Source: Natronorubrum halophilum (GTDB lineage Archaea > Halobacteriota > Halobacteria > Halobacteriales > Natrialbaceae). Taken from it: a DNA stretch of 64,000 nucleotides. Positions 1-64,000 of this stretch are shown in pieces. Every line of letters begins with the position of its first letter. The first letter of the stretch is position 1. The notes beneath the pieces are model-generated. The model did no database searches, was not told the DNA's origin, and saw only the letters and a program-made list of their open reading frames with translations. The stretch covers positions 124,001 to 188,000 of the forward strand of contig NZ_QQTY01000001.1 in assembly GCF_003670115.1 (NCBI RefSeq), written 5' to 3'. The translations under genes were made by a program, and so were the position numbers.

Positions 1-99
1 TCGACAACACCACTCGGAAGGACGTCGATTCTAACCGTGCTGTGAGAGAGGTCACGTCCGACAACGCCGACGCGTTCACCGCCGCGGAGCTGCACGCGA

Positions 100-861
100 T
101 CAGGAGTAGTTGTGCTCGAGTTCGATCACGTTCGCCGCGCCGAGGACCGACTCCGGCAGATCTTCGTAGAAGCGTTCGTCACCCACGCGGTGAACGGGAC
201 AGGCGACGCTGATCGACGCGATGCTCCGGTCCGCGTCGTCGGTGATCGGTGCCGCGATACACCGCAATCCGTTGAGACGCTCCTCCCGGTCGATCGCGTA
301 GCGCTGGTCCCGGACCTCCTCGAGTTCCGCGTGAAACTCCTCCCGGTCGGTGATCGTCTGGCTGGTAAGCGCCGGTAATCCGTGTTCGGTGAGGATCTCG
401 TCGACCTCCTCGCGGGGACGAAAACCGAGGATCGCCTTTCCGAGCCCCGTACAGTGGAGTCGGACCCGTTTTCCCTCGTGCGTATCGAGTTCGACCGCGT
501 TCTCCCCTTTCGCCTGGTAGAGGTAGATCCCCATCCCGTTCTTTTCGACGAGGAGGTTCACCAGTTCGCCGGTCTCGTCGGCGAGTTCGTCGGCCTGTGA
601 CTGGGCGGCGTCGTAGATCGGCGTCCGGTTTCGCGCGTACGCGCCCAGTCCGAGAAACGAGAGCCCGATGTGGTACTCGTCGCCGTCTTTGTCGACGTAC
701 TCGTGATTCGCGAGCGTCATCAGGTGGTTGTGCACCGCGCTCTTCCCGATATCGACTCGTTCGGCGATCTCCGAGACGCCGGCCCCGTCGAGTTCCTGGA
801 TTACCTCGAGGATCTCGAACGTTCTGCCGACGGTTCGGACCGGGTGTTTTGGTTCTGTCAT
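100..861 (-). CDS. IclR family transcriptional regulator (XacR-like)
   Basis: A 253-residue IclR-type DNA-binding regulator. An N-terminal winged helix-turn-helix spans roughly residues 8-70 (SEIAERVDIGKSAVHNHL is the recognition part) and a C-terminal effector-binding domain covers about 75-250, with the family's GLGKAILG and GLRCIAAP motifs. Length is normal for the family. On the opposite strand to the catabolic genes that start at 2911 but in line with the FAH and ThuA genes, it is the obvious candidate regulator; the Haloferax xylose/arabinose locus uses an IclR regulator (XacR) in the same role. A TATA-like box (TTTATATG) lies about 27 bp before the ATG, so the mRNA is probably leaderless. 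The effector is not visible in the sequence. It is a paralogue of the IclR protein at 59458-60225. Confidence 0.93.
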   Translation of the reverse strand: MTEPKHPVRTVGRTFEILEVIQELDGAGVSEIAERVDIGKSAVHNHLMTLANHEYVDKDGDEYHIGLSFLGLGAYARNRTPIYDAAQSQADELADETGELVNLLVEKNGMGIYLYQAKGENAVELDTHEGKRVRLHCTGLGKAILGFRPREEVDEILTEHGLPALTSQTITDREEFHAELEEVRDQRYAIDREERLNGLRCIAAPITDDADRSIASISVACPVHRVGDERFYEDLPESVLGAANVIELEHNYS

Positions 862-1079
862 GCTCCTATGTTACACCGGACTCACATATAAATCGTTCTG
901 AAACAGTGAATCTGGTTTTGTCCTTCTCGGAAAGCACAGCCAGGCACAGAACGGGGCGAACCGCTTCGGGACGAACGAACGCGAAAAACCGCCGCAGCGA
1001 GCGTCAGATCCCCCTTCAGGCATTCGGCGGTATTAACGACGGCCACTGTCTCTCGGTGCGCGTTCTGAATCGCGGTAGA

Positions 1080-1952
1080 TCAGACTTCGACGACCGTGTT
1101 CGATAGCGTTCCGATCTCCTCGAGGCCGATTTCGACCTCGTCGCCTTCGTGGAGCGTGAACCCCTCCTCGGGGACCAGCGACGTCCCGGTCAGCAGGACC
1201 GAAACGTCGGGGACGGCATTGTGCTCCACGTAGCAGTCGACCAGTTCCTCGACCGAGCGGACCATCTTGCCCGTGTTCGTCGACTCGTCGTACAGTACCT
1301 CGCCGTCGCGACTGATCGTCATCCACATCTCGAGGTCGTGTGGGTCCTCGAGCGAGTCGGCCGAGCGGACGCAGGGACCGATCGCACAGCACCGGTCGTA
1401 CACCTTTGCCTGCGGAAGGTAGAGCGGATTTTCTCCTTCGATCGAGCGACTGCTCATGTCGTTGCCGATGGTGTAGCCGACGATGTCGCCCTCGAAGAGG
1501 ACGACCCCGAGTTCCGGTTCGGGGACGTCCCACTCGGAGTCGGCGCGGATGCCGACGCCTTCGTTCGGACCGACGGTCCGGTTCGGCGTCGCCTTGAAGA
1601 AGACTTCCGGCCGGTCGCTCTCGTAGACGTCGAGATACATGTCCGGCATGGAGCTCTCGGCTTTGCGCGCCTCCTCGCTGATCCGATAGGTGACTCCCGC
1701 CGCCCACACCTCTCCCGACGAAACGGGCGCTTCGGGGGCGTCTTCCTCCAGAGCGTCGTTTGGGAGCACGGACGCGTCCTCGAGCAACCGATCGGCGATA
1801 CGATCGACGGTGTGGTCGGTGATCGTGGACGCGCGAAGCAGGTCTTCGAACGTCCGTAGTTGCGGCGTTGCTGCGGTGAGATCGTACAGCGATCCCGCCG
1901 TTTCCACTGCGAGACGAGGGGATTTCCCCTCGCGGAGCTGGTAGTAACGCAT
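1080..1952 (-). CDS. FAH-family hydrolase/dehydratase, 2-keto-3-deoxy sugar acid dehydratase-like
   Basis: A 290-residue protein of the fumarylacetoacetate hydrolase fold. The C-terminal two thirds contain the PEPELGVVLF metal-binding segment, the GYTIGNDMSSR motif and the VYDRCCAIGP strand typical of the family. In haloarchaea this subgroup includes XacE, the 2-keto-3-deoxyxylonate dehydratase that makes alpha-ketoglutarate semialdehyde. I chose the ATG at 1952 (MRYYQLREG) because family members begin there and a TATA-like TAATAC lies about 30 bp upstream; an in-frame ATG at 2000 would add 16 unconserved residues. The neighbouring enolase-superfamily dehydratase (2911) would supply a 2-keto-3-deoxy acid as substrate. 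The exact sugar acid is inferred from context. Confidence 0.88.
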   Translation of the reverse strand: MRYYQLREGKSPRLAVETAGSLYDLTAATPQLRTFEDLLRASTITDHTVDRIADRLLEDASVLPNDALEEDAPEAPVSSGEVWAAGVTYRISEEARKAESSMPDMYLDVYESDRPEVFFKATPNRTVGPNEGVGIRADSEWDVPEPELGVVLFEGDIVGYTIGNDMSSRSIEGENPLYLPQAKVYDRCCAIGPCVRSADSLEDPHDLEMWMTISRDGEVLYDESTNTGKMVRSVEELVDCYVEHNAVPDVSVLLTGTSLVPEEGFTLHEGDEVEIGLEEIGTLSNTVVEV

Positions 1953-2055
1953 GTAGGTACCCCCGTCTTTCTTCCCAACCGTATTAGCTCTGGTGCTCAA
2001 CGGACCCGAGGCGTAGCCGACAGAGAGTAGCGGCCGGCCCGCGCGGTACGGGCGG

Positions 2056-2709
2056 TCAGGAGTCGCGGGCGGCCCAGCGAATCCCCCGTGCGAGCACCGA
2101 TTGTACCCCGTCGGTTACGAGCGCCGGGATATCGTGTCCGAGCGAACAATAGAACACGCGACCGTCGCCGAAGGACGTAACCCACGCAACTGGAACGTCG
2201 CCGTTCTTCGGATGATCCATTCGCGCGAGCACTCGAACGTCGTCGTCGTACTCGAGTACGTACGGTTCGTCCCAGACTGAAAACCCGTTCAGGTCGGCCG
2301 AGATGGGATGATAGCTATCGACGACGGTTACGTCGAACATCGTCTGCTCGGGATGGGCGAGAAAGTGACCGCCGAGTAGCTCTCTGAGTTCGGGAACGGG
2401 TTCGTCGCGGCTCCCGTCGACGGTCGTCGTCAGGTCCGCTGCACCGTGGACGCCGACGTAGCCACCGCCGCTGTCGACGAACGAACACAATCCTGCTAGC
2501 TGCTCGTCCGTGAACGTGCTGTCGGTCGTATAATCGACGAGCACGTCGTACGCCGAAATTCGGTCCTCACGGAGGACGTCACGGTCAGCGGTGACGTCGA
2601 CGTCGATCCCACGTCGTTCCAGCTGTCGTGCGATGGTCGGTCCCGCTCGTTCGATCCGATGAAACGGAAACCGATTCCCGCCGAGTATGACTGCTGTTGG
2701 CCTGGCCAT
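2056..2709 (-). CDS. ThuA-like (trehalose utilization) domain protein
   Basis: A 217-residue single-domain ThuA-like protein with a glutamine-amidotransferase-type alpha/beta fold. It begins MARPTAVILGGN, has the YDVLVDYT strand and the GGGYVGVHGAADL nucleophile-elbow region of the family, and near the end the PVAWVTSFGDGRVFYCSLGHD segment, which is highly typical. ThuA proteins are found with sugar dehydrogenases of the Gfo/Idh type; one bacterial relative acts in disaccharide oxidation, but the biochemical role is poorly known. The start at 2709 is supported by a TATA-like TTTTACC about 28 bp upstream, whereas the longer reading frame to 2871 adds unconserved residues. It is divergent from the enolase-superfamily gene at 2911, so the two probably share a control region. 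Confidence 0.88.
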   Translation of the reverse strand: MARPTAVILGGNRFPFHRIERAGPTIARQLERRGIDVDVTADRDVLREDRISAYDVLVDYTTDSTFTDEQLAGLCSFVDSGGGYVGVHGAADLTTTVDGSRDEPVPELRELLGGHFLAHPEQTMFDVTVVDSYHPISADLNGFSVWDEPYVLEYDDDVRVLARMDHPKNGDVPVAWVTSFGDGRVFYCSLGHDIPALVTDGVQSVLARGIRWAARDS

Positions 2710-2910
2710 CGGTTCGGCTAACGAGCGAGAGACGGTAAAACCCACCGTCGCGCCTCCCGACTCGAGTCGGGATCTCCGAATCGCTACGCGCTTTCGTTTC
2801 GGTCGGGTGGACGAGTTGCAACCGTCCAGACTGTTACCGTCGTTCGAGCGACCGCCGCGAGTAACCGACATGCGAAACGTGATATACCATGAGGAGTAAA
2901 CGGCAGTCGT

Positions 2911-4146
2911 ATGCCGAACTACCGGACGTTACGCGATCCGAACGCAGAGTATACGATGCGTGATCTCTCATCGGAAACGATGCAGCTGACCGCGGACCGC
3001 GGGCCGCGCGATGTCGAGATCACCGACGTACAGACCACGATGGTCGACGGAAACTACCCGTGGATCCTCGTCCGCGTCTACACGGACGCCGGACTCGTCG
3101 GAACCGGTGAATCCTACTGGGGCGGCGGTGACGACGCGATCATCGAGCGGATGGCGCCGTTCCTCGTCGGCGAGAACCCCCTCGATATCGACCGGCTGTA
3201 CGAACATCTCATCCAGAAGATGTCCGGCGAAGGCTCGATCTCCGGAAAGGTCATCTCGGCCATCTCGGGCATCGAGATCGCTCTCCACGACGTGGCGGGT
3301 AAGATCCTCGACGTCCCGGCCTACCAGCTGGTCGGCGGGAAGTACCGCGACGACGTCCGCATCTACTGCGACCTTCACACCGAAGACGAGGCCAATCCCG
3401 TCGCCTGTGCCGACGAAGGCGAACGCGTCGTCGAGGAGCTCGGATACGACGCCATCAAGTTCGACCTCGACGTTCCCTCGGGCCACGAGAAAGACCGTGC
3501 AAACCGCCACCTGCGCGGCCCCGAGATCGACCACAAGGTCGACATCGTCCGCGAGGTCACCGAACGCGTCGGCGACAGAGCCGACGTCGCCTTCGACTGC
3601 CACTGGTCGTTCTCCGCGGGCTCCGCGAAGCGCCTCGCGCGCGAACTCGAGGAGTACGACGTCTGGTGGCTCGAGGACCCCGTGCCGCCGGAGAACCACG
3701 ACGTCCAGCGGGAGGTCACCCAGAGTACGACGACGCCGATCACCGTCGGCGAGAACGTCTACCGAACCCACGGACAGCGCCGGCTGCTCGAGGAGCAGGC
3801 GATCGACATCATCGCGCCGGACCTGCCGCGCGTCGGCGGGATGCGCGAAACGCGAAAGATTGCCCAGCTCGCGGATCTCTACTACGTGCCGGTCGCGATG
3901 CACAACGTCTCCTCGCCGATCGGGACGATGGCGTCGGCACAGGTCGCGGCGGCGATCCCGAACTCGCTGGCCGTCGAGTACCACTCCTACGAACTCGGCT
4001 GGTGGGAGGACCTCGTCGAAGAGGACGACCTCATCGAGAACGGGCGCATGGAAGTTCCCGAGAAGCCCGGACTCGGACTCACGCTCGATCTCGACGCGGT
4101 AGCGGAGCATATGGTCGACGGCGAAGAGCTGTTCGACGAGGCATAA
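2911..4146 (+). CDS. Enolase-superfamily (mandelate racemase/muconate lactonizing) sugar-acid dehydratase, XacD-like
   Basis: A 411-residue enolase-superfamily enzyme with an N-terminal capping domain (about 35-160) and a C-terminal TIM barrel. Predicted Mg2+ ligands are Asp229 (FDCHW), Glu255 (WWLEDP) and Glu281 (VGENV); Lys183 (AIKFDLD) and His331 (AMHN) are the expected acid/base residues. This set fits dehydration of an aldonic acid to its 2-keto-3-deoxy product. Haloarchaeal relatives include xylonate dehydratase (XacD) and gluconate dehydratase. The product would feed the FAH-fold enzyme at 1080-1952. A TATA-like GATATACC lies about 27 bp before the ATG. Which aldonate is used cannot be read from the sequence. 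Confidence 0.9.
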   Translation: MPNYRTLRDPNAEYTMRDLSSETMQLTADRGPRDVEITDVQTTMVDGNYPWILVRVYTDAGLVGTGESYWGGGDDAIIERMAPFLVGENPLDIDRLYEHLIQKMSGEGSISGKVISAISGIEIALHDVAGKILDVPAYQLVGGKYRDDVRIYCDLHTEDEANPVACADEGERVVEELGYDAIKFDLDVPSGHEKDRANRHLRGPEIDHKVDIVREVTERVGDRADVAFDCHWSFSAGSAKRLARELEEYDVWWLEDPVPPENHDVQREVTQSTTTPITVGENVYRTHGQRRLLEEQAIDIIAPDLPRVGGMRETRKIAQLADLYYVPVAMHNVSSPIGTMASAQVAAAIPNSLAVEYHSYELGWWEDLVEEDDLIENGRMEVPEKPGLGLTLDLDAVAEHMVDGEELFDEA

Positions 4147-4808
4147 GCTCCGTCGAACTCGCGGAGCGGGTTGTTCGCTGAACGGGATCCCGTTGAGGCC
4201 GGTGCTGCGGTGGTTCGTGCTGTGTGGACGGACCGAACTGCACTGGCCGGTTCACTTTTCGACCAGAGAGGGTCTGGATACGATGTGTCGAATGCCGATT
4301 AGCCGCCGCGCCGAAACGCGGACACGTCCGCCTGGAACCCGACGAACGCCTCGAACACCCAGTCGCGCGTTGTACCCGGCTGCACATCGTTCTCGCCGGT
4401 CGTTGATTCGCGTCCGACACATACACGGCGATGTTGACTGCTCAGGCCGGACAGCCCCACTCCGGTGAGAGTCTCGTGCCGTCCCCGCTTGTGGTCAGTT
4501 CGTGTTTGTACTGAAAGAAAGGAGGGGATGGAGCACGAAAGAATAGTCTCTCTTAGAGAAGGATGTTCATTTACTCAGAACACCAGATGGGACACACACA
4601 ACATGGAATGGTAACTACTACCAACCTCGGCGGGGTAGGGTTCACCGTTACCCCGTCGGTCACTAGCGTTCTCAGTGGTTCCGTTCCGGCCGTTACGGGG
4701 AGTGTCCGGAACCCGCTACACTCCTCGAACAGCACTCGGAGCGTCGCCATCTGGCCGATGTGTACAGTGCACTCGCGTACATCGCGCCTCTCGTCACGGC
4801 CGCCAATG

Positions 4809-4832
4809 TATTACATTCGTATGAATGTAATA
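4809..4832. promoter_or_regulatory. Palindromic site: 10-bp arms, 4-bp spacer
   Basis: TATTACATTC (4809-4818) and its exact complement GAATGTAATA (4823-4832) flank GTAT. The inner 22 bp (4810-4831) match a second site at 59164-59185 (read on the minus strand) at 18 of 22 positions. It lies about 230 bp upstream of the Gfo/Idh start, too far for simple promoter occlusion, but it could serve as an operator or upstream activator site. The binding protein is unknown; an IclR regulator is one candidate. Confidence 0.6.
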
Positions 4833-4945
4833 TCGAGTGCGAAACGGGATAACCGGGACCGAGTCGCGCTCAACTACGGTCGTATCCGCGTGAGACCGCG
4901 GGTTCGGCCGCGCTCGGAACTGTAGTTGACACTTGCACCCCATCC

Positions 4946-4962
4946 GTTCTGTGTTACAGAAC
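4946..4962. promoter_or_regulatory. Inverted repeat GTTCTGT-3-ACAGAAC upstream of Gfo/Idh gene
   Basis: Perfect 7-bp arms around a 3-bp spacer, about 75 bp upstream of the TATA-like box of the gene at 5064. A looser related sequence (GTTCTG, AA, ACAG) overlaps the region just upstream of the TATA box of the IclR gene (895-905). Operator-like by position and symmetry only. Confidence 0.4.
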
Positions 4963-5063
4963 ATCACCTCCAGATGGCCTCATCCGGAGACGGTAAGGGG
5001 ATCGGTTCGACCATGTTGCCGGCCCACCGAACGATTTTATCCCCCACGCTCGAAACGGTGCCT

Positions 5064-6143
5064 ATGGACACACTTTCGGTGATTGATCGGTTCGCGGAGC
5101 GCGATTGGGAGACGACAGCGGACGGCACCGTCCGATTCGCACTGGTCGGCCTCGGCTGGTGGACCGTCGACGTCGTCGTGCCCGCAATCGAACAGTCGTC
5201 ACACTGTGAGACGAGCGTCCTCGTCAGTTCCTCCCAGGAGAAAGCGGACCGACTGGCGGAGCGCCACGGCGTCGAACGGGGGCTCACCTACGACGATTTC
5301 CACGACGGCGACGCGACCGACGCCTACGACGCCGTCTACGTCGGCACGCCCAACGCCTTCCACCTCGAGTACGTCGAAACCGCCGCCGAACTGGGGAAGG
5401 CGGTGCTCTGTGAGAAGCCGCTCGAGGCCACGGTCGAGCGCGCCGAGCGGCTCGTCGAGGCCGCCGAGGCTGCCGACATTCCGTTGATGACGGCCTACCG
5501 AATGCACACCGAACCCGCCGTTCGACGGGCGAAAGAACTCATCGACGACGGCTTCATCGGCGAGCCGACCCACGTCTACGGCAACAACACCCAGCCCATC
5601 CTCGAGATGAATCCGGATCCCGACCAGTGGCGGCTCGATTCCGACGTCACCGGCTACGGCACCTCCGTGATGGATCTGGGTATCTACCCGATCAACACCG
5701 CTCGCTTCCTCCTCGAGCGCGACCCCGTGCGAGCGAGTGCGCGGATGGACTCGTCTCACGACGCGTTCGACGACGTTCCCGACCAGAACGCGACGGTCAC
5801 GCTCACGCTCGAGGGCGATCTGCCGCTGGTCTGTACGACCAGCCAGCACGCCCAGCAGGATACCCAACTCAAAATCATCGGCACCGAAGGGACGATCGAA
5901 CTCGCGCCCGCGTTCCACGGCGAGGCGACGTTGCACCTCTCGTCCGGTAGCCTTCGGGCGACGGTCGAAGACACGGAGTACACCGCGGTCGAGGAGATGC
6001 GCGAGGAGTTCGATTACTTCGCCGACCGGGTGCTCGGCGGCGAACCGATCCTCCCCGACGGCCGCCACGGACTCGAGGACATGCGAACGATTCGGGCGAT
6101 ACACGAGGCCGCCGAGCGCGACGAACCCGTCGACATCGAATAG
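5064..6143 (+). CDS. Gfo/Idh/MocA family sugar dehydrogenase (D-xylose 1-dehydrogenase-like, XacA-like)
   Basis: A 359-residue NAD(P)-dependent oxidoreductase of the Gfo/Idh/MocA family. The N-terminal Rossmann domain carries ALVGLGWW at about 30-37, then the DAVYVGTPN strand and the signature LCEKPLE; the C-terminal alpha/beta domain contains the substrate loop region with GYGTSVMDLGIYPIN. Length and start match the haloarchaeal xylose 1-dehydrogenases (XacA/Gfo6), which oxidise aldopentoses to lactones. The ATG at 5064 is preferred over the earlier in-frame ATG at 4926 because a TATA-like box sits 25-30 bp upstream and conservation begins there. Together with the dehydratases at 1080 and 2911 it can supply the oxidation step. 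No lactonase is visible in the window. Confidence 0.9.
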   Translation: MDTLSVIDRFAERDWETTADGTVRFALVGLGWWTVDVVVPAIEQSSHCETSVLVSSSQEKADRLAERHGVERGLTYDDFHDGDATDAYDAVYVGTPNAFHLEYVETAAELGKAVLCEKPLEATVERAERLVEAAEAADIPLMTAYRMHTEPAVRRAKELIDDGFIGEPTHVYGNNTQPILEMNPDPDQWRLDSDVTGYGTSVMDLGIYPINTARFLLERDPVRASARMDSSHDAFDDVPDQNATVTLTLEGDLPLVCTTSQHAQQDTQLKIIGTEGTIELAPAFHGEATLHLSSGSLRATVEDTEYTAVEEMREEFDYFADRVLGGEPILPDGRHGLEDMRTIRAIHEAAERDEPVDIE

Positions 6144-6209
6144 GGGCCGCCCGTCCACGCCGCCGAATCGTCCCAACAGAATTATAATCGCCGGGGAAGG
6201 ATTCGGCGT

Positions 6210-7253
6210 ATGCGCGGACTTGCCAAAACGAGCCGAGAGTACGGTGAAATGGAACTCGTCGACCTCGAGCGGCCGGAGCCGGCGGCCGGAGAGGCGCTGA
6301 TCGAAGTCGACTACGCCGGACTCTGTGGGAGCGACGCGGGAATCTACAAGTTCAAATCGGCCTTCGAACGGATGACGATGCCGACCGTCATCGGTCACGA
6401 GTACACCGGTAGGGTCGTCGAAGTCGGCGACGGCGTTTCCGACTTCGCCGTCGGCGACCGCGTCGTCGAACGACCGATCCGCGGCTGCGGTTCCTGTTAT
6501 CAGTGTCGACTCGGCGAGGAGAACGTCTGTCAAGATTCGGTCATTACCGGCGTCGATCACGACGGCGCGTACGCGGGATACATTTCCGTTCCGGAAACCG
6601 CGCTTCAACACGTTCCCGACGGCGTCGACCCCAAGCACGCCGCTCTCGTCGAACCGACGAGCATCGGCGCTCGAGCCGTGATCCAGAACTCGCGCGTCGG
6701 TGCCGGCTCGCGCGTCATGGTCGCCGGCCCGGGGCCGATCGGGCTCCTGACGGCCCAGATCGCCGATTCGCAGGGCGGTGACGTCGTCGTCGCCGGCGTC
6801 GGTAGCGACACGAGTTACCGGCTCCCGCTGGCCGAAGAACTCGGCTTCCGGACCCTCAACGTCGAGGAGCACGATCTCGAGACGGCTCGCGAGGAACTGA
6901 CCGACGGAGCCGGTTACGACGTCGTGTTCGACACGACGGGTCATCCCTCCGGCCTGACGATGGCCGTCGACGAGGTGCGAAAGGGTGGCCAGATCGTGCT
7001 GGTCGGACAAACTGGCGAAACCACGATGGCGTACTCGCCGCTCGTCCGCGCCGAAATCGATCTTCAGTGTTCCTACGCCTCGACCTGGGAGGACTTCGAA
7101 CGATCGCTCCGGTTGATCGAATCCGGCGACGTCGACCTCGAAACGTTCCTCGACGATCGCTACTCGCTGCTCGAGGCCGACGAGGCGTTCGAATCCTTCT
7201 TGGCCGGAGAAACCTGCAAGCCCGTCTTCGACGTGAGCGTGGTCCGGGAGTAG
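6210..7253 (+). CDS. Zinc-dependent medium-chain alcohol dehydrogenase (sorbitol/threonine dehydrogenase-like)
   Basis: A 347-residue MDR-superfamily dehydrogenase. Cys39 (AGLCGSD) and His63-Glu64 (GHEY) are the catalytic-zinc ligands; the CGSCYQCRLGEENVC cluster supplies four cysteines for the structural zinc; VAGPGPIG is the Rossmann dinucleotide-binding loop. Family members oxidise secondary hydroxyls of polyols or sugar acids, or L-threonine. An ATTATAATC box about 25 bp before the ATG indicates its own promoter and a leaderless transcript. Its place between the Gfo/Idh dehydrogenase and a GntP-type permease suggests a sugar-acid or polyol substrate, but this is context only. Confidence 0.9.
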   Translation: MRGLAKTSREYGEMELVDLERPEPAAGEALIEVDYAGLCGSDAGIYKFKSAFERMTMPTVIGHEYTGRVVEVGDGVSDFAVGDRVVERPIRGCGSCYQCRLGEENVCQDSVITGVDHDGAYAGYISVPETALQHVPDGVDPKHAALVEPTSIGARAVIQNSRVGAGSRVMVAGPGPIGLLTAQIADSQGGDVVVAGVGSDTSYRLPLAEELGFRTLNVEEHDLETAREELTDGAGYDVVFDTTGHPSGLTMAVDEVRKGGQIVLVGQTGETTMAYSPLVRAEIDLQCSYASTWEDFERSLRLIESGDVDLETFLDDRYSLLEADEAFESFLAGETCKPVFDVSVVRE

Positions 7254-7394
7254 GGGTCGGTGAAGCCGTCCGATGCGTCCGACACTTCGAAGAGATACTC
7301 GAGAGCTAGCCGGATTTATTATATCTAACAAGATTATTGCTCCAATCTAACATTCACCAAAGATTATTTGAGAGGTGGTTGTATAGGTGCGGGT

Positions 7395-8801
7395 ATGGCG
7401 CTGGAGAGTCCGGTAGTCGTATTCGGTATTGGATTGATCGCTGTTATCGCACTGTTGGTCTGGTTACGCGTTCCAGCCTTCATCGGACTGGTCCTCGCAT
7501 CGTTGATCGTCGGCGCGGCGACGGCCGAAGTGCCGATGGCCGACGTTCCCAGCGAGACGGCGACCGCGTTCGGTGAGACGATGATCGGGGTCGGTATTCC
7601 GATCCTGATGGCAGCGGTGATCGGGAAGACAATGATGGAGAGCGGGGCCGCCGAGCGGATCGTTCGCTGGTTCCAGTCGCTCACCGGCGAGGATTACTCG
7701 TATCTCGCCCTGGGCGGCTCGAGCGGCGTGCTCGCGATACCCGTCTTCTTCGACAACGTCTTCTTCCTGCTCGCACCGCTGGCCCGGTCGATGCGCGCGC
7801 GGACCGGCCGCGACTACGCGCTGTTCATCACCATCGTCGGTGCCGCCGGGGTGACCGCACACGGGTTCGTCCCGCCAACGCCCGGACCGCTCGCGGTCTC
7901 ACTGGAACTCGGTGTCGACCTCGGGTTGACCATGCTGGTCGGCCTCTTCGTCGCGATTCCGATCGTGATCGTGTCGGGAGTTCTCTACGGGAAGTGGATC
8001 AACCGACACGTCAACGTACCGCTTCGCGAGACGATGGGATCGTCCGTCGAACGCGTCGAGGAACTGGCCAACCGACCGCTCTCCGACCTACCGGGGATGT
8101 TCGAGGCGATGCTGCCGATCCTGCTCGCGGTGTTCCTGGTCGCGTCGAACACGACACTCGATTACCTCATCGATATGGCCGAAGAGGGCTCCCTCGGACT
8201 CGGCGCGTTTCAGGAAACGCTCGAGGCGCTCACGCCGGCGACCGCCTTTATCGGCGATCCGAACTTCGCGCTGACCGCCGCCGCGCTCGCGTCCGCGGTG
8301 ACCTTCTACCGAATGGAGTCGCTGACGCGAGAGGCGTGGTCCGACGAACTCGTCGACGCGCTCCAGAGCGGCGGTCACATCGCGGCGATCACGGCCGCCG
8401 GCGGCGCGTTCGGTGCGATGCTGGCGGCGTCGGGCATCGGCGACTACATCGCCACCACCCTCGAGGGGCTCGGCATTCCGCTCTTGGTCGCCGGTTTCGT
8501 CATCGCGGCGACGATTCGCATCGCACAGGGATCGGCGACGGTCGCCCTGCTCACGACCGCGGGGATCATGGCACCGCTCGTAGGCGATCTGACGGTTCAT
8601 CCGGTCTACCTGGTCATGATCATCGGCGCGGGCGGATCGATCTTCTCGTGGTACAACGATAGCGGCTTCTGGATCGTCAAGGAGATCGGCGGCTTGACGC
8701 AGGCGGAGACGTTCAAGATCTGGACGGCACTGACGACGATCGTTTCGCTGACCGGCTTCGTCGTCGTCATGGTCCTCTCGACGCTGTTCCCGCTCATATA
8801 G
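7395..8801 (+). CDS. GntP family gluconate:H+ symporter-like permease
   Basis: A 468-residue integral membrane protein with about 12-14 hydrophobic segments. GntP-family features are the paired GFVPPTPGPLA motif, FFDNVFFLLAPLA, and near the end AQGSATVALLTTAGIMAPL and WYNDSGFWIVKEIGGL. The family carries gluconate and related aldonates or hydroxy acids by proton symport. Start: the ATG at 7395 (MALESP) is preferred; a TTG at 7368 would add nine residues with no membrane role. It is the last gene of the left catabolic block and its presence argues that an aldonic acid, rather than the free sugar, is a growth substrate here. Confidence 0.9.
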   Translation: MALESPVVVFGIGLIAVIALLVWLRVPAFIGLVLASLIVGAATAEVPMADVPSETATAFGETMIGVGIPILMAAVIGKTMMESGAAERIVRWFQSLTGEDYSYLALGGSSGVLAIPVFFDNVFFLLAPLARSMRARTGRDYALFITIVGAAGVTAHGFVPPTPGPLAVSLELGVDLGLTMLVGLFVAIPIVIVSGVLYGKWINRHVNVPLRETMGSSVERVEELANRPLSDLPGMFEAMLPILLAVFLVASNTTLDYLIDMAEEGSLGLGAFQETLEALTPATAFIGDPNFALTAAALASAVTFYRMESLTREAWSDELVDALQSGGHIAAITAAGGAFGAMLAASGIGDYIATTLEGLGIPLLVAGFVIAATIRIAQGSATVALLTTAGIMAPLVGDLTVHPVYLVMIIGAGGSIFSWYNDSGFWIVKEIGGLTQAETFKIWTALTTIVSLTGFVVVMVLSTLFPLI

Positions 8802-8864
8802 CGGGCTCGAGTACTACGTCTCTCGGGAGAGTGAAACCGGACCAACCGTTCCGGAATGCGAGAC

Positions 8865-8874
8865 AATATATTTA
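8865..8874 (+). promoter_or_regulatory. TATA-like box of uspA-type gene
   Basis: AATATATTTA centred about 28 bp before the ATG at 8899, the spacing expected of a leaderless haloarchaeal transcript. Confidence 0.6.
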
Positions 8875-8898
8875 CGTGAGCCGCCCGATCACGTATGT

Positions 8899-9327
8899 AT
8901 GGTCGTCGTAACAGCAATCGACGGAGAAAACGGGTCGGAACGCGTTCTCAGAGAAGGCTGGAAGCTGGCGTCGCAGTTCGACGAACCGCTTCACGTCATT
9001 CTCGTCTACGAGGAATCGGATCACAAGTACCTCATTAACAAGTCACTCAACATCGACGATGAGGTGTCGCCGGAGCAGGCGGAGGAACTCGCCGCCACGG
9101 TTATCGAGCAGGTTTCCGAGGGCGTGACCGACGAATACGAACCGGTCGGGCGCACCGGGAACCCGCCGGAGGAGATCATCTCCCACGCCAACGACGTCGA
9201 TGCGAGCTACATCGTCGTCGGCGGTCGCTCTCGATCACCGGTCGGAAAGGCGCTGTTCGGAAGCGTCACCCAGTCGGTACTACTCGACGCCGACTGTCCC
9301 GTCGTCGCCGTCATGGCCGAACAATAA
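8899..9327 (+). CDS. Universal stress protein, UspA family
   Basis: A single UspA domain of 142 residues. The N-terminal VVVTAIDGENGS strand-loop and the C-terminal GGRSRSPVGKALFGSVTQSVLLDADCPVVAV segment fit the ATP-binding G-2x-G-9x-G-S/T signature. Cytoplasmic; binds adenine nucleotides in characterised relatives, with roles in stress adaptation. It is a stand-alone gene with its own TATA-like box, between the permease and the M24-like gene. Confidence 0.93.
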   Translation: MVVVTAIDGENGSERVLREGWKLASQFDEPLHVILVYEESDHKYLINKSLNIDDEVSPEQAEELAATVIEQVSEGVTDEYEPVGRTGNPPEEIISHANDVDASYIVVGGRSRSPVGKALFGSVTQSVLLDADCPVVAVMAEQ

Positions 9328-9454
9328 TCGGGACGCGGTCTACAGCGCTGACCGGACGAGTCGTCCGGTGGCGCTCTCGAACGCACGACACGCACGACAT
9401 CGCGCACCCGAGAGCGGGAAACACTTATGCAACTGACGACCACTGTCCATCGAT

Positions 9455-10582
9455 ATGGAACATCCCGCGCTCGTCAAGCGCCGGCGAGTCGCCGACGCGC
9501 TCGCACAGCGGTCGCTCGAAGAACTGTGGCTCTGCCGGCCGGAGAACGTCGCCTGGCTCGGTGGCGGCGACGTGGTCGTCGACGCGGCGAGCGAGATCGG
9601 CGTCGCCGCACTCGGCGTTCCCGCCGACGGCGGTGCCGTACGCCTCCTCGCGCCGAACAACGAACTCGATCGGATCCGCGAAGAGGAAGTACCCGCGCTC
9701 GAGGCGGCCGGAATCGACGTCGAGGTGGACCTGTACGAGTGGCACGAGTCGTCGCTTCCGGCGGCCGTCGCGGACCGACGTCAGGAGGCTTCCGGAGCCG
9801 ACGTTCCGATCGAGGGAGTGGCCGAAGTCGATCCGGCGACGCTTCGGACGCCACTGCCCGCGGGCGAACTCGAGCGCTACGAGACGGCGTCTCTCGGGAC
9901 GGCTCAGGCCGTCGAAACCGTCGCCAGCGAGCTCACGGGCGAGACGACCGAACGGGAGGCGGCAGCGGCGCTTCGCCGCGAACTCACCGAGCGCGGGTTC
10001 GCCGCGCCCGTCGTGCTCGTCGGCGGTTCGGAACGATCGCTCCGCCACCGACACTTCACTCCGACGACGGCCCCGCTGGACCGGTTCGGCCACCTGACGG
10101 TCGTCGCCGAACGCGGCGGTCACAACGTCGCCGTCACCCGAACGGTCGCGTTCGACCCGCCCGAGTGGCTTCGCGAGCGCCACGACGCGGCGTGTCGGGT
10201 CGCCGCGACGGCAGCGGCGGCGACACTGGACGCGGCGCGAACCGGTGGCACCGCCGCCGACGTCTTCGATGCGATCCGGACTGCCTACGACGAACTCGGC
10301 TACCGCGGCGAGTGGCGCTCCCACCACCAGGGCGGGGCGATCGGCTACGAGAGCCGAGAGTGGACTGCGGATCCCGCGTCGACGGCTCCCGTGCTCGAGC
10401 CGCTTCCCTACGCGTGGAATCCGACGGTACAGGGTGCCAAGTGTGAGGACACGATCCTCGTCGACGCCGAGCGCGGCGTGGACGTGCTCACGTCGACCGG
10501 CGACTGGCCGACGACGCGTTACGATCCCGTCGGCTTCGACGACGCGGTCGCCTTTCACGATCCGCTCGAGGCGGATCCGTAA
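9455..10582 (+). CDS. M24 (creatinase/aminopeptidase P-like) family protein with altered metal-site residues
   Basis: A 375-residue protein with an N-terminal creatinase-like domain (about 1-125) and a C-terminal pita-bread domain (about 130-350). The pita-bread segments are recognisable: HLTVVAERGGHNVAVTRTV, HHQGGAIGYESREW and KCEDTILVD. In active Xaa-Pro aminopeptidases two aspartates sit in the first segment (D-x-G and D-x-T-R-T); here these positions read as Glu and Val, so at least part of the dinuclear metal site is missing. It may be a non-metallo enzyme, as creatinase itself is, or have lost catalysis. A TATA-like CTTATG lies about 30 bp upstream of the ATG. Substrate unknown. Confidence 0.85.
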   Translation: MEHPALVKRRRVADALAQRSLEELWLCRPENVAWLGGGDVVVDAASEIGVAALGVPADGGAVRLLAPNNELDRIREEEVPALEAAGIDVEVDLYEWHESSLPAAVADRRQEASGADVPIEGVAEVDPATLRTPLPAGELERYETASLGTAQAVETVASELTGETTEREAAAALRRELTERGFAAPVVLVGGSERSLRHRHFTPTTAPLDRFGHLTVVAERGGHNVAVTRTVAFDPPEWLRERHDAACRVAATAAAATLDAARTGGTAADVFDAIRTAYDELGYRGEWRSHHQGGAIGYESREWTADPASTAPVLEPLPYAWNPTVQGAKCEDTILVDAERGVDVLTSTGDWPTTRYDPVGFDDAVAFHDPLEADP

Positions 10583-10623
10583 CGTACTCGATGGACCGCC
10601 GCCGGTGGTCGCACCCGAATCAG

Positions 10624-10647
10624 TCATTGTGAACGGCACTCATTGTG
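10624..10647. repeat. Direct repeat TCATTGTG x2 before MATE gene
   Basis: TCATTGTG occurs at 10624-10631 and 10640-10647, starts 16 bp apart, 60-80 bp before the MATE gene. Tandem half-sites of this kind could bind a regulator on one helix face; no protein is assigned. Confidence 0.3.
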
Positions 10648-10706
10648 GAAGGCTTTGCCGAGTTGCGAATGCCCATTGAGGGCGGTCCGAAACGAAGAGT
10701 GCCCTC

Positions 10707-12152
10707 GTGTCCACGTATCCTAATCCGCTCCGTCTCCCGATTCTCGCTATCGGGCTCGCCCTCGCACGACTCGGACTGATCGACCGGGAGCGCGCCGTCC
10801 AGACGACCGCACTCGCGTGGCCGCGCATCGTCACCGGACTCGCGCGCATGTCGAAGAGCGCGGTCGACGTCGCGATGGTCGGCGTCGCGGTCGGCATGAG
10901 CGCAGTCGCGGGCGTCGGGTTCGCGGGGCCGTTCTGGGGGCTCGCGTTCGCCATCGGCGGCGGCGTCGCCGGCGGCACCATCGCGCTCGTCTCACAGCGC
11001 TACGGCGCGGACGCACACGACGAACTGGGGGTTGCCGTCCGCTCGAGCACGCTCCTCGTCGTTGCGATCAGTGTCCCTGTGGTGGTCGTCTTCTGGTTCG
11101 TGCCGTACGAACTCATCTCGCTGCTCAGCAGCAACGAGCGGGCCATCGACTACGGGGCGACCTACCTGCAGGTCGTCGGACTCGGCATTCCTTTCGCCGG
11201 GCTCAACCTCGTCGGCAGCCGAGCGCTCGTCGGTGCCGACGACGCCTACACTGCGATGCAGGTCCGCGCCGGCGGTGCCGTCGCCAACATCGGCCTGAGC
11301 GCGGCGTTCATCTTCGTCCTCGAGTTGGGCGTCGCCGGCGCGGCGCTCGGGACCGTCCTCTCGAACGTCGCCGTCACCGCGGCCTTCGCGATCGGCATCG
11401 CTCGCGGTCGATTTCCCGGGATGGGCGAGTTTCCCATTCAGGTCGACCCGTTCGGAACGTACGTCGACCCCGAAACGGTGCGCGACCTGTGGGAGATCGG
11501 ACTCCCGATCGGCGCTCGAAACCTCGTCTGGACGATCGCCGAGTTTCCGATGCTCGGCATCCTCGATATCTTCGGGGAGACCACCCTCGCCGCGTTCGTC
11601 ATCGCCCGTCGGATCTGGGGGCTGATGAACACGCCGGGATGGGGATTCGGGCTGGCGTCCTCGAGCCTGGTGGGCCAGGCCCTCGGGCAGAACGACGAGG
11701 CGACGGCGGAGGCCTACGGGCGGGACATCATTCGATTTTCCGTGGCGACGTACGTCGTGTTCGCGGTCTGTATCGCGATGTTCGCCGAGCGGATCGTCGT
11801 CCTGTTCGCTGACGATCCGACGAACCCGGAGATACCCATCGCCGTCACCCTCGTCTACGCCGCCTGCGTCGCCGTGTTGTTCCAGGGCGTGACGGCCGCC
11901 GCGTCCGGACCGCTCGACACCAGCGGGGATACGCGAATCCCGTTCCTGAGTCAGTGCGTCGGCATCTTCTGTGGGGCGATCCCGCTCGCGTATCTCGGTG
12001 CGACGACGGCGCTTGGCTACTGGGGGCTGTATCTCGCCTTCCTCGCCGAGACGAGTATTCCCGCCGCCATCAATTACTGGCGGTTTCGAACGAACAAGTG
12101 GAAGGCCATCAGCGAGAGCTACCGTCCCGACGTCGCAGTCTCGGACGATTGA
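10707..12152 (+). CDS. MATE family efflux transporter
   Basis: A 481-residue membrane protein with about 12 hydrophobic helices in two similar halves, as in the multidrug and toxic compound extrusion family (Na+- or H+-coupled export). Glycine-rich segments such as GVGFAGPFWGLAF and GWGFGLASSSLVGQALGQNDEA match MATE TM1/TM7-type helices. Translation starts at GTG 10707; there is no earlier in-frame candidate. A direct repeat lies just upstream. It is followed at once by the zinc-ribbon micro-gene. Substrate not predictable. Confidence 0.92.
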   Translation: MSTYPNPLRLPILAIGLALARLGLIDRERAVQTTALAWPRIVTGLARMSKSAVDVAMVGVAVGMSAVAGVGFAGPFWGLAFAIGGGVAGGTIALVSQRYGADAHDELGVAVRSSTLLVVAISVPVVVVFWFVPYELISLLSSNERAIDYGATYLQVVGLGIPFAGLNLVGSRALVGADDAYTAMQVRAGGAVANIGLSAAFIFVLELGVAGAALGTVLSNVAVTAAFAIGIARGRFPGMGEFPIQVDPFGTYVDPETVRDLWEIGLPIGARNLVWTIAEFPMLGILDIFGETTLAAFVIARRIWGLMNTPGWGFGLASSSLVGQALGQNDEATAEAYGRDIIRFSVATYVVFAVCIAMFAERIVVLFADDPTNPEIPIAVTLVYAACVAVLFQGVTAAASGPLDTSGDTRIPFLSQCVGIFCGAIPLAYLGATTALGYWGLYLAFLAETSIPAAINYWRFRTNKWKAISESYRPDVAVSDD

Positions 12153-12248
12153 GACGCGTGATCGGTTCGACCCGCCTATCTCGACGGCTCCGCGAGTACG
12201 ACGATTGTCGTAGTAAGGTTTTAGTGATCAGCGATAGTCCTCGAGTCC

Positions 12249-12350
12249 ATGGAGTACGAGTGTCCGCAGTGTGGGCAGACGGTAGCAGTACAACGCCATC
12301 CCTCGAGTTGCCCGGACTGTGGCTACACGCCGAAACACGGCGCTGACTAG
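12249..12350 (+). CDS. 33-residue zinc-ribbon (rubrerythrin-like domain) micro-protein
   Basis: ATG at 12249 to TAG at 12350 encodes 33 residues starting MEYECPQCGQ. Two CxxC pairs (CPQC at 5-8 and CPDC at 21-24) are spaced like a rubredoxin/rubrerythrin-type zinc ribbon, followed by a short basic tail ending KHGAD. A TATA-like TTTTAG sits about 28 bp upstream, so the gene probably has its own leaderless transcript. Haloarchaea encode many such one-domain zinc proteins; some affect biofilm formation or stress survival. Function here unknown. The cysteine spacing and promoter make it a real gene despite its size. Confidence 0.8.
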   Translation: MEYECPQCGQTVAVQRHPSSCPDCGYTPKHGAD

Positions 12351-12455
12351 GGGCGAAAACCGGACGGCCTCAATCGGTTCCCGCCACTACTGCAAGATCG
12401 GGTCGATTAGTCATTACAGACGGACGTCAGGCGACGCGGTGACGAGCCGCTCGAG

Positions 12456-13283
12456 CTAGAGGATCTGATAGCCTCCGTCCACGTAGAGGAGGTGGCCGGT
12501 GACGTAGCTGGCCTCGTCGGAGGCCAAAAACAGGTACGATCCGGCGAGTTCCTCGGGCGATCCCATCCGCCCCATCGGAACGTCCGTCTCGATCTCCTGC
12601 TCGGTGAGGTCGGGCATCGGCGCTTCGACGTCGGGTAACCGGTCGTCGACGCGCGATTCGGGAGCCGGGTTCCCGGTCCCGAACGTGGTTTCGATGACGC
12701 CCGGTGCGACGGCGTTGACCCGGATTTCGTGTCGTGCCAGCTCGAGCGCGGCGACGCGAGTGAGCATCATCACCGCGCCTTTCGAGGCGTCGTACATCGA
12801 GTGGCCGATCTGGGCGTACTCCGAACTGATCGACGCCGTGTTGAGGATACAGCCGGACTCCTCCCTGTCGAGCATATCTCTGGCGGCCGCACGACAGCCG
12901 GCGAAGACCCCGCGGACGTTGATCGCGAACACCTGATCGAACGCGTCGACATCGGTCTCGAGCAGGGACCCGTGGCGATAGATGCCGGCGTTGTTCACCA
13001 TCACGTCGACGCCGCCGAATGCTCGAGCGGCTTCGACGACCGACGCCACGTCGTCGGGGTCGGAAACGTCCGTTTCGACGAACGTCGCGCGGCCGCCGTC
13101 GTCCTCGATGCGTTCGTGAGTCGGCATCGATTCGCCGTCGTCCTTCGGTTCCTCGCGGATATCTGCGACGACGACCGTGGCACCGGCTTCGCCGAACCGA
13201 CGAGCGACCTCGCGGCCGATTCCCGACGTGCCGCCGGTCACGATCACCGTCTCCTCGGAGAAGTTGTAAGCGACTTCGCCCAT
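12456..13283 (-). CDS. SDR family NAD(P)-dependent oxidoreductase
   Basis: A 275-residue classical short-chain dehydrogenase. VIVTGGTSGIGREVA (about 13-27) is the cofactor loop, VNNAG the structural motif, and ASISSEYAQIGHSMYDASK holds the catalytic Ser, Tyr and Lys. The C-terminal SYVTGHLLYVDGGYQIL is typical. The acidic Asp after the second strand (VVADIREE) favours NAD. Members oxidise or reduce sugars, polyols or 3-oxoacyl thioesters; the nearby catabolic enzymes do not decide which. It ends in convergent orientation to the zinc-ribbon gene. Confidence 0.92.
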   Translation of the reverse strand: MGEVAYNFSEETVIVTGGTSGIGREVARRFGEAGATVVVADIREEPKDDGESMPTHERIEDDGGRATFVETDVSDPDDVASVVEAARAFGGVDVMVNNAGIYRHGSLLETDVDAFDQVFAINVRGVFAGCRAAARDMLDREESGCILNTASISSEYAQIGHSMYDASKGAVMMLTRVAALELARHEIRVNAVAPGVIETTFGTGNPAPESRVDDRLPDVEAPMPDLTEQEIETDVPMGRMGSPEELAGSYLFLASDEASYVTGHLLYVDGGYQIL

Positions 13284-14180
13284 GGCGCTACTGTTTGGAC
13301 CGATTACTTAGTTGTTGCCTCGCTGACTTCGATCGATGGTACCGGTTGCGGGTTCGATATCGCAAGTAACTCGTCTTCGAGAACGGTCCGCAAATATCGA
13401 CACGTCTCCCCAAGATCTCACCCTCTCATATATTTTGGTATACTGGTATTATGGAGAGCAAAGACTTGCAAAATCGGACCGAAACTGGACCTGCAGATGG
13501 GGTCGGCACCCAATCAGCAGTGAACGTTCGAATCACGGTGTGCTCGATACGATCGTGATTCGGATCGACGGTCAACGATATTGTCCGGATCTCGCTGCCG
13601 ATGAGCCATCGCATGGCCGGCCGTCTCCGACTGTCACCGTATTTTTCACGAGAACTCTGCTGGAAAAACCAATCGAGAGACGCGATACCGCTGGGAGGAC
13701 GGGTCTTGTCGTTGCTAACCCTCCTCGGAGGACACACCATCACCGAGGGCCACGATTTCGAGACGACCCTCAAAGAATCTCGATCGTAAACGCGTATATC
13801 TTAGAAGAGGGAAAAGTCCATACCCCTCTGATTTCAAATGTTTCATTCATACGGGATCAGCAGCTGCAGAATTTCGCAGTTAGTATTGAATCCGATCTGT
13901 ATGCGTCCGTGAAACACGATCGATGTTCGCAGCACGACTTTTATAACGAAGCCGCGATCAGCTAGACCATGCACACCGTTCGATCCCGCAGGTCTCGGAG
14001 AACGGCCGTCGACGACGGGGGCTCGCTCACAACTCGCGTTCGCGGAAGAACGGCCAACCCAGCACCGTCACCGACGGCCATCCGGTCGGACGGCGCTGAA
14101 ACCGCTCGAGCCCCAAACGTCGACGGCGTCCTCGTCCACGGTCGCGCTGCGCTCGAGCCAGATACTGAGAGACGCTTTTT
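13284..14180. other. 897-bp gene-poor, relatively AT-rich stretch
   Basis: No reading frame here has haloarchaeal coding character: frames are short, basic or cysteine/serine-rich and lack motifs. The part from about 13420 to 13960 is clearly more AT-rich than its surroundings (for example near 13430-13460 and 13800-13950). It may be a decayed gene or transferred fragment. Confidence 0.5.
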
Positions 14181-14471
14181 ATGAACGTTGAGATCCGTCT
14201 GTTCGCGATGTACCGAGACGCCATCGGCGAGAAACGACTCGCGCTGTCCGTGTCCGACGAAGCAACCGTCCGCGAGGTGCTTCGAACGCTCGAAGCGACG
14301 TATCCGGAACTCGCGGACCGGTTCCTGACGGCCGCGGGAGAGACCAAGCCGGCCGTCACCGTCCTGGTGAACGGTCAGCTTGTCGGGAACGAACGGGGAA
14401 CTGCAACCGCCCTCGAGGACGGCGATGCCCTCAGCATTATGCCTCCGGTAACCGGTGGCGAGTGCGCCTGA
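14181..14471 (+). CDS. MoaD/ThiS-like ubiquitin-fold protein (SAMP-like) with three residues after the diglycine
   Basis: A 96-residue beta-grasp protein. The N-terminal strand (VEIRLFAMYRDAIGEKRL), central helix (VREVLRTLEATYPEL) and the C-terminal SIMPPVTGG are the hallmarks of the MoaD/SAMP family, which donates sulfur for molybdopterin synthesis or is conjugated to proteins in haloarchaea. Those functions need a C-terminal Gly-Gly that is adenylated by an E1-like enzyme. Here Gly92-Gly93 are followed by Glu-Cys-Ala before the TGA, so the tail must be trimmed, or the protein does not use E1 activation. The reading of the last codons (GGT GGC GAG TGC GCC TGA) is unambiguous. Confidence 0.87.
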   Translation: MNVEIRLFAMYRDAIGEKRLALSVSDEATVREVLRTLEATYPELADRFLTAAGETKPAVTVLVNGQLVGNERGTATALEDGDALSIMPPVTGGECA

Positions 14472-14868
14472 CGCCGCCCACCCGTCTCCACCGACGGTGT
14501 GATCGCGTGTTCGTGCTCGCGGCTCGCTTCATTCAGTCGTCGAACGAGGCGGGCCAGACGGTCAGCCGACTCGACCGGATCGTACGCCTCGAGTTACGAC
14601 GAATCACCCGTGAACTCCCGTCGATGTCCCGAGCCCTCCTCTTTACACGAATACACCTGTAACGCACTCTCCGCCGTCTATCGACCTGTTCGACGGCGCT
14701 TCGGCGATTTGGTCCGCAAATTACGCCGACGGTGTCCTCCCTGATACGTCTCCGGTAGCCCTCGACGCGATATCGTCGTGTCGAAAACGACCGATGGTCA
14801 CGAACTCGAGCCCGAGCGGTACCGCGATCGTGGGTAACGTATAAGGACGTTTCACCCAACGTCATCGT
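14472..14868. other. 397-bp intergenic region
   Basis: No gene supported. A short symmetric CACCG-A-CGGTG lies just past the MoaD-like stop (near 14488-14500). A TATA-like GTATAAGG about 30 bp before 14869 serves the lyase gene. The remainder shows no recognisable element. Confidence 0.5.
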
Positions 14869-15801
14869 ATGGAACCGGTTAGATCCGCGCTGTTCGTCCC
14901 GGGGAACCGCGAAGAGTGGGTCGCAAACGCCCACACGAACGACGCCGACGTCGTGATCCTCGATCTCGAGGATTCGGTCCCGCCGGGCGACAAGGACGCG
15001 GCGAGGGAGATCGTCGCCGACAACGTCCCGGCGCTCATCGAAGCGGGCCAGCGAATCCACGTTCGCGTCAACGCGCACCCGAACGCGAGTCAGGGGTTCG
15101 CCGAACACGACTTCGAAGCGGTCGTTCGCGCCGGGGTCGAGGCGATCACCGTTCCGAAAGTCAGGAACCCGGCGGACGTCGAACGACTCGATTCGGTGTT
15201 GACACACATCGAGCGACGCGAGGGACTGCCGGAAAACGGCGTCGAGTTGATGGTCAGCATCGAGACGGCACAGGCGATGCGTCAGGTGTACGAACTCTGT
15301 ACGGCCGCCGAGCGCGTCGCGACGATCGGCTGTGGCGCGGTGAAAGGAACCGACACCAATCGAGCGCTCGGATTCGAGTGGACCGGTCCCGGACGGGAGG
15401 GACTGGAGACGGTCCACCTCCGCCAGCAGGCGCTGATGGACGCTCGAGCGGCGGATATCGAACACCCGCTCGCCGGCCCGTACGTCGACGTCGACGATAT
15501 CGAGGGGCTTCGGAAGGACATGCAGTTCTCGCGGGAGATGGGCTATACGGGCTACATCGTTATCCACCCGTCGCACGTCGAACACGCGAACGAACTGTTC
15601 CTTCCCGACGTCGAGACCGTCGAGTACTGGATCGGTGCGCTCGAGGCGCTGCAGCGCGCGGAGCGAGACGACAAGAGCGCGGTCACGTACGAGGGGGAGA
15701 TGATCGACATCGCGAACGTTTCGACCGCCGAACGCTACCTCGAGTACGCGAAAGCCTTCGAAGACGAACTCGAGATCGATATCGATCTCGACGAGTACTG
15801 A
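14869..15801 (+). CDS. HpcH/HpaI aldolase / citrate lyase beta (CitE-like) family protein
   Basis: A 310-residue TIM-barrel lyase. The start RSALFVPGNREEW, VILDLEDSVPPGDK (with acidic metal ligands), the VRVNAH strand (substrate arginine), VPKVRNP, MVSIETAQAM and GYIVIHPSHVE all match CitE-like and malyl-CoA lyase-type enzymes. These cleave or form C-C bonds with acyl-CoA or oxo acids. The neighbouring acyl-CoA dehydrogenase on the same strand fits an acyl-CoA substrate, but no CoA transferase or ligase is adjacent. GTATAAGG at about -30 indicates a leaderless transcript. Confidence 0.9.
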   Translation: MEPVRSALFVPGNREEWVANAHTNDADVVILDLEDSVPPGDKDAAREIVADNVPALIEAGQRIHVRVNAHPNASQGFAEHDFEAVVRAGVEAITVPKVRNPADVERLDSVLTHIERREGLPENGVELMVSIETAQAMRQVYELCTAAERVATIGCGAVKGTDTNRALGFEWTGPGREGLETVHLRQQALMDARAADIEHPLAGPYVDVDDIEGLRKDMQFSREMGYTGYIVIHPSHVEHANELFLPDVETVEYWIGALEALQRAERDDKSAVTYEGEMIDIANVSTAERYLEYAKAFEDELEIDIDLDEY

Positions 15802-16008
15802 CCGGACTGAGCCAACACGCCAGGATCGAACGTGACCACCGCAGACTGAAGCGGCGCTCGACCGCCTCGTACCGCGGGTCCGTCCGAAACCTGGATTCCG
15901 CGATCGATCTCGACACCCGGATCGAGTTCCGACCTTCGTCGTCCGGGTGCTGTCACGGTACCAGCAGTAGTGAGAACCCTTAATATTGCTTGCCAGGTGA
16001 GTATACCA

Positions 16009-17169
16009 ATGACGGGGATCGCAAACGTTCTTCTGGATCAAGAACACCAACTGTTTCGCGACGAGACGAAACGGTTCGTCGAGAACGAAGTGCTGCCGGA
16101 GGCGAGCGAACGGGATCCGGAAAAAAAGGAGATGTCGCCCGAACTCATCGATAACCTCCGCGAGATGGGCTTTTTCGGCATCCTCATCGATGAAGAGTAC
16201 GACGGACTCGGGTTGGATCTCAAAGCCTACGCGGTGATCGCCGAGGAACTCTCGCGCGGCTGGCTCAGCGTCGGAAGCATCATCGCTCGAGGTCAGAGTC
16301 TCGCCGGCGCAACCGAAGCACAGAAGCAGGAATACCTCCCGAAGATGGCGAGGGGAGAACTGCTCAAGAGCATCGCGATCAGCGAACCAGACGCCGGGAG
16401 CGACGTCTCGAACATGCGACTGCGAGCGGAGCGAGACGGCGACGAGTACGTCCTCAACGGCCAGAAGATGTGGTGTACGTTCGCGAAAGGGTCGGATTTC
16501 ATCCTGACGTACGCCGTCACCGATCCCGATGCGGATCCGTCGTACCGCGGGATCTCCGGGTTCATCGTCGAGAAGCCGTCCGGAACGTTCGATCGCGATG
16601 GCCTGAGCGGGACCGCGATCGACAAGATCGGGTACCACGGCTGGAAGACGTGGGAGGTGAACTTCGACGACGTCCGCGTCAGCGCGGACAAACTCGTCGG
16701 CGACGAGGAGGGACAGGGGTTCTATCAGATCATGGAGTTCTTCGAAGAGGGGCGGGTTCACACGGCGGCCCGAGCGGTCGGTCTCGCTCGCGGCGCGCTC
16801 GAGGACTCCCTGAGCTACGCGGAAGAACGAGTGCAGTTCGACGAACCGATTTCGGAGTTTCAGGCGATTCGGTTCAAACTGGCCGAGATGGCGACCGAGG
16901 TCGAAGCCGCTCGAGCGCTGACGTTCCTCGTCGCCGACGCCGTCGACGCCGGAGAGGGAGCGGCCGCCGAGGCCGCGATGGCGAAGCTGTTCGCGAGCGA
17001 AGTCGCAGAGCGCGTCACGAGCGAGGGCATTCAGGTCCACGGCGGATACGGATACACGACCGATTTCGACGTCGAACGGTACTGGCGAGACGCTCGACTC
17101 ACCCGCATCTTCGAGGGGACGAGCGAGATCCAGAAGAAGATCATCGCTGACGAACTGCTCCCCTCGTAG
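16009..17169 (+). CDS. Acyl-CoA dehydrogenase
   Basis: A 386-residue FAD-dependent acyl-CoA dehydrogenase with the helical N-terminal domain, the middle beta domain (ISEPDAGSDVSNMR, then MWCTFAKGSDFILTYAV) and the C-terminal helical domain ending in GGYGYTTDFDVERYWRD. Glu369 in FEGTSEIQ is the expected catalytic base. It introduces the alpha-beta double bond of an acyl-CoA and hands electrons to ETF, which is encoded at 41381-43841. The ATG at 16009 is favoured by the TAATATT box about 25 bp upstream; the in-frame start at 15970 would place this box inside the gene. Chain-length preference cannot be read. Confidence 0.93.
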   Translation: MTGIANVLLDQEHQLFRDETKRFVENEVLPEASERDPEKKEMSPELIDNLREMGFFGILIDEEYDGLGLDLKAYAVIAEELSRGWLSVGSIIARGQSLAGATEAQKQEYLPKMARGELLKSIAISEPDAGSDVSNMRLRAERDGDEYVLNGQKMWCTFAKGSDFILTYAVTDPDADPSYRGISGFIVEKPSGTFDRDGLSGTAIDKIGYHGWKTWEVNFDDVRVSADKLVGDEEGQGFYQIMEFFEEGRVHTAARAVGLARGALEDSLSYAEERVQFDEPISEFQAIRFKLAEMATEVEAARALTFLVADAVDAGEGAAAEAAMAKLFASEVAERVTSEGIQVHGGYGYTTDFDVERYWRDARLTRIFEGTSEIQKKIIADELLPS

Positions 17170-17867
17170 TCCCGTCCGATTCTGGTTTGGTACCTTATAT
17201 ATTCTCAGAGATACCTCCTCCAATATATTTCTGTGGAAGTGTTTGACTGTAATGGATACTCCGATCACGGCACTTTCTGTCCATCTGTGGTCAACTATCG
17301 TATTCGAGTAGGAACGCTCCACATCAAAACGAGACTATACGGTCGAATACAGTACAGATATTGCAGAAAGATCCATCATTCGGCTATCGGTGTTTCTGAG
17401 CGATCTATTCTGGACATCCGTTTCTTACTCGAGACATGAGGCAGAGTAGATTCGAGTAGACGCCCATATCTGGCTTGTAGCTGCGGTATACGGTATGATT
17501 TGATTGGTGCCCGAATGGAAGTACAGTTGATGGAACGTCGGTTTCCCGCGTCGAAACAGACCGGTGTACTGTTCGGTGCCGATGAAATTTCGGACTTCTC
17601 GAGGCGAAGATACCTGTTCTTTGAGTAGTTCTGAATATGGATAGCTTTGGAAAAATAACGTCGAACGGCGAGTACGATCGGTGGGTCTGCCCGTGGTTCA
17701 ACCGTCCGCGTCGATTCGGTCGCGATCTCAGTCCCACCGAGCGGACGACGCGTTCCGCGAACGCCCACGGTTCACGCTCCTCCACTGCTTCGTCCGCACC
17801 GAACTATCGCCGAGTCGGACGACCGAGAACGAACGATTTAGGCGTCCGAGGACAGTAGCCTCGAGCG
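17170..17867. other. 698-bp AT-rich gene-poor stretch
   Basis: From about 17190 to 17660 the DNA is markedly AT-rich compared with neighbouring genes and carries no open frame with coding character. It includes several TATA-like tracts (near 17195, 17225, 17340). Probably decayed or transferred DNA. Unlike the stretch at 13284-14180, no shared sequence with it was seen. Confidence 0.5.
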
Positions 17868-18134
17868 ATGCCCGTTCCAAAATCCGAGTTCGACAGTCTC
17901 CCGCCCTGTGATTTCTACACGCCAGAGGAGCTCTTCGAGGACGACCAGATGTACACCGTCTACGAAATCGCCCGCCTCCTCCAGGGTATCGAGACCGACG
18001 CGGACCTCGACCGAGAAACCGAGGACGTCTTGCTGGACTGGGCGATTCCCTGGGTGATGACCAACGCCGACGACCTCGTGGTCGCCGAGCCGCGAGACGA
18101 GGACGAACCCGGCTACTACGGCCTGAAGGAATGA
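17868..18134 (+). CDS. Conserved haloarchaeal small protein (probably DUF5827)
   Basis: An 88-residue acidic protein starting MPVPKSEFD, with a helical middle part (MYTVYEIARLLQGI) and a C-terminal LDWAIPWVMTNADDLVVAEP. I recall this as a conserved haloarchaeal family (DUF5827), from memory. Its stop overlaps the start of the BioD-like ATPase gene (ATGA), so translation is probably coupled. The ATPase is the only functional clue. Confidence 0.82.
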   Translation: MPVPKSEFDSLPPCDFYTPEELFEDDQMYTVYEIARLLQGIETDADLDRETEDVLLDWAIPWVMTNADDLVVAEPRDEDEPGYYGLKE

Positions 18135-18991
18135 TCCTCCTCGTGGTCGGTGCCGACCGCGTCGACGCCGGCAAGACCACGTTCTCAACCGGCCTGCTGG
18201 AGCGAACCGGCGCGGTCGGCTACAAACCCCGTGCGGGAAACGACTACTGGTTCGACCACGACGACTGTCGAGGAGCACTGGCCGACGGACGGCTCTACGG
18301 CAAGGACGCGAAGCATCTCGCGGCCGCTGAGGGGCGCGGCCGCGAACCCGAACGACTCAACCCGGTCCACCGGCTGTGGCGGCCCGCGCCCGACGGCGGA
18401 ACCGGGCTGCTCGGCAAGTCGGATCGAGAATTTCTCGTCGACCGCGTTGGTCGTCCGAGCAACGAACGTGCGGAACGCGATGGGGCCCCCACGTTCGTCC
18501 GTAACGCCACCGCCGACGTGCCGGACGCGGTCGCCGACGCGCTCCCGCTCGAGGACGCGATCCCCGTCGAGACCGTCGACGAGGTGAACGAGATCGCCGC
18601 ACGGCGGTACATTCCCGCCTTCGAGGAGCTGGCGACCGAGGTCGAACGGAGAGCGGACGCCGTCGTCGAATCCTACGGTGACATCGCACGACCCCTCCGG
18701 TCGGTGGAGCCGGCGGCGATCAGCGCCGTTGCAGCCGTCGAGCCCGGCCGGGCGCGGATCTATCCCGGCGACCGCTACTGCCACGCCTGCGAGATCGCCA
18801 GTTCGAGCCCGAAAGACGGGGCGCTCGAGAAACGCGTTCCCGACGTGCTCGGCTATCTCGATCCGATCGAACGGGTCCGTCTGCCGCCGCTCGGGAGCGA
18901 CGAGCGGACGGACCCGGCGCGGATCGCTCGAGCGTATTCGGACGCCAACGATGCGCTTCTCGAGGCGGCCGGAGTTAACGGGGATATCTGA
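18131..18991 (+). CDS. P-loop ATPase, dethiobiotin-synthetase (BioD)-like
   Basis: A 286-residue protein opening with a strand and the P-loop VVGADRVDAGKTTFS, a BioD-type variant of Walker A in which the loop reads D-x-G-K-T-T. The following GAVGYKPRAGNDYW resembles the BioD strand carrying the catalytic lysine (KP). The C-terminal half has two cysteines in the CHAC motif and does not look like BioD. No other biotin genes are near, so it is more likely a BioD/MinD-related ATPase of unknown substrate. It is translationally coupled to the 88-residue protein upstream. Confidence 0.75.
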   Translation: MILLVVGADRVDAGKTTFSTGLLERTGAVGYKPRAGNDYWFDHDDCRGALADGRLYGKDAKHLAAAEGRGREPERLNPVHRLWRPAPDGGTGLLGKSDREFLVDRVGRPSNERAERDGAPTFVRNATADVPDAVADALPLEDAIPVETVDEVNEIAARRYIPAFEELATEVERRADAVVESYGDIARPLRSVEPAAISAVAAVEPGRARIYPGDRYCHACEIASSSPKDGALEKRVPDVLGYLDPIERVRLPPLGSDERTDPARIARAYSDANDALLEAAGVNGDI

Positions 18992-19086
18992 GTTCGACCT
19001 GATTTTCCGCTCGCGTATTCGATCGAAATCGGGCGAGCCCCCGGTGAGTTTCCGTCTCTTTCTCGATCAGAGGGATTAAGACCACT

Positions 19087-19100
19087 CGGTGGAACCACCG
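19087..19100. promoter_or_regulatory. Palindrome CGGTGG-AA-CCACCG at thiB transcription start
   Basis: A perfect 6-bp inverted repeat with a 2-bp centre, between a TATA-like ATTAAG (about 19074) and the ATG at 19105. Position at the transcription start fits a repressor operator. The thiamine-responsive regulator ThiR is a candidate, but its site is not known to me in detail. The loop is too tight for an RNA hairpin. Confidence 0.5.
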
Positions 19101-19104
19101 TGTA

Positions 19105-20229
19105 ATGAGACGACGCACGTTTCTCGCTACCGTCGGAAGCGGATCGGCGCTCGGCCTGGCGGGCTGTCTGACCCAAGACGATCAGGGATCGGACGACGAC
19201 GGCTCGAACGGAGATCCGGAGCCCGAGGAGTTGGATCTCGAGGGGACGCTCGAGGTCGTCACCTACGAGTCGATGATCGACGGCGAGAATCCCGCGGGGC
19301 CGTGGCTCAAGGAGGCGTTCGAGGACGAGTATCCCGACGCCGAACTCGAGTGGACGAGGCTCCCGGACCAGGGTCTCAACCAGTACATCAATCGGGCGGA
19401 CAAAGGCCTCGAGATCGATCCCGATGTCTACCTCGGCGTGAATATCGACGATCTCGTCGGTATCGACGACAACCTCGAGGCGGGCGGGCTGTTCCGCGAA
19501 CTCAATCGGGATCGAATCGAGCGAGCGAGTCGCATCCGCGACGGGCTGGACATGGGCGACCCGCACGGTCGCGTCGTCGCGTACGATACGGGCTACATCA
19601 GCCTCGTTTACGACGAGAACGAGATCGACGAACCGGAGACGTTCGACGACCTGACCGAGCCGGCGTACGAGGACGCGCTCATCGCACAGAACGCCCAGAC
19701 GTCCGACCCCGGCCAGGCGTTCTTGCTGTGGACGATCGACGCCTTCGGCGAGGACGGCTACCTCGAGTACTGGCGGGAACTCGACGAGAACGGAGTGCGT
19801 CGCATAGAGGACTGGGCTGAATCGTACTACGGCGCGTACATGAACGAAGAGCGGCCGATGGTCGTCTCCTACTCGACCGACCAGGTGTTCGCGAGCATGG
19901 AAGGACACGATCTCGGCCGCCATCAGATCGCCTTTCTCGACGGCCAGGGCTACGCGAACCCCGAAGGGATGGGGATCTTCGAGGGCGCAGCGGAGGTCGA
20001 TCTCGCCTACGAGTTCCTCGATTTCGCGCTTTCGAACGACGCACAGGCCGAGATCGCCCAGCGAAACGTTCAGTTCCCCGCGGTCGAGGACGAGTACGTC
20101 GACCTGGCCGACGAATTCGACCGGTACGCGCACGTCCCGCCGGAAGCGGTGACGGTCGGCTACGACGACCTCCGCGGGAACCTCGACGAGTGGGTCGACG
20201 ACTGGGCGCGGGAGTTCGCCGGCCAGTAA
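19105..20229 (+). CDS. thiB: Thiamine ABC transporter substrate-binding lipoprotein
   Basis: A 374-residue extracellular binding protein. The N-terminus is a twin-arginine signal (RRRTFLATVG) ending in the lipobox LAGC at about residues 18-21, then an acidic linker. The mature part tracks bacterial ThiB/TbpA closely: EVVTYESM, VVAYDTGYISLVYD, TSDPGQAFLLW, WAESYYGAYMNEERPMVVSYSTD. It should bind thiamine or thiamine phosphates at the cell surface. It is the first gene of thiB-thiP-thiQ on one strand; the gap to the permease is 9 bp. Confidence 0.92.
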   Translation: MRRRTFLATVGSGSALGLAGCLTQDDQGSDDDGSNGDPEPEELDLEGTLEVVTYESMIDGENPAGPWLKEAFEDEYPDAELEWTRLPDQGLNQYINRADKGLEIDPDVYLGVNIDDLVGIDDNLEAGGLFRELNRDRIERASRIRDGLDMGDPHGRVVAYDTGYISLVYDENEIDEPETFDDLTEPAYEDALIAQNAQTSDPGQAFLLWTIDAFGEDGYLEYWRELDENGVRRIEDWAESYYGAYMNEERPMVVSYSTDQVFASMEGHDLGRHQIAFLDGQGYANPEGMGIFEGAAEVDLAYEFLDFALSNDAQAEIAQRNVQFPAVEDEYVDLADEFDRYAHVPPEAVTVGYDDLRGNLDEWVDDWAREFAGQ

Positions 20230-20238
20230 CGCTCGACC

Positions 20239-22143
20239 GTGTCGCTCGAAGATCGTCCCGTCGTCGACCGATTCTCGTCCGGCGTCATCAGCGCGTGGCT
20301 CGAGCGCCACGCCCTCTTGCTCGCCGCACTCGTGACGGCCGGCGTCCTCGCCGTCATGCTGTACCTCCCCATCGGCGTCGTCTTCCTCGAGGCCGTCCTC
20401 GATGACGGTGCGCCCACACTGGGCCACTTCGCCGATGTGCTGACGGACCCGTTCTACTTCGGGGCACTCGCGGACGTCTTCGCGGAGCCGCTGGCGATCG
20501 GCACGCACCTCGGCTCGCTCGCGGGCTGGCTCGCCGCGGTCTCGATCTCGCTGACCCTCGAGTACCCGATCCCCGGCGTCGATCTGCCGGTACCGTGGAT
20601 CGGCCTCGAGACGCCCGGCGTTCGGAAAGGACTGTTCGGCTTTACGGCCTACCAGGCCGGGCTTTCGACGATTGCGAGCGTCGCGCTCGGCTTGCCCGCC
20701 GCCTACGTCCTCGCGAACTACGAGTTCTACGGCCGCCGAACGCTCCGATCGCTGACGATCCTCCCGTTCGTCATGCCGGGGATCATGGTCGCGGTCGGCT
20801 TCTACGCGATGTTCGGACGGTCGGGGACGCTCAACTCCGTCCTCGGGGTAGTCGGGTTCGGCCCGTTCGCGTTCATCGAGACCAGCCCGCTCGCGATCGT
20901 GATCCTCGCCCACGCGTTCTACAACGCGCCGCTGGTCGCGCGGCTCACCGTCGCCGCCTGGGAGTCCGTCGACGAACGAACCGTCGAAACCGCCCGCAGC
21001 CTCGGTGCGAACAAACGGCGGGCCTTTCGGGACGTCGTCGCGCCACAGCTCACACCGGCAGTGCTCACGGGTGCGCTGCTGACGTTCATCTTCACGTTCA
21101 TGACGTTCCCGATCGTGCTCGCGCTCGGCGGGCTCCAGTTGGCGACGGTCGAAGTATGGATCTACGACCGCATCCAGCGGCTCGACTACGCCGAAGCCGC
21201 CACGCTCGCGATCCTCGAGACGATGCTCTCGCTGGGGCTGACGTACGCCTACCTCCGGTACGAGTCGTCCCAGGCGGGGTTCTCACAGGCGTCGTCGTCG
21301 CCGTCGACGGAAGCGCTCTTTCCCGATCTTCGGACGGCGCTCTCGCCGCGACGGCTCGCGATCCTCGGCTACGGACTCGTCGCACTGATCCTCTTCGTCG
21401 GCCCGCTGGCAAGTCTCGTCGTCGGGGGGTTCACCGACGGCTCCGGGTTGACGCTCGGGAACTACGCCTTTTTGCTCGAGCGCCAACTCGAGGGCGCGAG
21501 TTTCCAGACCCTCCCGCTGCCCGCCATCCGCAACTCGCTCCTGTTCGGGGGTGCCACGCTCCTGATCGCGGTCCCGATGGGTGTCGTGATCTCGGTCTTG
21601 ACGGTCCGCGCCGGCCGGAGCGGGGCGATCGTCGACACCCTCGCGATGGTTCCCCTCGCCGTCAGCGGCGTCGTCTTCGGGATCGGGCTCCTGCAGGGAC
21701 TGGTGTTCGGACTGTCCTTGCCGGGCGGCTGGCGACTCCGGGTTACGGGCGCGGTGGCGATCGTCGTCGCCCACGCGGTCGCAGCGTATCCGTTCGTGAC
21801 GCGAAACGTCTCGCCGCTGCTCGCGAATCTCGACTCGGCGATGGTCGAATCTGCTCGCGCGCTGGGGGCCTCGCGGGTCCGCGCGCTGCTCGACGTCGAA
21901 CTCCCGCTGGTCGCGAACGGGATCGTCGCGGGCGCGGCGTTCGCCTTCGCCATCTCGATCGGCGAGTTCTCTTCTACGGTCATTTTGGCCGGCGGGAGCG
22001 AGAGCTACACCATGCCCGTCGCCGTCGAACGCTACCTGGGTCGGCGATCCGGACCGGCGATCGCCATGGGAACCGTGCTGTTGCTCATGACGGCGGCGAG
22101 TTTCGTCGTCATCGACCGCGTCGGCGGGAGGTACGAACTGTGA
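20239..22143 (+). CDS. thiP: Thiamine ABC transporter permease (two fused permease domains)
   Basis: A 634-residue integral membrane protein made of two binding-protein-dependent permease domains, as in bacterial ThiP and FbpB. Each half has its EAA loop: SVDERTVETARSLGANKRRAF in the first and SAMVESARALGASRVRALLDV in the second. About 12 hydrophobic helices in total. Start is GTG at 20239. The stop overlaps the GTG start of the ATPase gene by four bases (GTGA), which implies translational coupling. Confidence 0.92.
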   Translation: MSLEDRPVVDRFSSGVISAWLERHALLLAALVTAGVLAVMLYLPIGVVFLEAVLDDGAPTLGHFADVLTDPFYFGALADVFAEPLAIGTHLGSLAGWLAAVSISLTLEYPIPGVDLPVPWIGLETPGVRKGLFGFTAYQAGLSTIASVALGLPAAYVLANYEFYGRRTLRSLTILPFVMPGIMVAVGFYAMFGRSGTLNSVLGVVGFGPFAFIETSPLAIVILAHAFYNAPLVARLTVAAWESVDERTVETARSLGANKRRAFRDVVAPQLTPAVLTGALLTFIFTFMTFPIVLALGGLQLATVEVWIYDRIQRLDYAEAATLAILETMLSLGLTYAYLRYESSQAGFSQASSSPSTEALFPDLRTALSPRRLAILGYGLVALILFVGPLASLVVGGFTDGSGLTLGNYAFLLERQLEGASFQTLPLPAIRNSLLFGGATLLIAVPMGVVISVLTVRAGRSGAIVDTLAMVPLAVSGVVFGIGLLQGLVFGLSLPGGWRLRVTGAVAIVVAHAVAAYPFVTRNVSPLLANLDSAMVESARALGASRVRALLDVELPLVANGIVAGAAFAFAISIGEFSSTVILAGGSESYTMPVAVERYLGRRSGPAIAMGTVLLLMTAASFVVIDRVGGRYEL

Positions 22144-23186
22144 CCGACCTTCGGCTCGAGGGCGTCTCGAAGCGCTACGGCGGGGACGCGGACGGGACCG
22201 CCGCACTGCGGGACGTGGATCTGGCCGTTCGAGAGGGCGAGTTCTTCACCCTCGTCGGCCCGTCTGGCTGTGGAAAGACGACCACGCTCCGAACGATCGC
22301 GGGCTTCGAGGATCCCACCGACGGCACCGTCGCGTTCGACGACGAGCCGGTGATCGGCGTGCCGCCCGAAGCGCGCGACGTCGGCGTCGTCTTCCAGAGC
22401 TACGGCCTCTTTCCGCACATGAGCGTCGCCGAGAACGTCGGCTACGGACTCAAGTTCCGGGAGCCCCCGGAGGGTGCGAGCGTCGACGGCCGGATCGGTG
22501 AGATGCTCGAGTTAGTCGATCTCGAGGGACTGGAGGATCGAACTCCCGATCAGCTGTCGGGCGGCCAGCAACAGCGGGTTGCACTCGCTCGCGCGCTCGC
22601 GCCGGCACCCGATCTACTCCTGCTCGACGAGCCGATGAGCGCCCTCGACGCCCGCCTCAGGGAGTCGCTGCGCCGCCAACTCAAACGGATCCAGTCGACG
22701 CTCGAGATCACGACCGTCTACGTCACCCACGATCAGGAGGAGGCGCTGGCGCTCTCGGATCGCCTCGCGGTGATGAACGACGGCGGGATCGAACAGGTCG
22801 CGACGCCGCGGGAGATCTACCACGAACCGGCGACGCGGTTCGTCGCCGAGTTCGTCGGCGACAACAACGTCTTCGACGGGACCGTCGTCGCTCGAGACGG
22901 TGATCGGACGCGGGTCGCCGTCGGCGAGACCGAACTCGAGCTTACGGGCGTTCCCGCCGATACAACGCGGGTGAGCGTTTGCATCCGGGCGGCTGCGCTG
23001 GCTCGAGACGCCGAGGAGAACCCACTTTCCGTCAGCGTCGAAACGAGCGAGTTCCGCGGCGAGCACGTCCACGCCTACGGTCGATGGAACGACGTTCCGA
23101 TCGTGTTACGACTCGAGGACGTCCCCGACGACAGCGTAACCGTCGGGTTCGCGCCGGAGGACGCACACGTACTGGAGTCGACGTGA
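22140..23186 (+). CDS. thiQ: Thiamine ABC transporter ATP-binding protein
   Basis: A 348-residue ABC ATPase. Walker A GPSGCGKTT, Q-loop VVFQSYGLFPH, signature [16 protein letters not shown], Walker B DLLLLDEPMSALD and the switch His in YVTHDQEEAL are all present. The C-terminal 110 residues form a TOBE-like domain as in the CUT/POTF ATPases. The GTG start at 22140 overlaps the permease stop; a longer open frame upstream is an artefact of overlapping the permease gene. Energises uptake through ThiB/ThiP. Confidence 0.93.
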   Translation: MTDLRLEGVSKRYGGDADGTAALRDVDLAVREGEFFTLVGPSGCGKTTTLRTIAGFEDPTDGTVAFDDEPVIGVPPEARDVGVVFQSYGLFPHMSVAENVGYGLKFREPPEGASVDGRIGEMLELVDLEGLEDRTPDQLSGGQQQRVALARALAPAPDLLLLDEPMSALDARLRESLRRQLKRIQSTLEITTVYVTHDQEEALALSDRLAVMNDGGIEQVATPREIYHEPATRFVAEFVGDNNVFDGTVVARDGDRTRVAVGETELELTGVPADTTRVSVCIRAAALARDAEENPLSVSVETSEFRGEHVHAYGRWNDVPIVLRLEDVPDDSVTVGFAPEDAHVLEST

Positions 23187-23230
23187 CGGCCGCACGGATA
23201 CGCAACCGCTACTCCCGAAACGGTCCCCGA

Positions 23231-23809
23231 TCAGGCCTGTCGAGCCATCCGCGCGGAGAGTTCGACGTGGTCGTACGGGTTGCTCGAGACGCTCGGACCG
23301 TGGCCGGTGTGCATCTCCGCGAGGTCCTCGTCGATCCGCTCGAGGACGCGATCGATGCTCTCGATGAGCGCGTCTCGGTCGCCCTCCTCGAGATCGGTTC
23401 GGCCGAAACTTCCGTTCTGGAAGACGAGATCCCCCGCAAAGAGTACGCCGGCATCGGCCGAGTAGAAACAGAGGTGGTCGTTCTTGTGTCCCGGCGTGTG
23501 GAGAGCGACGTATTCGTGATCCCCGAGTTGGACAGTCTCCTCGTCCTCGATCGCGTGGTCGACGCCGTCGATCGTGGTATCGTAGCCCCAGGCGTCGACG
23601 TCGAACGCGTCTTTCACCGCCTCGAGGTTGCCGACGTGATCCCGGTGCGTGTGGGTGAGGACGACGGCGTCGAGATCGTCGACCCGGTCGCGGACGGCTG
23701 CCACGACGTCGAAGTTCGCTCCCGTATCGACGAGAACGGTTCGCTCACCGTCGACGAGCGCGACGTTGCTGGTGAATGCCTGCACGCCCTGTGCGAGATT
23801 GGCGATCAT
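23231..23809 (-). CDS. MBL-fold metallo-hydrolase
   Basis: A 192-residue metallo-beta-lactamase-fold enzyme of the glyoxalase II/lactonase type. THTHRDHVG carries the HxHxDH zinc motif; HTPGHKNDHLCFY, GVLFAGDLVF and HTGHGP supply the remaining His/Asp ligands. I set the start at the ATG 23809 (MIANLAQGVQAF) because conservation begins there; the frame runs open to 24094 through the divergent gene's promoter and 5' end. Substrate unknown. It converges on thiQ and diverges from the wHTH gene. Confidence 0.9.
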   Translation of the reverse strand: MIANLAQGVQAFTSNVALVDGERTVLVDTGANFDVVAAVRDRVDDLDAVVLTHTHRDHVGNLEAVKDAFDVDAWGYDTTIDGVDHAIEDEETVQLGDHEYVALHTPGHKNDHLCFYSADAGVLFAGDLVFQNGSFGRTDLEEGDRDALIESIDRVLERIDEDLAEMHTGHGPSVSSNPYDHVELSARMARQA

Positions 23810-23952
23810 GGGTGGCGATACACTGTCGATCGGTTTGTGCGTATCGACACGCCACGATGACCCGCTCGGGACGATCGACTCGGACGGCGCAGGCCGATCG
23901 CGGGTTCCCGTATTCACAAGCATTTTTAGCTCCGGCACGTAGTGATAGACGA

Positions 23953-25233
23953 ATGAATCGGTCGGTCTCCGTCGGCGTTGTCCTTCTCGTCGTCGTCGTT
24001 TCCATCGCCGGTCTCGGCGTTCCGATGGCGATGACCGCCACGGGAGGGACTGGCCCGCACCAGTCCGCGGAGACGACTCCGGGGACGCCAACACAGACGG
24101 ACGCTGCCACGCAACTCGAGTCGTCTCAACCCTCGAATCAAATCGATTCGATCGCAGTCGAGTCGCAGGATTTCGATAAGACGACGTTCGAGATTACCGT
24201 CCACGAAAACGGGAGTGCGACGTGGACGTTCCAGCACGAGCAGCGCTTTGGCACCGATAACCAGACCGAGGCCGAGGACCGAGAGGCGTTCGAGGAGTTC
24301 GCCGACGAGTTCGAATCGGAAGAGACCGACTTGTACGATCGGTTTACGGAGTCGGCGCAGTCCATGACCGACAGCGGTGCCGACCTGACCGGGCGAGAGA
24401 TGGAGGCGACGAACTTCGAGCGATCCACGACGGTCGAAGACCAGTTCGGATCGCGAGGCTTCGTCGAGATGTCGTTCACCTGGGAGGGATTCGCTGCGGT
24501 CGAGGGTAACACCGTGACGGTCGGCGACGTCTTTCAGAACATCTATCTCGGTCCCGATCAGGCGATGGTTATCGAGACCGGTGATGGACTCCGGTTCGAT
24601 CGCGTTACACCGGAAGAGGACGCCCAGTACCCTCGCGAGTCGATAGAAGACGCGAACTCGGTACGCTGGAGCGGCGAACAACAGTTCCTCGACGGCAACC
24701 CCCGCGTCGTCTTCGTTCAGGAGGGGGCGGGGGACGGTCTCGGGAACGAAAACCCGGTTTCGGCGGTCGTCAACGGCGACGACACGACGTGGTATCTCGG
24801 TCTCGGAGCCATCGCCGTCCTCGGAATCGTCGGCAGCATCATCTGGTATCGACGGCAAGGGGGGACTGCTGGCGGCGGTGGCGGAGCGAACGCCGCGGCC
24901 GTCCACCCCGACGGCCAGGAGCCGTCCGCCGCGACAGCGGCGGCCGGAGTAGACGACCGCAACCCAGATGCTGCGTCCGAATCCGGCGCGCTCACCGACG
25001 AGGAACTGCTCACCGACGACGACCGCGTCGTCAAACTCATCCGCGAGAACGGCGGCCGGATGAAACAGGTCAAAATCGTCGAGGAAACCGGCTGGTCGAA
25101 GTCCAAAGTGAGCATGCTCCTCTCCGATATGGAAGAAGACGGCACCATCAGTAAACTTCGGGTCGGCCGCGAGAACATCATCAGCCTCGAGGGATTCGAA
25201 CCCGAGGCGACGAAATCGCCCTTCGACGAGTGA
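23953..25233 (+). CDS. Membrane-anchored protein with C-terminal winged helix-turn-helix
   Basis: A 426-residue protein with an N-terminal signal or anchor (VSVGVVLLVVVVSIAGLGV), an extracytoplasmic domain of about 240 residues rich in Asp/Glu, one TM helix (YLGLGAIAVLGIVGSIIWY, about residue 280), a Gly/Ala-rich cytoplasmic linker, and a C-terminal MarR-like winged helix (RVVKLIRENGGRMKQVKIVEETGWSKSKVSMLL). This is a known haloarchaeal architecture: an outside sensor domain directly tethered to a DNA-binding domain. The signal sensed and the targets are unknown. A TTTTTAG box lies about 30 bp before the ATG. Confidence 0.85.
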   Translation: MNRSVSVGVVLLVVVVSIAGLGVPMAMTATGGTGPHQSAETTPGTPTQTDAATQLESSQPSNQIDSIAVESQDFDKTTFEITVHENGSATWTFQHEQRFGTDNQTEAEDREAFEEFADEFESEETDLYDRFTESAQSMTDSGADLTGREMEATNFERSTTVEDQFGSRGFVEMSFTWEGFAAVEGNTVTVGDVFQNIYLGPDQAMVIETGDGLRFDRVTPEEDAQYPRESIEDANSVRWSGEQQFLDGNPRVVFVQEGAGDGLGNENPVSAVVNGDDTTWYLGLGAIAVLGIVGSIIWYRRQGGTAGGGGGANAAAVHPDGQEPSAATAAAGVDDRNPDAASESGALTDEELLTDDDRVVKLIRENGGRMKQVKIVEETGWSKSKVSMLLSDMEEDGTISKLRVGRENIISLEGFEPEATKSPFDE

Positions 25234-25333
25234 TCGTGTCACATTTCGAAAGCGTGGTACGACGCGACATTCCCGCGTCGAAACGGAATGCTTAAACATC
25301 GTTCTGCGCAACGATTGAGTGTAGTCGAAGCCC

Positions 25334-25408
25334 GCTCCGATGGTGTAGTCCGGCCAATCATATTACCCTCTCACGGTAATGACCTGGGTTCAAATCCCAG
25401 TCGGAGCA
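25334..25408 (+). tRNA. tRNA-Glu(CTC)
   Basis: A 75-nt cloverleaf with acceptor stem GCTCCGA/TCGGAGC, anticodon stem TTACC/GGTAA around the loop CTCTCAC (anticodon CTC, reads GAG), T-arm CTGGG/CCCAG with TTCAAAT, and discriminator A at 25408. No intron. A TATA-like CTTAAAC about 45 bp upstream and a TTTTT tract just after the 3' end (25411-25415) mark the transcript. Confidence 0.95.
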
Positions 25409-25417
25409 CTTTTTCGA
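25409..25417 (+). terminator. T-tract terminator after tRNA-Glu
   Basis: CACTTTTTC follows the discriminator base directly; archaeal RNA polymerase terminates at such T-runs. Confidence 0.5.
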
Positions 25418-25596
25418 AACCAACGTCTGACTGGTGGGTGTGGTTCCGATTCGAAGCGGCGAGACGCGAGGGTAGTGAGCGTCTCGCGGCGGACGTGTCG
25501 ACGAGACCAACCGCGAAACCCTCCTCGAGCGAACGCTGACGTGGGTGCTCGGTCGAACCCAGAACCGTTTACTTCGGGAAGGGTGTCGTCTCGAGC

Positions 25597-25884
25597 ATGG
25601 CCGAACTCAATCCGATCGGAAAGCGGATCCACAACATCTCTCCGGATCCCGTCAAGCTCACGCTCGAGGACGGAACCGACGCCGTGTTTCACGTCTCGGG
25701 GGCGGAGTTCTTCCAGCAGGAGTTTCAAGCGGAGGGAACTCGAGAGGGCGACGAGGGAGCCGCCTATCGCTTCGTCTCCAGCGAGGATCAAGCGTCGATT
25801 CTCGTCGGTCGAAAGGGGCCGGACGAGGAGGGCTGGTCGATGATCGGCGAGGTCGTTGCGGCGGAGTCGGCGGACTCGGAGTGA
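25597..25884 (+). CDS. Conserved haloarchaeal hypothetical protein
   Basis: A 95-residue acidic, probably beta-rich soluble protein (MAELNPIGKRIHNISPDPV). It contains VKLTLEDGTDAVFHVSGAEFFQQEFQAEG and a GWSMIGEVVAAE ending. Composition and start are typical of a real haloarchaeal gene, and a TTTACTT box lies about 28 bp upstream. I do not recognise the family. No operon partner. Confidence 0.7.
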   Translation: MAELNPIGKRIHNISPDPVKLTLEDGTDAVFHVSGAEFFQQEFQAEGTREGDEGAAYRFVSSEDQASILVGRKGPDEEGWSMIGEVVAAESADSE

Positions 25885-26362
25885 GAGCGGGCGACCCCTG
25901 CCGTGGACGAACGCCGTTTCGGACTGATCGCCGTCTCGGTCGACGACCGCGCCGTCCGACATCCTTCAGGAGTTGGTGACCACGAGACAGTTTTCGGGGA
26001 GTAACTCGAGGTGCAAGCAGTGCGCGCGAGCAGTATCGGTCCGCGCAGCAGGCGTCGAGTGACTATCTCACCCACGAGAAACGGTGACAATAATTATGAA
26101 ATTGAATGCTGCTGTTTCGCACGTGAATCCCGAGCGCGCCGATATTCGAAACCATACTCACAATAGTAGTAAACGTTTCAAGCGGTATGCGCGCGATGAA
26201 CGCGGGACGGGCGATACAGTATCGACATCGAGTGAGTCTGCGTTTGCATCAATGGCATAACCATTATATTTCGACCGACAGTAACTATCACAGAAAACCA
26301 TCCACGTGTAACTGGCGTCGCTGCATGGGGATTTTTACCGTCGAACACGTACGGACGACAAT
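25885..26362. other. 478-bp intergenic region
   Basis: Nothing coding is supported. The middle (about 26080-26310) is AT-rich. A TATA-like ATTTTTACC about 30 bp before 26363 belongs to ppc. Confidence 0.5.
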
Positions 26363-29053
26363 ATGACACTCCATAACAGGGACGTGCGACAGGACGTCCG
26401 GGAGCTGGGTGCGTTACTCGGTGACGTACTCGAGGAACAGACCTCGCGGCGGGCGTTCGAAACGGTGGAATCGTGTCGACGGGCCGCGATCGACTACCGA
26501 TCGGGCGATCTCGAATCGCGCGAGCCCCTTACCTCGGAGCTCCGGGGGCTGTCGCCACACCAACAGCGGATCGTCGCCCGCGGGTTCACGACCTACTTCG
26601 AACTGATCAATCTCGCCGAAGAGCGCGAGCGGGTCCGAACGATCCGGACGGCGTCCCAGGACGGAACGCTCGAGGACAGCCTCGAGACGGCGGCCGAAGA
26701 GCTGGGCGAGCGGGACGTCGACACAGTCGCAGAAATCCTCGACGACGTGCTGATCGAGCCGACGTTTACCGCCCACCCGACGGAGGCCCGACGGAAGACG
26801 GTCAAATCGAAACTCCGGACGATATCGACGGAACTCGAGACCCTAGACGAGCGCCTGCTGACCGACAAGGAAACCGGCCAGATCTGGCGGGATATCGACG
26901 CCGAGGTGACGAGCCTCTGGCAGACCCCGCAGGTGCGAAATCGTCAGCCGGAACCCGAAGACGAGGCCCGAAACGTGCAGTGGTACCTCGAGAACACGCT
27001 GTTCGACGTCGTCGGCGAGGTATACGACGAACTCGCCGACGCGGTCGACGACGAAGTGGCGGGCGATCTCGACATTCCGAAACTGTTCGAGTTCCGGTCG
27101 TGGGCGGGCAGCGACCGCGACGGCAACCCCTACGTTACGCCCGACGTGACCGCGAACACGCTCGAGCGCCAGCGTGAAGTCGTCCTCGAGCGGTACCGGG
27201 ACCAGCTCAAGCGCCTCTCGGGCGTCCTGAGTCAGGACGGCAGTCGAATCGACGCGGGCTCGGTGTTCCAACGCTCGCTCGAGGAGGATCGAGAGCGGCT
27301 GGCCGGCAGCGCCCGCACCGCCGAGAAACGGTACCCCGGCGAGCCCTACCGGCAGAAACTCAAGCTCATGCGCGAGCGCCTCCTCCGGGTCGGAGACGTT
27401 CGCCCGGGCGGGTACGAGGACGTCGACGGCCTGCTCGACGATCTCGACGTCATCGCCGAGAGCCTCCAGAACAACGGGGCCGAGAGTGTCGTCGAAGCGC
27501 ATGTCGATCCGATTCGACGGCAGGTCGCGACCTTCGGCTTCTCGCTTGCGAGTCTGGATCTGCGCGAACACCAGCAAAACCACACCGACGCCATCGCGGA
27601 AGCGCTCGAGAGCGAGGACATCGACTACCACACCCTGAACGAGACGGAACGCGCCGACCTCTTGACCGACGCGATCTTGCAGGACGACCCCATCATCGAT
27701 CTCTCCGAAACCGAGGAGCTATCGGAAGAGTCGACCCGTGTGCTCCAGCTGTTCGAGGATCTCGGCGACTGGCAGACCGAGTACGGGATCGAGGCCATCG
27801 ACACCTACTGCATCTCGATGACCGAGGAACCGAGCCACGTCCTCGAGGTGCTGTTCCTCGCCGATCAGGCCGGCGTCGTCGCCCTCCCCGAACACTGCGG
27901 GCTCGACATCGTCCCGCTGCTCGAGACCGAGTACGCCCTCTCGGGCGCTCGCCGAATCATGGGATCGCTGTTCGAGAACGAGGCCTACGCGCAGGCGCTC
28001 GAGGCCCGCGGACGCACCCAGGAGATCATGCTCGGGTACTCGGACTCGAACAAGGAGAACGGATTCCTCGCGGCGAACTGGTCGCTGTACGAGAACCAAC
28101 ACCACCTGGGCAACATCTGTCGCGACCACGACGTGACGATGCGACTGTTCCACGGTCGCGGCGGCTCCATCTCCCGTGGCGGCGGCCCGATGAACGAAGC
28201 GCTGCTCGCGCTACCGAACAGCACCGTCACGGGACAGGTCAAGTTCACCGAGCAGGGCGAGGCGATCGCCGAGAAGTACGCCAACCCTCGCATCGCCGAG
28301 CGCAACATCGAGCAGATGCTCAACGCACAGCTTCGGTCCCGACTGTACGCGATGGAACAACCCGAAGAGGAGGTTCACGAGGAGTGGACCGACGCCATGG
28401 AGATCATGGCCGACGCCGCACGACGGGAGTATCGCGACCTTCTGGAGAGCGACGGCTTCGTCCAGTACTTCGAGCAGGCGACGCCGATCACGGTCATCGA
28501 GGATCTCGATCTCGGATCGCGTCCCGCCTCCCGCAGCGGCGAGCGGACCGTCGAGGACCTGCGCGCGATTCCGTGGGTGTTCTCCTGGACCCAATCGCGG
28601 TGTATCCTCCCCGGCTGGTACGCCCTCGCGACGGGGATCGAAGCGTACCTGGACGACGGCGGTTCGATGGAGACCCTCCGGGAGATGTACGATGAGTGGT
28701 CGTTCTTCCGAACCACGCTCGATAACGCCGCCCTCTCGCTCTCTCGGACCGAACTCGAGATCGCCGAGCAGTACGCTGACTTAGCGGACGACGACCTCCG
28801 GAGTCGATTCTTCCCGCGCGTGACCGACGAGTACGAGCGAGCGACCGAGCTGATCACCGAGATCGGCCAGCGAGACCGCTTGCACACGCGCGATTGGCTC
28901 GGCGAGAACTTGGCGCGGCGCAACCCCTACGTCGACCCGCTGAACCTGTTGCAGGTCTACCTGCTCAACCGGACCCACCGAACGGACATCGAGGAGCGAA
29001 CGCTCCGGCTGACGGTCAAGGGAATCGCGGCCGGGATGAAGAACACGGGCTGA
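26363..29053 (+). CDS. ppc: Phosphoenolpyruvate carboxylase
   Basis: An 896-residue bacterial-type PEP carboxylase, forming oxaloacetate from PEP and bicarbonate as an anaplerotic reaction. FTAHPTEARRKTV holds the catalytic His138; GSDRDGNPYVT, LGYSDSNKENGFLAANW, FHGRGGSISRGGGP (the mobile glycine loop), GQVKFTEQGEAI and the C-terminal GIAAGMKNTG are all intact, and length is normal. Start ATG 26363 with a TATA-like box about 30 bp upstream, so probably leaderless. Single gene. Confidence 0.97.
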   Translation: MTLHNRDVRQDVRELGALLGDVLEEQTSRRAFETVESCRRAAIDYRSGDLESREPLTSELRGLSPHQQRIVARGFTTYFELINLAEERERVRTIRTASQDGTLEDSLETAAEELGERDVDTVAEILDDVLIEPTFTAHPTEARRKTVKSKLRTISTELETLDERLLTDKETGQIWRDIDAEVTSLWQTPQVRNRQPEPEDEARNVQWYLENTLFDVVGEVYDELADAVDDEVAGDLDIPKLFEFRSWAGSDRDGNPYVTPDVTANTLERQREVVLERYRDQLKRLSGVLSQDGSRIDAGSVFQRSLEEDRERLAGSARTAEKRYPGEPYRQKLKLMRERLLRVGDVRPGGYEDVDGLLDDLDVIAESLQNNGAESVVEAHVDPIRRQVATFGFSLASLDLREHQQNHTDAIAEALESEDIDYHTLNETERADLLTDAILQDDPIIDLSETEELSEESTRVLQLFEDLGDWQTEYGIEAIDTYCISMTEEPSHVLEVLFLADQAGVVALPEHCGLDIVPLLETEYALSGARRIMGSLFENEAYAQALEARGRTQEIMLGYSDSNKENGFLAANWSLYENQHHLGNICRDHDVTMRLFHGRGGSISRGGGPMNEALLALPNSTVTGQVKFTEQGEAIAEKYANPRIAERNIEQMLNAQLRSRLYAMEQPEEEVHEEWTDAMEIMADAARREYRDLLESDGFVQYFEQATPITVIEDLDLGSRPASRSGERTVEDLRAIPWVFSWTQSRCILPGWYALATGIEAYLDDGGSMETLREMYDEWSFFRTTLDNAALSLSRTELEIAEQYADLADDDLRSRFFPRVTDEYERATELITEIGQRDRLHTRDWLGENLARRNPYVDPLNLLQVYLLNRTHRTDIEERTLRLTVKGIAAGMKNTG

Positions 29054-29069
29054 GCGGACGGACAGGGGT

Positions 29070-29609
29070 CTATTGTCGACCGCCGTCGTCCTCGCCGTAT
29101 CGCTCCGCGGCCGATTCGAATCCCAGTTCCTCGTGCTCTCGGCTTCGACGACCCTCGAGAGCGGCCGTCGCCTCCGGGTCCGGCGCTGCGTCGTCGGTGA
29201 TCCGCGCCCACGAACGGTGGACTTTCGCGTGACACCACCGACAGAGATAGACCGTGATCTCGTGGGTTAGCTCCGCCTCGTCGCGGGCGTAAGAGAGGTG
29301 GTGTTCCTCGAGCAGCGGGCGCTCGTCGTCGTGGGCCATCCGCTTTTCTGCGAGCCCGCAGCGAACGCACTCGCGGTCGTGGTTTCGCGAGCGAAAGTGC
29401 GGACAGTCGGCCCACGTCTCGTCGGTTTCGGGATCGACGACGGGGCAGACGTAGTCGTCATCCGCGCGTTCGCGGGCGAACTCGGGGTCGTGTCCGTAGT
29501 GATCGAGGGCGTAGCGACACCGGCCCTCGCCGGTGAGGTGGTCACAGAGGCCCGCGAACTCGTAAGGGTCGTCGACGCCGACCGACGTCCCCCGTGGCGT
29601 TTTTTCCAT
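29070..29609 (-). CDS. Cys/His-rich protein with HNH-like zinc motif (probably DUF7097)
   Basis: A 179-residue acidic protein with several metal-binding clusters: CDHLTGEGRCRYALDH, a CPVVDPET...CPHF pair, CVRCGLAEKRM, and EEHHLSYARDE followed by CRWCHAKVHRSW. The last group (HH, CxxCH, H) resembles the betabeta-alpha-metal fold of HNH proteins. Whether it has nuclease activity is unknown. I recall it as a conserved haloarchaeal family (DUF7097, from memory). It is divergent from the DUF192 gene. Confidence 0.75.
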   Translation of the reverse strand: MEKTPRGTSVGVDDPYEFAGLCDHLTGEGRCRYALDHYGHDPEFARERADDDYVCPVVDPETDETWADCPHFRSRNHDRECVRCGLAEKRMAHDDERPLLEEHHLSYARDEAELTHEITVYLCRWCHAKVHRSWARITDDAAPDPEATAALEGRRSREHEELGFESAAERYGEDDGGRQ

Positions 29610-29712
29610 GCGCGAGTTACCGCCCGTTCGAGCGGCGAGCAGTTGAATCTCACGGACGCCGCGCTCGGTCCCGGCGGGAAGGTTTTTGCTCCCGGCCTGC
29701 CGACTCGAGAGC

Positions 29713-30117
29713 GTGCGTCTGGTTCACCATCGTGCGACCGGGAGTGAGAGTGGGTCGGGAGCGAGCGCGGCGGACGCGAGCGGCGGTGACGCCGATCGAA
29801 ACGCGTTGGCGACGAACGTCGACATCGCCGACTCACTACTGAGCCAGACCTGCGGGCTGATGTTCCGTCGCTCCGTGCCCGACGACTACGCGCTCGTCTT
29901 CCAGTTCGAGACGGCCAAGACTCGCGACGTCCACATGTTGTTCGTCCGCTTCCCGGTCGACGCCGTCTGGGTCGTCGACAACGTCGTCCAGCGCGTCGAA
30001 CGATTGCGGCCGTGGCGCAGTTTCGCCCGCGAGGAGTGTGACCTGATCGTCGAACTGCCCGCCGGCACCGCGGCGGCCGTCGAGCCCGGCGATCGGCTCG
30101 TCCTCGAATCGGCGTGA
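29713..30117 (+). CDS. DUF192 family protein
   Basis: A 134-residue DUF192 domain protein. SLLSQTCGLMFRRSVPDDYALVF, the FVRFPVDAVWVVDNVV strand and CDLIVELPAGTAAAVEPGD are the family signatures. Function unknown in general; the fold is a small beta barrel. I choose GTG 29713 (reads MRLVHHRATG) because family members start so and a TTTTTG tract lies about 30 bp upstream; the ATG at 29686 would put the promoter in the gene. An extra Ser/Gly/Ala-rich insertion follows the first strand (about residues 9-30). Confidence 0.85.
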   Translation: MRLVHHRATGSESGSGASAADASGGDADRNALATNVDIADSLLSQTCGLMFRRSVPDDYALVFQFETAKTRDVHMLFVRFPVDAVWVVDNVVQRVERLRPWRSFAREECDLIVELPAGTAAAVEPGDRLVLESA

Positions 30118-30141
30118 GCCGGGGCGCGACCGGTCAGGTGA

Positions 30142-30717
30142 TTATTCGAGGTCGTCGAAGCCGAGGACCTCGACCGCGCCGTCTCGAACCCGAACGTCGA
30201 GCAGGCTCGTCACGTCTCGAGCGGCGTCCTCGTGATCGGCATCGACTCGGCGGAGGACGACGACGATGTCGACGACCTCGGCTTCGACGGCCTCGAGCGC
30301 GTCACAGACCGCCTCGATCGTTCCGCCGGAAGAGCGCACGTCGTCGATCAACACGACGCGGTCGCCCGCATCGACGCCGTTCAGATAGAGTTCGCTCTCG
30401 CCGTAGCTGGTCTCCTGGTGGACGGCGACCTCTTCCGGAAATCCGTACGAGCGCTTGCGAACGACGACCAGCGGAATGCCGGTCGCGAGCGAAAGCGCCG
30501 TGCCGTGGTGAATGCCCATCGCTTCCGGCGCGACGAGCGTGTCGATATCATCGAGGTCGATCCGTTCGCGGATGCCGTCGGCGACCGCCTGCAACACCGC
30601 AGGATCGACCGGCGGAATGCCATCAGTGACGCCGTGGACGAAGTACTCGTATCCGTCACGGTCGACGACCGGGGCCTCGCGAAGCGACCGCGCGAGCGGC
30701 TCCAGGGTAGAGTCCAT
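30142..30717 (-). CDS. hpt: Hypoxanthine/adenine-type phosphoribosyltransferase
   Basis: A 191-residue type I PRTase. The PRPP loop is VVLIDDVRSSGGT (about 120-132), the pyrophosphate loop region is VAPEAMGIHHGTAL, and the hood contains VVVRKRSYGFPEE. It matches the archaeal HGPRTase-like/APRT-like family that salvages purine bases to nucleotides. Purine specificity is uncertain because haloarchaeal relatives are annotated both ways. It converges with DUF192 and diverges from the leuA-type gene. Confidence 0.87.
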   Translation of the reverse strand: MDSTLEPLARSLREAPVVDRDGYEYFVHGVTDGIPPVDPAVLQAVADGIRERIDLDDIDTLVAPEAMGIHHGTALSLATGIPLVVVRKRSYGFPEEVAVHQETSYGESELYLNGVDAGDRVVLIDDVRSSGGTIEAVCDALEAVEAEVVDIVVVLRRVDADHEDAARDVTSLLDVRVRDGAVEVLGFDDLE

Positions 30718-30861
30718 ACTCGAGCGGCGATACGGGGGGAGGGAGAAAGGGCGTTTGGGTCGGCGACCGCGATTCGATCGCGCACACGGCCACGAGACGC
30801 CTCGCAGATCGTACCGTGACCAGCGGAGTTAAGTTGCCGTGATTCGATAGGGAGAGATACA

Positions 30862-30951
30862 ATGGTACGAGATACCTTCTCAACGCCGGAGTCCGAGGAT
30901 AGAGGAAGTCGGGGCAACCCGGCTGGGCGTGAAATTACGCGACGAAACTAA
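30862..30951 (+). CDS. 29-codon upstream ORF in the leuA leader
   Basis: ATG 30862 to TAA 30949-30951, starting MVRDTFSTPE. The ATG is about 28-30 bp after the TATA-like GTTAAGTT (30828-30835), so it would be the first codon of a leaderless mRNA. It overlaps the GTG of the leuA-like gene in the +1 frame. It is not rich in Leu, Ile or Val, so classical ribosome-mediated attenuation is not indicated. It may simply be part of a structured RNA. Confidence 0.4.
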   Translation: MVRDTFSTPESEDRGSRGNPAGREITRRN

Positions 30952-30990
30952 TCGCAGTTCATCACTCTTGCCTGTAACTCACTCCGCCGA
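30885..30990 (+). ncRNA. Structured leader, probable leuA-Halobacteria RNA motif
   Basis: CGGAGT (30887-30892) can pair with ACTCCG (30981-30986), closing a multibranched region. Inside are a hairpin GTCGGG/CCCGGC (about 30908-30923) and GCGT/ACGC (about 30927-30940). A conserved RNA motif upstream of leuA in Halobacteria has been described by comparative genomics; the fit here is from position and visible stems, not from a model search. It overlaps the annotated start of the synthase. Confidence 0.55.
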
Positions 30991-32500
30991 GCAGACGATT
31001 CAATCCGACCGTACAGTCCGCCTTCTCGATACGACGCTTCGCGACGGCGAGCAAGCACCGGGCGTCTCGCTGTCGCCCGACGAAAAAGTCGAGATCGCCC
31101 GCGCGCTAGAACGTGCCGGCGTCTCCGTCATCGAGGCTGGCAGCGCCTGTACCGGGGCGGGTGAACGCCAGGCCATCTCGCGGGTCACCGACCTCGATCT
31201 CGACGCCCGCGTGACCAGTTTCTGTCGCGGGATCGCGACCGACATCGACCTCGCGCTCGAGTGCGACGTCGACGGGATCCACCTCGTCGTCCCCTCGAGC
31301 GACCGCCACGTCGAGGGAAAGGTCGGCACGTCTCGGGCGGACAACCTCCGGAAAACCGCCGAACTCGTCGAGTACGCGACCGAACACGACCTCTGGGTCG
31401 AAGTCATCGGCGAGGACGGCTCTCGAGCCGACCTCGACTACCTCGAGGAGTTGGCCCGGACCTCCCTCGATGCGGGCGCAGAACGGTTCTGTTTCGCCGA
31501 CACGGTCGGTCACACGGGACCCGAACACACCGCCGAAGCGGTCTCTCGACTCGCCGAAATCGGTCCGGTCAGCGCCCACACCCACGACGATCTCGGATTG
31601 GGTGTCGCGAACGCGCTGTCGGCCGTTTCGGCCGGTGCCGACCTCGTTCACTGTACCGTAAACGGCCTCGGCGAACGCGCCGGGAACGTCGCCCTCGAGG
31701 AGGTCGCAATCGCGCTCTCGCACGTCTACGACGTCGAGACCCTCGATCTCGAGGAAAGCTACGATCTCGCACAGACCGTTTCCCGGGCGACCGGAATCCA
31801 ACTCCCGCCGAACAAGGCCGTCATCGGCGAGAACGCCTTCACTCACGAGAGCGGCATCCACACCGACGGGACGCTCAAGGACGACAAGATGTACGAACCG
31901 TACGCGCCCGAGACGGTCGGCCGCGAGCGCCGACTCGCCCTCGGCAAGCACACGGGCCGAGCGGGCGTCCAGGCGACGCTCGAGGAACACGACGTCGAGG
32001 CGAGCGACGACGAGGTGGCCGAAATCGCAACCCGCGTGACGGAACTCGGCGACCGCGGCCGTCGGGTCACGGACGCCGACCTGCTGGCCATCGCCGAGGA
32101 CGTCACCGGCGACGACCGCGAGCGCGTGGTCGAACTGCTCGATCTCACCGCCACGAGCGGTGGGGCGGTTCCGACCGCGAGCATCCGCCTCGCCGTCGTC
32201 GGCGAGGAACGTGTCGCCAGCGGAACCGGGTCCGGACCCGTCGACGCCGCCGTCTCCGCCATCCGCGAGGCGCTCGGGTCGATAGCCGACGCCGAACTCG
32301 ACTCCTACCACGTCGACGCCGTGACCGGCGGTACCGACGCCGTCGTTACCGTCGAGGTGACGATGGTCCGCAACGACCGCTCGGTTACCGTCGCCCGAAG
32401 CGAGGCCGACATCACCCGCGCGAGCGTCGAGGCGATGGTCGACGCGCTCGACCGACTCCTCGCGACCGACCAGCAGCCGCTCACGCCGGCGGACGACTGA
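30929..32500 (+). CDS. leuA: 2-isopropylmalate synthase / (R)-citramalate synthase family
   Basis: A 523-residue DRE-TIM metallolyase: catalytic barrel (VRLLDTTLRDGEQAPG to about 330) with the HTHDDLGLGVANAL metal motif, the GLGERAGN loop, the FTHESGIHTDG subdomain, and a C-terminal LeuA dimerisation/allosteric domain (about 390-520). It condenses acetyl-CoA with 2-oxoisovalerate (leucine) or pyruvate (citramalate, isoleucine); sequence inspection does not decide which. Start is uncertain: GTG 30929 is the first in-frame candidate, but TTG 30968 is possible, and both lie inside the structured leader. The regulatory domain suggests end-product inhibition. Confidence 0.9.
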   Translation: MKLRDETNRSSSLLPVTHSAEQTIQSDRTVRLLDTTLRDGEQAPGVSLSPDEKVEIARALERAGVSVIEAGSACTGAGERQAISRVTDLDLDARVTSFCRGIATDIDLALECDVDGIHLVVPSSDRHVEGKVGTSRADNLRKTAELVEYATEHDLWVEVIGEDGSRADLDYLEELARTSLDAGAERFCFADTVGHTGPEHTAEAVSRLAEIGPVSAHTHDDLGLGVANALSAVSAGADLVHCTVNGLGERAGNVALEEVAIALSHVYDVETLDLEESYDLAQTVSRATGIQLPPNKAVIGENAFTHESGIHTDGTLKDDKMYEPYAPETVGRERRLALGKHTGRAGVQATLEEHDVEASDDEVAEIATRVTELGDRGRRVTDADLLAIAEDVTGDDRERVVELLDLTATSGGAVPTASIRLAVVGEERVASGTGSGPVDAAVSAIREALGSIADAELDSYHVDAVTGGTDAVVTVEVTMVRNDRSVTVARSEADITRASVEAMVDALDRLLATDQQPLTPADD

Positions 32501-32828
32501 CGAGCGTCCGCGGCGAACCCGACCGCCAGCGGTTTCTTCGCTCACTGTTCAACGCACCGTTAGCGGGACACGTGACGTTCTCCAGTCATATTTTCCAGTC
32601 GGTTCAGTGCATTGTCGGCTTTTCGTGGTATGTTCAGTACCACAACTGGTTTCGTAACTCGATCGTATTCGACGGTGTTAGGCGGCGGAACGGTCGGTAA
32701 TGAGATGACTTTTGAATATGGAACGGTGCCACGGACCATTACAGATCTGCAACTGGCCCGCCCGTAACCACTTCGTCGCGGTAGCGGTCTCGTAACAAAC
32801 TATCAAATACAATGATGGTGGAGGTGCA
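32501..32828. other. 328-bp intergenic region
   Basis: No gene supported. A strong Shine-Dalgarno-like GGAGGTG (32820-32826) stands only two bases from the ATG at 32829. The region is more AT-rich than the leuA side. Confidence 0.5.
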
Positions 32829-34520
32829 ATGAACGGCAACCAACGACAAAATCAATCGCGTAGAGAGGATCCAGGAGTAACGCGACGCTCGTACGTTCGA
32901 CTGCTCGGCGCGCTCGGCGTCGGGAGCGGGCTCACCGCGTCGCAGGCAGCGGCGTCGAACGGAAACGATGTCGGTACAGCGACTCCAGACGGGCGAACTT
33001 CCCAGCACGGCATTACCGTGACCGACTCGGGGGCGGACGTCAGCGAGGAAGTCACCCACCTCGACTTCGGTGGCTCGCTCTCACCGGTCAGCTCCGAAGA
33101 CGGCGGGGAGACTCACAGCGTACAGGTGCAGCCCCAAGACACGCCGTCGAATCCGCAGATCGTTAACGTTCGGAGCGACCTCGGTGTCGAGCGCCAATCG
33201 GACGACGTTTGGGGTGCGATCTACGAACACTACCAATCGTTCAGTCCGACTAATCGGAATCACCGATACGTGATCCCACCCGGCACCTGGTCCGTCGAGA
33301 CCAACGACGCTCACTTTGACGCACATGAGTACCTCGGCATCGTCGGCGACCCGTACGCAACCCTCAAAGTCACCGACCAAGACGTCGATCTACTGATGAC
33401 CGTCGGACGGGCCGACGACTCGCTTCCGCATGCACAGCGAACGGTACTGACGGACCTTCAGGTGGATATCCGCGGGAACTACGATGCCGGTCTCTGTCGC
33501 TGGTACACCTACACGTACGGGCGCATGGAGAACGTCTCGATGCGGGGACGACGCGACAGGCTCAATCCGAACTACGGTGGCGACCGGCACACGGTCTTGA
33601 TCAACGGCGTTCGATCAACGACAACGAACATCATCAGAGGGTGCCATCTCACCAACGGCGACACGCCGTACGACCGATCGACTCACGTCGGACACGCCAT
33701 CCCGTTCAGTTCGGAGCCCCCAAACCGCGGAACGAACATCTGGGAAGGGTGCCAAGTGCGTGGCTACATCGACAACGGATTCTACGTCTCGACTAACTCC
33801 GGACGGAACATTCTCTCTGGGTGTCACGCTCGTGACTGCGCCGGATCAGGCTTCCGAATCGGTGCCAACGATAGCGTACAAAACTGCCAGATTACGATGA
33901 CCGAGCAACCGAACTACCCGTGGTCCGGGCTCTGGCTTGAGAACGGCGGCGGACAGGTCGTCAACCGCCTGCACGTTCAAAACAACGTCCGAAAGAACAC
34001 GGAGATCATCCGGCTCACACAGGACGGACCGGCTCGGCTGTCGAATATCCACATCACCGACGAGGGAACAGACGGTCGTGCGATTCGCATCGCCGACAAT
34101 GACCAGACGCAGACGGTCTTCGAAGGGTGTACGATCACTGATCGAACGAGTCCGAGTACGTCCGATTACGCGGTTTACGTCCGGTCGTCGAACGTCACCT
34201 TCCGCGACTGCGAGTACGACTTCAAGTCGCAGTCGAATCAGGACCGTCACGGCATCTTCATCAGCAGACAGGGAACGAACGTCAATCAGGTCACCATGAA
34301 CAATACCGACATCGACGCCGACGGTGCCAGCCTCCGGTTCGGTGAAAGCGGTCGGGACCACAATATCGAGAGCTCGGACTTCGACGGCCTCGTGATGAGC
34401 AATGCCAACGCGACGCTTCAGGACGTGCTGTGGGTCGGTAACCGCCACCGCGGATCCACCATTTTCCACGGGAACCGATCGAACTGGAAAGGGGATTTCA
34501 ACTTCGGGTTCACCGTTTGA
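32829..34520 (+). CDS. Tat-exported right-handed beta-helix protein
   Basis: A 563-residue protein with an N-terminal twin-arginine signal (VTRRSYVRLLGALGVGSGL) ending near SQAAASNG. After a linker, the body has serial short strands with repeated Asn/Gly/Cys/Thr turns (GCHLTNGDT, GCQVRGYIDNGFYV, GCHARDCAGSGFRIG, GCTITDRT, NNTDIDADGASLRF), the pattern of parallel beta-helix (pectate-lyase-like) folds used by polysaccharide lyases, hydrolases and adhesins. Catalytic residues cannot be assigned. Codon choice is less GC-biased than the neighbours. Next to it is another Tat protein, so the two may act on an extracellular polymer. Confidence 0.82.
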   Translation: MNGNQRQNQSRREDPGVTRRSYVRLLGALGVGSGLTASQAAASNGNDVGTATPDGRTSQHGITVTDSGADVSEEVTHLDFGGSLSPVSSEDGGETHSVQVQPQDTPSNPQIVNVRSDLGVERQSDDVWGAIYEHYQSFSPTNRNHRYVIPPGTWSVETNDAHFDAHEYLGIVGDPYATLKVTDQDVDLLMTVGRADDSLPHAQRTVLTDLQVDIRGNYDAGLCRWYTYTYGRMENVSMRGRRDRLNPNYGGDRHTVLINGVRSTTTNIIRGCHLTNGDTPYDRSTHVGHAIPFSSEPPNRGTNIWEGCQVRGYIDNGFYVSTNSGRNILSGCHARDCAGSGFRIGANDSVQNCQITMTEQPNYPWSGLWLENGGGQVVNRLHVQNNVRKNTEIIRLTQDGPARLSNIHITDEGTDGRAIRIADNDQTQTVFEGCTITDRTSPSTSDYAVYVRSSNVTFRDCEYDFKSQSNQDRHGIFISRQGTNVNQVTMNNTDIDADGASLRFGESGRDHNIESSDFDGLVMSNANATLQDVLWVGNRHRGSTIFHGNRSNWKGDFNFGFTV

Positions 34521-34663
34521 CCGCGACCTAACCGTCGGTGACGCGCTTCCGCCCGCGTCTCGCCGTGGTCTCGGTGTGAGCGATGGGGCGAGAAAACTTT
34601 TCACTGAAAATTGTTGGTTTAACTCCGAACGCTTTATTCCTCAAGCCGCACACGATACGATGA

Positions 34664-35518
34664 ATGTCGCGCAAAACGAGACGAACGCTCCTAAAAACGG
34701 GCGGCGTACTGGGACTGATGGCCAGTGCAACTATGACGGGAGCAGGCAGCAGCCAAACTGAATCACAAACTGACACCGCGTCGAACACTGACGACTCGCT
34801 ACTCGGAGTTCTCTCGCAACTGGGTCCGCGTCACACTCTGATGGCGAACACCCGCTACGAAAGCGGAGTGTACGTCGTCGAGGGTCGATCGGGTTCCGAC
34901 GAGGGACCAACGGTGGTCATCGTTGCGGGCCAACACGGGATCGAACCGGCGGGATGGCTCACCGCGATGCAACTCACTGCGCTCTCGATCGACGTCGGGA
35001 AACTGGTCATCATTCCGTTCGCGAACCCGCCAGCAATCATCCAGGGCGTCTACCAGACGAGCGACGGCAACATGAATCGGCACTTTCCGCCCGAGGAAGC
35101 GCCGACGTTGGATGCAGCGGCGGCGGTCTGGCGCGAAATTCAGCGGAACGATCCCGACGTCGTATTGGACCTCCATTCGTCACACGGGATCTATCAGTCG
35201 GGAATGGACAACGGCGTCGGGCAAGCGGTCTTTCCGACCGCGGCGGGCCTCGAAACTGTGGTCGGTGCTACCGAGTGGGTGAACGACGAACTCATCGCTC
35301 CGTCGACGTTCGGTTCCGAATACGAACTCACGATCGGGACCGTCCAGGGCAATGCGGATCAACCGCTGCTCACGCATAAAGTGGGTCACGATCTCGACGT
35401 CCCGGGCTACCTGGTCGAGGTTACGCGCTACGGCACCACACTTCCGGATCGACTCACCTGGCAGACCGCGATAGCGATTAAATTACTGGACGAGCACGGT
35501 ATTACGGTTTCCGTCTAG
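34664..35518 (+). CDS. Tat-exported M14/AstE-like zinc carboxypeptidase or deacylase
   Basis: A 284-residue exported protein with a KTRRTLLKTGGVLGLM Tat signal. The mature domain has VVIVAGQHGIEPAGW (His and Glu zinc ligands of the succinylglutamate desuccinylase/aspartoacylase and M14 families), the NMNRHFPPEE arginine loop and VVLDLHSSHG (third zinc ligand). YLVEVTRYG near the end may supply the catalytic Glu. The family hydrolyses amide bonds of acidic substrates; an extracellular relative suggests a peptide or polymer substrate. A TTTATT box is about 30 bp upstream. Confidence 0.85.
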   Translation: MSRKTRRTLLKTGGVLGLMASATMTGAGSSQTESQTDTASNTDDSLLGVLSQLGPRHTLMANTRYESGVYVVEGRSGSDEGPTVVIVAGQHGIEPAGWLTAMQLTALSIDVGKLVIIPFANPPAIIQGVYQTSDGNMNRHFPPEEAPTLDAAAAVWREIQRNDPDVVLDLHSSHGIYQSGMDNGVGQAVFPTAAGLETVVGATEWVNDELIAPSTFGSEYELTIGTVQGNADQPLLTHKVGHDLDVPGYLVEVTRYGTTLPDRLTWQTAIAIKLLDEHGITVSV

Positions 35519-35587
35519 GGAACCCGCTACTACCGACCGCACCGAAGGCCAGATCGCGGTCGGGATCGTCACGAAGTCACTTTCCGC

Positions 35588-35785
35588 TCAGTGGAACGGC
35601 TGTCGACTGAGGAGGCCCCACGGGTTGAACACGTAGATGATCGCGAGAAACAGTGCAACGATAACGACGAACAGTCGAGCGATTTCGCCGACCGTCGACG
35701 GAACGCCCGGTTCGATGGTAATCGCCATCACCGCTGCGACCCCGATCCAGAGACTCCCGACGATCAGCCGTTGACGAACGTCCAT
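35588..35785 (-). CDS. Small two-helix membrane protein
   Basis: A 65-residue protein (MDVRQRLIVG) with two hydrophobic helices (LIVGSLWIGVAAVMAIT and IARLFVVIVALFLAIIYVF) and a short C-terminal tail. Composition is normal. It lies 59 bp beyond the end of the Fe-S gene and on the same strand, so it could be cotranscribed. Family not recognised. Confidence 0.6.
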   Translation of the reverse strand: MDVRQRLIVGSLWIGVAAVMAITIEPGVPSTVGEIARLFVVIVALFLAIIYVFNPWGLLSRQPFH

Positions 35786-35844
35786 ACGTACGAGTCTGGC
35801 TCGGTGATAATGAAAACGGCGAGTTGCCTCGACGTGGCGACCAA

Positions 35845-37440
35845 TTAGAGGGAGAGTCCGTCGAATTTGACGGTTCCGTCCTCGAGAACGGTTTTTCGGT
35901 TATTCGTCTGGCCGACGTCCTCGTACGAGACCGGTCCCGGGACCTGTTCGGCGTCGGGACCGGGTTCGTTACCGAGGTAGACGACGTTCGGATCCGTGCC
36001 GATGTTGTCGAGGAGTTTGAACGTCGATTCGGTAGCGCCGGCGAACGCATCGAGTCGTTCCTGTGCGAGGTTCTCGCTCGGACCCGCGAACTCCTCGCCC
36101 TCGCCGGGTTCTTCGGCGAGTTCGAGTTCGACGAGCACCTCCTCGTCCTCGAGGTCCAGTCCGTGGTCCTCGAGAATTTCGACGAGCTCGATGGCGGCCG
36201 CCTCCTGTTCGACTAACGTGCTGTCCTCCTCGCTTTCGGGTTGGCCGTCCTCGCTGAGAATGTCGATCGCCTTCAGCAGGGCGATCGTCTCCTCGTCGAG
36301 GTCTTCGACGGCGCTGACGACGGCATCCAGATCCTCGCCTTCACCCTCGAGGGACTCCTCGACGTCCTCCGGAGACGGGATGTCACCCGCGGTCCGGACG
36401 AGCGTTCGGCTCTTGGCCGTGTTGTCGATGTACCGCTGTGGATCACTGTTCGGGTTGTTCATGTTCCCGAACTGGATCACTTCGGGCGGACAGGCGTCCT
36501 CACAGGCGGTCGAACCGACCAACTCTTCGCCCTTCGAGCCGTCCTGACGGGTCGCACAGAACGTACACTTCTCCATGACGCCCCTCGGCCCGCGGCTGCC
36601 GACCGGCCGGCCACGCTCGTCGTAGACGTGGTCCTCGTCGAGTTCGTCCGCGTCGACTTCGGGTTCCTCCCACTGGAAGTAGTTGACGCCGTACGGACAG
36701 GCGACCTGACAGTACCGACAGCCGATACAGACGTCGTAGTCGGTCAGGACGAGGCCGTCCGAAGCCCGGGTGTGGCGGGCCGTCGTCGGACAGACCTTCT
36801 CGCAGGGAGCGTCGGTACAGTGTTGGCACGGCCGAATGAGTCGATTGTTGGCCTCGCCCGGCGTGTCGTCCTCGAAGTCGAGGATGTACATCCAGTTCGC
36901 CCCCTGCTCCCAGTTGTGTTCCTCGGCGCAGGCGACGACACAGGAGAGACAGCCGTCACAGTGCTCGAGGTCCAGTGCCATTCCCCACTGGATACCCGAC
37001 TCGTCGCCGTCGTCGTGTTCGTCCGATTCCTGAGCGGGGCTGCCCTCCGACCCGCCGCCACCGCCCGCCGTCGTTCCCCACGCGCCGAGTCCCACGGCCC
37101 CGGCACCTCCCATCTTCTTCATCACGTCGCGGCGCGACTCCCCGTCGAGTCCGAACCGCGAGAGCGTTCCCTCGAGTCGTCCGTCCGCTCCGTCCGCCTC
37201 GATATCCTCGGCCATCGGCCGGTCGTCCTCGCCGAACTCCTCGACGACGTCCTCGTGGTAGCGGTCGTAAAACGCTTCCTCCGAGAGGTCGCCCTCCGTC
37301 ACGCGCATGGCGTCCCGCGCCATCTCCATCCCCAGTTCCGAGTCGTATTCGGTCTCCTCGAGCGCTTCCTCGAGGCCGTCCTGCCACTCTTCGCCGAGCG
37401 GATGAAACGCGTCGTCGCGTTCCTCGTCGTCGGGACTCAT
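35845..37440 (-). CDS. 4Fe-4S ferredoxin subunit (DMSO reductase/PsrB-like) with long N-terminal region and internal Tat-like motif
   Basis: A 531-residue iron-sulfur protein. Residues about 1-95 form an acidic helical domain; then SRRDVMKKMGGAGAVGLGAW, a Tat-like signal in an internal position; then four ferredoxin-type cysteine clusters (CDGCLSCVVAC, CQHCTDAPCEKVC, CIGCRYCQVACPYG, CTFC with CEDAC) as in electron-transfer subunits of molybdopterin oxidoreductases. An acidic insertion of roughly 120 residues follows, before the usual GTDPNVVYLG ending. Start is ATG 37440. No catalytic molybdenum subunit or membrane anchor lies next to it. Confidence 0.85.
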   Translation of the reverse strand: MSPDDEERDDAFHPLGEEWQDGLEEALEETEYDSELGMEMARDAMRVTEGDLSEEAFYDRYHEDVVEEFGEDDRPMAEDIEADGADGRLEGTLSRFGLDGESRRDVMKKMGGAGAVGLGAWGTTAGGGGGSEGSPAQESDEHDDGDESGIQWGMALDLEHCDGCLSCVVACAEEHNWEQGANWMYILDFEDDTPGEANNRLIRPCQHCTDAPCEKVCPTTARHTRASDGLVLTDYDVCIGCRYCQVACPYGVNYFQWEEPEVDADELDEDHVYDERGRPVGSRGPRGVMEKCTFCATRQDGSKGEELVGSTACEDACPPEVIQFGNMNNPNSDPQRYIDNTAKSRTLVRTAGDIPSPEDVEESLEGEGEDLDAVVSAVEDLDEETIALLKAIDILSEDGQPESEEDSTLVEQEAAAIELVEILEDHGLDLEDEEVLVELELAEEPGEGEEFAGPSENLAQERLDAFAGATESTFKLLDNIGTDPNVVYLGNEPGPDAEQVPGPVSYEDVGQTNNRKTVLEDGTVKFDGLSL

Positions 37441-37675
37441 CGTGTGCCGACCCCCCCACAAGCCGTGATTTGCGTCTCTTCCGGAACCATTGGTACCTAC
37501 TGGCAATGATGATCAGGGCGAAGTCGATAAACAGTATGCTTGCTACTGTCATGCCGCGTCGGACTCCACGCCCGATTCTGTGGCTGTTCGCTCGACCGAT
37601 GATCACGAGCGGAATTGAAATCGTTGCGATTAGACACCGGACGGCCGCGTTCTCGGACACCGTCCGTCGGGTCGG

Positions 37676-38332
37676 CTACTGCTCGAGCGGTTCGTAAACG
37701 TACGATCGACGGATCGTCACATCGTACATGAGCGTCTCTCGAGGCATACGTTGGAGCCGCCACGTCGCGTACAGATCGCCGATCGCGCCGGACGTATTGA
37801 GTATCAGTACGAAGGCCGCGGTGATCGAAACGATCGGGACTGGAACGGCCAGCAACGGTACACACGCCGCCGTGATGAGAACGAGCGGGGCGAGGCAGAC
37901 GCGGAGTAGCTCGTTCCGATTCTGAAACTGACCGAAGGCTGCTGCGTAGAACGCACCCATCGCCGGAACGGCGCCGTACGTCACGTCGTACCCGTAGTAC
38001 CTGAAGACGACGCCGTGGACGAACTCGTGACCGACGACCGTAACGAGGAGTGCGGTGAGGAACGGGACGACGATCACCGTCAAATCCATCGCGTACGTCG
38101 TCGTGTCTCCATCAACCGTCACGTCGTAGAACGTCGCGAACAGTTCCGGCCCGTGGAGCAGCGAGAGGAGGGCCACCACAACGATAGATAGCGCGACCGC
38201 GATCACACCTGACCCGACGAGCAACACCGCCATCGGGTACGAAAACGCGTAGGGATCAGCGTACCCGTCCGGTGGGAGGGGTGGATCCGGCGATCGCGTC
38301 ACATCTGCGTTCATCGAACTGTCTTCGGACAC
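37676..38332 (-). CDS. DUF3267-like membrane zincin metallopeptidase
   Basis: A 218-residue integral membrane protein with four to six hydrophobic segments and the zincin motif VVGHEFVHGVV (HEFVH) in the third one. The following VTYGAVPAMGAFYAAAF and a late N-rich segment (LILNTSGAIGDL, with the Asp that often supplies a third ligand) fit the DUF3267/site-2-protease-like family. Likely an intramembrane or membrane-associated protease; substrate unknown. ATG 38332 is used; ATG 38314 is also possible. Confidence 0.82.
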   Translation of the reverse strand: MSEDSSMNADVTRSPDPPLPPDGYADPYAFSYPMAVLLVGSGVIAVALSIVVVALLSLLHGPELFATFYDVTVDGDTTTYAMDLTVIVVPFLTALLVTVVGHEFVHGVVFRYYGYDVTYGAVPAMGAFYAAAFGQFQNRNELLRVCLAPLVLITAACVPLLAVPVPIVSITAAFVLILNTSGAIGDLYATWRLQRMPRETLMYDVTIRRSYVYEPLEQ

Positions 38333-38420
38333 GGACTCAACTACTGAGTACCAGTATAAGTACCCACCTCTGCCTGTTAGAGGCGTCTCTGGTCAGTCGT
38401 TCGTCGGTGTTGGTCGTCGA

Positions 38421-38445
38421 AAAACGCCGAGAGGGAGATTTGAAC
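38421..38445 (-). repeat. Partial copy 1 of tRNA-Ser 3' end
   Basis: A 25-bp sequence identical to 38686-38710, which covers the T-arm half and acceptor 3' strand of tRNA-Ser plus its TTTT tail. It is 265 bp from the tRNA copy. Typical of an integrase attachment-site duplicate. Confidence 0.75.
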
Positions 38446-38560
38446 AACGCGAAGAGGCTTCCGCTCACGTCGTTCGCGAACTTCCTCTTCTCTCGTTCAA
38501 ACTCCCCGTTCGAATTTTGACGACGTGGCGACTCGCTACGCTCGTCGATGCTGTTCTCGG

Positions 38561-38585
38561 AAAACGCCGAGAGGGAGATTTGAAC
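38561..38585 (-). repeat. Partial copy 2 of tRNA-Ser 3' end
   Basis: Identical 25-bp copy, 140 bp from copy 1 and 125 bp from the intact tRNA. The flanks of copies 2 and 3 are also related, so the unit was duplicated as a block. Confidence 0.75.
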
Positions 38586-38689
38586 CACGGTCGTTCCACT
38601 CGCTTCGCTCGTTTCACTCTCTGATTTAAATTCCCTGCCATCTTCCGACGAACGACTCGCTTCGCTCGTCGATATTGTTCGTCTGAAAA

Positions 38690-38774
38690 CGCCGAGAGGG
38701 AGATTTGAACTCCCGAGTCCGTGGGGACAGTAGATTTCGAATCTACCGCCTTGGCCGGGCTAGGCTATCTCGGC
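38690..38774 (-). tRNA. tRNA-Ser(CGA)
   Basis: An 85-nt class II tRNA read on the minus strand. Acceptor GCCGAGA/TCTCGGC with discriminator G; anticodon stem GTAGA/TCTAC around TTCGAAA, anticodon CGA (reads UCG); a long variable arm (TGTCCCCACGGACT) as expected for serine; T-arm GGGAG/CTCCC with TTCAAAT. TTTT follows the 3' end. Its 3' terminus is repeated twice downstream. Confidence 0.93.
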
Positions 38775-38889
38775 TCACTTCCCTCTACCCGTGTAACGTT
38801 TTTACCCGTTTCGATTCTTCTCCCGGATTGTGACTCGCTCTCGTCCCTCGAGCGAAAGGGATTTGACACGAGCGTTCGACCGCGTGTCT

Positions 38890-39840
38890 ATGAACGGGAC
38901 TCAGGCCACCGCCGACTGCGAAGCCGTCCTCGAGACGATCGGCGAGGCCGTCATCTGCGATCGATCGTTCCTTGAGGAGATCCTCGTCGGCGTCGTCGGC
39001 CGCGGCCACGTCCTCCTCGAGGACGTCCCCGGGACCGGCAAAACACTGACGGCGCGGACCGTTGCGACCGCGCTCGGTCTCTCGTTTTCGCGCATCCAGT
39101 TCACGCCGGACCTGTTGCCCGCCGACGTGACCGGGACGCACATCTTCAACGAGCAGGATCGCGAGTTCGAGTTCAGCGAAGGTCCCATCTTCGCCAACAT
39201 CGTGCTGGCGGACGAGATCAACCGCGCGCCGCCGAAAACGCAGGCCGCACTGCTCGAGGCCATGGAAGAGGGGCAGGTAACGGTCGACGGAGCGACCCGA
39301 CAGCTTCCGGACCCCTTCTTCGTCATCGCGACGCAGAATCCGGTCGAACAGGAGGGGACGTTCCCGCTGCCGGAGGCCCAGATCGACCGCTTCCTCGTCA
39401 AGACCGAAATGGGCTATCCGGACGAAGCGGGCGAAGTCGAACTCCTCCGACGGCGCGCGGGCCGCGAGACGACCAGCCCCTCCGTCGAATCGATCCTCGA
39501 ACCCGAACAGGTGGCGACACTGCGACGCGTCCCCGAGACGATCCGCGTCGACGACGACCTCCTCGAGTACATCGCGGCGCTGTCTCGGGGGACCCGAACG
39601 GACGGCCGCGTCGAGACCGGCGTCTCCCCGCGCGGCACGCAGCGACTGTTCGAGGCGGCCCGGGCGTACGCCGTCATCGTCGGCCGGGAGTACGTCACGC
39701 CGGACGATATCAAGCGCGTCGCGAAGCCGGTGTTGGCCCACCGACTGGTGTTGACCCCCGACGCGACGGTCAACGGGGTCGAAAAGGAACGAATTATCGA
39801 AAGCGTACTCGAGTCGGTGCCGGTGCCGACCATAGAGTAA
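38890..39840 (+). CDS. MoxR family AAA+ ATPase
   Basis: A 316-residue MoxR ATPase. Walker A DVPGTGKTLTAR, Walker B IVLADEINRAPPKTQAALLEAM, sensor FFVIATQNPVEQEGTFPLPEAQIDRF and the C-terminal lid (VSPRGTQRLFEAARAYA) are intact. MoxR ATPases act as chaperones that mature enzyme complexes, usually next to DUF58 and VWA-domain genes; none is present here. The ATG at 38890 is preferred over an in-frame GTG at 38830 because conservation starts there. Confidence 0.93.
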   Translation: MNGTQATADCEAVLETIGEAVICDRSFLEEILVGVVGRGHVLLEDVPGTGKTLTARTVATALGLSFSRIQFTPDLLPADVTGTHIFNEQDREFEFSEGPIFANIVLADEINRAPPKTQAALLEAMEEGQVTVDGATRQLPDPFFVIATQNPVEQEGTFPLPEAQIDRFLVKTEMGYPDEAGEVELLRRRAGRETTSPSVESILEPEQVATLRRVPETIRVDDDLLEYIAALSRGTRTDGRVETGVSPRGTQRLFEAARAYAVIVGREYVTPDDIKRVAKPVLAHRLVLTPDATVNGVEKERIIESVLESVPVPTIE

Positions 39841-39852
39841 CGCGCCGTCGTC

Positions 39853-40050
39853 TCAGTCGAGAATATCGCCGACCCGTCGCGGTTCGCCCTGTAGATTCGG
39901 CTGTTCGGCGACGATTTTGAGCACTTCGTGGTCCGTCACGTCGTAGTAGGATTTCTCCGTCGCCTCCTCGATGAGCGCTTTCTCGAGGTGGAATTCGGTG
40001 CCTTCGTAAACGACGTCGACGCCGTCGTCGCCGAACGCGAGCGTTGTCAT
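39853..40050 (-). CDS. Small conserved haloarchaeal protein (probably DUF5800)
   Basis: A 65-residue acidic protein: MTTLAFGDDGVDVVYEGTEF, then HLEKALIEEATEKSYYDVTDHEVLKIV and a GEPRRVGDILD ending. I recall this as the conserved haloarchaeal family DUF5800 (from memory); function unknown. It converges on MoxR with a 12-bp gap and diverges from the halofilin-like gene. Confidence 0.75.
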   Translation of the reverse strand: MTTLAFGDDGVDVVYEGTEFHLEKALIEEATEKSYYDVTDHEVLKIVAEQPNLQGEPRRVGDILD

Positions 40051-40181
40051 GGGCGGACGTACGCGACGGGGAAGTAAAAGCGAGGCGAATGGGGCCGAGA
40101 TTCCGGATCGCAAGACAGGCGTCAGACGAGCGGCAGACGACGCGCGAGGTTTATTAATGGATAACCCCTTTGGGGCGAAGT

Positions 40182-41036
40182 GTGGACTTCAGCAGGGACC
40201 CGCTCGACGAACTGGTCGTGCCCGACGGCACGGAAGCCAGAGAAGTCGACCTCGTAACCGACGGTGACGTCCTCATCGGCGGTCGGTCCACCGTCGACTT
40301 CGGCGTCCGCGGCCGAAACGTTCTCGCCGGCGAGAGCGTCGAATTCGGCGGTGCCATCGAAGCCGAGGGCGATTGCCGGCTCGACATGTGGTGTGACGTC
40401 GCCGAGAACGTTCTCGTCGGGAAGGACGCCTACATCGGCGAGCGCGTCCACGTCGCCGGGGAGATGAAAGTCGCCGGAGACCTCGATATCGGCGACGACG
40501 TCGAGATCGAGGAGGGGTTCGAGGCGAACGGGTGGATCGTCATCCGAAACCCGATGCCGACGATCGTCTTTCTGTTCGTCTACCTCAAACACCTCCTGCT
40601 TCTCGGCGAGGAAGATACGGCGCAGCGGCTCGTCTCCGAACTCGTCGACGAGGAACAGGACGCCGATACCGACCCGCTCGTCATCCCCGGGAACGCGACG
40701 GTCAGCGACGACGCCTGGCGAGTTTCGACGCCCGCATCGATCGGTGACGACTGCCGCCTCCACGGCAACGTTCGCGCCGAAACGATCGACGTCGGCACCG
40801 AGACCACCATCTTCGGAAGCCTTCGGGCTCGCGGCGACATCTCCATCGGCGAGGGGACCAACATCCACGGGGACCTGACCACCCGCGACGGTAACGTTAC
40901 TATCGACGCCGACGCCCGCATTCTCGGCGACGTCTCGTGTGCCGACCTCGAGCTCGGTCCGAACGCCGAAGTCGACGGGACGATCCGTGCCAACGGCGAA
41001 GTCACGATGGGGACGACCGAACGCGACCCCGAGTGA
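40182..41036 (+). CDS. Polymer-forming (bactofilin/halofilin-like) beta-solenoid protein
   Basis: A 284-residue protein of short hydrophobic six-residue-type strands with Gly/Asp turns (VLIGGRSTVDFGVRGRNVLAGESVEFGG and SIGDDCRLHGNVRAETIDVGTETTIFGSLRARGDISIGEG), forming two beta-solenoid blocks (about 20-115 and 175-275) separated by a hydrophobic and acidic linker (NPMPTIVFLFVYLKHLLLLGEED). This fits bactofilin-like cytoskeletal proteins; haloarchaeal 'halofilins' that shape cells are related. Start: GTG 40182, about 28 bp after TTTATTAAT (leaderless); a TTG at 40170 is possible. Confidence 0.82.
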   Translation: MDFSRDPLDELVVPDGTEAREVDLVTDGDVLIGGRSTVDFGVRGRNVLAGESVEFGGAIEAEGDCRLDMWCDVAENVLVGKDAYIGERVHVAGEMKVAGDLDIGDDVEIEEGFEANGWIVIRNPMPTIVFLFVYLKHLLLLGEEDTAQRLVSELVDEEQDADTDPLVIPGNATVSDDAWRVSTPASIGDDCRLHGNVRAETIDVGTETTIFGSLRARGDISIGEGTNIHGDLTTRDGNVTIDADARILGDVSCADLELGPNAEVDGTIRANGEVTMGTTERDPE

Positions 41037-41380
41037 GTAGCGTCCGGACGCGAGCGCTCGTGCTCGTCGCTGCTCTGATACGACGTCCACTCGAACCGAT
41101 AGCTCGTACGGCCTACTGTAACGATTTGTCGGCACGAACGCCGGACGGTTCGCGGTTGTACCGGAACCGACTCACAGCAGTTCGTATCGGCGTTTGCGAA
41201 ATCTCCCGGCTAGACTACGCGCCCCTACTGTCGTATTACCGTCATTATTCTGTCGGATGGTCGGTCAGGGCATCCGACGATTTCTCCCGTTGATTCTACC
41301 CCCTATTCTTAATACTGACAATTGCGATAGAGAAATACAGGCATGATTGTTAGACGCACGCACATAGGACGGAGGGATCC
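41037..41380. other. 344-bp intergenic region before etfB
   Basis: No gene. GTCGGATG (41252-41259) and CATCCGAC (41271-41278) form an 8-bp inverted repeat with an 11-bp spacer, upstream of a TATA-like CTTAATAC (about 41308). It may be an operator for the etf genes or the terminator of the preceding gene. Confidence 0.5.
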
Positions 41381-42250
41381 ATGCGATCCGTCGTCCTGAC
41401 CAAAGGGGTGCCGGACTTTTCGGAGGGAGCGGTATCGTTCGACGAAGACGGCCACCTAGAGCGGGGAAAAACCCCGACGGTGATGAACCCGAACGACGAG
41501 TTCGCGGTTCAGGCGGCCCTTCAGACGAAGGTTCGCCACGGCGGGCACGTTAGCGGGATGAGCATGGGTCCGCCGGGGTACGCAGACGTCCTGCAGGAGG
41601 CGATGGAGTCGGTGTACACCGACGATAGCTATCTGCTCTCCGACCGGGAACTGGCGGCTTCTGACACGTGGGCGACGGCGATCACGATCAGCGCCGGCCT
41701 CGAGACCTACCAAGAGGAGGTCGGAGAGATCGACCTCGTCTTCGCCGGCTTCAAATCGGCCGACGGCGAGACGGGACAGACGGGTCCCCAGGCCTGCTGG
41801 GCGATGGACTGGCCGATCGTTACCCACGTGCTCGCGCTGGATATCGATCCCGAGGAGCGGACCCTTCGAGCGAAGCGACTCGTCGAGGGCGACGTCGACG
41901 AGATCGAGACCGTCGAGGTGTCGCTACCCTGCTTCGTCGTCACCGATCCCGAGTTCGAACCGACCTACCGCAAGGCGTCCCACCGGCTGACGCACAAACG
42001 GCTCCGAGGGGAGACCGAGGAACGAGCGGCCGATCACGAGGCGCACCTGACGACGTGGAATCACGAGGATCTGAACCTCGATCCCGACTATATCGGGCTC
42101 GACGGCTCGCCCACGATCGTCTCCTCGGTGGACCCGATCCCCAAAGCGCCGTCCGAGCGTGAGGCGACGATGATCGATCCCGCCGACGAGGCCGGCATGG
42201 GTGACATCCTCGAGGAAATGCAGCCGTACGCGACGGGAGCAGGTGATTGA
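41381..42250 (+). CDS. etfB: Electron transfer flavoprotein subunit beta (FixA/EtfB)
   Basis: A 289-residue ETF beta subunit with the alpha/beta nucleotide-binding fold. It begins MRSVVLTKGVPDF, keeps MNPNDEFAVQAALQ and the ETF beta signature region (DLVFAGFKSADGETGQTGPQACWAMDWP). With EtfA it carries FAD and takes electrons from acyl-CoA dehydrogenases such as the one at 16009. Stop and the next start are 1 bp apart, so the operon is tightly coupled. Confidence 0.95.
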   Translation: MRSVVLTKGVPDFSEGAVSFDEDGHLERGKTPTVMNPNDEFAVQAALQTKVRHGGHVSGMSMGPPGYADVLQEAMESVYTDDSYLLSDRELAASDTWATAITISAGLETYQEEVGEIDLVFAGFKSADGETGQTGPQACWAMDWPIVTHVLALDIDPEERTLRAKRLVEGDVDEIETVEVSLPCFVVTDPEFEPTYRKASHRLTHKRLRGETEERAADHEAHLTTWNHEDLNLDPDYIGLDGSPTIVSSVDPIPKAPSEREATMIDPADEAGMGDILEEMQPYATGAGD

Positions 42251-42251
42251 G

Positions 42252-43841
42252 ATGGCGAATGTAGATCCAAACGACCACACGGTCGACGAGCTAACGGACC
42301 GCCTTGAGACGATCGACGACGCGGACGAACTTCAGACGATCCTCGAGGCCGAACAGGCGGGACAGGATCGGAAAACGGCCCGCGAGGCGGTACATCGTCG
42401 CCTCGAGGCGATCGGCGAGATCGACGCGGACGAGACGAGCGACGGCAACGGCGTCGAGGAGGGAACGGAGACCGAAGGCGAGTACGAAGAGACGAAAGAA
42501 GACACCGGCGACGAAGCCGAGGGCGAGGAAATCAGCGACGAAGAAATGGACGAATCGGAATCGGAGCCCGACGAGGCCGATGAGGAAGAAGACGACGGTC
42601 TCTCACACCCGACGCGCGACAAGCGCCACGTCAGAGCCCTCGCGAACGGCGAGTACGCGGACATGTGGGTGTTCTGTGAAACCCAGGGAGGGGAGTTGCT
42701 CGACGTGTCTCGAGAGATGCTGGGGAAGGCCCGACGGCTGATGGATCAGTTCGAAGCGGACTATACCGACGACGAACGGGTCGTCGCGTTCCTGATGGGC
42801 GACGACTGCGAGGGACTCGCCGAGGAGTGCGTTGCCTACGGGGCCGATGTCGCGGTCTATCACGACGACAACCGACTGGAACGGTTCCTCCACAAACCCT
42901 ACACCGAAATCACGGCGCACATGGCCCGCGGCGAGGGAACCGCCGAGAGCACCGACTGGCGCGAGTACGACAAGCCGCGGTACATCCTCTTCCCGGCGAC
43001 GAACAACGGCCGCGACCTCTCGGCCGAGGTACAGGCGGAACTCGACTCCGGACTCGCCTCGGACTGCTCGGATCTCTACATCGAGGAGAACGAGGTGTCG
43101 AATCCGGTCAAGACGGGCGAACCCGGCGTCAAGAAGACCTTCGAGAAGGTCTTGCACATGAAGCGGCCCGATTTCTCGGGCTTCGAGTACTCGACCATTC
43201 TCTGTCTGGACAATCCCGGGCGGGAGTTCCACCCGCAGGGGGCGTCGATTATTCCGGGCAGTTTCGACCCGATCGAACGCGACCCCGACCGCGAAGGACT
43301 GGTCGTCGAACACGACATGGAACTGGACGAGGACTGGTTCCGCGTCGAAATCACCGAACACGACCGACTCGAGGCCGGGATCGACCTCACCGGTCACGAC
43401 GTAATCGTCTGTCTCGGCCGCGGCATCGCCGACGACCCCACCGAAGGGATGGAGCTCGGACTCGACCTCGTCGACGCCTTCGAGGACGCCGAACTCGGCA
43501 TTACGCGAGGGATCGTCACCTCCTCCTATCAGTTCGAGGGCCACGTCGAGCGGTACTCGAAGGAAGAGCGCCAGATCGGCGAGACCGGGCAGGTCGTCGC
43601 GCCGGACCTGTACATCGCCGCCGGCGTGTCGGGTGCGGTTCAGCACAAAGTCGGCATGGACGAGTCGGACACGATCGTCACGATCAACACGGATACGGAC
43701 GCCCGGATCAGGGACTTCTCGGACTACTTCATCGAGGGCGATCTCTTCGAGATCCTCCCGCGGCTGACTGCAGCCGTCGAATCGGGGGATCTACAACCCG
43801 AGGCGGTCGCGGACGGCAGCGGAGGTGAGGACGATGACTGA
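42252..43841 (+). CDS. etfA: Electron transfer flavoprotein subunit alpha (FixB/EtfA) with acidic N-terminal extension
   Basis: A 529-residue ETF alpha. Residues about 1-55 form a helical domain (DELTDRLETIDDADELQTILEAEQ), about 60-115 a very acidic linker, followed by the ETF alpha domain (YADMWVFCETQGGELLDV) and the C-terminal FAD domain with VIVCLGRGIADDPTEGMELG and VSGAVQHKVGMDESDTIVTINTD. The extension is much longer than in bacteria but is a recurrent haloarchaeal feature; its role is unknown. Start ATG 42252; the eight last bases overlap the fixC gene. Confidence 0.95.
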   Translation: MANVDPNDHTVDELTDRLETIDDADELQTILEAEQAGQDRKTAREAVHRRLEAIGEIDADETSDGNGVEEGTETEGEYEETKEDTGDEAEGEEISDEEMDESESEPDEADEEEDDGLSHPTRDKRHVRALANGEYADMWVFCETQGGELLDVSREMLGKARRLMDQFEADYTDDERVVAFLMGDDCEGLAEECVAYGADVAVYHDDNRLERFLHKPYTEITAHMARGEGTAESTDWREYDKPRYILFPATNNGRDLSAEVQAELDSGLASDCSDLYIEENEVSNPVKTGEPGVKKTFEKVLHMKRPDFSGFEYSTILCLDNPGREFHPQGASIIPGSFDPIERDPDREGLVVEHDMELDEDWFRVEITEHDRLEAGIDLTGHDVIVCLGRGIADDPTEGMELGLDLVDAFEDAELGITRGIVTSSYQFEGHVERYSKEERQIGETGQVVAPDLYIAAGVSGAVQHKVGMDESDTIVTINTDTDARIRDFSDYFIEGDLFEILPRLTAAVESGDLQPEAVADGSGGEDDD

Positions 43842-45504
43842 GCACGAACACTACGAAGCCGTCGTCGTCGGCTGCGGTCCCGGCGGGGCCGCAGCCGCCG
43901 CACGATTGGCCGATCACGGCGTCGAAACGCTCGTCTTAGAGCGCGGCACGGAAGCGGGGGCAAAGAACGTCTCCGGCGGACTGATCTACGCCGAAGAGTC
44001 GGCCGCCTACACGATCGACGATCTCTTCGACGGCTTCCGCGACGAGGCTGCCGAACGGCCTGTCACGGACTATCAGATCCACAATATCGCGGGAAATACG
44101 GTCAAGACGTTCGACCTGACCGACCTCCACGAACACGACACCGACTGGTGCGACGCCGTGCTCCGCCGGCCGATGGACTCGTGGCTCGAGCGACGGGTTC
44201 ACGAGAAAACCAGCGAGACCGGCGGCGGCGTCCTGACTGACGTTCGGGTGAACGGCCTGCTCCGCGAGAACGGAGAAATCGTGGGCGTCACCTGCGACGA
44301 ACTCGACCCCATCAAAGCGGATCTGATCGTCGGCGCGGACGGCGTCAACTCCGAACTCGCCCGCGACGCCGGGCTGATGGACTGGGAGGATCCCGACGAG
44401 TGGTTCCAGGGCGTCAAGGCCGTCGTCGACATGGAACCCGACGTCATCGACGATCGGTTCGATATCGACCCGGACGAGGGGGTCGCCCACCTGTTCTCGG
44501 GCGATCTCTTCGAGGACGTCCGCGGCGGCGGATTCCTCTACACCAACGAGGACTCGCTGTCGATCGGGACCGTCTTCCACCTCGACAGCCTCGTCGAGGA
44601 GCAGGCCGAACCGCACGAACTGCTCGACGCGTTGCTCACGCACCCGCTGCTCGCCCAGTGGGTCCGCGGCGAGTACCACGAACGCGAGTACGCCGCCAAA
44701 CTCGTTCCCGATTCGAAGAAGGTCGCTCACAGATCGCCCTACCGCGACCGGCTCGTCCTCGTCGGTGACGCCGCCGGTCAGATGCAGGCCCAGGGGCCGA
44801 TCATCAAGGGGATGAATCACGCAGTCACCGCGGGTGCGCTCGCGGCCGACGCGTTCGCCGTCACTCGCGGCAACGCCCACTCCGAAGCCGCCGGCCGGCG
44901 ATACGCACAGATGCTCGAGAAATCGGGCACGATGGACAAACTCCGACCCCGACGGTACGAACTCTCTCGAACCGTCGGCGAACACGAGACGGTCACGAAC
45001 GTTGTCGAGCGAGTCCTCGAGTCGCCGGTCGGCTCGATCGCGGTCGGTAACCCGCTGGCCGAACGCGTGCTCGAGCGGGCGTACAACTCGCCGTTCATGG
45101 TGTCGATGCTCCCCGACACGAAGACGGGCTACGTCACGCTGCCGTCGATCATCGGCGAGGAGCACGGGCAGACGATCCGGTGGGAAAACGAGATCGAACC
45201 GCCGACGCTCGAGGAGCGCATCGGTGACCTCACCTACGACACGGACGTCGGAAATCCCCACATCGAACTCAGAGACGAGTCCGCTGCAGCCAGCGGAGCG
45301 GCCGTCGCGGCCTGTCCGGTCAGCGCGGAGGACTTCGGCGGCGGCTGTTATCGTTCGGAACGCGTCGAGACGAACGGCACCGAAGAGACGCTGATCAGCC
45401 TCGACACCCAGCCCTGCATCGAGTGTGGGACCTGCGCGATCGTCGCCGATACCGAGTGGGAACACCCGCGCGGCGGCAAGGGCGTCGAGTATCGCGAGGG
45501 GTGA
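43834..45504 (+). CDS. fixC: FixC flavoprotein oxidoreductase fused to a FixX-like ferredoxin domain
   Basis: A 556-residue fusion. Residues about 1-440 are ETF:quinone oxidoreductase/FixC-like, with VVVGCGPGGAAAAARL for FAD and DRLVLVGDAAGQMQAQGPIIKG. The C-terminus (from about 470) looks like FixX: Cys494 (AACPVS) and the cluster Cys528, Cys531, Cys534 (PCIECGTC), then EWEHPRGGKGVEYREG. It should move electrons from EtfAB to quinone. A strong SD (GGAGGTGAGG, 43821-43830) precedes the ATG, and the start overlaps etfA by 8 bp. Confidence 0.93.
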   Translation: MTEHEHYEAVVVGCGPGGAAAAARLADHGVETLVLERGTEAGAKNVSGGLIYAEESAAYTIDDLFDGFRDEAAERPVTDYQIHNIAGNTVKTFDLTDLHEHDTDWCDAVLRRPMDSWLERRVHEKTSETGGGVLTDVRVNGLLRENGEIVGVTCDELDPIKADLIVGADGVNSELARDAGLMDWEDPDEWFQGVKAVVDMEPDVIDDRFDIDPDEGVAHLFSGDLFEDVRGGGFLYTNEDSLSIGTVFHLDSLVEEQAEPHELLDALLTHPLLAQWVRGEYHEREYAAKLVPDSKKVAHRSPYRDRLVLVGDAAGQMQAQGPIIKGMNHAVTAGALAADAFAVTRGNAHSEAAGRRYAQMLEKSGTMDKLRPRRYELSRTVGEHETVTNVVERVLESPVGSIAVGNPLAERVLERAYNSPFMVSMLPDTKTGYVTLPSIIGEEHGQTIRWENEIEPPTLEERIGDLTYDTDVGNPHIELRDESAAASGAAVAACPVSAEDFGGGCYRSERVETNGTEETLISLDTQPCIECGTCAIVADTEWEHPRGGKGVEYREG

Positions 45505-45506
45505 CC

Positions 45507-45923
45507 GTGAGTCGATACGGCTCGCGTATCGCCGCCCTCGAGCGCCGGGCGGAACGGGATCGAACGGCCGTCGAGAGGGCTATCGACGGCACAGCCGCGG
45601 CCCCGGACGCCGCCGAGGGCTACCTTCGAGACGGTGCCGGCCGAGCCATCTGGCTCTACGTCGAGGCCCGTACCGGCGACCGACTGGTCCCGTTTTCGCC
45701 GTTCGAACTCGCCGCCCTCGAGCGCGCGATGAACCGCTGGCTCGAGTGTTACACCCGCTGTTACGGCGTCGAGTTCGACGCCGAGTTCACCGTCCGGGAG
45801 GCCGCGGAACTCCTCGTGCAAACGCGAAACATCGACGACGTCGGCCAGTTGCTCACCGGGGTACCACCGCGCGATCACGGAGCGGCGGGCGACTCACAGC
45901 ATCGCCTCGAGCAGGAGCGATAG
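45507..45923 (+). CDS. Hypothetical protein in the etf operon
   Basis: A 138-residue soluble protein (MSRYGSRIAALERRAER), helix-rich, with IWLYVEARTGDRLVPFSPFELAALERAMNRWLECYTRCYGVEFDAEF. GTG 45507 starts two bases after the fixC stop; GTG 45501 would add two residues and overlap it. It is likely translated with fixC and may assist the same electron-transfer complex. Family not recognised. Confidence 0.7.
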   Translation: MSRYGSRIAALERRAERDRTAVERAIDGTAAAPDAAEGYLRDGAGRAIWLYVEARTGDRLVPFSPFELAALERAMNRWLECYTRCYGVEFDAEFTVREAAELLVQTRNIDDVGQLLTGVPPRDHGAAGDSQHRLEQER

Positions 45924-46112
45924 CGTCTTCGATCGCACCGTCGCGTGCGAGTACGCGGGACGCCGTGTCACAGTCGGCGGCTCCGGCCGGTTCGAACACA
46001 CTCCCACGGAGTATCGGTGTCGTTGAACGCCACTCCCGGTGCTGTCGTGCGGTTAGGTACAAACCGTCTCGGCGAAGACGGTACCGAAACGGAGAGCGGA
46101 TCGACGGTCGTC

Positions 46113-46784
46113 TCAGTAGATCAGTTCGTCGTCGTTCTCGACCATGTACAGCGTCCGTGCGGCGATATTCACGGAGTGGTCACCGACCCGCTCGAGATCG
46201 CGGATCGTCAGCAGGAGCCGCGACACGTCTTGTAGGAGGAGTTCGACTTCCTCGGTCGACTCGAGTTCGCGCTCGATCAGATCTCGGACGACGATCTCGC
46301 TCGCCCGCTCGGCGAAGTGGTCGAGATCGTCGTCGCGGGCGGCGAGTTCCCGGCAGGCGTCCGTGTCCTCGACGTCGTAGGCGATCATCGCGTCCTCGAT
46401 CATATCGAGGGTCAGTTCGCCCATCTCCTGGACGTCGACGTCGGGAAAGAGGTTCTCCTCGGCATCGAGGGTGTACTCCCCGAGGTTGACCGCGAGGTCG
46501 GCGATCCGTTCCAGGTCGGTGATGATCTTGAAGGAGGCGGCGATAAACCGAAGATCGCTCGCGACCGGTTGCTGAAGGGCCAGCAGGTCGATACAGTCTT
46601 GCTCCAGGTCGAGGTACATCCGGTTGATCTCCCCGTCGCCCTCGATCACTTCGCGAGCGAGTTCGTCGTCTTTCTGTTCGAGTGCGTCGAGACCCATGCG
46701 AAGACGTTCCATGACGACCTCGCTCATGTAGAGGATGTCCTCGCGGAGTTCCGCGAGTTTCTCCTGATACGATTTTCTAGCCAT
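46113..46784 (-). CDS. phoU: Phosphate uptake regulator PhoU
   Basis: A 223-residue all-helical protein of two PhoU three-helix bundles. Each carries the ligand-binding helix with an acidic cluster: DLERIADLAVNLGEYT in the first and DLERVGDHSVNIAARTLYMVE in the second. PhoU binds metal ions and links the Pst transporter to regulation. It is on the same strand as the pst genes but separated from them by the UspA gene; the divergent gap to UspA is 241 bp. Confidence 0.95.
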   Translation of the reverse strand: MARKSYQEKLAELREDILYMSEVVMERLRMGLDALEQKDDELAREVIEGDGEINRMYLDLEQDCIDLLALQQPVASDLRFIAASFKIITDLERIADLAVNLGEYTLDAEENLFPDVDVQEMGELTLDMIEDAMIAYDVEDTDACRELAARDDDLDHFAERASEIVVRDLIERELESTEEVELLLQDVSRLLLTIRDLERVGDHSVNIAARTLYMVENDDELIY

Positions 46785-47012
46785 GATTCACGCACCCGTC
46801 CGGGCGAAGATATAGCTTGCGCTCACTGCGGGGATTTCGGGGGACGAAGTGACACACGACCTGCCGGTCCCGTACGGTCGCTGCCATCGATTTGCCACCG
46901 CTCGAGGGGGCGCGTACGGCTGGCGAACGAGCACAAACCGATTCCGGCCGGGCCGTTACGAAACGTTGCCCGAGTGTATGATATTATGTATACGTCCTCC
47001 TACACGTTCTAT

Positions 47013-47017
47013 CAGGA
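47013..47017 (+). promoter_or_regulatory. Shine-Dalgarno site of the second uspA-type gene
   Basis: AGGAG, eight bases before the ATG at 47026. Together with a TATA-like ATATTATG at 46981-46988 it implies a leadered mRNA, in contrast to many leaderless genes here. Confidence 0.45.
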
Positions 47018-47025
47018 GACATTCG

Positions 47026-47475
47026 ATGGAGAATACGATAATAATCCCGACGGACGGGAGCGAATATGCCGAAAAAGCTGCCGAAACCGGATTCGGACTC
47101 GCCGAAAAGCTCGACGCGACCGTCCACGCGCTCGCTGTCGGTAACGTGAACCTCGCGGAAATCTCGTCGACCGGGGGTGCACCGCCACGAACCACAGACG
47201 ACGTGACCGAGATCGCCGCCCGCTGGGCCGACGAACTCGTACAGAAGGCAGCCGCACGCGGTCTCGAGGCGAAAGCGGTCGTTCGAACCGGCGTTCCTGC
47301 CGAAGAAATCGCCGACTACGCGGCCGAACTTGACGCCGACATGATCGTCATCGGCACGGCCGGTCGAACCGGACTAGAAAAGCGGATCCTCGGGAGCGTT
47401 ACGGACACGGTCGTCCGAACGGCACCCGTCCCGGTCGTGACGGTTCGTCCGGACGGGAGCGTCGACGCGGCCTAA
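47026..47475 (+). CDS. Universal stress protein, UspA family
   Basis: A 149-residue UspA domain: MENTIIIPTDGSEYAEKA, then MIVIGTAGRTGLEKRILGSVTDTVVRTAPVPVVTVRP carrying the ATP-binding glycine signature. The ATG at 47026 is supported by an AGGAG; earlier in-frame starts lack one. It sits between phoU and pstB on the opposite strand, so it may respond to phosphate status. Confidence 0.93.
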   Translation: MENTIIIPTDGSEYAEKAAETGFGLAEKLDATVHALAVGNVNLAEISSTGGAPPRTTDDVTEIAARWADELVQKAAARGLEAKAVVRTGVPAEEIADYAAELDADMIVIGTAGRTGLEKRILGSVTDTVVRTAPVPVVTVRPDGSVDAA

Positions 47476-47644
47476 CCGCCGACCACGTCGTCTCGACGCC
47501 GTACGGGCCTGATCCGCGACGACCATCCCCGAGGACTCACGTAAGCCCCACCGGCGCTGTCGCCGGTACTCGGTACAATTGCGCCGACACGGTGTGATCC
47601 GCACCCGTCGTCGATGCGTTTCGCCGACCGGAACCGCCGGCGAA

Positions 47645-48511
47645 CTACCCGAATTTGCCGGTGATGTAGTCCTCGACGCGGTCGTGCTCGGGGTTCTCGA
47701 AGATGGTGCTGGTATCGTCGAACTCGACGAGTTCGCCGCCGGTGAGGAAGACGGCGGTCTTGTCCGAGATGCGGGCCGCCTGCTGCATGTTGTGCGTGAC
47801 GATGACGACCGTGTACTCTTCGGCCAGATCCTCGATCAGATCTTCGATCTTCGAGGTCGCGACGGGGTCCAGCGCCGACGCCGGCTCGTCCATGAGGATC
47901 ACTTCCGGATCGGGAGCGATGGCGCGAGCGATGCAGAGGCGCTGCTGTTGACCGCCCGAGAGGTCGAGGCCCGACGACTCGAGTTGGTCCTCGACCTCCT
48001 CGAGCAGGGCCGCCCGCTCGAGGGCAGTGTGGACCTTCTCGTCGATGTCGTCGTCCGTGCCCTGGACCCGCAGTCCGTAGGCGACGTTGTCGAAGATGCT
48101 CTTGGGGAACGGGTTGGGTTTCTGGAAGACCATGCCGATCTTCCGGCGCAGGGCGACGGGATCGACGTCGTCGTCGTAAACGTTCTTCTCGCGGTAGTAG
48201 AGGTCGCCGTCGACGCGAGCGACGTCGATGAGGTCGTTCATGCGGTTGATCGAGCGTAGGAACGTCGATTTCCCACAACCCGAGGGACCGATCAGCGCCG
48301 TCACCTGCTGTTCGGGAATCGCCATGTCGATCCCCCGAAGCGCCTGGTCGTCGCCGTAGTAGACGTCGAGATCCCGCGCCTCGAGGAGCGTTCGATCGGT
48401 CGTCCCCTCGCCCCCATCGGCGCTGTCAGTCAAGCCGTCGGTTCCCGGCGTCGGGGATAGCTGGTCGTCGGTCGGTTCGGCTTCCGAGGAAGTCATCTGT
48501 TTGTTAGTCAT
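47645..48511 (-). CDS. pstB: Phosphate ABC transporter ATP-binding protein (copy 1)
   Basis: A 288-residue PstB. After an acidic 40-residue N-terminal tail come Walker [22 protein letters not shown], signature [15 protein letters not shown], Walker [14 protein letters not shown] and [11 protein letters not shown]. Start at ATG 48511, two bases after the pstA stop; ATG 48496 is an alternative. It is the last gene of pstS-pstC-pstA-pstB and is nearly identical over most of its length to the gene at 51577-52434. Confidence 0.96.
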
Positions 48512-48513
48512 TG

Positions 48514-49404
48514 TCAGGTGCGCTGTTGATATCGGTTCCGAATGATGATCGCGATCGAGTTGATCGACAGGAGGACGACGAGTAGCGTAACGACGCCGGC
48601 GGCCACGACGCCGTACTGGAACTCGGTGTTGGGGTAGGACGCCCAGTTGTAGATTTGCAGGGGCATGGCGCTGACTTTGCTGAAGAGGCTGTTTGGAACC
48701 CCGAAGACGGTCGTCGGCGCGGCGATCATGATCAGCGGTGCCGTCTCGCCGATCGCGCGGCCGAGCGCCAGTATCGTCCCGGTCATGATACCGGGCATCG
48801 CCCGCGGGAGGACGACGTTCCGGATCGTCTGCCACTTCGTCGCACCCATCCCGTAGGACGCCTGGCGCTGGGAGTCCGGCACCGCCCGGATCGCCTCTTG
48901 CGCCGAGATGATCACGATCGGCAAGACGAGCAGCGAAACCGTGAACCCGGCGACGATCACCGTCCCGTAGCCAATGTTCAGGAGGCCGATAAACAGCCCC
49001 AGTCCCAACAGCCCGTAGACGACCGAGGGGACGCCCGCGAGGTTGGCGATATTGAGTTGGATGAACCGGGTGAGGTAGCCGTCGTTGGCGTACTCCTCGA
49101 GGTAGACCGCGGCCCCGACGCCGAGCGGGAACGTGATCAGTGCGATCAGGAGCATGATCGCGATGGAGCCGATCAGCGCGGGGAAGAACCCGGCCTCGTA
49201 GGGATCGGGGTGGGGCGGGTTCGTGAGGAACTGCCAGTCGAGCCAGCCGACGGCGTCGACGGTGACGTTCGCCAGCAACACCGCGAGCGAGACGATCCCG
49301 ATGAGGGTCGCCGCCAGCGCGAGCAGGCGGAACGCGACGTCTTTCGTTCGGCTGATCTTCCCGAACCCGGAGTCGGCGGGCGCGTCGGTGGTGTCGGCCG
49401 CCAT
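48514..49404 (-). CDS. pstA: Phosphate ABC transporter permease PstA
   Basis: A 296-residue permease with six hydrophobic helices and the EAA loop [22 protein letters not shown]. Its start overlaps the pstC stop by one base (TAATG). With PstC it forms the phosphate channel in the cytoplasmic membrane. Confidence 0.96.
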
Positions 49405-50327
49405 TAGCGATACACCTCTCGATAGCGCGATGCGACGAATTCACTGATCAGGTTCATGACGAAGGTGATGACGAACAGGGTTAATCCGACCGCGAAGAGG
49501 CTCTTGTAGGCGACGCCCTGCCCGACGATGTCGCCGGTCCCGATCTGGACCATCGCGGCGGTCATCGTCTGGACCGAGTTCAGGAACAACCCGGCGGGAT
49601 CCGTCACGTCGGCCAACCGCGGGGTCTGTCCCGCCGCGATGGCGACGATCATGGTCTCGCCGATCGCTCGCGACAGCGCGAGGATGAACGACGAGAAGAT
49701 GCCCGACAGCGCCGCCGGAACGACGACGGACGTCGAAACGGTGAACTTCGTCGCGCCGAGGCCGTAACTGGCCTGTCGAAGCGAGTCAGGCACCGCGCTC
49801 ATCGCGTCCTCACTGATCGAGGAGACCATCGGGATGATCATGATACCGACCATGATCGACGCCGACAGCGCGTTGAACGTCGACAGCGGCAAGAACGTGT
49901 CCAGCGCCGGCGTGACGTAGACGAGCGCGAAGTAGCCGTAGACGACCGTCGGCACGCCCGCCAGCACCTCGAGCGCCGGCTTGAGGTACGCTCGTCGGCG
50001 CTCGGACGCGTACTCGCTCAGGTAGATCGCGGTCAGCAGACCGATCGGGAGCGCGACCATCGCCGCGCCGACGGTGATGATCAGCGTCCCGGAAATCAGC
50101 GGCAGGACGCCGAACGCGATCGGATCGTTCGTCGGGCTCCACCGCGTCCCCGTGAGGAACTCGACGGGCGATACCTGCGCGAAGAAATCAGCCGAGTCGA
50201 CGAGCAGCGTCAGCACGATCGCGACGGTCGTCAGGATCGACAGGAGCGCACAGAGCATGAAGAGGTACCGGAACGCCGTACCACGCGCCGTGCGGATCCC
50301 GTCGTGGGAGAAGTCCGGTTGGCTCAT
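49404..50327 (-). CDS. pstC: Phosphate ABC transporter permease PstC
   Basis: A 307-residue permease with six hydrophobic helices, EAA loop [21 protein letters not shown], and the [14 protein letters not shown] segment common to PstC/PstA. The ATG overlaps the pstS stop by four bases (ATGA). Confidence 0.96.
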
Positions 50328-51301
50328 TCGGTCACCTCCTCGATCGCGGTCTCGAGTTTCTCGAGGTTCTCGTCGCGTTGATCCTCGGTGATCGGTACGT
50401 AGCCGACCTCGGAGACGACATCCGTTGCGGCCTGTTCTATGTAGAAACGCACGAAGTCCCGCACCGCGGGTTCGGTGAGCGATTCCTTGGCGACGTAGAT
50501 GAACAGGGGGCGCGAAAGGGGCGTGTATTCGCCGGACATGGCCGTCTCGATCGACGGCTCGACGCAGCCGTCACCGTTGTCGATCGAGACCGCCTTGATC
50601 GAGTCCGGGTTCTCGCTGTAGTAAGCGAAGCCGAAGTAGCCCATCGCAACCTCCGAGCCGCGGACCCCCTGAACGATCGTTCGGTCGCGCTCGGTCCCGT
50701 AGTAGTCGCTTCGGTGGTTCAACTCCTCGCCGAGCACCGCCTCGTTGAAGTAGTCGAACGTGCCCGAAGTGGTCGCGGCACCGTACAGTTCGAACTCCTC
50801 GTCGGGCCACTCCTCGTCGATATCGCTCCAGCGCTCTGCACCGTCGGCGCGCCAGATCTCGCGGAGTTGTTCGACGGTGAGACAGTCGGCCCAGTCGGCG
50901 TCCGGGTTCATAACGACCGTCAGCGCGTCGGTTGCGACCGTGAACTCGATCGGTGTCACGTTACTGTCCCCGCACTGTTCGACTTCGGCGTCGGCGATCT
51001 CCCGACTCGCGTTGTTAATATCGGTCCGTCCCGCACAGAAGAAATTTCCGAACCCGCCGCCGGTCCCGGTCTTACTCATCGAGATGTTGACGGTGGGGTT
51101 TTCTTCGGAAAACGCAGAGGCGATCGCCTCGGTCACGGGAAAGACCGTACTACTTCCCGCGATGTTTACTTGATTGCCCTCCGCAGCGAAGACGCCGCTA
51201 CAACCGGCTAAACCGCCGGAAAGGACAACGCTCGCCGCGGCGAGAAAATCGCGCCGACCGGAGCCGGTCGGCAGTGACGCCGTGGTATCTCTCGACATCA
51301 T
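50324..51301 (-). CDS. pstS: Phosphate-binding protein PstS (Tat lipoprotein)
   Basis: A 325-residue exported binding protein: a Tat signal ([16 protein letters not shown]) and lipobox LAGC, then [16 protein letters not shown] and [13 protein letters not shown], the phosphate-contacting loops of the PstS family. First gene of the operon. Start ATG 51301; an ATG at 51298 follows directly. Promoter region at 51302-51400 shares an element with that of the second pstB. Confidence 0.95.
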
Positions 51302-51332
51302 CGAATCGAAGCCACACTGTAGATAAGTAGAC

Positions 51333-51347
51333 TACTATGATTGCTAT
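51333..51347. promoter_or_regulatory. Candidate shared phosphate-locus element, copy at pstS
   Basis: TACTATG (51333-51339), 3 bp, GCTAT (51343-51347), about 30-45 bp from the pstS start and overlapping a TATATAG promoter tract. The same two blocks with a 5-bp spacer occur at 52588-52604 before the other pstB. Confidence 0.35.
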
Positions 51348-51576
51348 ATAGTGATATGTACTTCTCGCAGTAACTGTCAGCTCGGTAGTCAATAGCGCGG
51401 CTGGCCCGTTACGCCATATGTGTGCCAACGGCTGCCACAGAGGTCCGTCGATTCGAACGAACGTGACGCGGCCTCGAGCGTATTGTCAGTAGTCGAACGA
51501 ACATATATAGACGAAACTGCGTCGATCCGCCGATCAACCCGCGGTGGCGTCTACGATCGTGGGTTCTCGGGGACGG

Positions 51577-52434
51577 TCACCCGAACTTACCGGTAATGTA
51601 ATCCTCGACGCGGTCGCTTTCGGGGTTCTCGAAGATTTTGTTCGTATCGTCGAACTCGACGAGTTCGCCGCCGGTGAGGAAGACGGCGGTCTTGTCCGAG
51701 ATACGGGCCGCCTGCTGCATGTTGTGCGTGACGATGACGACCGTGTACTCTTCGGCCAGATCCTCGATCAGATCTTCGATCTTCGAGGTCGCGACGGGGT
51801 CTAGCGCCGACGCCGGCTCGTCCATGAGGACGACCTCCGGATCGGGAGCGATGGCGCGAGCGATGCAGAGCCGTTGTTGTTGACCGCCCGAGAGGTCGAG
51901 GCCCGACGACTCGAGTTGGTCCTCGACCTCCTCGAGCAGGGCCGCCCGCTCGAGCGCGGTGGTAACCTGTTCTTCGACGTCGCCGTCTGCACCCTGGACC
52001 CGCAGTCCGTAGGCGACGTTGTCGAAGATGCTCTTGGGGAACGGGTTTGGTTTCTGGAAGACCATGCCGATCTTCCGGCGCAGGGCGACGGGATCGACGT
52101 CGTCGTCGTAGACGTTCTTCCCGTGGAAGTAGAGGTCACCCTCGACGCGAGCGGCGTCGATGAGGTCGTTCATGCGGTTGATCGAGCGCAGGAACGTCGA
52201 CTTCCCACAGCCCGAGGGGCCGATCAACGCCGTCACCTTGTGCTCGGGGATGTCCATGTCGATCCCCCGGAGCGCCTGGTCGTCGCCGTAGTAGACGTCG
52301 AGATCGCGGGATTCGATGACGGCGTCATCGACGTGCGGCGATCCAAGGGGTGGGTCGGCCGACGCCACGTCCGAACGGGAGCCGTCCGCTTCGGACGTCG
52401 ATGCGGTTCGTGATCCGCCACCGTTCGCGGTCAT
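51577..52434 (-). CDS. pstB: Phosphate ABC transporter ATP-binding protein (copy 2)
   Basis: A 285-residue PstB paralogue with all ABC motifs intact ([37 protein letters not shown]). Outside the acidic N-terminal tail and a short stretch before the signature, it is almost identical to copy 1, including at silent positions. It stands 275 bp upstream of pstS on the same strand, with its own upstream region. It could give a separately controlled ATPase for the same PstCA channel. Confidence 0.95.
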
Positions 52435-52492
52435 ATGGGGTAGTTAGTCCTCGTGCTTCGCACAGTTACTTGTTGTGGACCGTCCAACGATC

Positions 52493-52504
52493 CGGTTGCA
52501 ACCG
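52493..52504. promoter_or_regulatory. Palindrome CGGTTGCAACCG upstream of second pstB
   Basis: Perfect 12-bp dyad about 60 bp upstream of the start. Position fits an activator or repressor site; the regulator is not identified. Confidence 0.4.
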
Positions 52505-52587
52505 CGTTGTGTCCCGCTCGTCGTTCGATCCCGAATCGGTACCCTGCTGTCATTAGTAGCGTCGAACACCTGACTGGATAAATAGCG

Positions 52588-52604
52588 TACTATGTCTCCG
52601 CTAT
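52588..52604. promoter_or_regulatory. Candidate shared phosphate-locus element, copy at second pstB
   Basis: TACTATG, 5 bp, GCTAT; counterpart of the 51333-51347 element. A related TACGTCTCCGTAC lies 20 bp further. Reported as a candidate only. Confidence 0.3.
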
Positions 52605-53059
52605 TGCACTTCGTACGTCTCCGTACTGCTATCGAGGACTATATAAACACGACACGGTCGTGAGCGACCGCGTTCGCCAGTAGTATCAGCGATATCCGGC
52701 TCCCGAGCGTGGCCTCGTGGGAACTCGAGCACGACCGTCGCGCCGTTGAAGGAGTCTCGCCGTCGCTTTCGGATCCGTTTGCAGCCACGTCGACGGCGTC
52801 TCTCGCGGAAGCGCCGCCGTTGCTCGAGTCACCCATCCGACCGGTCATCGGTTCGTCCCCACCCGAGATCCGGTAGCGGAGAACTCCCGCGACGTTGCCT
52901 ATATAGGTCTCCGTTCGGGACCGCCCATCGGCGGAGAACGGCGACCGAAATCTGTCACCGATATAATGTCATATGCGCGGCAGTACTCCTCTTCGAAGGG
53001 AATCGCTGAGAACTATTGAGGTGGATGGATTTATCAGTATCCGATCGCAACCGCTCCGT

Positions 53060-54055
53060 ATGGAAACGCGAAAAGTACAGGTGACTGGCGGGTCGACGTA
53101 CACGGTCTCGCTGCCAAAAACCTGGGCGACCGACAACGACGTCAGCGCCGGGACAACGGTCGAGTTCTACCCCGAGGAGGATTCCCTCCTGTTGACGCCG
53201 CAGAGCGAAACCGATCGACAGGAAGGGACCCTCGAGATCACCGACCTCGAGGGCGAACGGCTCACCCGGGCCGTCTTGACGATGTACGTCAGCGGCTTCG
53301 ACATCATCCGACTCGAGGCGAGTCGCATCACCACCGATCAGCGTGGCGCGATCCGAAGCGCAACGCGAAGTCTCGTCGGCGTGGAGGTACTGGAGGAGAC
53401 GAGCGATAGCGTCGTTATTCAGGATTTGCTCGACTCCTCGGAGCTATCGATCGTCAACGCCGTCTCGCGGATGCGACTGATCGCGCGCTCGATGCTCGAG
53501 GACGCCGTGACCGCGCTGATCGAGAACGACGACGACATCGCCCAGGACGTGATCGAGCGCGACGACGACGTCGACCGGCTCTGGCTCGTCGTCTCGCGCA
53601 TCTTCCGGGCGACACTGCGCTCGCCCCGCGCTGCGGAGGAACTCGGCGTTCCCAGGGAGGACTGTTTCGACTACCACTCGAGCGCTCGCCAGCTCGAACG
53701 GGTCGCCGATCACGCCGCCAAGATCAGCAATCTCGCGCTCAAACTCGGGGCGGTTCCCGAGGCGGTCGCCGACGCCCTGATCGGGCTCCGCACTGACGCC
53801 TCGGACGTCCTCGAGAAGTCGATGGACGCGCTGGTGGCCGACGATTCCGAAGAGGCGAACCGACTGGGTCACGCCGCCCGCGAGGCCGTCCTCGAGATCG
53901 ACGAACACACGCGACAGATCGACGACATGCTTCGCGACCTCGAACCCGCACAGGCCCAGTTACTCGGACTGATCGTCGACTCGCTGTCACGCAGCGCCGA
54001 CTACGGCGGAAACATCGCCGAGACGGCGCTCCAGAAGGCCGCGCCGCGGCCCTGA
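53060..54055 (+). CDS. AbrB-PhoU phosphate signalling regulator
   Basis: A 331-residue protein with an N-terminal SpoVT-AbrB DNA-binding domain (METRKVQVTGGSTYTVSLPKTWA, about 1-45) followed by PhoU-type helical bundles (about 110-320; LERVADHAAKISNLALKLG and RSADYGGNIAETAL). This architecture is common in archaea near pst genes and probably couples phosphate transport to transcription. The ATG at 53060 follows a TTTATC box by about 28 bp; an in-frame start at 52973 would place this box inside the gene. Confidence 0.93.
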   Translation: METRKVQVTGGSTYTVSLPKTWATDNDVSAGTTVEFYPEEDSLLLTPQSETDRQEGTLEITDLEGERLTRAVLTMYVSGFDIIRLEASRITTDQRGAIRSATRSLVGVEVLEETSDSVVIQDLLDSSELSIVNAVSRMRLIARSMLEDAVTALIENDDDIAQDVIERDDDVDRLWLVVSRIFRATLRSPRAAEELGVPREDCFDYHSSARQLERVADHAAKISNLALKLGAVPEAVADALIGLRTDASDVLEKSMDALVADDSEEANRLGHAAREAVLEIDEHTRQIDDMLRDLEPAQAQLLGLIVDSLSRSADYGGNIAETALQKAAPRP

Positions 54056-54140
54056 ATCGGGTCTCGAGTCCACACAGAGAGAACGCCATAGCTGGAGGCG
54101 ATAGCGGGTTGAAAACGGCGATTTCGATCAGTTACGGTTT

Positions 54141-54512
54141 CTACTCGAGGAGGACGGCGTTGACCTGGCCGGTCTGGCCGGGTCGGGACATGACGCGTGC
54201 CTGTCCCTCCGAGGTCTCGATGATAGCGCCCTTCGTGATGATGTTTCGGCGGACGTAGTTCGGGTTCGCGTCGTTCTCGATGACATCCTCGATGTCGGCG
54301 GAGATCGTCTCGTCGCCCTTGTTGACGCTCACGACGTTCGTCGACAGCGCGCGCGTCTTCGTTTCGTTCCCGCGGGCGTCGACGGTCCGGAATCGGGGCT
54401 CGCCGACCTGCGTTTCCGTGGGCAGTCGGCCGAGTTCGTCCTTTCGGCGCTTTCGGACGTTCTTCAGTCGACCACCGGTTCGCTTGCGTGTAGAGCCTCC
54501 CTGGTCTTGCAT
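54141..54512 (-). CDS. rps8e: 30S ribosomal protein S8e
   Basis: A 123-residue S8e. The basic N-terminus (MQDQGGSTRKRTGGRL), the VSVNKGDETISADIEDVIENDANPNYVRRNIITKGAIIET core and the C-terminal SRPGQTGQVNAVLLE are characteristic. Start ATG 54512 with a TATA-like GTATACG about 27 bp upstream, so leaderless. Its 5' region is divergent from the helicase gene. Confidence 0.96.
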   Translation of the reverse strand: MQDQGGSTRKRTGGRLKNVRKRRKDELGRLPTETQVGEPRFRTVDARGNETKTRALSTNVVSVNKGDETISADIEDVIENDANPNYVRRNIITKGAIIETSEGQARVMSRPGQTGQVNAVLLE

Positions 54513-54737
54513 ACTCGACTCAATTGCTGGCGTATACTTGAATGCACTGCTACGACCTTTGGATCGAGTAGCGGGCCGTTGGTACCGCTTCGGCCGGTTC
54601 TCGCCACCAGATACGTCTCTCCGACGGAACACTCGAGCGAGCGGTGACGGCCACGGCCGTTCGAGACTCGGGCGAGGTGGTTCACTTTCACTCCGATGGC
54701 CCAACCCTCTTACACGCTGGCCGCGCAGAGCACACTA

Positions 54738-57605
54738 ATGGACGGGAACGACGGTCTCGAGTTGCCGCTTACTGACGACTCCCTGCCCTTCGACCCGGAG
54801 TCCGTCACCATCGAGGACCGAGACGTCTTCGACCTCCTCGAGCCAGCGGTGCAGGAGTGGTGGCTCGAGGAATTCGGTGAGTTCGTCCCGGAGAACGACG
54901 GCTTTTTTACGCCGCCGCAGGTCGACGCGATTCCGAATATTCACGAGGGGAGAAATACGCTGATCTGTGCGCCGACGGGCAGCGGAAAGACGCTCGCCTC
55001 CTTCTGTGCGATCATCAACGAACTCTACAGGCGGGACCACAGTGCCGACGGTACCGGCGACACCGAACCCCAGCCGTCCGCACAATCCGGCGCGGCGCTC
55101 GAGAACTCCGTCTACTGCCTCTACGTCTCGCCGCTCAAGTCGCTCGCGAACGACATCCACCGCAACCTCGAGGTGCCGCTCGAGGGGATCGAGTCGATCG
55201 TCGAGCGACGAACCGGCGACGAGTCGATGGGCGAGATCCGTCACGCGATCCGCCACGGCGACACCTCCTCGCACGACCGCCAGAAGATGCTCGAGACGAC
55301 GCCGCACATTCTCAATACGACACCCGAAACGCTCGCGATCCTGCTCAACTCACCCAAGTTCCGCGAGAAGCTTCGCACCGTGGAGTACGTCATCGTCGAC
55401 GAGATCCACTCCCTGGCGGAAGGTAAGCGAGGAACGCACCTCTCGGTGAGCCTCGAGCGACTGGAGGCGATGGTCGATCACGACATCACCCGAATCGGCT
55501 GTTCGGCGACGATCGAACCTCTCTCGGACGTAGCGGGGTTCCTGGTCGGGCAGGAAGAACCCGGCGGCGAACGCAGCGAGGCGCCACGCGCCTCGGAAGA
55601 GCGAGCGGGGACCGAAGCGACCCGCGAGCCCCGCCCGTACGACATCGTCGACGCTCGCTTCGCCCGCGAGTTCGACATGCAACTCGAATGTCCGACCGAC
55701 GACCTGATCAACACGTCTCGAGAGGTCGTCCAGGATCGGTTCTACCGGATGCTCCACGAGCACATTCAGGACCACACGAACACGCTCGTCTTTACGAACA
55801 CTCGATCGGGTGCCGAGCGGGTGCTGCACAACCTCCGCGAGAATTTCGACGCCTACGACGAGGACAACTCGGGCTGTCACCACGGGAGCCTCTCGAAGGA
55901 AGTTCGCCAGCGGACCGAACAGCGGCTGAAGGACGGCGACCTCGACGTCGTCACCTCCTCGACGAGCCTCGAACTCGGAATCGACATGCCCCACGTCGAT
56001 CTCGTGGTGCAAGTCGGCTCGCCCAAGTCCGTCGCCGCCTTGCTCCAGCGCGTCGGCCGCGCGGGCCACCGCGTCGGCCAGACCGTGACCGGGCGGGTGA
56101 TCGCCCTGGACCGGGACGAACTGCTCGAGTGTGCGGTCATGCTCAAAAAGGCCGAGGAGGGCTTCGTCGACTCGGTATCGATCCCCGAAAACGCCCAGGA
56201 CGTCGCCGCCCAGCACGTCTACGGAATGGCCATCGCCGAGATTCGTCCGGAGTCCGAGTTGAAGGATATTCTCCGTCGGGCGTACCCCTACCGGAACTAC
56301 ACCGAAGACGAGTACGAGTCGCTCATGCGGTATCTCACCGCCGAGTACGCCGGACTCGAGGATCGGAACGTCTACGCGAAGGTCTGGCGCGACGAGAACG
56401 ACCCGCCCGACGGCGAGCACCACTACGAGGAGTACCCCGTCGGCGAGACGCTGATCGGCAAACGGGGCCGCCTCGCCCGCGTTATCTACATGACCAACAT
56501 CGGGACGATTCCGGACTCGTTTACCTGCGACGTGTCGACGCGCGGGGGCGACGAGTGGGTCGGTCAACTGGACGAGAGCTACCTCGACACCCTGGAGAAA
56601 GGCGACGTCTTCGTCCTCGGCGGCGACCACTTCGAGTACCGCTACCGACGCGGCTCGAAGGTCTACGTCGATCGCACGAGCGCGCGCCCGACCGTCCCCT
56701 CGTGGTACTCCGAACGGCTGCCGCTGTCGTACGATCTGGGCCGCGAGATCCTCGACTTTCAGGGCGAACTCCTCGCCCATTTCGAGGCGGGCGGCTCCCC
56801 GCGAGTCCGCGCGTGGCTGCGCGAGTTCTCCCTCGACGACGACAGCGTGCGAGCGATCGCCCGACTCTTCGAACACCAGTTCCGCTACGCCGGCCGTGAA
56901 AGCGTGAGCACCGACGGCCAGCTCGCCATCGAGGTCGTGCGCGACCGCGACGAGTACGAACGCCACTACTACGTCCACTCGATGTACGGCCGAAAGGTCA
57001 ACGACGGACTCTCGCGGCTGTTCGCCTACCGCTGTGCACAGGAGGCGACCGCCAATGTCCGCGTCGCCGTCGCCGACAACGGCTTCGTGCTCTCGATGCC
57101 GCTCAATCGAAAGGTCGACATCGAGGGCGTCATCGACGACCTCGAGCCCGAGCAGGTGCGCGAGGACCTTCGGGCGGCGCTATCGGGAACCGACCTCCTG
57201 CAGCGCTACTTCCGGATCAACGCGACCCGCTCGCTGATGATCCTCAAACGCTACAAGGGCTACGAGAAATCCGCCAGCGAACAGCAGGTCTCGAGCGAGA
57301 TGCTGCTCGGCTTCGCCGAAGACCTCGAGGAGTTCGCGGTCATCGAGGAGACCTACCGCGAGATCTTAGAGGACAAACTCAACGTCGAGAAAATCGAGGC
57401 GATCGTCGGCACGATCGCGGACGGAGAACTCGCCGTCGAACGGCAACTACACGATTCGCCGACGCCGCGAGCCTTCGGTCTGGCGACCCTCTCCGCCAGC
57501 GACGTCGTCCTCGCGGAAGACGAGAGCGCGGCGCTGCAGGCGTTTCACGAGCACGTCCTCAACGAGATCGGCGAGGAGTCGCTGCAAGGGCTCTCCTCGG
57601 AGTGA
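54738..57605 (+). CDS. Lhr-like DEAD/DEAH-box ATP-dependent helicase
   Basis: A 955-residue SF2 helicase. Walker A CAPTGSGKTLA, motif II VDEIHSL (DEIH), GCSATIEPL (motif III), TNTRSGAERV, SSTSLELGIDMPHVDLVVQ and QRVGRAGHRVG (motif VI) define the two RecA domains; the C-terminal 400 residues form the winged-helix and beta-sheet region of Lhr proteins. They unwind DNA-DNA or RNA-DNA in repair. Start is ATG 54738 (MDGNDGLELP), with ATG 54696 as an alternative that adds 14 residues. Confidence 0.92.
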   Translation: MDGNDGLELPLTDDSLPFDPESVTIEDRDVFDLLEPAVQEWWLEEFGEFVPENDGFFTPPQVDAIPNIHEGRNTLICAPTGSGKTLASFCAIINELYRRDHSADGTGDTEPQPSAQSGAALENSVYCLYVSPLKSLANDIHRNLEVPLEGIESIVERRTGDESMGEIRHAIRHGDTSSHDRQKMLETTPHILNTTPETLAILLNSPKFREKLRTVEYVIVDEIHSLAEGKRGTHLSVSLERLEAMVDHDITRIGCSATIEPLSDVAGFLVGQEEPGGERSEAPRASEERAGTEATREPRPYDIVDARFAREFDMQLECPTDDLINTSREVVQDRFYRMLHEHIQDHTNTLVFTNTRSGAERVLHNLRENFDAYDEDNSGCHHGSLSKEVRQRTEQRLKDGDLDVVTSSTSLELGIDMPHVDLVVQVGSPKSVAALLQRVGRAGHRVGQTVTGRVIALDRDELLECAVMLKKAEEGFVDSVSIPENAQDVAAQHVYGMAIAEIRPESELKDILRRAYPYRNYTEDEYESLMRYLTAEYAGLEDRNVYAKVWRDENDPPDGEHHYEEYPVGETLIGKRGRLARVIYMTNIGTIPDSFTCDVSTRGGDEWVGQLDESYLDTLEKGDVFVLGGDHFEYRYRRGSKVYVDRTSARPTVPSWYSERLPLSYDLGREILDFQGELLAHFEAGGSPRVRAWLREFSLDDDSVRAIARLFEHQFRYAGRESVSTDGQLAIEVVRDRDEYERHYYVHSMYGRKVNDGLSRLFAYRCAQEATANVRVAVADNGFVLSMPLNRKVDIEGVIDDLEPEQVREDLRAALSGTDLLQRYFRINATRSLMILKRYKGYEKSASEQQVSSEMLLGFAEDLEEFAVIEETYREILEDKLNVEKIEAIVGTIADGELAVERQLHDSPTPRAFGLATLSASDVVLAEDESAALQAFHEHVLNEIGEESLQGLSSE

Positions 57606-58148
57606 GTTGGCGATCGACGGTCGACGATGGAGTCGGAGTCGCGTGTACGCTCGAGCAGTCTCGACGCGGTCGTGGGGCCATCTCCGCGAACGGTCGCCCA
57701 GTTGTGCCTCACACACGAACACAACCACTACACTCTGGCGATAATGTATAGATTCATATATAGACCGTTATAATATGTTTGCCAACGATAATTTTTCGCT
57801 GGTAACGGAGTGCTGTGCAGATGTTTGGCCACTCATACCCAATTACACCAGATAATTACTCTCACACCGGTCGATCCGAGATTCTCGGATCGATTTCGAC
57901 TGTTGAACCCACATACTGACATTCATACGACTCTAATCGCCAGATTCACCTTCACAGATTTTCGTAGGACGTTCCCGGATGGTTTAGTCCGGGTCCTGCT
58001 ATTTTAGCAACCATGTATCTTTTCCGATGATTCTATCGAGCATGGCCCGACCAGTTTCATCCTCGCGCCGAACGGTACCCACTCGAGCCGTGTAGCGACG
58101 TTGCCGGTCGGAAGAACATACATATACTGTCACCCCATCGCACATCGT
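57606..58148. other. 543-bp AT-rich intergenic region with a 23-bp palindrome
   Basis: No gene supported. About 57730-57860 is very AT-rich. A perfect palindrome lies at 57871-57893. A CATACATATACTG box about 25 bp before 58149 serves the amidohydrolase. Confidence 0.55.
57871..57893. promoter_or_regulatory. Perfect 23-bp palindrome (11-bp arms, 1-bp centre)
   Basis: TCGATCCGAGA, T, TCTCGGATCGA. It lies 266 bp after the helicase stop and 255 bp before the amidohydrolase start. It could be an operator or a strong RNA hairpin; no T-run follows directly, which speaks against a simple terminator. Confidence 0.5.
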
Positions 58149-59018
58149 ATGGGTTTGCCCACAGTGCTCGACGAGTCGCGCGCAATCGACACGCACGCTC
58201 ACCAGCCGACGAGCGAGTTTCTCCACGATGCGGGCGGACAGATGATGAAAGACGCGGCCGATCGGTTCGGTGCCGACCTCGAGACGGATACGTACGAGAA
58301 CATGATCGAGGAGTATCGGGACGCCGGCGTCGGTCGCGCCGTCTTGCTCGGGTGGGATGCGGAAACGAACACGGGAAATCCGCCCGTTCCGAACGACTAC
58401 GTCGCCGAGGTTCGCGACGAGTACGCCGACTTCTTCGTCGGCTTCGGCTCCGTCGATCCGCTCAAAGACGACTGCGTCGAGGAGGCGGTCCGCTGCGTCG
58501 AGGGTCTGGACCTCTCCGGATTCAAGTTCCAGCAGATCGCCCAGGGGTTCGATCCGTCCGATCCCGAACACGAGGACCTCTGGGCGACGATCGAAGACCT
58601 CGGGGTCCCCGTCGTCTTCCACGGCGGAAACTCCACCCTGGGTGCGTGTTCGCCGGGTGGACGCGGATTGAAAATCAAGTACGGGAATCCGATGCTGATC
58701 GACGACGTTGCGGCCGACCACCCCGACCTACAGATTCTCATCGCCCATCCCGCCTACCCCTGGGAGAAAGAACAGCTCGCGATCTGCCAGCAGAAGGGCA
58801 ACGTCTACATGGACCTCTCCGGGTGGATGCCGAGGTACATCGACGATCAGGTGCTCCACTACGCGAAATCTCTGCTCTCGGACAAGGTCATGTTCGGGAC
58901 CGACTACCCGATGCTCGAGCCGGAGCCGTGGCTCGAGCAGTTCGCCGAACTCGACTTCGACGAATCGGTCCAGCGCAAGATCCTCTGGGAGAACGCCGAG
59001 GAGTTCCTCGGATTGTAA
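58149..59018 (+). CDS. Amidohydrolase family protein (Amidohydro_2)
   Basis: A 289-residue TIM-barrel metal hydrolase or decarboxylase. DTHAH carries the HxH ligands, VVFHGGNS and ILIAHPAYPW the further histidines, VMFGTDYPM the Asp. The family includes aminocarboxymuconate-semialdehyde and resorcylate decarboxylases as well as lactonases. The ATG at 58149 follows a CATATACTG box by about 25 bp. It is the leftmost gene of the right-hand island; a role in breaking down a ring or lactone compound is inferred. Confidence 0.88.
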   Translation: MGLPTVLDESRAIDTHAHQPTSEFLHDAGGQMMKDAADRFGADLETDTYENMIEEYRDAGVGRAVLLGWDAETNTGNPPVPNDYVAEVRDEYADFFVGFGSVDPLKDDCVEEAVRCVEGLDLSGFKFQQIAQGFDPSDPEHEDLWATIEDLGVPVVFHGGNSTLGACSPGGRGLKIKYGNPMLIDDVAADHPDLQILIAHPAYPWEKEQLAICQQKGNVYMDLSGWMPRYIDDQVLHYAKSLLSDKVMFGTDYPMLEPEPWLEQFAELDFDESVQRKILWENAEEFLGL

Positions 59019-59457
59019 CCCTCGTCGACCGCCCGGATCCGATCGAACGGACGCCTGTACGCCTGTGTTCAAACTATGGGAACAGCAATTGATCGTGTAC
59101 GCGACACGGCCTCGTCGGAGTCTGTACCGATTGTTCCGAGGATTCTCCGGTAGCGCGAACGGGATTACAACCATACGGCTGTAATTATCTTCTCGACCGA
59201 ACACCACCTGTTCCACGCCGATCGCACACCATGTACAGGTGACTCGAGGGAGGAACCGTCCCGCTCGCGCCGAATGTCCGGCGCTCGAGCGGGGAGTTCG
59301 GCTGTGACGACGGGGAATTACGGCACCGTTCGAGTAGCTCGAACAGCCTGACGGCGTGATCAGCAGTCACGAGATCATCACAGTTGACAACGCCCGTTCT
59401 CCGGAGAGTACACGGGTATGACGAACGCGGACCGAGCGCCTCGAGGTCGCGCCCGGG
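59019..59457. other. 439-bp region between convergent genes with a palindrome
   Basis: No gene supported. It lies between the 3' ends of the amidohydrolase and IclR genes but holds a 22-bp near-perfect palindrome at 59164-59185, an odd place for an operator. The rest shows nothing recognisable. Confidence 0.5.
59164..59185. promoter_or_regulatory. 22-bp near-perfect palindrome, second copy of the 4810-4831 site
   Basis: ATTACA at 59164-59169 and TGTAAT at 59180-59185; nine of eleven base pairs are symmetric. Read on the minus strand it agrees with 4810-4831 at 18 of 22 positions: ATTACA, two variable bases, CGTATG, two variable bases, TGTAAT. Confidence 0.55.
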
Positions 59458-60225
59458 TTAGGAGTGAGCGAGGTTGATCTCCACTTCGTTCGTCGCACCG
59501 AGCAGGAGATCGGGGAGTTCGTCGGTCAGCAACTCGCCGCGCAGCCGATTCGCCGGGCCGGCGACACTGATCGCCCCGATCGCGGTGCCCGACTCGTCTC
59601 TGATCGGCGCGCCGACGGCGTGGACGCCGGTAACCGATTCCTCGTGGTTGAACGCGTATCCCCGATCGCGGATCGTCTCGAGGTGGTCGCGGAGTTCGTC
59701 GCGATCGGTGATCGTCCGTTCGGTCTGTGCGGTCAGCCCGGAGTCGTCCAGAATCGTCTCGATCCGTTCGTCGGGGAGGTGCGCGAGAATCGCCTTGCCC
59801 GCGGCGAACTGGTGGAGGTGCGTCCGCTGACCGATCCGGGCGTGGGTTTTCACGGAGTGTCGTCCTTCGGCACCGTAGACGTGGACGCCGATTCCCTGCT
59901 CTTCGATCACGCACCAGACCTTCTCGTCGGTTTCGGCGGCGAGTTCGTCCACTTTCGGTCTGGCGACGTCCAGCAGCCGATGGCGATTGCGTACGTGAAT
60001 CCCGTAATCCAGGAACCACATGCTGATGCGGTAGGTGTCCCCCTCTCGAACGAGCAGTCCCCGCGACTCGAGGGTCTTCACGTGGCGGTGAACCGTACTC
60101 TTCGCGAGTCCGAGTTCCGCGGCGATCTCGGTAATTCCCGCACCGTCGGCGCGTTTGACGACGTCGACGATGTCGAACGCCGTTTCGACGGTTTCGACCG
60201 GCCTGTGTCGCGAGTCGGCTGTCAT
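59458..60225 (-). CDS. IclR family transcriptional regulator
   Basis: A 255-residue IclR protein: winged helix (about 10-70; ITEIAAELGLAKSTVHRHVKTLESRGL) and effector domain with AAGKAILAHLPDER and GVHAVGAPIRDESG. It is similar in order and motifs to the regulator at 100-861. The start at ATG 60225 is preferred (TATA-like CTTTTTGA about 28 bp upstream) over ATG 60252. It is the local candidate regulator of the right-hand island. Confidence 0.93.
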   Translation of the reverse strand: MTADSRHRPVETVETAFDIVDVVKRADGAGITEIAAELGLAKSTVHRHVKTLESRGLLVREGDTYRISMWFLDYGIHVRNRHRLLDVARPKVDELAAETDEKVWCVIEEQGIGVHVYGAEGRHSVKTHARIGQRTHLHQFAAGKAILAHLPDERIETILDDSGLTAQTERTITDRDELRDHLETIRDRGYAFNHEESVTGVHAVGAPIRDESGTAIGAISVAGPANRLRGELLTDELPDLLLGATNEVEINLAHS

Positions 60226-60341
60226 GTGTTCACACTCGAGAAGCGCCCTCAAAAAGCTGTTCCCGTTACTCGAACGACCGACGGTTTCGTTCGCATCGTT
60301 CGAACCCCGTCAGCGTCGGTGCGCTGTCACGGTCGATCCGG

Positions 60342-60941
60342 CTACGAGGTCTGGGAGTAGGTTTCGACCCACTCCTGTAGCGTGATCCCCATCGTCGCCT
60401 GCGTGATGGCGTTCGACGAGGCGGAGTTCGCGCTCTTGACGAGTTCGGCCTCGAGCGTCCGTTTGGGAACTTCCCCGAGGAAATGCGGGATCGCCCGCTG
60501 GACGGCCAGCGGACAGCCGACCTCGTGGGCGAGCGCGTAGCCGGAGATGGAGTGGGGGATCTCCTCGCTGACGTAGCGCGGGTCGGGGTCGGCGAGCGCG
60601 TCGTCGTCCACGAAGTCGGGGTACTCGTAGCACTTGCCCACGTCGTGGAGGAGGCACGCGGCCGCGATCGTATCGGTGTCCGGGTCGGCACCGTGAAATT
60701 CCCGTTGTTCGCGGGCCGACTCGAGCGCGATGCGGGTGACGCCGCGGACGTGCTCGACGTTCGTGACCTCGTGGATGTTCCAGGCGTAGGGAACGTCCTC
60801 GACGTCCCGCCAGCCGCCGCGTGTTAGTCCGAGGGTCCACGCCTCGACGACGCGGTCGCGCAGGTCGTCGTCCTCGATGCGCTCGAGTTCCGGAAAGGCG
60901 TCGCGGACCTGGCCGTTGAAATCGATATCTGGCTCCGACAT
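60342..60941 (-). CDS. HD-domain phosphohydrolase-like protein
   Basis: A 199-residue HD-domain protein. HEVTNVEHVRGVTRIAL gives the first His, CLLHDVGKCYEYPDF is the HD motif (about 97-110), and HSISGYALAHEVG a further His helix. Characterised relatives include phosphohydrolases and cyanamide hydratase. In operon with the EthD protein (5-bp gap). The substrate is unknown. Confidence 0.85.
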   Translation of the reverse strand: MSEPDIDFNGQVRDAFPELERIEDDDLRDRVVEAWTLGLTRGGWRDVEDVPYAWNIHEVTNVEHVRGVTRIALESAREQREFHGADPDTDTIAAACLLHDVGKCYEYPDFVDDDALADPDPRYVSEEIPHSISGYALAHEVGCPLAVQRAIPHFLGEVPKRTLEAELVKSANSASSNAITQATMGITLQEWVETYSQTS

Positions 60942-60946
60942 GGCGA

Positions 60947-61663
60947 TCAGCGCTCGTCCGTGACGAGGCGTTCCCGGCCGATGAGTCGCGGCCGTTCGTC
61001 GATCGCGAGGAAGTTATCCACGTCCTCGCGGGCCTCCTTCGCCTTGCCCTTCTCGGGATCGTAGTCGCGGGAGCCTTCGCTACCGAGCGCGTCGTACAGC
61101 TTCTCGAGGTCCTCGAAGTACAGTTCGGCGACACCGTCGAACTCCGCGTGTTCGGGGTCGGTCGGCAGGATCGTGTTGTACTTTACGACGCCCTCGATCT
61201 CGCGGGCGATCGGCGTGTGATTGGTCTGCCAGTGGTCGACGAACTCCTCGTGACTCATCCCCTCCTTTCGGACGAGAAACACCGAGTGTTTGTACAGGCC
61301 GTCGGTGTCGCCGTCGACGTCGTCCTTTTGAACGATCTCCTCGCCGATGAATCGGGGTCGCTCCTCGATCGCGAGGAAGTTATCCACGTCCTCGCGGGCC
61401 TCCTTCGCTTTCCCCTTCTCGGGGTCGTAGTCGCGGGAGCCTTCACTACCGAGCGCGTCGTGGAGCGCCTCGAGGTCCTCGAAGTAGAGTTCGGCCAGGC
61501 CGTCGAACTCGGCGTGGTCAGGTTCCGTCGGCAACACCTGCTGGTAGCGAACCACCCCCTCGATCTCGCGGGCGATCGGGGTGTGATTCTCGTGCCAGTA
61601 GTCCACGAACTCGTCGTGGGACAGCCCGTCCTGACGAACCAGTAACGCGACGTGTTTGTACAT
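60947..61663 (-). CDS. Tandem-duplicated EthD-like (dimeric alpha/beta barrel) protein
   Basis: A 238-residue protein of two EthD-type ferredoxin-fold domains, residues 1-121 and 123-238, offset by exactly 122 residues (366 bp). Each starts YKH, has SHEEFVDHW or SHDEFVDYW with NHTPIAREIEGVV, and FDG.AELYFEDLE. Segment ALGSEGSRDYDPEKGKAKEAREDVDNFLAI is the same in both. The domains normally dimerise; here the dimer is fused. Start ATG 61663 follows an ATTTATG box by 28 bp. Confidence 0.87.
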   Translation of the reverse strand: MYKHVALLVRQDGLSHDEFVDYWHENHTPIAREIEGVVRYQQVLPTEPDHAEFDGLAELYFEDLEALHDALGSEGSRDYDPEKGKAKEAREDVDNFLAIEERPRFIGEEIVQKDDVDGDTDGLYKHSVFLVRKEGMSHEEFVDHWQTNHTPIAREIEGVVKYNTILPTDPEHAEFDGVAELYFEDLEKLYDALGSEGSRDYDPEKGKAKEAREDVDNFLAIDERPRLIGRERLVTDER

Positions 61664-61707
61664 CACCGGCGTGTTTTCCGTACAGCGGCATAAATGGTGA
61701 GGCCCGT

Positions 61708-61720
61708 GTGCAGTGTGCAC
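61708..61720. promoter_or_regulatory. Symmetric site GTGCA-3-TGCAC upstream of EthD gene
   Basis: GTGCA (61708-61712), GTG, TGCAC (61716-61720), just upstream of the TATA-like box of the tandem EthD gene. A possible IclR operator by position only. Confidence 0.3.
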
Positions 61721-61764
61721 GATATCGGGAGTCGGATGGGGCACTCGAGTGCGGAATCACCGCC

Positions 61765-62232
61765 TCAGAGCGACTCGCCGCCGACGAACAGCCGGTGGCC
61801 CGCCTCCCGGTGCTCCGCGTAGCCATCGCGGTACTCCATGAGTTGAAACAACGCACCGGTCGGGTTCGACGGCGGGACGAACGCCTCGCTCCAGTGGTCG
61901 AACTCGGCGTAGTCGGCGACCGGGACGTCGTGTTCCTCCAGAACGCCGACCGCTCGCTCGAGGTCGTCGACCTCGAGCGTGACGTGGTGGAGGCCGGGAC
62001 CCTGGCGCTCGAGGTAATCCGTCAGGAACGACTCCGAGCCGGGAGCAGGGGCGATGAGCTCGAGTCGGGAGGCGTCGCCGAGGACGTACGTCGCCCAGGT
62101 AAACTCGCCGTACTCGCTCGCCTCCTGGTGGATCTTCTCGCAGCCGAGGGCGAACAGCAGCGCTTCGGCGTCGTCGATCGATTCGACGGCGATGCCGACG
62201 TGGTCGACGCGCATCGCTGGCAGCTTGGACAT
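61765..62232 (-). CDS. VOC family (glyoxalase/methylmalonyl-CoA epimerase-like) protein
   Basis: A 155-residue protein of two beta-alpha-beta-beta-beta modules. MRVDHVGIAVESIDDA opens with the metal-binding His; GLHHVTLEVDDL carries the second His; TGALFQLMEY ends with the Glu ligand. It most resembles methylmalonyl-CoA epimerase but could be a dioxygenase- or lactoylglutathione-lyase-type isomerase. Start ATG 62232; ATG 62214 is possible. Same strand as the EthD, HD and IclR genes. Confidence 0.85.
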   Translation of the reverse strand: MSKLPAMRVDHVGIAVESIDDAEALLFALGCEKIHQEASEYGEFTWATYVLGDASRLELIAPAPGSESFLTDYLERQGPGLHHVTLEVDDLERAVGVLEEHDVPVADYAEFDHWSEAFVPPSNPTGALFQLMEYRDGYAEHREAGHRLFVGGESL

Positions 62233-62350
62233 ACCGCAGACACTTCGATCCGCGCACATAGCTGTTTGGTACGCGCACACGATTACCGCGACCACTGTGG
62301 ACACACCGCACCGATAGAACAAAGTCGGCGGGTGCCAACAGTGGCGATGT

Positions 62351-62674
62351 ATGATAACACTGGTCGAGTTCCTCGTCCGGGACGACGAGTACAGCCACGA
62401 CGAGTTCGCCGAACGGTGGCAGGGCGACCACGCCGAGATCGCCCGCGACCTGCCCGGCCTGAAACGCTACAGCACGTCGGTTCCGGTAAACCCCGACGAC
62501 GCCGAGTACGACGGCGTGCTCCAACTGAGGTTCGAGGACGGCCGCGCGCTGAACGACGCGTTCGACTCCGGCGTAGGCGAGGAGGTCGTGGCCGACGCGG
62601 CCGAGTTCACCGACCCCGGCGCGGGGCCGCGAATGGTCGTCGAAGAGACGGTTCACCTGGACGCCGACGAATGA
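62351..62674 (+). CDS. EthD-like dimeric alpha/beta barrel protein
   Basis: A 107-residue single EthD domain: MITLVEFLVRDDEYSHDEFAERWQGDHAEIARDLPGL keeps the W..DH pattern of the tandem protein, but the rest is quite different. Divergent from the VOC gene across 118 bp. Its stop overlaps the ATG of the TPP enzyme (ATGA), so the two are likely coupled; it may assist that enzyme. Confidence 0.85.
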   Translation: MITLVEFLVRDDEYSHDEFAERWQGDHAEIARDLPGLKRYSTSVPVNPDDAEYDGVLQLRFEDGRALNDAFDSGVGEEVVADAAEFTDPGAGPRMVVEETVHLDADE

Positions 62675-64000
62675 CCTCGACAGCGTCCGCACTCGTCGAG
62701 ATCCTCGATGACCTCGGCGTCGAGTACGTCTTCGGTTACCCGGGCGGCCGGGTCATCGAACTGCTCGAGGCCCTCCCCGACTCCGACGTCGACCTCGTCC
62801 GGCCGCGGGACGAACGCGAGGCGAGCGTCATGGCCGAAATGCACGGTCGACTCACCGGAAAACCGGGGGTACTCGCCGGACAGGGACCCTGGATCGGCAG
62901 CCTCGGACTGATCGGCCAGATGGAGGCGCGGCTGTCCTCGTCGCCGATGGTCGTGCTCACCGAGGCCTCCGAGCGCGGCGAGTACTCGACGCTCGCGCCG
63001 TACCAGCAGGCCCGAGGCGATTACGGCGGGTTCAGCCTGCCGAAGATCCTCGACGGCGTCACGAAGGAGTGGTGGTTCCCGCGCACGCCGGTCGAGACGC
63101 TGCGCTCGACGCAGCTGGCGTTCAAGCACGCCGTCGCCGGCCGGCCCGGCCCCACCGCGGTGATCCTGGACGGGAACGCGATCACCGAGGACGTGCCGGA
63201 CGATCCCACGCCGTCCGCGTGGGACGCGCGGGAGCAAACGCGAACGTGGAACGCCGCGCCGACCGCGAGCGACGTCGCGGCGGCCGCGGAGGCGCTCCAG
63301 GCAGCCGAACGCCCGGTTATCGTCGCGGGTAACGGAGTTCATGCCGCGGAGGCGTACGACGAACTCGAGGCGGTCGCCGACGCCTACGACTGCGCCGTCG
63401 TCACCTCCTACCTCGGGAAGTCGACCTACCCCGAGACCGGCGAGCGCGCCGCCGGGGTCATGGGCTCGTTCGGCCACGAAGGGGCGAACCGGGTCGTCAG
63501 CGAGGCCGACGCGCTGCTCGTCGTCGGTTGCCGGATGAACCCGATGGACACCAACTGGCAAGCGCCGGAGTTCATCCGACCCGACGAGCAGACGATCATC
63601 CATGCCGACGTCGACACCCGCAACGCGGGGTGGGTCTACCCCGCCGACGTGGGGCTGATCGGCGACGCGGCGGAGAGTCTGGCCGCGCTCGTCGACGCGG
63701 CCTCGAGCGACGCGTCCAACGGCTGGGCGAAAGAGCGAGCGGCCGAGGCTCGAGAGTGGTTCGACGTCCCCGAGTGCGAGGACGACTCCGCGCCGATCAA
63801 ACCCCAGCGCGCCGCAAAGGAGATACAGGCCGTCGTCGACGAAGAGACGATCGTTACGGCCGACTCCGGGAACAACCGGTTCTGGCTGCTGTACTACCTC
63901 CAGACGCCGGCGGTGCGGACGTACTTCGGGAGCGGCGGCGTCGGCGGGATGGGGTGGGCGAACCCGGCCGCGGTGTCGGCGGCGCTGACGACCGACAGGG
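62671..64000 (+). CDS. Thiamine-pyrophosphate enzyme, acetolactate-synthase-like (3' end outside window)
   Basis: At least 443 residues, open to the end of the window. N-terminal TPP domain with VFGYPGGRVIELLEA and RDEREASVMAEMHGRLTGKPG (catalytic Glu), a central domain (RPVIVAGNGVHAAEA to about 330) and the start of the C-terminal TPP domain (VTADSGNNRFW, GGVGGMGWANPAAVSAAL); the GDG metal motif would be just beyond the window edge. The family includes acetolactate synthases, benzoylformate and oxalyl-CoA decarboxylases and diketone hydrolases; this member is not a close AHAS. Translationally coupled to the EthD gene. ATG at 62671. Confidence 0.88.
   Translation, partial: MTSTASALVEILDDLGVEYVFGYPGGRVIELLEALPDSDVDLVRPRDEREASVMAEMHGRLTGKPGVLAGQGPWIGSLGLIGQMEARLSSSPMVVLTEASERGEYSTLAPYQQARGDYGGFSLPKILDGVTKEWWFPRTPVETLRSTQLAFKHAVAGRPGPTAVILDGNAITEDVPDDPTPSAWDAREQTRTWNAAPTASDVAAAAEALQAAERPVIVAGNGVHAAEAYDELEAVADAYDCAVVTSYLGKSTYPETGERAAGVMGSFGHEGANRVVSEADALLVVGCRMNPMDTNWQAPEFIRPDEQTIIHADVDTRNAGWVYPADVGLIGDAAESLAALVDAASSDASNGWAKERAAEAREWFDVPECEDDSAPIKPQRAAKEIQAVVDEETIVTADSGNNRFWLLYYLQTPAVRTYFGSGGVGGMGWANPAAVSAALTTDR

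Follow-up and report, generated by a model that had tools for sequence, protein, structure and literature searches.

Genetic organization of the analyzed region

The window (the whole 64,000-nucleotide stretch of DNA that was analyzed) contains two catabolic islands, each with its own IclR-family regulator gene, as well as several copies of a palindrome whose arms read TTACA and TGTAA. The features of island 1 and the region downstream of it are as follows (strand given for oriented features):

100..861, minus strand, IclR1, regulator of island 1 (Pfam IclR_C, 1e-40)
2911..4146, plus strand, enolase-superfamily sugar-acid dehydratase of island 1 (Pfam MR_MLE)
4565..4581, weaker copy GTTCATTTACTCAGAAC of the IclR-type repeat, on the other side of site 1 (2 mismatches)
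4810..4831, plus strand, TTACA palindrome site 1, ATTACATTCGTATGAATGTAAT (sequence match)
4946..4962, perfect inverted repeat GTTCTGTGTTACAGAAC, IclR-type, between site 1 and gfo6
5064..6143, plus strand, gfo6, sugar (D-xylose type) 1-dehydrogenase (NCBIfam NF041392, 593 bits against a cut-off of 350)
14642..14663, third TTACA palindrome, TTTACACGAATACACCTGTAAC, approximately 207 bp upstream of an HpcH/HpaI aldolase gene

The features of island 2 are:

57916..57937, weak, degenerate TTACA-like site, intergenic, upstream of the amidohydrolase gene (2–3 mismatches, status uncertain)
58101..59018, plus strand, amidohydrolase, convergent to iclR2 (Pfam Amidohydro_2, 2e-48)
59067..59083, predicted IclR2-type operator copy GTTCAAACTATGGGAAC, on the amidohydrolase side of site 2
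59164..59185, TTACA palindrome site 2, ATTACAGCCGTATGGTTGTAAT read on the minus strand, in a convergent intergenic region and kept in orthologues
59328..59344, predicted IclR2-type operator copy GTTCGAGCTACTCGAAC, on the iclR2 side of site 2
59458..60225, minus strand, iclR2, IclR-family regulator, last gene of an apparent operon (Pfam IclR_C, 5e-37)
60259..60275, predicted IclR2-type operator GTTCGAGTAACGGGAAC, 34–50 bp upstream of the iclR2 start
60289..60305, predicted tandem IclR2-type operator GTTCGAACGATGCGAAC, 64–80 bp upstream of the iclR2 start

Sites 1 and 2 were found where the preliminary description of this DNA had placed them; they share 18 of 22 bases (4 differ), and the consensus derived from the pair was correct. 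The same description had considered a chance origin unlikely, and indeed this consensus, with up to 3 mismatches allowed, was never found in 100 dinucleotide shuffles of the window (mean 0.00). The likeness of the two regulators (IclR1 and IclR2 are 40% identical) and the position of site 2 between the 3′ ends of convergent genes (the amidohydrolase gene ends at 59018 and iclR2 at 59458) were also confirmed. The third site, with its exact core at 14643–14662, and the weak site at 57916–57937 had been overlooked. The aldolase gene downstream of the third site is followed by an acyl-CoA dehydrogenase gene, and a 929-aa minus-strand ORF that runs across this site, for which Pfam gave no match, is probably not a real gene.

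In island 1, the best NCBIfam match of the dehydratase is galactonate dehydratase, which scores below the cut-off. Site 1 lies approximately 230 bp upstream of gfo6, its nearest downstream gene, and about 3.9 kb from IclR1. The perfect repeat GTTCTGTGTTACAGAAC is a candidate operator of the island's IclR protein, as judged from its sequence; since approximately two chance matches with 2 mismatches are expected per window, the GTTCATTTACTCAGAAC copy is only suggestive. Most of the close gfo6 orthologues carry degenerate TTACA matches approximately 194–370 bp upstream, with TGTTCT...AGAACA-like elements located nearer the gene.

Copy number and distribution of the palindrome

The genome-wide search that had been proposed as a check (pattern TTACAN4TAN4TGTAA, with up to 1 mismatch) revealed 52 sites in the 4.67-Mb genome (8 contigs), compared to 0 for the reversed control pattern. 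About 32 of the 52 are located on one 708-kb contig and the remainder are clustered. Alignment of the sites gave the consensus WTTACAn3RTAYn3TGTAAW, with flanks that are not conserved. With a stricter pattern, TTACAN3GTAYN3TGTAA, matches were obtained in 148 of 292 haloarchaeal genomes, and the control gave almost none. Given these counts, and the conservation of the site in orthologues described below, the probability that the palindrome is a chance similarity or an artefact is practically negligible. Searches of the openly accessible literature yielded no description of the motif.

None of the 52 sites lies within a called gene, and the same is true of the 55 sites of two other genomes (G276 and G181). 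Genes around the sites were predicted with a simple codon-based caller, which was checked against the annotated plasmids of Haloterrigena turkmenica (G181); the deposited annotation of this strain agrees with the intergenic placement.

The neighbours of the sites, both in this genome and in the annotated H. turkmenica plasmids, are overwhelmingly catabolic: they include sugar-acid dehydratases, sugar dehydrogenases, permeases, ABC and TRAP transporters, glycoside hydrolases, kinases and acyl-CoA enzymes. The motif thus has many conserved copies beside catabolic units in many species, the distribution expected for the motif of a global catabolic regulon. Among the 29 IclR genes of the genome, 19 have a site within 1 kb, versus approximately 4.5 expected, a figure that includes a generous correction for intergenic enrichment; only about one-third to one-half of the sites adjoin an iclR gene. 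The proposal that the element is shared by catabolic islands containing IclR genes is therefore upheld.

Genes of universal stress proteins recur beside TTACA sites or in the same islands (loci L024, L032 and L045, H. turkmenica pHTUR02 near 270893, and 8899–9327 of the window). Two of the few sites in a non-catabolic setting are G000:C1:826039, 52 bp before an RdfA-like gene, and G000:C4:676837, 368 bp before the gene of an Lrp/AsnC-type regulator; the latter protein might be a candidate binder of the palindrome.

Location of the sites relative to genes and promoters

The sites of three genomes were classified by the orientation of the adjacent genes: 31 are located between convergent, 21 between divergent and 51 between tandem genes, which does not differ from random placement (P = 0.38). 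In this genome the nearest start codon is approximately 50 bp from a site, most are 100 to more than 1000 bp away, and some sites begin just 2–18 bp past a stop codon. No TATA element was found at a fixed distance from the motif, and no AT peak was detected beside it. Since the sites are indifferent to orientation, far from starts and without a fixed TATA element, they do not resemble classical promoter-proximal operators, for which a preference for upstream positions, starts or TATA elements is expected; this assignment was rejected. Scattering without relation to catabolic promoters had been named beforehand as an outcome that would speak against a common operator, and the result answers to it by half: the sites are tied to the islands, but not to the promoters within them.

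The possibility that the palindrome is a recombination or cassette-border site was likewise rejected, because the spacers vary between orthologues while the position is kept.

Conservation of site 2 and a second palindrome at the iclR2 locus

The iclR2 gene and its surroundings were compared with orthologous loci of approximately 20 other haloarchaea. Of 18 Natrialbaceae orthologues, 16 keep the palindrome at the position of site 2 (3′ of iclR2), while its three-base spacers and all of the surrounding sequence change. Judged by this pattern, we regard site 2 in the convergent region as a genuine footprint. The amidohydrolase gene is a conserved neighbour at most of the orthologous loci. At the deepest-branching loci (L102–L104) the TTACA match is at best degenerate or displaced. 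Immediately before iclR2 are genes encoding HD-domain and EthD-domain proteins (60342–61744, minus strand), whose synteny is maintained in most orthologues.

A 17-bp palindrome of a different kind, GTTCG-N7-CGAAC, flanks site 2 on both sides and is also present in tandem at the iclR2 promoter; 4 of its 7 matches in the whole genome are at this locus. Nearly all Natrialbaceae orthologues (17 of 18, or very nearly so) have the promoter copy at the same distance; a strict filter did not find it in L087 and L089. In two Halobiforma orthologues the region downstream of iclR2 has been reduced to approximately 80 bp, and the TTACA palindrome and the downstream GTTCG-N7-CGAAC copies have been lost together; both still possess the promoter copy. 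The simplest reading of these comparisons is that GTTCG-N7-CGAAC is the predicted operator of IclR2 itself, and that the TTACA palindrome belongs to something else.

The convergent position of site 2 also bears on the idea that small or antisense RNAs missing from the annotation are transcribed from promoters under the control of the palindrome; at site 2 such an RNA would be antisense to iclR2 or to the amidohydrolase gene. About 30% of the sites are located between convergent genes, where no promoter is annotated, and TTTAWW boxes are enriched approximately 3-fold in the 40 bp adjoining the motif relative to more distant sequence, although this concerns only about 10 of 214 flanks. The lack of a fixed-distance TATA element and of an AT peak argues against such promoters, and the orthologues of site 2 conserve recognizably only the palindromes, with no transcript or ORF between them. 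Since neither an Rfam match nor a convincing small ORF was found at site 2, the small-RNA reading was dropped for this site, and as a general explanation of the palindrome we consider it improbable.

Predicted operators of IclR genes

The preliminary description went on to propose that the IclR proteins of the islands bind to a common operator; in its wider form, the palindrome would be bound directly by many IclR paralogs with a common specificity. The frequency of sites within 1 kb of IclR genes (19 of 29, versus approximately 4.5) agrees with this proposal, as do the H. turkmenica plasmids, where about half of the sites adjoin an IclR gene, and the several sites that begin 1–20 bp past an iclR stop codon. 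The promoters of the IclR genes, however, point elsewhere. Those of the iclR2 orthologues keep GTTCG-N7-CGAAC and have no TTACA palindrome. The orthologues of another IclR gene (L028, C1:879271) have TCCGG-N5-CCGGA in common, positioned immediately before the TATA box, and only 5–6 close orthologues have the TTACA palindrome 3′ of the gene. Among the 29 IclR genes of this genome, none has a TTACA site in its core promoter, where varied other palindromes are found.

Further points against IclR binding come from comparisons between paralogs and genera. The IclR paralogs adjoining the sites do not form a clade and are scattered over the IclR tree, in which no group of site-adjacent proteins with a shared recognition helix was seen. 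Some genera rich in IclR genes (g30, g29 and g7) lack the motif altogether. Moreover, the TTACA consensus fits neither of the published groups of IclR motifs, i.e. GKTYCRYW3-4RYGRAMC (group 1, including TGTYCRYW3RYGRACA) and TGRAACAN1-2TGTTYCA (PMC8222616). The part of the earlier proposal concerning a common IclR-bound operator is consequently not favoured; we consider direct binding by many paralogs unlikely, and on these sequence comparisons IclR proteins are probably not the binders of the palindrome.

In many of the L028 orthologues (L165–L175) TCCGG-N5-CCGGA is repeated within approximately 30 bp after the iclR stop codon; operator copies at both ends of the gene may be a common arrangement among IclR genes. 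Palindromes of 15 bases are enriched 1.5–1.9-fold within 200 bp of the TTACA sites. Automatic pairing of the palindromes of IclR promoters with those near TTACA sites yielded one clear further case only (L029), and a k-mer search beside all of the sites identified no additional common motif, the flanking operators being island-specific.

TTACA palindromes in Haloferax loci

The upstream regions of xacE were located with the published H. volcanii primer at the xacE start. The five genomes with a recognizable xacE promoter are relatives of H. volcanii belonging to one genus (3 mismatches to the primer; their assignment to Haloferax is based on the primer match). Each of the five has a perfect TTACA palindrome in the range −504 to −564, flanked on both sides by GTTCT...GAAC-type repeats. 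In H. volcanii itself, the first 250 bp upstream of xacE give constitutive expression, whereas with 750 bp expression is repressed when xylose is absent and strongly induced when it is present (PMC10448506). The distal segment between −250 and −750, to which xylose control of this promoter (Pxyl) was thus assigned, is needed for repression and for full induction; no motif was named in it, the palindrome was not mentioned, and XacR was proposed as a candidate regulator (PMC10448506). The palindrome of the relatives falls inside the segment shown to hold the regulation, which contains other elements as well.

The gac-like clusters of H. alexandrinus and H. lucentense have the palindrome approximately 0.2 kb 3′ of the iclR gene, and similar GTT...AAC repeats were recognized by eye on the promoter side and near the site. 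Overall, the composite arrangement of a TTACA palindrome with IclR-type repeats was found at four loci, and at two of these, iclR2 and xacE, it is strongly supported by orthologues. The spacing between its elements varies from approximately 30 to 150 bp.

A role in nucleoid organization, insulation or segregation, in place of transcription factor binding, would account for the indifference to orientation, the strictly intergenic placement and the clustering in certain replicon regions. Nevertheless, the strong association of the sites with iclR genes and catabolic operons, the composite arrangement with IclR operators and the published regulatory effect of the segment expected to contain the palindrome (PMC10448506) make this explanation very unlikely.

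Nature of the binder

All 38 sites of this genome with exact outer parts have the centre RTAY, compared to 13 of 25 in a second genome (G112; P = 2e-6), where some of the variant-centre sites may be chance matches. The centre is uniform within the genome and differs between genomes, indicating that specificity drifts per genome and not per island. Indirectly, the pattern favours one trans-acting binder per genome; the binders may also be several members of a regulator family that all recognize the same sequence. In G112 and G040 (genus g40, taken to be Haloferax) the centre is relaxed to TA only, unlike in G211 and G113 of the same genus, which suggests a recent change of binder specificity in the former two.

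Two haloarchaeal regulators with palindromic sites throughout the genome were considered as binders and rejected. CsmR recognizes a different motif, TATCA-N4-TGATA, located beside the TATA box, while the published sites of CdrS are promoter-proximal (41–110 bp upstream of transcription start sites).

Proposed function of the palindrome

On balance, the conserved, orientation-neutral palindrome, copied throughout the genome and associated with IclR genes, is probably the operator of one putative global catabolic regulator (factor X), placed in distal modules together with IclR operators. Such a module would occupy a long intergenic region, which may be upstream or downstream of a gene, and the start codon would be hundreds of bases away. 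The IclR protein of the island, responding to the substrate, and factor X, responding to a general carbon or growth signal, would bind the module together, and the module would exert its effect on a neighbouring promoter over a distance, probably through a DNA loop to the IclR operators of that promoter. At site 2, the module 3′ of iclR2 would consist of an operator at 59328, the X site at 59164 and an operator at 59067, and could loop to the tandem operators of the iclR2 promoter (60259–60305), approximately 1.1 kb away; for the action of site 2, looping would be the most economical explanation. That there is a single binder and that looping takes place are points that we infer, as are the signal of the binder and the direction of control.

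A more general formulation can be advanced tentatively: the 22-bp operator of a clade-wide regulator may act as a distal, orientation-independent enhancer or silencer for catabolic genes under IclR control, including from positions downstream of genes or between convergent ones. This would amount to a layer of long-range regulation of which little has been described in archaea.

If the factor X model is correct, a large catabolic regulon extending across a whole archaeal class would have been defined from sequence alone, and an explanation would be offered for the published behaviour of the P250 and P750 versions of the H. volcanii xylose promoter. A genetic model could then also be used to test for a global carbon regulator in haloarchaea, and for the control of archaeal genes by elements that lie hundreds of bases away or downstream of them.

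Comparison with known systems

An experimental counterpart is Pxyl/xacEA of H. volcanii (PMC10448506); in relatives of this species the TTACA palindrome and IclR-type repeats occupy the matching distal segment. The haloarchaeal systems of sugar catabolism activated by the IclR proteins XacR, GacR, RhcR and MscR also have IclR genes within catabolic islands, with gfo6 and an enolase-superfamily dehydratase as here; no TTACA-like operator was found described for them in the searchable literature, and in the islands studied here the TTACA palindrome is separate from the IclR-type operators. Haloarchaeal IclR proteins are activators (PMC11519228).

The flanking palindromes, in contrast to the TTACA consensus, resemble bacterial group-1 IclR operators (PMC8222616): GTTCG-N7-CGAAC, GTTCTG-N5-CAGAAC and TCCGG-N5-CCGGA have similar half-sites or a similar layout, with inverted TGTTC/GTTC half-sites at the iclR promoter and, likewise, tandem copies, although the spacing of the island palindromes is somewhat different.

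CsmR and CdrS are comparable in having palindromic sites genome-wide, and differ in motif or position as noted above. The likeness to the bacterial regulators CRP and CcpA is one of function only. Each of these has one palindromic operator that is used across many catabolic units and combined with local regulators. The sequence, the binder and the location differ, in that the TTACA sites are not promoter-proximal and are often downstream of genes. The palindrome would be of a known kind, that of the palindromic operators of global catabolic regulators; its placement at a distance, free of orientation and combined with a second regulator of local range, represents a variant of this kind.
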